A DNA stretch of 20,296 nt, taken from the IMG/VR virus record IMGVR_UViG_3300049783_000269, positions 1 to 20,296 of that record, one strand, 5' to 3'. This document shows positions 1 through 20,296 of the stretch, piece after piece. Source of the DNA: a virus. The position numbers and the translations under genes are program-made. Below the pieces are notes generated by a model that saw only the letters and a program-made list of their open reading frames with translations, had not been told where the DNA came from and ran no database searches. How positions within the stretch are numbered: the stretch's first letter is position 1; the number at the start of each line of letters is the position of its first letter.

Positions 1-44
1 TAAAATAAATGCCAAAATGGCTTCATTCTTTAACTAAATAAAAC

Positions 45-365
45 ATGGCGTTTAAACTAAAACCACCATTTAAAGAACACTCTCCTATATACGAAAGAGA
101 ATTAGAAGAAGGTTGTATGGGTAAAGGTAATAAAAACGGTACTATTTTAATAGCTCCAGACCTACCTAAAGATGCTGAGCTAAGCGTTATAGATCATGAA
201 GAAATACATATAGACCAGGTTAAACGTGGTGATTTAGATTACAATGACGAAGATGTAATTTGGAAAGGTAAAAAATATCCAAGATCTAAGATGAAAGAAG
301 GTGACCCTAATTTACCATGGGAAAAAGAAGCATATAGTAAAACAGATCCACACGATAAATACTAA
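45..365 (+). CDS. small HExxH zinc-peptidase-like protein
   Basis: This 106-aa protein contains HEEIH at residues 51-55, an exact HExxH zincin motif in which two histidines would bind zinc and the glutamate would be catalytic. A downstream PWEKEAY (91-97) could supply a third glutamate ligand, as in gluzincin-type small peptidases. There is no signal peptide and no membrane segment, so it would act in the cytoplasm or on virion components unless released by the holin. The stop codon overlaps the holin start by one base (TAATG at 363-367), so the two are translationally coupled. The start at 45 follows an A/T-rich leader without Shine-Dalgarno. Known: many phage genomes carry small zincin-like proteins of undefined role. 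Inferred: a role in lysis (peptidoglycan or protein cleavage) or virion maturation. The motif is clear; the substrate is not. Confidence 0.6.
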   Translation: MAFKLKPPFKEHSPIYERELEEGCMGKGNKNGTILIAPDLPKDAELSVIDHEEIHIDQVKRGDLDYNDEDVIWKGKKYPRSKMKEGDPNLPWEKEAYSKTDPHDKY

Positions 366-829
366 TGAGTAAAAAGAAATTTCACGAAACAAAAGTTGGC
401 AAGTTCTTAGCACATGCAGCTCCAAGTATACTAGGCACTGTAGGTGAAGTATTACCAAACAACGGTGTGTTAGGTTTAGTTAAAAACTTAATACATAAAG
501 ATCCTGCGTTACCTGCAGAGGACAAAGAAAAAGCGTTAATGTTATTAGAACAAGATATGACAGAAATGCAAGAAATATCAAAGCGCTGGGACAGCGACAT
601 GAAGAGTGATTCATGGTTAAGTAAAAACACGCGCCCATTATCTTTGATTTTTTTATCTGTAATGACCATTGCTTTTATATGGGTTGATAGCCATGAAAAT
701 CTATCTTTTACGGTAGAACAAGAGTGGATAGGTTTGTTAAAAACTTTAACAACAACAGTATACGTAGCATATTTTGGTTCGCGAGGGGCGGAAAAATTCA
801 AAACTATAAGTAATAATAATAATAAGTAA
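365..829 (+). CDS. putative holin, GTA/3TM holin type
   Basis: This 154-aa protein would form pores in the inner membrane at lysis. It has an N-terminal amphipathic, Gly/Pro-containing segment (about 14-43), then a charged helix ending in RWDSDMKSDSWLSKNTRPL (74-92). A hydrophobic segment follows at about 91-107 and a second at about 119-138, with a short basic/Asn-rich tail. The order of helical Gln/Glu-rich stretch, RW..DM.SDSWLSKN.RPL and two membrane segments matches the family called 'holin of 3TMs, for gene-transfer release', as I remember it. The coding region is start-coupled to the upstream zincin-like gene, consistent with a lysis pair. The Asn repeat at the C-terminus comes from an AAT run near 813-826. 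A 150-codon open frame on the opposite strand is judged a shadow. Confidence 0.72.
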   Translation: MSKKKFHETKVGKFLAHAAPSILGTVGEVLPNNGVLGLVKNLIHKDPALPAEDKEKALMLLEQDMTEMQEISKRWDSDMKSDSWLSKNTRPLSLIFLSVMTIAFIWVDSHENLSFTVEQEWIGLLKTLTTTVYVAYFGSRGAEKFKTISNNNNK

Positions 830-859
830 AACAAATAATAACAATTAAAATTTAATCAA

Positions 860-1117
860 ATGAGTAAAGATCAAAAAATTACAAAAAAAGAATTAGAAGC
901 AGTCAAAGAACAACAAAAGAAAATTCAAACAGTTGTTTATGACTTAGGAAGTTTAGAAGCTAGGAAATTTGAAATTTCAGGAGCATTAAAAGACTTCACA
1001 GAAGCTTTAAATAAAACTAAAAAAGAACTAGAAGAAAAGTACGGACAAGTTAATATTAACTTAGAAGACGGATCTTACGAGGAAATAGTAGAAGAAGTAG
1101 CTACAGAAGAAGTATAA
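860..1117 (+). CDS. small coiled-coil protein, unknown function
   Basis: This 85-aa, highly charged protein is predicted by eye to be almost wholly helical. Heptad-like Lys/Glu/Gln stretches cover about residues 8-60 (KKELEAVKEQQKKIQ, then ALNKTKKELEEKYGQ), followed by an acidic tail (EEIVEEVATEEV). It has no cysteines, signal peptide or membrane segment. It lies between the holin and a small conserved hypothetical, six bases before the next start, so it is probably in the same transcript. The start at 860 follows an A/T-rich leader (AAAATTTAATCAA) of the same kind as other starts here. It could be a spanin-like accessory, a chaperone or a minor structural protein; nothing in the sequence decides. 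Confidence 0.6.
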   Translation: MSKDQKITKKELEAVKEQQKKIQTVVYDLGSLEARKFEISGALKDFTEALNKTKKELEEKYGQVNINLEDGSYEEIVEEVATEEV

Positions 1118-1122
1118 CAGCA

Positions 1123-1350
1123 ATGGACTCTATTATAAGAAAGATAAGTATAGGCTCGGACTATAAAAACGAAGCAATGCATTATTCCGTAGGTCAGTCA
1201 GTTTATGGCGGACACACGATTAACAACATTACTTTAGATGAATCTGATAATTCTTATAATATTTTTATAAAAAAGAACAACGAGATAATGCCATGGAAGA
1301 AATTCAACTCTAACATGGCTATATCCGTTGAGTATGATTTAGAATATTAA
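1123..1350 (+). CDS. conserved small phage protein, unknown function
   Basis: This 75-aa protein starts MDSIIRKISIGSDYKNEAMHY and has alternating hydrophobic and polar stretches suggesting a small beta-rich fold (SYNIFIKK, AISVEYDLEY). There are no transmembrane segments and no recognisable catalytic motif. I have the impression of similar small proteins beside terminase genes in marine phage contigs, but I cannot name a family. The stop overlaps the next start by one base (TAATG at 1348-1352), which indicates coupled translation with the GroES-like gene downstream. Its place between lysis genes and packaging genes gives no clear role. Confidence 0.55.
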   Translation: MDSIIRKISIGSDYKNEAMHYSVGQSVYGGHTINNITLDESDNSYNIFIKKNNEIMPWKKFNSNMAISVEYDLEY

Positions 1351-1955
1351 TGAACAGTATATATGATTTTATTATAACTCCTAAAAATAGTAGGTATAAT
1401 AATGAAAAAAAAATTGGTGATAAAACTTTAATAGTTAACACTAGTATTGAAGATCATAAGCTTGTTAGTAAAGAAGCTATTATAGTATCAGTGCCATTAG
1501 CGTTTAAAACTACTTTAAAAGTTGGTGACGAAATAATGGTACATCACAACATCTTTAGAAGATGGTATGACGTACGTGGCGCTTCAAGAAACAGTGGTCA
1601 ATATTTTAAAGAAGAATTATATTTTTGTAAACCAGATCAACTATATTTATATAAAAGAGATAACAAATGGTTGTCTATTGGTCAAAGATGTTTTATAAAA
1701 CCCATAAAAAACAATAACAATCTAACGCTAGAAAAAGAACAAAAGCATATTGGAATACTAAAGATAGGTAATAGTTCATTAGAAGCGCTAGGAATCAATC
1801 CAGGGGATCTTGTAGGTTTTAAGGCCGGTAGAGAATGGGAATTTATTGTAGACGGTCAACGTCTTTATTGTATGAAATCAAATGATATTATTTTAAAATA
1901 TGAACACGAAGGAAACGAAGTTGAATATAATCCAAGCTGGGCATGTAGCAGTTGA
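1350..1955 (+). CDS. tandem GroES-like (co-chaperonin-like) protein
   Basis: This 201-aa protein appears to hold two GroES-like units. The C-terminal unit (about 112-185) starts RCFIKPI, like the GroES opening beta strand, and continues with NPGDLVGF (150-157), a short loop, EFIVDGQRLYCM (164-175) and SNDIILKYE (177-185). That parallels the GroES pattern GD.V.F, IDG.EYL, .DIL. The N-terminal unit (about 22-104) starts GDKTLIV and has KVGDEIMVHH (57-66), then EELYFCKPDQLYLYKRD (88-104), the same layout with a longer middle insertion. Known: some phages encode co-chaperonins, such as T4 gp31, that adapt the host chaperonin for capsid folding. Inferred: a similar role here, supported by the position just before terminase, portal and capsid genes. 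The mobile loop that binds GroEL cannot be identified with confidence. Its 3' end overlaps the next gene by 56 bases. Confidence 0.5.
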   Translation: MNSIYDFIITPKNSRYNNEKKIGDKTLIVNTSIEDHKLVSKEAIIVSVPLAFKTTLKVGDEIMVHHNIFRRWYDVRGASRNSGQYFKEELYFCKPDQLYLYKRDNKWLSIGQRCFIKPIKNNNNLTLEKEQKHIGILKIGNSSLEALGINPGDLVGFKAGREWEFIVDGQRLYCMKSNDIILKYEHEGNEVEYNPSWACSS

Positions 1956-2175
1956 GGAACTTATTAAAGTTGCTAAAGAAGCTATTGTAGATTCAGACGA
2001 TGACATATCAGCTGACAGACTTAAAAATGCTGCAGCTACAAAAAAACTAGCTATATTTGATGCTTTTGAAATACTTAACCGTATTGTTGCAGAACAAGAT
2101 ATGTTAGATGAAAAACCTAAAGAAGTTAAAAAAGAAGTTGCATTTCGTGGCTTTGCTGAAGGAAGATCTAAATAA
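1900..2175 (+). CDS. putative terminase small subunit
   Basis: This 91-aa protein is predicted to be mostly helical (AVEELIKVAKEAI, then DRLKNAAATKKLAIFDAFEILNRIV, residues about 41-65), with a basic, Lys-rich C-terminus. Immediate coupling to the large terminase (TAATG at 2173-2177), the small size and the helical composition fit a small terminase subunit. That protein recognises packaging DNA and regulates the large subunit. No clear helix-turn-helix can be proved by eye, so the call rests mainly on position plus a remembered resemblance to small proteins preceding terL in marine phages. The first 56 bases lie inside the end of the GroES-like gene in a different frame. No later start would keep the conserved-looking N-terminus, so the overlap is accepted. 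Confidence 0.5.
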   Translation: MNTKETKLNIIQAGHVAVEELIKVAKEAIVDSDDDISADRLKNAAATKKLAIFDAFEILNRIVAEQDMLDEKPKEVKKEVAFRGFAEGRSK

Positions 2176-4385
2176 TGTACGAGCAAACACTATATAAAGT
2201 ATTACCTGATCACGTTAAACCTAAGATTCTTAAACGAATGAATAGGTATAACAAATGGGAGTATGGATACAACGAAGATCATGATATGATTGTTATATCT
2301 AAGACTGGACAAATTGGAGAAGTATACGAAATACAAAATCTTAAGATAGCTTTACCTAAAGAAAAAGAAGTAGAGAAGTTTAAAGAAAATAGATGGACAC
2401 CATTCAATTATCCTAAAGAATTAAAAAGAATTAAAACTGTGTTCGACTGGAGAGAGTACCCAGAAGAATTCAAAGAAAAATATTACGACTATATTGATAA
2501 TGAGTTTAAAAGACGCGAAGAAGGTTTCTGGTATATCAACAAAGATATTCCTACTTATGTTACTGGTACGCATTACATGTATTTACAATGGTCTAAGATT
2601 GATGTAGGTCAACCAGATTTTAGAGAATCAAATAGATTATTCTTTATATTTTGGGAAGCTTGCAGAGCAGATTACAGGTGTTATGGTATGTCATACCTTA
2701 AAAACAGACGTTCAGGATTTTCTTTTATGGCATCAGGTGAGTGTGTTAACATGGCTACAATATCAACCGATGCTAGATTTGGTATATTATCTAAATCAGG
2801 TGCTGATGCGAAGAAGATGTTTACAGATAAAGTAGTTCCTATTTCAGTTAATTATCCTTTCTTCTTTAAACCAATACAAGACGGTATGGATCGTCCAAAA
2901 ACAGAACTAGCTTACAGAGTTCCAGCTAGTAAATTTACTAGAAGAAGTATTGTTTCTACTGATAAACCAGAAGATTTAGAAGGATTAGATACGACCATTG
3001 ATTGGAAAAACACAGGTGACAACGCTTATGATGGTGAAAAACTAAAGTTATTAGTACATGATGAATCAGGTAAATGGGAAAGACCAAATGATATTCTTAA
3101 TAACTGGAGGGTTACAAAAACCACTCTTAGATTAGGATCAAGAATTATTGGTAAGTGTATGATGGGATCAACATCAAATGCTTTAGACAAAGGAGGTAGA
3201 AACTTTAAAAAATTATATGATAGCTCAGATGTTAAAAAAAGAAACGCAAATGGACAAACACGTTCAGGACTCTATTCTTTGTTCATTCCTATGGAATGGA
3301 ATTACGAAGGATACATTGACTCTTATGGCTATCCTGTATTCGACACCCCACAAGAAAAAGTGTTTGGACCTCATGGAACTCCAATCAAGTTTGGGGTTAT
3401 TGAATACTGGGAGAATGAGGTAGAAGGTCTTAAAGATGACCAAGATGGATTAAACGAATTTTATAGACAGTTTCCACGTACTACAAAACACGCGTTCAGA
3501 GATGAGTCTAAAATGTCTCTATTTAATCTAACTAAAATATACCAACAAATAGATTACAATGAAGAAGCAACTTCTGCTGCAATTGTAACTCAAGGTAATT
3601 TTCAATGGGAAAGAGGTATTGTAGATACTAGAGTTATATTTTCACCAAATAAAAACGGAAGATTTTATATAACTTGGGTACCACCAATAAACTTACAAAA
3701 CAGATTTATAATTAAAAATGGTATTAAATATCCAGGCAACGAACACATGGGTGCTTTTGGTTGTGATAGTTATGATATATCAGGCACAGTAGATGGAAGA
3801 GGTTCTAATGGATCTTTACATGGTTTAACTAAGTTCAGTATGGAAGATGCTCCTGCTGATCATTTTTTCTTAGAGTATATCGCTCGTCCACAAACTGCTG
3901 AAATATTTTTTGAAGATGTTCTTATGGCTTGTATTTTTTATGGCATGCCAATACTAGCAGAGAACAATAAGCCTAGATTGTTATATCATTTTAAAAGAAG
4001 AGGTTACAGAGGTTTTAGCATTAATAGACCAGATAAAGTCTATGCTAAGTTGTCTATAACAGAAAGAGAGATTGGTGGAATACCTAACTCTAGTCAAGAT
4101 ATAATACAAGCGCACGCTGCTGCAATTGAAACTTATATAGAAAATGCTGTAGGATTTGATGGTGAAAATTATGGAGATGTTTACTTCCAAAGAACACTAG
4201 AAGATTGGGCTCAGTTTGATATAAACAAAAGAACAAAGTTTGATGCATCTATTAGTTCGGGACTTGCTATAATGGCTTGTAACAAAAGTAGATATGCTCC
4301 AGTAAATAGAAAAAAGAGAGAGCCAGTAGATATTGGTATAAAGAAATATGATAATAAAGGTTTATTATCTAAAATAATCAAGTAA
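2175..4385 (+). CDS. terL: terminase large subunit (DNA packaging ATPase/nuclease)
   Basis: This 736-aa motor cuts concatemeric DNA and pumps it through the portal. The N-terminal ATPase region has a degenerate Walker A-like stretch (about 175-190, SYLKNRRSGFSFMASGE). Walker B is hydrophobic residues followed by HDE (about 291-297), with the expected Asp-Glu pair. A coupling-motif-like MMGSTSNAL lies at 329-337. The C-terminal RNase H-like nuclease is marked by acidic residues in FGCDSYD (D531, D534), LAENNKP (E596) and a late Asp in KFDASISSGLAIMA (D690). Its length is at the upper end for terminases, with about 120 extra N-terminal residues before the ATPase core. It is coupled to the small-subunit candidate upstream and abuts the portal start (stop 4383-4385, ATG 4386). 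The Walker A lacks the textbook GKS/T signature, which is common among phage terminases. Confidence 0.9.
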   Translation: MYEQTLYKVLPDHVKPKILKRMNRYNKWEYGYNEDHDMIVISKTGQIGEVYEIQNLKIALPKEKEVEKFKENRWTPFNYPKELKRIKTVFDWREYPEEFKEKYYDYIDNEFKRREEGFWYINKDIPTYVTGTHYMYLQWSKIDVGQPDFRESNRLFFIFWEACRADYRCYGMSYLKNRRSGFSFMASGECVNMATISTDARFGILSKSGADAKKMFTDKVVPISVNYPFFFKPIQDGMDRPKTELAYRVPASKFTRRSIVSTDKPEDLEGLDTTIDWKNTGDNAYDGEKLKLLVHDESGKWERPNDILNNWRVTKTTLRLGSRIIGKCMMGSTSNALDKGGRNFKKLYDSSDVKKRNANGQTRSGLYSLFIPMEWNYEGYIDSYGYPVFDTPQEKVFGPHGTPIKFGVIEYWENEVEGLKDDQDGLNEFYRQFPRTTKHAFRDESKMSLFNLTKIYQQIDYNEEATSAAIVTQGNFQWERGIVDTRVIFSPNKNGRFYITWVPPINLQNRFIIKNGIKYPGNEHMGAFGCDSYDISGTVDGRGSNGSLHGLTKFSMEDAPADHFFLEYIARPQTAEIFFEDVLMACIFYGMPILAENNKPRLLYHFKRRGYRGFSINRPDKVYAKLSITEREIGGIPNSSQDIIQAHAAAIETYIENAVGFDGENYGDVYFQRTLEDWAQFDINKRTKFDASISSGLAIMACNKSRYAPVNRKKREPVDIGIKKYDNKGLLSKIIK

Positions 4386-6755
4386 ATGAATACATACGCA
4401 AATCCAAATAGTGCCTTTCCAAGCCAAACTGTGCCAGATGCTGAAAAAGCTTCCCAAGAATACGGGAGGCAGGTTGCACAAGCTATTGAAAGCGAATGGT
4501 GGAGACAAGGTGGTAATGGAACTAGATTTGCTACTACTTATAATAGATTCCATAGCTTAAGATTATATGCTAGAGGAGAACAACCAGTTCAAAAATACAA
4601 AGATGAATTAGCTATTAATGGTGACATGTCTTATCTTAATTTAGACTGGAAACCTGTACCTGTTATTTCTAAGTTTGTTGATATCGTAGCAAACGGTATG
4701 AACAACAAGCATTATGAAATAAAAGCTTTTGCTCAAGATCCAGTATCGTTAAAAAAGAGAACTGATTACGCTAACTCTATATTGCAAGATATGAGAGCTA
4801 AACCTTATCTACAAAACATGCAAACTACTTTAGGCATCGATCAGTTTAATACTGATAGTCCTGATACTCTTCCTGAATCAGAAGATGAATTAGATTTGCA
4901 CATGCAGCTTAGTTACAAGCAATCAATTGAAATAGCTGAAGAAGAAGTTATTAATACTACTTTAAAGAAAAACAGGTTTGATAATATAAAGAAAAGATTT
5001 AATTATGACCTTGTTACTATAGGTATTGGAGCTTGTAAAACTCATTGGAATAAAGCTAATGGAGTTACATTACATTACGTAGACCCTTGTGATTTAATAT
5101 ATTCTTACACAGAAGATCCAAATTTTGAAGACATATACTATATAGGTGAAGTTAAAAGTTTAACTATACCAGAAATTGCAAAACAATTCCCACAGTTAAC
5201 AGAAGAAGAATTAAAAAAAATACAACAAACTAAAGGTTATCAAAGAGAACAATTGTACGGTTGGAACGGTTATGATCAAAACACTTGTCAAGTTTTATAC
5301 TTTGAATACAAAACTTATAATGAACAAGTATTTAAAATAAAAGAAACTGAACAAGGTTTAGAAAAAGCTTTAGAAAAAACAGATCAATTTAATCCACCAC
5401 CAAGTGATGGGTTTAAAAGAGTTAGTAGGAAAATAGAAGTATTATATAAAGGAGTTAAGATACTAGGTAACAACCAACTTATTGAATGGGAGTTATCAGA
5501 AAATATGACAAGACCTTTTGCTGATACTACTAAGGTTGAAATGAGTTATACTATATGTGCTCCTAGACTTTACAAAGGTAAAATAGAATCATTAGTAAGT
5601 AAGATAACAGGTTTTGCTGACATGATACAATTAACACATTTAAAACTACAACAAGTTATGTCTAGAATAGTACCTGATGGTGTGTTCTTAGATATGGATG
5701 GTTTAGCTGAGGTTGATTTAGGTAATGGAACAAATTATAATCCAGCAGAAGCACTTAATATGTATTTCCAAACTGGTTCGATAGTTGGTAGATCACTTAC
5801 TCAAGAAGGTCAAATGAACGCTGGTAAAGTACCTATACAAGAGTTAGCTACGTCTAGTGGTCAAGCTAAAATAGGTAGTTTAATACAAACCTATCAGTAT
5901 TATTTACAAATGATACGTGACGTAACCGGACTTAATGAAGCTAGAGATGGTAGTGCTCCAGAAAAAGATACATTAGTTGGTTTACAAAAAATGGCAGTTA
6001 ACGCGTCTAACACAGCTACAAGGCATTTAATGCAAGGTAGTTTATGGTTAACACTTAGAACGTGTGAAAATATTTCATTAAAAATAGCTGATTCATTAAA
6101 TTTTCCACTTACTTTAAATTCTTTAAAAAATTCTATATCAACTTACAACTCTGCTACATTATCAGAGATACAAAATCTGAACATGCATGATTTTGGAATA
6201 TTCTTAGAACTAGAACCAGATGAAGAAGAAAAAGCTGTACTAGAACAAAACATACAAATGTCAATACAACAAGGTGGTATTGATTTAGAAGATGCTATTG
6301 ATATTAGAAGGATTAAAAATCTTAAACTTGCTAACGACGTTTTAAAACAAAAACGTAAAAAGAAACAAAAAGATGATCAAGCTAATCAACAAGCTATGAT
6401 TAAAGCTCAAGCTGATGCTAACGCAGAAGCTTCTGAAAGAGCTGCTCAAGCAGAGATGCAAAAAGCTCAAGCTTTAGTTGAAAGCGATGTTCAGTTAGAA
6501 CAAGCTAAGTCTCAAATGGAAATACAAAGAATGCAAACAGCATCTCAAATAAAACAACAAGAGATGCAAATACAGTTTGAATACGATATGCAACTTAAAG
6601 AAGCTGAATTAAAAGCTATGTCTGAAAAAGAAGCTTTAATTGAAAATCGTAAAGACAAAAGAATCAAGATAGAAGGTAATCAACAAAGTCAAATGATTGA
6701 TCAAAGAAACAATGATTTGATGCCTATAGATTTTGAACAACAAGGTACTATGTAG
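4386..6755 (+). CDS. portal protein
   Basis: This 789-aa protein would form the dodecameric ring at the capsid vertex through which DNA passes. Evidence is its place directly after terL, its size, and typical portal segments. These are DWKPVPVISKFVDIVANGM (about 83-101), DPCDLIYSYTEDPNFEDI in the central region, a long helical part (IESLVSKITGFADMIQLTH, about 400), and TGLNEARDGSAPEKDTLVGL (about 514-533) before another helix bundle. The last 145 residues (about 640-785) are Gln/Ala/Glu/Lys-rich and strongly coiled-coil, resembling the extended C-terminal barrel of P22-type and crAss-like portals. The stop codon is TAG, lying inside an inverted repeat at 6743-6760. No signal peptide is present, as expected. 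It is followed by the scaffold gene after 31 A/T-rich bases. Confidence 0.87.
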   Translation: MNTYANPNSAFPSQTVPDAEKASQEYGRQVAQAIESEWWRQGGNGTRFATTYNRFHSLRLYARGEQPVQKYKDELAINGDMSYLNLDWKPVPVISKFVDIVANGMNNKHYEIKAFAQDPVSLKKRTDYANSILQDMRAKPYLQNMQTTLGIDQFNTDSPDTLPESEDELDLHMQLSYKQSIEIAEEEVINTTLKKNRFDNIKKRFNYDLVTIGIGACKTHWNKANGVTLHYVDPCDLIYSYTEDPNFEDIYYIGEVKSLTIPEIAKQFPQLTEEELKKIQQTKGYQREQLYGWNGYDQNTCQVLYFEYKTYNEQVFKIKETEQGLEKALEKTDQFNPPPSDGFKRVSRKIEVLYKGVKILGNNQLIEWELSENMTRPFADTTKVEMSYTICAPRLYKGKIESLVSKITGFADMIQLTHLKLQQVMSRIVPDGVFLDMDGLAEVDLGNGTNYNPAEALNMYFQTGSIVGRSLTQEGQMNAGKVPIQELATSSGQAKIGSLIQTYQYYLQMIRDVTGLNEARDGSAPEKDTLVGLQKMAVNASNTATRHLMQGSLWLTLRTCENISLKIADSLNFPLTLNSLKNSISTYNSATLSEIQNLNMHDFGIFLELEPDEEEKAVLEQNIQMSIQQGGIDLEDAIDIRRIKNLKLANDVLKQKRKKKQKDDQANQQAMIKAQADANAEASERAAQAEMQKAQALVESDVQLEQAKSQMEIQRMQTASQIKQQEMQIQFEYDMQLKEAELKAMSEKEALIENRKDKRIKIEGNQQSQMIDQRNNDLMPIDFEQQGTM

Positions 6756-6760
6756 TACTT
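6743..6760. promoter_or_regulatory. inverted repeat across the portal stop codon
   Basis: GTACTA (6745-6750) and TAGTAC (6753-6758) form a dyad spanning the portal TAG stop. It extends by one G-T and one A-T pair outward and has only two central bases. It is followed by a T/A-rich run (6759-6786) leading to the scaffold start. As RNA the two-base loop is too tight without opening the closing pairs. It could be an operator-like DNA site, a weak processing hairpin or chance. Confidence 0.25.
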
Positions 6761-6786
6761 ATTAATTAATTTTATATTATCATATT

Positions 6787-8004
6787 ATGTCAGAAACAAC
6801 AAAAACAAATCCTGAGGTGACTCAACCAGTTGCTGCAGAAGGCGGGGAAATGAAAATGAAATCAAAACCTAAGCCAAAGAAATTTAAAGCTACAAAAGAA
6901 CAACCAATAAAAATTGATCTTTCTAAAGTAGACACTTCGTTGGAAGCTAACGCAAAAGTAGAAGCTCCTATTAAAGTAGATTTAACTAAAAAATTAGAAA
7001 CAGATGCCATTCAAATCGGAGAAACAAAGACGGTGGATGTGGGCGAACAAGCCGGAGATGGCGAAATCGTGGACATTGGAGGAGACAAACCCGTTGCAGA
7101 GTCCAGCTCGCCTCTTGAAGAAGTTACCGAGGTGGAAGAAAAGCAAGTACAACAACCAGTAGCGCAAAGTCCAAAAGTAGAACTACCTGAAAATATTGAA
7201 AAATTAGTTAGCTTCATGCAAGACACTGGCGGAACAGTTCAAGATTATGTTAGATTAAACGCTGACTATTCAACTGTTAATGAAGATACATTATTAAAAG
7301 AATATTATAAAAAAGCAAAACCACATTTAGATCAAGAAGAAGTAGAATTTGTTCTAGAAGAAGCGTTTAGCTTTGACGATGAAATTGATGAAGAGCGAGA
7401 CATCAAAAAGAAAAAACTCGCTAAGAAGGAAGCTGTTGTAGAAGCACGTGAATTTTTAGAAGACTTGAAAAAAGAATATTACGACGAGATTAAGTTAAGA
7501 CCGGGCGTAAATCAAGAACAACAAAAAGCCATGGAGTTTTTCAACCGTTACAACGACGAACAACAATTAGCTACGCAAAAGCATGAGCAATTTATTGATA
7601 ACACTAAACAACTTTTAAACGATGAATTCAAAGGTTTTGATTTCGAGGTCGGTGAAAAAAAGTTTAGATATGGTGTCAAAGATCCTAATGCAGTTGCAGA
7701 AAATCAATCAAATTTAAATAACTTTGTCGGGAAGTTCCTAGACAACGAAGGTAATGTTAAAGATACGAAAGGTTATCACAAAGCTATGTACGCTGCTCAA
7801 AATATAGATAAAATAGTAAATCATTTTTACGAACAAGGGAAAACAGATGGTATTAAAAATGTAGTTGAAGGATCTAAAAATCCATCAACAACAGTGCGTC
7901 AAGAAGGTGTGCAAGACATATTTATCGGTGGACTTAAAGTTCGAGCTATAGATGGAGTTAGTAGTTCAAAACTGAAAATTAAAAAAAGTAAATTTAACAA
8001 TTAA
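6787..8004 (+). CDS. putative capsid scaffold protein
   Basis: This 405-aa, highly charged protein lies between portal and major capsid protein, the classical position of a scaffold. Residues 1-130 are low-complexity and include two related decapeptides, PIKIDLSKVD (40-49) and PIKVDLTKKL (61-70), then an acidic Gly/Glu/Asp linker. Residues about 138-260 are helical and coiled-coil-like (LVSFMQDTGGTVQDYVRLN, then KKEAVVEAREFLEDLKKEYYDE). The C-terminus is basic (SSSKLKIKKSKFNN), as in scaffolds whose tail binds the capsid protein. The assembly role is inferred from position and composition, not from a sequence family. Bases about 7005-7145 are markedly more GC-rich than the rest of the gene. 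No protease motif was seen. Confidence 0.68.
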   Translation: MSETTKTNPEVTQPVAAEGGEMKMKSKPKPKKFKATKEQPIKIDLSKVDTSLEANAKVEAPIKVDLTKKLETDAIQIGETKTVDVGEQAGDGEIVDIGGDKPVAESSSPLEEVTEVEEKQVQQPVAQSPKVELPENIEKLVSFMQDTGGTVQDYVRLNADYSTVNEDTLLKEYYKKAKPHLDQEEVEFVLEEAFSFDDEIDEERDIKKKKLAKKEAVVEAREFLEDLKKEYYDEIKLRPGVNQEQQKAMEFFNRYNDEQQLATQKHEQFIDNTKQLLNDEFKGFDFEVGEKKFRYGVKDPNAVAENQSNLNNFVGKFLDNEGNVKDTKGYHKAMYAAQNIDKIVNHFYEQGKTDGIKNVVEGSKNPSTTVRQEGVQDIFIGGLKVRAIDGVSSSKLKIKKSKFNN

Positions 8005-8017
8005 AAACTAAAAAAAA

Positions 8018-9520
8018 ATGGGTGTATTAAGTCCTCAATTGGGAAGTATAGTACCTTCGTCCATACAAGCAACATTAACAAGTAACTACTTGAATTTTGC
8101 TAATGGAGGTGGAAACGACTTCGCACAACAATATCTACCGGAAATATATGAAGCAGAGGTAGAGCGTTATGGAAACAGAACGTTAGCTGGCTTCTTAAGA
8201 ATGGTTGGCGCTGAAATGCCAATGATGTCTGATCAAGTAGTTTGGTCTGAGCAAAACAGATTACACATTTCTTACGAAGGTGTATCTTGTCAAGCTGTAG
8301 GTGGCGCACAAGTTGGAAATAGATTAACTCTTCCTGTAACTGCTGCTCCAAACACTAATGTTAGAAATGTAATATTTCAAAACATGACAGTTGTAATTAT
8401 GGATCCTGCAAATCCTGCTTTCACAGTAAAAGCTATCGTTACTCAATCAGGAGCGAATGGTGCTATTGGAGCAAATTTTGTAGATGTAATTCCTTACACA
8501 AGAGCTGCTGTTAACGCTGGAGCTTTAGCAACTGCTGCAACACTTAAAGTGTTTGTATATGGTTCTGAATATGAAAAAGGATCTACATTAGCTACGGCTT
8601 CTGGACAATCTATCGAGCCTCAATTATCAGTATTCTCTAACAAACCAATTATTATCAGAAACAGATACGCTGTAAGTGGATCTGATACTGCTCAAATCGG
8701 TTGGGTTGAAGTTGCTGCTGAAGACGGAACTTCTGGATACTTATGGTATTTAAAAGCTGAAGGTGAAACTAGATTACGTTTCGAAGATTACTTAGAAATG
8801 GCAATGATTGAAGGTGAATTAGCTAATGCTGCACAAGCAACTGCTATCGCTGGAAATGCTCAACTTGCATTCCCTGCTGCTGCTGCTGCACCAGCTGGTA
8901 CTATTGGTACTGAAGGTTTATTTGCTGCTATTAATAATGGTGGTAATGTACTTTCTGGTTATGCTGGATCTTTACAGGATTTTGATTCTGTATTAGAGAA
9001 TTTAGATTCTCAAGGAGCAATTGAAGAAAACATGCTTTTCTTAGATAGAAAAACTGAGTTGTTATTTGACAACATGTTAGCACAACAAAACTCTTACGGA
9101 GCTGGTGGTACATCTTACGGTGTATTCGAAAACTCTGAAGACATGGCGCTTAACTTAGGTTTCTCTGGATTTAGAAGAGGTTCTTATGATTTCTACAAGA
9201 CTTCATGGAAATACTTAAATGATGCTTCAACAAGAGGTGGTTCTGCTAACTTTGTTAACGGTGACAATATTGATGGTGTATTAGTTCCTGCTGGAACTTC
9301 TACAGTATACGATCAGTTACTTGGAACAAACATCAGACGTCCTTTCTTACATGTAAGATACAGAGCTTCTCAAGCAGATGACAGAAGAATGAAATCATGG
9401 TTAACAGGTTCTGTTGGCGGTGCTTCTACTTCTACATTAGATGCAATGGAAGTAAACTTCTTATCTGAAAGATGTTTATGTGTACAAGCTAGAAATAACT
9501 TTGTGTTATTCACAGCTTAA
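8018..9520 (+). CDS. major capsid protein
   Basis: This 500-aa protein forms the icosahedral shell. It sits after portal and scaffold genes and has the composition of a capsid protein: few cysteines, many Ala, Gly and Asn. Conserved-looking regions are FAQQYLPEIYEAEVERYGNR (35-54) followed by GFLRMVGAEMPMMSDQVVWS (58-77), which resemble capsid proteins of marine Bacteroidota and crAss-like phages as I remember them. An Ala-rich stretch lies near residues 275-298. The C-terminal end (FLSERCLCVQARNNFVLFTA, 481-500) is strongly beta. An HK97-like fold is inferred from context. A long stretch at about 110-190 (VIFQNMTVVIMDPANPAF onward) may be an insertion domain. Codons ending in C for Phe, Tyr and Asn look more frequent than in neighbours, fitting high expression. 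It is followed by a hairpin that could end or process the transcript. Confidence 0.88.
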   Translation: MGVLSPQLGSIVPSSIQATLTSNYLNFANGGGNDFAQQYLPEIYEAEVERYGNRTLAGFLRMVGAEMPMMSDQVVWSEQNRLHISYEGVSCQAVGGAQVGNRLTLPVTAAPNTNVRNVIFQNMTVVIMDPANPAFTVKAIVTQSGANGAIGANFVDVIPYTRAAVNAGALATAATLKVFVYGSEYEKGSTLATASGQSIEPQLSVFSNKPIIIRNRYAVSGSDTAQIGWVEVAAEDGTSGYLWYLKAEGETRLRFEDYLEMAMIEGELANAAQATAIAGNAQLAFPAAAAAPAGTIGTEGLFAAINNGGNVLSGYAGSLQDFDSVLENLDSQGAIEENMLFLDRKTELLFDNMLAQQNSYGAGGTSYGVFENSEDMALNLGFSGFRRGSYDFYKTSWKYLNDASTRGGSANFVNGDNIDGVLVPAGTSTVYDQLLGTNIRRPFLHVRYRASQADDRRMKSWLTGSVGGASTSTLDAMEVNFLSERCLCVQARNNFVLFTA

Positions 9521-9530
9521 TATTTATTGT

Positions 9531-9582
9531 AATAGTTACCCTCGTAAAAACTACGGGGGTAATTGTTACTCTTATTTTTACT
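9531..9582 (+). terminator. strong hairpin after the capsid gene, terminator-like
   Basis: Bases 9531-9545 pair with 9553-9567 over 15 positions, 12 Watson-Crick and three G-T, with a seven-base loop (AAAAACT). The core CCCTCGT/ACGGGGG is GC-rich in an otherwise A/T-rich window. A T-rich tract (TCTTATTTTTACTAATTTTTA) follows, so it fits an intrinsic terminator or attenuator that limits read-through after the most abundant transcript. It may also mark the 3' end of a processed capsid mRNA. Confidence 0.75.
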
Positions 9583-9602
9583 AATTTTTATTATATTATA
9601 TC

Positions 9603-10376
9603 ATGTCAAAAACAAAAGAAACAATACCTCATCCAGAAGATGGATGGGAAGTAAAAGATAGAACATATTTTTTATTAGGTGATAGAGAACCTTTAACGTT
9701 TACGTTAAAATCAAGACACACGGAAAAATACCCGTTGTTATATTTTGATCCAGTAAAAAAAGAACAAAGAGCTATTCGATACGCAACAAATCAAGCGTCA
9801 CCATTTCAAGATGCTCAAAAAGGTGAAGCTACATTAAAGCATATCATATTTAAAGATGGCACTTTAATTGTTCCAAGAGAACACCAAAGCTTACAAAAGC
9901 TTTTATCATTATATCACCCTGACAGAAACAAAAGATTTGCTGAATTACAACCTCAAGCTATAGCTCAAGATGAGTTAATTAGTTTAGAGTTGGAAATTTT
10001 AGCTTTGACTGCGGCAAGAGATATGCAAGTAGAACAATCAGAAGCTATACTAAGAGTAGAAATGGGAAGTAGTGTTGGTGAATTATCTTCTAAAGAATTA
10101 AGAAGAGATTTATTAATGTTTGCTAAAAGAAACCCTAAGCTATTTATTGAATTAGCTAAAGATGAAAACGTTATGTTAAGAAACTTTGGTATAAAAGCAG
10201 CTGAACAAGGAATAATAAGTATATCACAAGATCAAAGAACGTTCCAGTTTGGTAAAAACAAACGTAAACTATTTACAATACCATTTGATGAAAACCCATA
10301 TTCAGCATTAGCTGCTTGGTTTAAAACAGATGAAGGAGTAGAAGTTTATAAGACTATAGAGAAAAAACTCTACTAA
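9603..10376 (+). CDS. conserved head-region protein, unknown function
   Basis: This 257-aa protein is not recognised as a named family. The N-terminal part (about 1-105) looks like a beta-rich domain (TYFLLGDREPLTFTLKSRHT, then IIFKDGTLIVPREH). Next comes QSLQKLLSLYHPDRNKRFAE (about 95-114), then a helical region with LSSKELRRDLLMFAKRNPKL (about 160-179) and AKDENVMLRNFGIKAAEQGI (about 185-204). It ends with a short charged domain. There is no signal peptide, membrane segment or catalytic motif. It stands alone between two hairpins, directly after the capsid gene, so it may be a capsid-associated, head-completion or regulatory protein made at its own level. The start at 9603 follows a pure A/T leader. 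Confidence 0.65.
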   Translation: MSKTKETIPHPEDGWEVKDRTYFLLGDREPLTFTLKSRHTEKYPLLYFDPVKKEQRAIRYATNQASPFQDAQKGEATLKHIIFKDGTLIVPREHQSLQKLLSLYHPDRNKRFAELQPQAIAQDELISLELEILALTAARDMQVEQSEAILRVEMGSSVGELSSKELRRDLLMFAKRNPKLFIELAKDENVMLRNFGIKAAEQGIISISQDQRTFQFGKNKRKLFTIPFDENPYSALAAWFKTDEGVEVYKTIEKKLY

Positions 10377-10387
10377 ACATGTAATAC

Positions 10388-10421
10388 TAATATAGGGCTC
10401 GTTCACTCGGGCCCAATATTA
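10388..10421 (+). terminator. GC-rich hairpin before the ring-protein gene
   Basis: Bases 10395-10401 (GGGCTCG) pair with 10408-10414 (CGGGCCC), with one T-G wobble and a six-base loop. After one A-A mismatch, 10388-10393 pairs with 10416-10421. The sequence after it is A-rich rather than T-rich, so it is not a textbook terminator. It ends 16 bases before the next ATG. It could be a weak terminator, an mRNA-stability or processing element, or a 5' structure tuning the downstream gene. Confidence 0.55.
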
Positions 10422-10437
10422 TAATAAAAATACTCCA

Positions 10438-11130
10438 ATGGCAATAAACGTAAACGCTGTATATAAAACAGTCTTATTAATACTTAACCAACAACAGAGA
10501 GGATATATGACTCCTGACGAGTTCAACAAAGTTGCGACTCAGGTTCAGTTAAATATATTTGAAAGGTATGAAGATGACCTTAATCAAATGTATCGTGTGC
10601 CACAAAATGATACTGAATACGCTAATCGCGTTAAAAATATTGAAGAAAATTTACAATTCTTCCAAAGAACAGGTGCTACAGCTTACGTAGGACCTCACTT
10701 TACTTTAACACCTACAGACATATATAGACTAGGATCTGTAATGTATCAAAGTGCTGAGCTAACTCAATATGCTCAAAGAAACGAATTATTACAAATTCTA
10801 AAATCTCCTTTAACACAGCCAACAAATAGTTTCCCTATATATTTATATGAGAATAATTTACTATATGTATATCCAAATACTATACAGTCTAGTATAACTG
10901 TGTCTTACCTGAAAACACCTGCAGATGTTGTATGGGGTTATTCAGTTGGTGCATTAGGACAATTCCAATACGCAGCTGGAACTTCAATAAATTTTGAATT
11001 AAATATTTCAGAGCAAACAAATGTTATAACTAGAGTGTTAGCTTATGCTGGGGTTATAATAAATGATCCTACTATAATACAAGTGGCTCAAGGAGAAATA
11101 CAACAAGAAGAACAAAACTCAAAAATATAA
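10438..11130 (+). CDS. putative head-tail connector (ring) protein
   Basis: This 230-aa protein opens with INVNAVYKTVLLILNQQQRG (3-22), then YMTPDEFNKVATQVQLNIFE (23-42). Small ring proteins of crAss-like and marine Bacteroidota podoviruses have a similar helical start, as I remember them. The middle part is beta-rich (IYRLGSVMYQSAEL, then SFPIYLYENNLLYVYPNTIQ), and the C-terminus returns to helices ending in an acidic, Gln-rich tail. It has no cysteines and no signal sequence. By position it would form one of the rings between portal and tail hub. The next gene starts three bases after its stop, so they are probably co-translated. Family assignment is from memory of sequence pattern and is not verified. 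Confidence 0.65.
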   Translation: MAINVNAVYKTVLLILNQQQRGYMTPDEFNKVATQVQLNIFERYEDDLNQMYRVPQNDTEYANRVKNIEENLQFFQRTGATAYVGPHFTLTPTDIYRLGSVMYQSAELTQYAQRNELLQILKSPLTQPTNSFPIYLYENNLLYVYPNTIQSSITVSYLKTPADVVWGYSVGALGQFQYAAGTSINFELNISEQTNVITRVLAYAGVIINDPTIIQVAQGEIQQEEQNSKI

Positions 11131-11133
11131 CAA

Positions 11134-12345
11134 ATGGCAAGACCTGATGGAGGATTAATCCAAGAAACAAATCTACAATATTACGCGGGCGCGCAGATTA
11201 TATATACTTCAGTTAACGGAACTACTGCTTATACGTTTACTTTTAATACTATATTAAACTTAGGTAGCGCTACAAGTTTCGCACCAACAGACCCTGCTTT
11301 TGGTTTAAATAATTTTAGAATATATACAAGTCCTAATGGATTAGCTAATTGGACAGAATACATAACAACATACACGTTAGTAAATGGACCTACAGGTAGT
11401 GTAATAAATTTAGCAGCTCAAAATATTGGTACGTATGTAAAAGTACAATTAAAAAGTGATGCTGTAGCAAACAATTACGGAGGTTACCAATACACTAGTT
11501 TAAACGATATAGTTAATAATTTTATTGTAGGTTACGTTGGCCAAGATAAATTAATACCAAGAGTTAATAGAACTGATGTAATATTTCATGCTAAGCGTGG
11601 ATTACAAGAGTTTAGTTTTGATACGTTAAAAAGTATTAAATCACAAGAGTTAAGTGTACCACCTAGTTTAGGAGTTACTATACCACAAGATTACGTCAAC
11701 TACGTTAAGTTATCATGGATAGATGGATCAGGTGTTAAACACACTATATATCCTACGCAACTAACTAGCAGTCCTTCTAACGCGCCTATTCAAGATCAAG
11801 CTGGTAACATAATACAAGATAACTTTTCTGAAAATATAGATGGAACATCAATAACAAACGAAAGATGGAGAGGTAATAACACGTCTAATATAACTGGTTT
11901 AGGCTTTGCAACTTCTAATGCTCCAGAGGTTTGGATGTATGATTGGTGGGGTGAAAACGCTTGGGGAGCTGGAGGTTACTACGGTCAAAGATACGGTGGA
12001 GATCCAGTTAACATGCAAATGAACGGATGGTTTAATATAGATGAAGCACAGGGAACATTTAATTTTTCTAGTGACTTAGCTGGTAAATTAATAATATTAG
12101 AATATATATCTGATGGACTTGCTTATGACTTAGATTCTAAAGTCCCTAAGATGGCTGAAGAAGCAATGTACCAACATTTACTATATAGTATATTGTCTAC
12201 AAGAAGAGATACAGTTTCTATCGCTCCACAATATAAACAACAAAGATACGCTGCTTTGCGTAATGCTAAAATAAGATTATCTAATATCAAGCTAGATGAA
12301 ATCGTTCAGGTAATGAGAGGTAAATCTAAATGGATAAAATCATAA
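11134..12345 (+). CDS. putative connector/tail ring protein
   Basis: This 403-aa protein has three parts. An N-terminal beta-rich domain (about 15-115) contains PNGLANWTEYITTYTLVNG. A core starts around LNDIVNNFIVGYVGQDKLIP (about 126-145) and includes VIFHAKRGLQEFSFDTLKSI. A Trp/Gly-rich insertion lies at about 265-305 (VWMYDWWGENAWGAGGYYGQ). The C-terminus has long helices (PKMAEEAMYQHLLYSILSTR) ending in VMRGKSKWIKS. The helical core and the RGKSKWIK end resemble a conserved tail/ring protein of crAss-like and related phages, comparable in role to the P22 gp4 or T7 gp11 adaptors. It is placed between the 230-aa ring protein and the tail hub with only 3-base gaps. The role is inferred from position and pattern; no enzymatic motif is seen. 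Confidence 0.65.
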   Translation: MARPDGGLIQETNLQYYAGAQIIYTSVNGTTAYTFTFNTILNLGSATSFAPTDPAFGLNNFRIYTSPNGLANWTEYITTYTLVNGPTGSVINLAAQNIGTYVKVQLKSDAVANNYGGYQYTSLNDIVNNFIVGYVGQDKLIPRVNRTDVIFHAKRGLQEFSFDTLKSIKSQELSVPPSLGVTIPQDYVNYVKLSWIDGSGVKHTIYPTQLTSSPSNAPIQDQAGNIIQDNFSENIDGTSITNERWRGNNTSNITGLGFATSNAPEVWMYDWWGENAWGAGGYYGQRYGGDPVNMQMNGWFNIDEAQGTFNFSSDLAGKLIILEYISDGLAYDLDSKVPKMAEEAMYQHLLYSILSTRRDTVSIAPQYKQQRYAALRNAKIRLSNIKLDEIVQVMRGKSKWIKS

Positions 12346-12348
12346 TAA

Positions 12349-15300
12349 ATGGCTGAAATCAAAAACACTTTTCTAAAGCAGAGAATGAATCAAGACATTG
12401 ACTCTCGTATATTACCTAACGGTGAGTATAGAGAAGCTATAAACTTAATGATTAGTAGATCAGAAGGATCAACTGTTGGTGAGTTTGAAAACGCTCTTGG
12501 TAATAGCTCTATACGTAGTTTAAACACTAGTAACTCTGTTATAATTGGTCATTATGTAAACGAAACTACTAATAAAGTTTATTTATTTGCTAGTGACTAT
12601 GATAATGCAAATGGTGTTAGGTCTACTAGTGCCAATAACTTTATATATGAGTTGACGCTAGAAGGTTCTTTTAATTTAATAACTTTGGTTACCGGTAATT
12701 TTTTAAACTTTAATAAATCTTTTCCTGTAATTGGAGTTAATCTAGTTGAAGAATTATTATTTTTTACAGACAATTTAAACCAACCTAGAAAAATAAATAT
12801 ATCTTTAGCCAACCCAACACAGTTAGCTACACCTATTCATTACGTAAATGAAGACCAAATATCAGTAGCTAAATACGCCCCTTGTGACCCAATTGTTACA
12901 ATGCAAAGAGTTAAGTTTGCTATAACAGGAACAGCTGCTTCTGATGACACTACTATTAGCATTAATGATTCAGCTGGTATAAAAATAGGAGATTTTATAT
13001 CTCCATATGACACTATAAGTCCTTCTACTTTTCCAACGCCATTGTCTCAATGGAACAAAGCTAATTATGTTGTAGATGTACCTGCTGATGGAGTTTCTTT
13101 AGTTTTATCAAAACCTATGACGGCTCCTAATAGTTTTGATTTAATAGCGCAAAGATCTACAATGACCAATAAAACATCATTGTTTAATTCTAATGGTCTT
13201 GCGGCATCAGCTACGGTAGCCGGTAATAGTACTGGTGGAGCGGCAGGTTCTTTAAGTGCTACTTATCAATTCAGCGTGGACGCTACAAACTTTTCACCAA
13301 ATGTAATACCTAGAATAGGCGACATAGTAACTGGTACTGGCGTATCTGCTAACACAACAATATTAACTACCTCAGCTTCTTACGGAGCAACTACCACGGT
13401 ATGGACAGTTACTTTATCCAAAATAACAGCTATAGCTGATGGAACTGGTAATGCTATTAACGTAGCTGTTAACCAAAATTATGACGCTAGTTGGCAAGGT
13501 GACGCTGCTTTCTTAGAAGATAAATTTGTTAGATTTAGTTATAGATTTAAATTTGAAGATAATGAGTATTCTTTAATGGCTCCTTTTTCTCAACCAATGT
13601 TTATACCTAAGCAATACAGTGAGTTTGGCGCAGGCCAAAATCCAGACTTTGTTGATATGGACAATGCCTATAAATCAACTATACTTAATTGGTTTGAAAA
13701 CAGTGTAGACAATATAGTTCTAAGAACTCCAATGCCTTTTAGCACTCCGGCTTTAATGACGTCAGAACTTTTAGCTATTGAAGTAGATTTATTATACAAA
13801 GAATCTGACGCGTTAGCGGTTAAAGTTTTAGATACTGTTAGGTTTTCTGATTTACAAAGTAGTGCTTTTGATGAAATAATATATTCTGATCCTATTCACG
13901 GAGAAGTTGTTACGCAAGATTTTTATGATTACAACTACGCTTCTAGTAAACCATATAAAACATTACCAACAAGTCAAACAACTAGAGTTTATGATAAAGT
14001 TCCTATAAAAGCTTTAGCACAAGAACTTATAGGCAATAGAGTAGTGTATGGTAATTATGTAGACAAACATAGTAGCCCTGATTCAATACAATTTAGTGCT
14101 TTGATTAGTGACAAAAGACCTTATAATGATAACTTTATACAATATCCTTATCATAATTTAAAACAAAGTAGAACCTATCAAGTTGGCTTTGTGTTATCAG
14201 ATAGATACGGAAGACAGTCAGATGTTATATTATCTTCTTATGACAATGTTGACGGGGTAAACGGATCAACTGTTTTTGCTCCTTATAATAGTATTACAGA
14301 ACAAATAAATAATCCTATAATAGATTGGTTAGGAACTTCACTTAATGTAAGGGTAGATTCAGCAATAGGCCAAGCTACAACTGGTGGACAACCTGGAATA
14401 TGGAATGCTACAACAAATCCTTTAGGATGGTACTCATACAAGGTAGTTGTTAAGCAACAAGAGCAAGAGTATTACAATGTTTACTTACCTGGTTTTGTAA
14501 ATGGTTTACCTATAGTAGGAACTGATGAAGAAAATAAATCTTCTTTTTCTGTATTACTAAGTGATAACATAAACAAAGTACCTAGAAATTTAAATGAAGT
14601 TGGGCCAACAGACACAGAATATAGTAGTAGTGAGCTTTTATATATTAGAGTAAATAACCCCAATATAAACGCGAAGTCAGGTAGACCGTATGGTTACCCA
14701 TTAAAAACAACACCTTGGAATCAGCAATATTATCCAGGTTTTTTTAACCAAGAAGTATTGTCTATAGCTACTATTAAAGACATGGAAATATCAGGAATAC
14801 CTTTTAAGCCAAACGCACCTGAAGGTGATTATGGTCAAGTTGGTAGTCTTTTTGATAATGCCACAGGTGAAACAACACCAGTAAGTATTGGATCTATTCC
14901 GTGGGGAGTATCTCCTAAGTTACAACCTTTTTACAACTCTGATTTAAATCCTTTTGCAATTAAAATAGATACAACGGCTAACGGTAAAGTTGCTTTAGTA
15001 GCTACAGCGCCTATTGTACCAGGTGGAGTGGGTGCAGATACTAATGCTGAAGATGGAACTTCTGCTACCCCTGGAATTATTACAATGCAACCTTTCTTAA
15101 GTGTTGCAGAAACAAAACCTGTGTATTCTTTATTGGAAATATTCTGGGAAACTTCTTTGCAGGGAAAGATAAACACTTTAAACAATTTAATAGATGCTCA
15201 ATACGCTGGTATAACAACAATGAGTAGTACTGCTGCTGCATTTTTAGAAAGTGATACTACTGCAACTCAAATTGGTAATTCACTTACTTTTGCGACAGGT

Positions 15301-16455
15301 GGTGGCACAACGGTAACAGACGCGAGTCTAATAACAGTAACTTTATTGTCTGCTTTTAGACAAAGTGATGTTAACCAGACTACCGATGTAAAGACTAATT
15401 TTGATTTAGCTTTAAAAACTGGTCAAGCTCTAGCTGTCTATGATTTAGACACTGCGACAACTTTTTTCTATAGCACTACTTCACAGTTAGCTTTATCTAC
15501 AGATGTTTACGACATAACAGTACAAACAGTATACGACGACGGTAGTGGTAACGCAGGTTTTCCGTTTACTGATACACATAGTTACGTGGCAACACTTGAC
15601 AATGTGGCTCCTTCGTTTACAACAAACCCTATGAATCCTAGCGGTATAACAATTGCTAGCACAACCATAAAGCAATACGCTGCCGTAAATGGAACTGCTA
15701 CCGCGGCTAATGAAACAGATCAATTAGTATTTTCTTTAGGATCTGGTAACCCATCTTCAGTAACTAGTCAATTTGCAATGAGTTCTTCTGGACTACTAAC
15801 AACAAACAGCGCTTTAACTGAAGGCGATACTTGGTCAATTATAATCACAGTAACAGATGTAGATGGTAATGGAATTTCTACTAACGCAACTATAACGTTT
15901 ACCGTAGGCGTGCAACACGTGCCGCAAGCTATATGTAACAACAATCAGCTTAGCGCTGTAGCTACTTGTACACAAAGCTACGAAGTTTTCTTTGGTGTTA
16001 GCTCTACAACAACATCAACAGGTACTTACGGAACAGTAGGCGGCGTGTTTTATCCAGGAAACTCTATACAGTTTTACAACGTAAGAGCTAATTTTTCAAA
16101 CGCAACAACCGGAGCTTTAACACAAGGTGTTATGGCTTTAACACCATTACTAACCTCTATTGGTGGTAGTGGTGGTGGTGATTTATCAGTTTACTACACT
16201 GTTCAATATAGAGCAAACGCCCAAGCTAACTGGACACAAGCTGTTGACACTGGTGGTAACAGCATATCGTCAAGACAAATAACAGCTTCAACTGGTTTTC
16301 CAGGAACAGAGACTTTAAACTTTTCTATACCAGGAGAATACAGAGCATTCTCAACTAATGTAACAGGTGAAGGTTGTACTGGAAACACAGGAGGTTTAAA
16401 GTTTAACTTTACCGACGCGACATATAGTGGGTCATGTAACCTAGGACCACTGTAA
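12349..16455 (+). CDS. large tail-hub ('muzzle/stabilization'-like) protein with Ig/cadherin-like C-terminus
   Basis: The 1368-aa product is the largest here. Its N-terminus (FLKQRMNQDIDSRILPNGEY, then REAINLMISRSEGSTVGEFE) is like the opening of tail-hub proteins called stabilization or muzzle protein in crAss-like phages. A further family-like stretch includes ELIGNRVVYGNYVD (about 558-571) and LKQSRTYQVGFVLSDRYGRQ (604-623). Two small beta-modules interrupt the first third (about 189-271 and 290-375). Residues about 1085-1188 resemble a cadherin-like or dystroglycan-type Ig domain (FAMSSSGLLTTNS, then SIIITVTDVDGNGISTNATI). The last 170 residues hold four of the protein's five cysteines (1196, 1207, 1343, 1363) and a Gly-rich GGSGGGD linker. 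Function inferred: closure of the portal vertex, possibly with surface or receptor contacts by the C-terminus. The propeller-like second half expected in this family is missing and is seen in the next gene. Confidence 0.68.
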   Translation: MAEIKNTFLKQRMNQDIDSRILPNGEYREAINLMISRSEGSTVGEFENALGNSSIRSLNTSNSVIIGHYVNETTNKVYLFASDYDNANGVRSTSANNFIYELTLEGSFNLITLVTGNFLNFNKSFPVIGVNLVEELLFFTDNLNQPRKINISLANPTQLATPIHYVNEDQISVAKYAPCDPIVTMQRVKFAITGTAASDDTTISINDSAGIKIGDFISPYDTISPSTFPTPLSQWNKANYVVDVPADGVSLVLSKPMTAPNSFDLIAQRSTMTNKTSLFNSNGLAASATVAGNSTGGAAGSLSATYQFSVDATNFSPNVIPRIGDIVTGTGVSANTTILTTSASYGATTTVWTVTLSKITAIADGTGNAINVAVNQNYDASWQGDAAFLEDKFVRFSYRFKFEDNEYSLMAPFSQPMFIPKQYSEFGAGQNPDFVDMDNAYKSTILNWFENSVDNIVLRTPMPFSTPALMTSELLAIEVDLLYKESDALAVKVLDTVRFSDLQSSAFDEIIYSDPIHGEVVTQDFYDYNYASSKPYKTLPTSQTTRVYDKVPIKALAQELIGNRVVYGNYVDKHSSPDSIQFSALISDKRPYNDNFIQYPYHNLKQSRTYQVGFVLSDRYGRQSDVILSSYDNVDGVNGSTVFAPYNSITEQINNPIIDWLGTSLNVRVDSAIGQATTGGQPGIWNATTNPLGWYSYKVVVKQQEQEYYNVYLPGFVNGLPIVGTDEENKSSFSVLLSDNINKVPRNLNEVGPTDTEYSSSELLYIRVNNPNINAKSGRPYGYPLKTTPWNQQYYPGFFNQEVLSIATIKDMEISGIPFKPNAPEGDYGQVGSLFDNATGETTPVSIGSIPWGVSPKLQPFYNSDLNPFAIKIDTTANGKVALVATAPIVPGGVGADTNAEDGTSATPGIITMQPFLSVAETKPVYSLLEIFWETSLQGKINTLNNLIDAQYAGITTMSSTAAAFLESDTTATQIGNSLTFATGGGTTVTDASLITVTLLSAFRQSDVNQTTDVKTNFDLALKTGQALAVYDLDTATTFFYSTTSQLALSTDVYDITVQTVYDDGSGNAGFPFTDTHSYVATLDNVAPSFTTNPMNPSGITIASTTIKQYAAVNGTATAANETDQLVFSLGSGNPSSVTSQFAMSSSGLLTTNSALTEGDTWSIIITVTDVDGNGISTNATITFTVGVQHVPQAICNNNQLSAVATCTQSYEVFFGVSSTTTSTGTYGTVGGVFYPGNSIQFYNVRANFSNATTGALTQGVMALTPLLTSIGGSGGGDLSVYYTVQYRANAQANWTQAVDTGGNSISSRQITASTGFPGTETLNFSIPGEYRAFSTNVTGEGCTGNTGGLKFNFTDATYSGSCNLGPL

Positions 16456-16485
16456 TAATCAACAAAAACAAGTAATTAATATAAT

Positions 16486-18099
16486 ATGCCACTAACACTA
16501 GAAGTTTCTTATTTTAACTCATATTACGTGAAGAGACTAGCGGATGTTCCTTACATACCTGATGTAGGAGCGGAAAGAAATGCTGTGACTACAGGTTCAG
16601 TTCCCGCTGGAAGTAATGCTACGTTTGGTGGTACTGGAATTGGTACCCCGGTTGTTGGTATGGCTATTAATGGAGCCGGTGTTGTTGGTGAGACAAAAAT
16701 AGTTACAGTAAATCAAAACCAAACTATAATAACGTTCGATAAAGACGTGACCTTTACCGCTACTAATTATACGTTTACTTATGCGTGGGTTGGGCCTCAA
16801 GTATCTAATCCAGATGAGGATTGGTACATAGAAGAATCACGCATTAGAGGAGGTTATAATAACACCTCCACTGATTATGGTGTAAAAGCATATATAGTTG
16901 AAGAACAAGATTCTCAGGCGCGTAGAGGTAACTCTCTTATATACTCTGGTATATTCAACTCAAGAACAGGTATAAACCAAACTAATCAATTTAGTGTAGC
17001 AGACGAAATAACTAGAAGTGTAGATCCAATAAGTGGATCAATACAAAAGTTGTTTGCTGAAGACACTAACTTGCTTATATTTCAAGAGCGTAAAGTTAAT
17101 AACGCATTGATAGATAAAGACGCTATATTCACAGCAGAAGGTTCTGCAATAACCACGTCAGGTAGATTAGTAATAGGACAAATAACTCCTATAGCTGGTA
17201 ACTGGGGAATAAGTAAAGATCCTTTATCGTTTGCCGTATATGGTTATCAAAAATACTTTGTTGATAGAAACAGAAACGCTGTGTTAAGATTAGCAGGTGG
17301 ACAAATAGCAGAAATATCTGGTATGGGGATGGTTGATTTTTTTAGAGATACTTTATCAGCTGTTACAAGTACTGGTGTTATATTAGGTGCTTATGATAAT
17401 CATAATCAAAATTATGTTTTATCTATACAACCTAATAATAGATACGAAATAGACGGAACAAGTTTTAAAACTTTAACCTTTGACGAAAGATCACAAGGTT
17501 GGACTAGTTTTTTTACATACAAACCAGATGCTATATTTAGTTCACAAGGTAGTTTTTACTCTGCAAAAGACAAAGGAAATAATAGTAGAATATTTAAGCA
17601 TTATACTAATCAAACTAGAAATAGTTTTTACGGATCAACAAGTAGCTCCTCTGTTCAGTTTGTATTTAATCCATCACCTAGTAATATAAAAACATTTCAA
17701 ACAATAAACTACGAAGGAACTAATGGCTGGGAAGTAACAGCGTTTCTTTCTGATGAAACAGGGTTTGATGCAGTTGCTGGTAATTGGATTAATCATGTAG
17801 ATACAATTGTAGAAGGAGCAGGAGCAAACCAATATAGAAAAATATATAGCTACGACGAAGGAGCTTATACAGAAGATAATATCCAGTACAGAGCTGGATT
17901 TGATAGAAAACAAAATAAATATATGGCAGTTATACCAAACAATACTCAAACACCTATTCCTGGAGAAGTGGTATTTGGTAATCAAACATCAGGTATAAAA
18001 GCTTATTACGCAACAGTCACTATGAAAACAGATGCAACTACTGATCCTAATGGATTAAAAGAATTGTTTGCTGTCAGTAGTACGTTTGCGCCAAGATAA
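16486..18099 (+). CDS. tail-hub protein, second (propeller-like) part
   Basis: This 537-aa protein has three visible parts. Residues 1-32 start LTLEVSYFNSYYVKRL. Residues about 33-100 form a small beta-module like those in the upstream gene (GTPVVGMAINGAGVVGETKI, then TIITFDKDVTFTATNYTFTY). The main body starts with DEDWYIEESRIRGGYNNTST and runs through GSIQKLFAEDTNLLIFQERK, AVYGYQKYFVDRNRNAVLRL, FFRDTLSA and TLTFDERSQGWTSFFTYKPD. The body's repeated 'tyrosine/phenylalanine, Asp, Arg, Asn, then Leu' strands resemble the beta-propeller half of tail-hub proteins of crAss-like phages. It therefore probably assembles with the 1368-aa protein as parts of one hub. It has no signal peptide and no catalytic motif. 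The start at 16486 follows an A/T-rich leader, 30 bases after the upstream stop. Confidence 0.65.
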   Translation: MPLTLEVSYFNSYYVKRLADVPYIPDVGAERNAVTTGSVPAGSNATFGGTGIGTPVVGMAINGAGVVGETKIVTVNQNQTIITFDKDVTFTATNYTFTYAWVGPQVSNPDEDWYIEESRIRGGYNNTSTDYGVKAYIVEEQDSQARRGNSLIYSGIFNSRTGINQTNQFSVADEITRSVDPISGSIQKLFAEDTNLLIFQERKVNNALIDKDAIFTAEGSAITTSGRLVIGQITPIAGNWGISKDPLSFAVYGYQKYFVDRNRNAVLRLAGGQIAEISGMGMVDFFRDTLSAVTSTGVILGAYDNHNQNYVLSIQPNNRYEIDGTSFKTLTFDERSQGWTSFFTYKPDAIFSSQGSFYSAKDKGNNSRIFKHYTNQTRNSFYGSTSSSSVQFVFNPSPSNIKTFQTINYEGTNGWEVTAFLSDETGFDAVAGNWINHVDTIVEGAGANQYRKIYSYDEGAYTEDNIQYRAGFDRKQNKYMAVIPNNTQTPIPGEVVFGNQTSGIKAYYATVTMKTDATTDPNGLKELFAVSSTFAPR

Positions 18100-18118
18100 T
18101 AAATTAAAATAAATAAAT

Positions 18119-18850
18119 ATGCCATTAGCAACAACACTAGGAGTAGCTTCAAGCGTGATAACTGGAATCATAGGTGGAGCGGCTGCTAAAAAAGCAAAGA
18201 GAGCCGCTGCAAAAAAAGCCAGAGCTTTATCCAAAAAACTAGATTTTTTAGAAAACAATAGACAAGATATAGTTAATCCTTATGAAGGTATTAGTGATCT
18301 GTCTAGCATGGCTACCGATAGATCTGGGCAAATGTCAAATGCATATAATAATTTATCTGTAGCTACTCAAGCAGCTGAGATGCAAATAGAAGAAGCTGAT
18401 ATTGCGTTAGCAAATACTTTAGACACGTTAATGGCAAGTGGTGCTGGTGCTGGAGGAGCAACCGCTTTAGCTCAAGCAGCTTTGCAATCTAAGAAAAGCG
18501 TAGCAGCAAGTATTGAAAGTCAAGAAAAATCTAATGAAGATAAAAGAGCACAAGGTGAAGCTGATTTAGAAAGAAGACAGCTAGCTGAGAAACAAAGAAT
18601 AGAAGGTATATCAATGAGTCAAGCAGAAAAAGTTCAACAAGCAGAAGTATCTGGAGCTCAATTTGTTTTCAGTGCAACCGAACAAAGAGAAGATGCCAAA
18701 ATAGATAGAGTAGCTGGTCAATTAGATAATGCTCAAGCTCAAATGGCACAAGCAAGAGCAGATGGAACAGCTGCAATAACAGGAGCAATTGGCGGTATAG
18801 CAACCGCGTTTACACCAAGTTCAGGAACCCCAGCAACTAACAAAGATTAA
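18119..18850 (+). CDS. putative internal/ejection protein (Ala/Gln-rich)
   Basis: This 243-aa protein begins with a short hydrophobic Gly-rich segment (SSVITGIIGGAAAKKAKRAA, 12-31) followed by a strongly basic Lys/Arg/Ala stretch. It then becomes a long, Ala/Gln/Glu-rich helical rod (AATQAAEMQIEEADIALANT region, about 80-200). It ends with another small hydrophobic part (ITGAIGGIATAFTP, about 221-234). Two glycine-zipper-like hydrophobic ends around a helical rod resemble internal virion proteins ejected with DNA by podoviruses, such as T7 gp14 or P22 gp7. The comparison is by architecture only. Its place after the tail-hub genes fits this. The downstream gene begins after only two bases. Confidence in the gene is high; confidence in its role is modest. 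Confidence 0.55.
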   Translation: MPLATTLGVASSVITGIIGGAAAKKAKRAAAKKARALSKKLDFLENNRQDIVNPYEGISDLSSMATDRSGQMSNAYNNLSVATQAAEMQIEEADIALANTLDTLMASGAGAGGATALAQAALQSKKSVAASIESQEKSNEDKRAQGEADLERRQLAEKQRIEGISMSQAEKVQQAEVSGAQFVFSATEQREDAKIDRVAGQLDNAQAQMAQARADGTAAITGAIGGIATAFTPSSGTPATNKD

Positions 18851-18852
18851 TT

Positions 18853-20130
18853 ATGTCATATAGAAATCCAAAATATATAAATCAATCAGTTCAAGGTTCT
18901 TTTGATAAACTTCAAAACACTATTAACGCTAGTGTTACACAAGCTAAAAGAGTAGAAAAAGACCAAGAGTTAAAAAGCGAAGCTGATACAAATAGAGGCA
19001 TATTAGCCGCGTCAATCCAAAGTCAAGCTACAATAACTAAAAACGCTGAAAGCAACGTAGTAGGTAACCAAATGAGTCGTGGTAAAGTTGGAGATTATTT
19101 TAGTTCATATCCTGCTAGAGCTGCTGAAATAGCTATGGAGATGGCTAAAACACCTAAGCCAGAAAACTATGGAGAGCTACAATCAGAATTACAGTGGATA
19201 AATAGTTCTCCAGAAACAATGAAAGGTATGTTAACTAATGCTCAGTCGTTTTTAAACACAAAAGACATGAGCGACATTGATCCAAATCAAAACAAAGATA
19301 TACTTTTAGCATCTCAAGTTTTTAACGGAGAGCTAGGTTTTACGGAAGAAAATGGATTTTCATATGATTTTCAAAAAGGTGAAGGTAATTCTATAGAAAT
19401 GGTTTTTAAAGGAGAAGGTTATATACCACCAATGAAAAATGGTAAAGCTAATACAGATCCTAATGATTTAGTTAGTTTTCCGACTGACGGTTATTCTATG
19501 AATAGTGCTGGTATGGAAGCTATGCAAGTACAAGATCAATCTTTAATTGTTAGTACACCTAAAATGAGTAAACAAATAAACAGCGCGTTACAAGGTACAA
19601 ATATACTAGCTGGTGCGAATTTTAATGACAAAGGAGTTTACACTAGTGGTGGTACATTTAATAAAACATTATTAGGTACAGAAACAGAGGAACATACAGG
19701 CCCAGATGGTGGAATTGTTATGCTAAAATTAGTTGATCCTGATAAAGTTGCTAGCGCAATGAATTTAGAACTTACACAACAGGTAGATTCTTTTATTGGT
19801 CCAGAAGGTGACAATGGCCAAGCTAGATCCGTGTGGAATATGCGTATCGCTAAAGATAGTCAAGCCACTGTTTTTAACGAAGATTTAGCTAAGCAAGCTT
19901 TCCCTAAATTAGGAGATGATACAGAAGCTTTAAAAGCAGCATGGGCAAAAGGATCAGGTATTTGGAATTATAAAGATGACTTAGGGGAAGAACAAAAAGC
20001 GGTTTTTAATGTTATGTATAGAAAATTTATAGTAGACGATGTAGTAGAAACTATGGAATCAAACGAATTAGTTAATCAAAGAATTGATTTACTGTTAACA
20101 GAACCTACTAAAACTGGCAATAAAGGATAA
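18853..20130 (+). CDS. structural-region protein, unknown function
   Basis: This 425-aa protein is not recognised. The first 80 residues are helical and polar (QGSFDKLQNTINASVTQAKR, about 14-33), resembling a coiled-coil attachment region. The middle is mixed, with Gly/Asn-rich loops (FNGELGFTEENGFSYDFQKG, then DPNDLVSFPTDGYSMNSAGM). The C-terminal part is helical (AVFNVMYRKFIVDDVVETME, about 382-401). It has no cysteines, no signal peptide and no catalytic motif that I can see. It follows the candidate ejection protein with a two-base gap and is probably co-expressed, so a second internal virion protein is a fair guess but unproven. A new gene starts 13 bases after its stop. Confidence 0.6.
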   Translation: MSYRNPKYINQSVQGSFDKLQNTINASVTQAKRVEKDQELKSEADTNRGILAASIQSQATITKNAESNVVGNQMSRGKVGDYFSSYPARAAEIAMEMAKTPKPENYGELQSELQWINSSPETMKGMLTNAQSFLNTKDMSDIDPNQNKDILLASQVFNGELGFTEENGFSYDFQKGEGNSIEMVFKGEGYIPPMKNGKANTDPNDLVSFPTDGYSMNSAGMEAMQVQDQSLIVSTPKMSKQINSALQGTNILAGANFNDKGVYTSGGTFNKTLLGTETEEHTGPDGGIVMLKLVDPDKVASAMNLELTQQVDSFIGPEGDNGQARSVWNMRIAKDSQATVFNEDLAKQAFPKLGDDTEALKAAWAKGSGIWNYKDDLGEEQKAVFNVMYRKFIVDDVVETMESNELVNQRIDLLLTEPTKTGNKG

Positions 20131-20143
20131 AAATTTAATAAAT

Positions 20144-20296
20144 ATGGCAAATACAAACAGGGACTTTGAGAAATTAAAAAAGGACGCTAAAAAAGCAAAT
20201 TGGCCAGGATTGAAGTCATCAAACAGATATTCTTTTACTGAATATGATGAGATGCAGAAGTTTTTAGATGACAAAAAAGAATTAGAAGTAAAAGAA
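20144..20296 (+). CDS. truncated gene, N-terminus only (edge of window)
   Basis: An ATG at 20144, preceded by the A/T-rich leader AAATTTAATAAAT typical of starts in this window, opens a frame that stays open to the last base. It gives 51 residues, starting MANTNRDFEKLKKDAKKANW and continuing charged and helical-looking. It lies 13 bases after the 425-aa gene on the same strand. Function cannot be judged. By position, a large internal virion protein or a lytic-transglycosylase-bearing ejection protein would be usual in podoviruses, but nothing in the visible part shows it. Confidence 0.6.
   Translation, partial: MANTNRDFEKLKKDAKKANWPGLKSSNRYSFTEYDEMQKFLDDKKELEVKE

Follow-up and report, generated by a model that had tools for sequence, protein, structure and literature searches.

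The muzzle family of crAss-like phages is divided between two adjacent genes in a large clade of viral contigs

The closest described system is gp44 of phiCrAss001 (PDB 7QOK), in which the muzzle is built from one 1371-aa chain. The muzzle is highly conserved among crassviruses and varies by insertions, a tip domain is inserted between Ig strands G and H (gp44 residues 940-1012), and gp44 has a ring-joining domain and a propeller in common with the T7 nozzle (PMC10172136). Single-gene muzzles are also carried by the Crassvirales phages phi14:2, DAC15, cr55_1 and cr108_1, by many contigs, and by the cultured phages Cellulophaga phi38:1 (gp97, 1324 aa) and Flavobacterium elemo (gp22, 1493 aa). 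Judged by the muzzle, the nearest cultured relatives of the virus analysed here are Pervagoviridae, which include phi38:1, and Elemovirus; they originate from seawater and are not listed under Crassvirales in their records. A non-exhaustive search of the open-access literature yielded no paper on a split muzzle; the papers found describe one chain that is variable through insertions.

The window, by which we mean the whole 20,296-base virus record analysed, reads in order terminase, portal, one unassigned gene and a capsid-type structural protein, followed by two ring/adaptor-like proteins, ORF A, ORF B and two more genes. The order from ring/adaptor-like genes to muzzle is common to the window, phi38:1 and elemo. 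Phi38:1 gp97 and elemo gp22 are about 30% identical to the window's proteins and share gene order until the muzzle, but each is a single gene, whereas in the window the single muzzle slot directly behind the ring-like genes is filled by A and B together. Both ORFs were found where an earlier sequence-only reading had placed them. The features of the locus, all on the + strand, are as follows.

10438..12345, +, two ring/adaptor-like structural genes upstream of A (phrog_14543, phrog_13977)
12349..16455, +, ORF A, muzzle N-terminal chain, 1368 aa (phrog_14478, E 2e-38; AF2 model of residues 1-1200, pLDDT 81; covers positions 1-339 of the single-chain-relative profile)
12349..12888, +, N-terminal segment of A (residues 1-180), conserved and by homology the first part of the propeller
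12946..13488, +, variable loop-1 insertion, A residues ~200-380, where identity and occupancy fall
13501..15153, +, A residues ~385-935, muzzle middle, by homology the putative Ig-like and crass-domain region (conservation; crAss-like stabilization proteins matched by fold in BFVD)
15109..15153, +, strand motif ETKPVYSLLEIFWET, A residues 921-935, the final muzzle element ahead of the break
15184..15918, +, two predicted cadherin-like domains, A residues ~946-1190 (PDB profile match; Foldseek)
15934..16452, +, Cys-containing C-terminal domain, A residues 1196-1368 (Cys 1196, 1207, 1343 and 1363)
16456..16485, +, A-B spacer with two additional in-frame TAA codons
16468..16476, +, conserved leader element ACAAGTAAT, 9 nt upstream of the B start codon
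16486..18099, +, ORF B, muzzle C-terminal chain, 537 aa (phrog_14478, E 5e-41; crAss_MUZ and crAss_MUZ_C)
16576..16821, +, B residues ~31-112, extra insert, longer among the window's closest kin
16822..17745, +, conserved core of B (residues 113-420), by homology the later blades of the propeller (hhalign)
17614..17940, +, crAss_MUZ_C domain, B residues 377-485 (Pfam PF25729, E 2e-10; 36/36 B relatives)

A and B match opposite ends of one muzzle family. The PHROG family phrog_14478 matches A over three stretches, the best of which covers profile positions 1-175, and matches B at positions 940-1227. Pfam crAss_MUZ (profile 1042-1224) and crAss_MUZ_C both match B, and the latter matches every B relative tested. 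The window's A has no Pfam match; crAss_MUZ matches 9 of 26 A homologues, at the N-terminus of the model wherever positions were given. In profile comparisons (hhalign), A aligned with phi38:1 gp97 residues 1-401 (E 9e-48) and gp44 residues 1-151 (E 2e-7), and B with phi38:1 gp97 residues 876-1164 (E 2.5e-40) and gp44 residues 1035-1292 (E 2e-10). The corresponding blastp alignments to gp44, of A with residues 1-149 (E 8e-6) and of B with residues 1055-1296 (E 6.5e-9), carry E-values that refer to a very small set of subjects. Searches of the PDB by sequence and by profile returned no matches for B and cadherins only for A. The window thus resembles phiCrAss001 in its homology to gp44 at both ends, one end in A and the other in B, and differs from it in that its muzzle takes up two genes, broken near residue 944 of gp44, and has a cadherin-like extension. 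These results bear out the sequence-only reading, which had assigned the N-terminus and middle of A to the muzzle family of crAss-like phages and the propeller half to the separate 537-aa gene. The segments on which it drew were located as claimed: MNQDIDSRILPNGEYREAIN begins at A residue 13, YQVGFVLSDRYGRQS lies around A residues 610-624, and YGYQKYFVDRNRNAVLRL and FDERSQGWTSFFTY lie in B and align to the later half of the single-chain relatives.

A profile of 1309 positions was built solely from 24 single-chain relatives. Matches of 117 non-redundant A proteins start at about position 1 and never extend beyond position 605, and those of 116 B proteins begin at positions 855-870, with one exception at 902; positions 605-855 are a fast-evolving tip region in which the profile is powerless, and the A tip domain has diverged too far for tests based on sequence. 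Neither protein matches the portion borne by the other. A therefore lacks any match to the later half, B belongs to the C-terminal half of the family, and a whole propeller in a single chain is replaced by separate parts in A and B. We regard it as confirmed, at the level of sequence, that A and B are complementary halves of one family and that the split is real and conserved. In annotation, two such muzzle halves are easily recorded as unrelated proteins.

The position of the break was mapped with a 30-aa profile representing A's final conserved strand, which in the window reads ETKPVYSLLEIFWET. Single-chain proteins are matched by this profile (best E 3e-6), in most cases about 95-125 residues ahead of the B core. 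In the four single-chain proteins in which both flanking motifs were found, the loop in which the break falls is 16, 16, 20 and 32 residues long, the last being that of phi38:1. B starts just past this loop, a few residues ahead of the following conserved motif. On gp44, whose structure is solved, the first residues of B fall close to residue 944; only the B side was used for this mapping, as the extension of A made a full-length alignment misplace the strand motif. In two single-chain proteins (L211 and L240) the break loop is larger by roughly 90-100 residues, which fits a state of insertion before fission.

The extension gained by A is placed exactly at the break loop, and conservation of A drops past this point. 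Among 101 split A proteins, 264-972 residues (median 460) follow the strand motif, compared with 433 in the window. The AlphaFold model of A residues 1-1200 (pTM 0.72) matched tandem cadherin domains in Foldseek searches, the best at E 1.3e-9 over 249 columns, and a cadherin profile from the PDB matched the end of A at E 2.6e-4; Pfam Cadherin matches in A relatives were below the cut-off. Residues 1196-1368 gave no Pfam match and no known family was found for them, and a regular-expression search for lectin-like motifs in the extension yielded nothing useful. The extension is accordingly predicted to consist of two cadherin-like domains and a Cys-containing tail, in agreement with the cadherin-like and Cys-containing regions previously noted at the end of A.

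The two-gene layout occurs in all complete members of a large clade of viral contigs, as well as in a Bacteroidetes MAG contig with A and B arranged as in the window, so neither chance nor error explains it. In an initial classification, 159 loci were split and 6 single-chain, with some contigs double-counted and the frameshifted Maribacter phage Panino counted as split. A later set comprises 182 split pairs with spacers of 3-93 bases (median 30) and eight others with a longer gap. Four loci have a related gene of 261-339 aa between A and B (L048 6867-7886, L051 6906-7880, L052 6975-7913 and L150 6092-6877), and two have a gene for a protein of 145-159 aa (L040 7363-7842 and L127 6396-6833); the L040 protein matched nucleotidyltransferases weakly, at E 0.004, below the cut-off. 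The motif A[ACT][AG]AGT[AG]AT was found in 84 of 109 non-redundant spacers, usually 8-9 bases upstream of the B ATG, compared with a mean of 1.5 in shuffled spacers and 4 of 585 regions upstream of other genes. Some other genes are preceded by conserved leaders of their own, so the B leader may be a translation or processing signal.

Several accounts compete with that of two genuine, co-functioning genes. The split could be an assembly or nonsense error, or could be bypassed by readthrough or programmed frameshifting to give one long protein. The window's A and B do share a frame, across a 30-base spacer, and some loci (L092, L174 and L263) have frameshifts elsewhere. However, B starts with ATG in all 182 loci, its M1 is invariant among relatives and preceded by the leader element, the frame relation of A to B is distributed 78/55/49, and 178 of the 182 loci have at least one further A-frame stop ahead of B codon 20; in the window, A terminates with TAATAA, and there is a third in-frame TAA ahead of the B ATG. 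The ATG starts, varying frames and further stops exclude readthrough, frameshifting and sequencing error, and we find this account hardly credible. Adjacent genes for complementary parts of one protein would in principle also fit post-translational splicing by a split intein. A C-intein segment would be expected at the start of B, yet no more than a few residues separate its first Met from the onset of muzzle homology, which leaves no room for one, and A ends in cadherin-like and Cys-containing domains with no intein family matched; splicing of this kind is scarcely conceivable here. It could further be argued from the long extension and its adhesin-like domains that A lies outside the nozzle as a separate fibre-like adhesin, with a hub made of B and other proteins. 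That the N-terminal segment of A, which forms the start of the propeller in gp44, is among its most conserved blocks, and that B is without the first propeller segments, makes this very unlikely.

On the direction of change, the sequence-only reading had left room for either an ancestral protein that was split, with its first part gaining surface domains, or two ancestral hub subunits. A tree built from the B core separates the single-chain from the split forms by one starred branch, and the exceptions on the single-chain side, L174 and L263, are both frameshifted copies. A single change accounts for the C-type split. Because of its length, the gp44 branch cannot root this tree, so the direction rests on distant outgroups, and this softness of the root is what would allow two ancestral subunits and an origin of the single-chain forms by fusion. 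Against fusion, the records examined from Crassvirales, Pervagoviridae and Elemovirus all have one chain. T7 gp12 likewise is one chain. We consider fusion unlikely, and the proposal of two ancestral subunits is disfavoured, with single-chain forms beyond the starred branch and every outgroup examined in one piece; the placement of the extension exactly at the break and the single-chain outgroups speak for the splitting of one ancestral muzzle. When the split clade was put to an AU test on a short alignment, p was 0.051, with unknown-labelled rows, including fragments of the split clade, kept outside the clade. Without the unknown rows, three changes were counted in total, which we read as one C-type and two N-type changes.

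It is therefore very probable, in our judgement, that A and B are halves of one tail-tip muzzle (gatekeeper) subunit that became separate genes through fission. We hypothesize that a domain was inserted in a tolerant loop, and that a translation stop and restart would have arisen later. By analogy with the structure of gp44, we infer that the muzzle is made of two kinds of chain and bears a free terminus at its tip: six A and six B chains would co-assemble, with the beta-propeller and one Ig-like domain completed between chains. The break loop would point to the distal tip, so that the free C-terminus of A would present its cadherin-like and other domains to the host, while B would keep the ring-joining end of the muzzle. 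Matched supply of the two chains could be secured by neighbouring genes and the conserved leader before B. Such a locus would offer a testable case in which an internal loop becomes a free display terminus while the gate that holds the packaged genome is kept.

Structure models of the single chains were compared with this proposal. The AF2 model of B (pLDDT 57) has as its best PDB match the phiCrAss001 muzzle (7qok_A, E 1.4e-11), followed by tail proteins of SU10 and Pa223, with T7 gp12 lower. The T7 gp12 and SU10 nozzle proteins thus also match B, but more weakly, and they are single chains without the crAss-type tip domain. The model of A matches crAss-like stabilization proteins in BFVD; against the PDB, cadherins dominate its 50 best matches, and phiCrAss001 gp44 is not among these. 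With A and B modelled separately, prediction confidence is low in conserved segments of both chains (A residues 1-51 and B residues 101-255), in line with domains that are completed between chains; for B residues 101-255 the low confidence may stem from a shallow alignment (Neff 2.6).

A second break was found at loop 1. In six further loci (L281, L296, L297, L312, L318 and L322), an N gene spans profile positions 1-152/158 and the next gene continues from 157-158, separated by a spacer of 2-3 bases; the PHROG match agrees for L296. As in the window, the muzzle is in two and the new C-terminus is extended, here by about 180 residues after the muzzle part. The break differs in position, at profile ~155 (residue ~165) compared with ~850 in the clade of the window, and on a short-core tree the loop-1 split requires two changes. 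Two members of the window's own clade (L069 and L074) have a Fib_succ_major domain inserted in loop 1, at A residues ~200-400, with the gene unbroken. Two insertion-tolerant loops of the muzzle have thus each turned into a gene boundary. A large clade has its muzzle cut in two and other lineages have theirs cut elsewhere, with sequence added at the new end every time. We lean slightly towards the broader view that repeated fission of the gatekeeper, at one loop once in a large clade and independently at a second loop elsewhere, is a route to free tail-tip ends for exchangeable adhesin domains, with chains that complete each other's domains.

Some candidate splits were rejected. In Maribacter phage Panino the pieces are in different frames and the break lies inside the core, which places a frameshift at another site; in the deposited genome (L082) it interrupts the muzzle gene at 8303-8414, as an error or a real break. 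L174 and L263 were likewise rejected as splits within the single-chain group, the missing residues being present in another frame. In L092 and L150, A itself is broken, by what looks like a frameshift in L092.

Other differences were observed around the locus. The PHROG match of the second ring-like protein of the window (11134-12345) spans 113-392 and leaves an N-terminal segment of ~110 aa uncovered; the phi38:1 gene at this position is shorter. No small gene follows the muzzle in the window (18099-18119), where phi38:1 has gp98 (132 aa); unlike the window, split loci L092 and L333 have a small gene of 147-155 aa after the muzzle. L060 and L076 lie on one contig of 129537 b (IMGVR_UViG_3300047157_000162), which has two different muzzle loci 63 kb apart and is perhaps two joined genomes.
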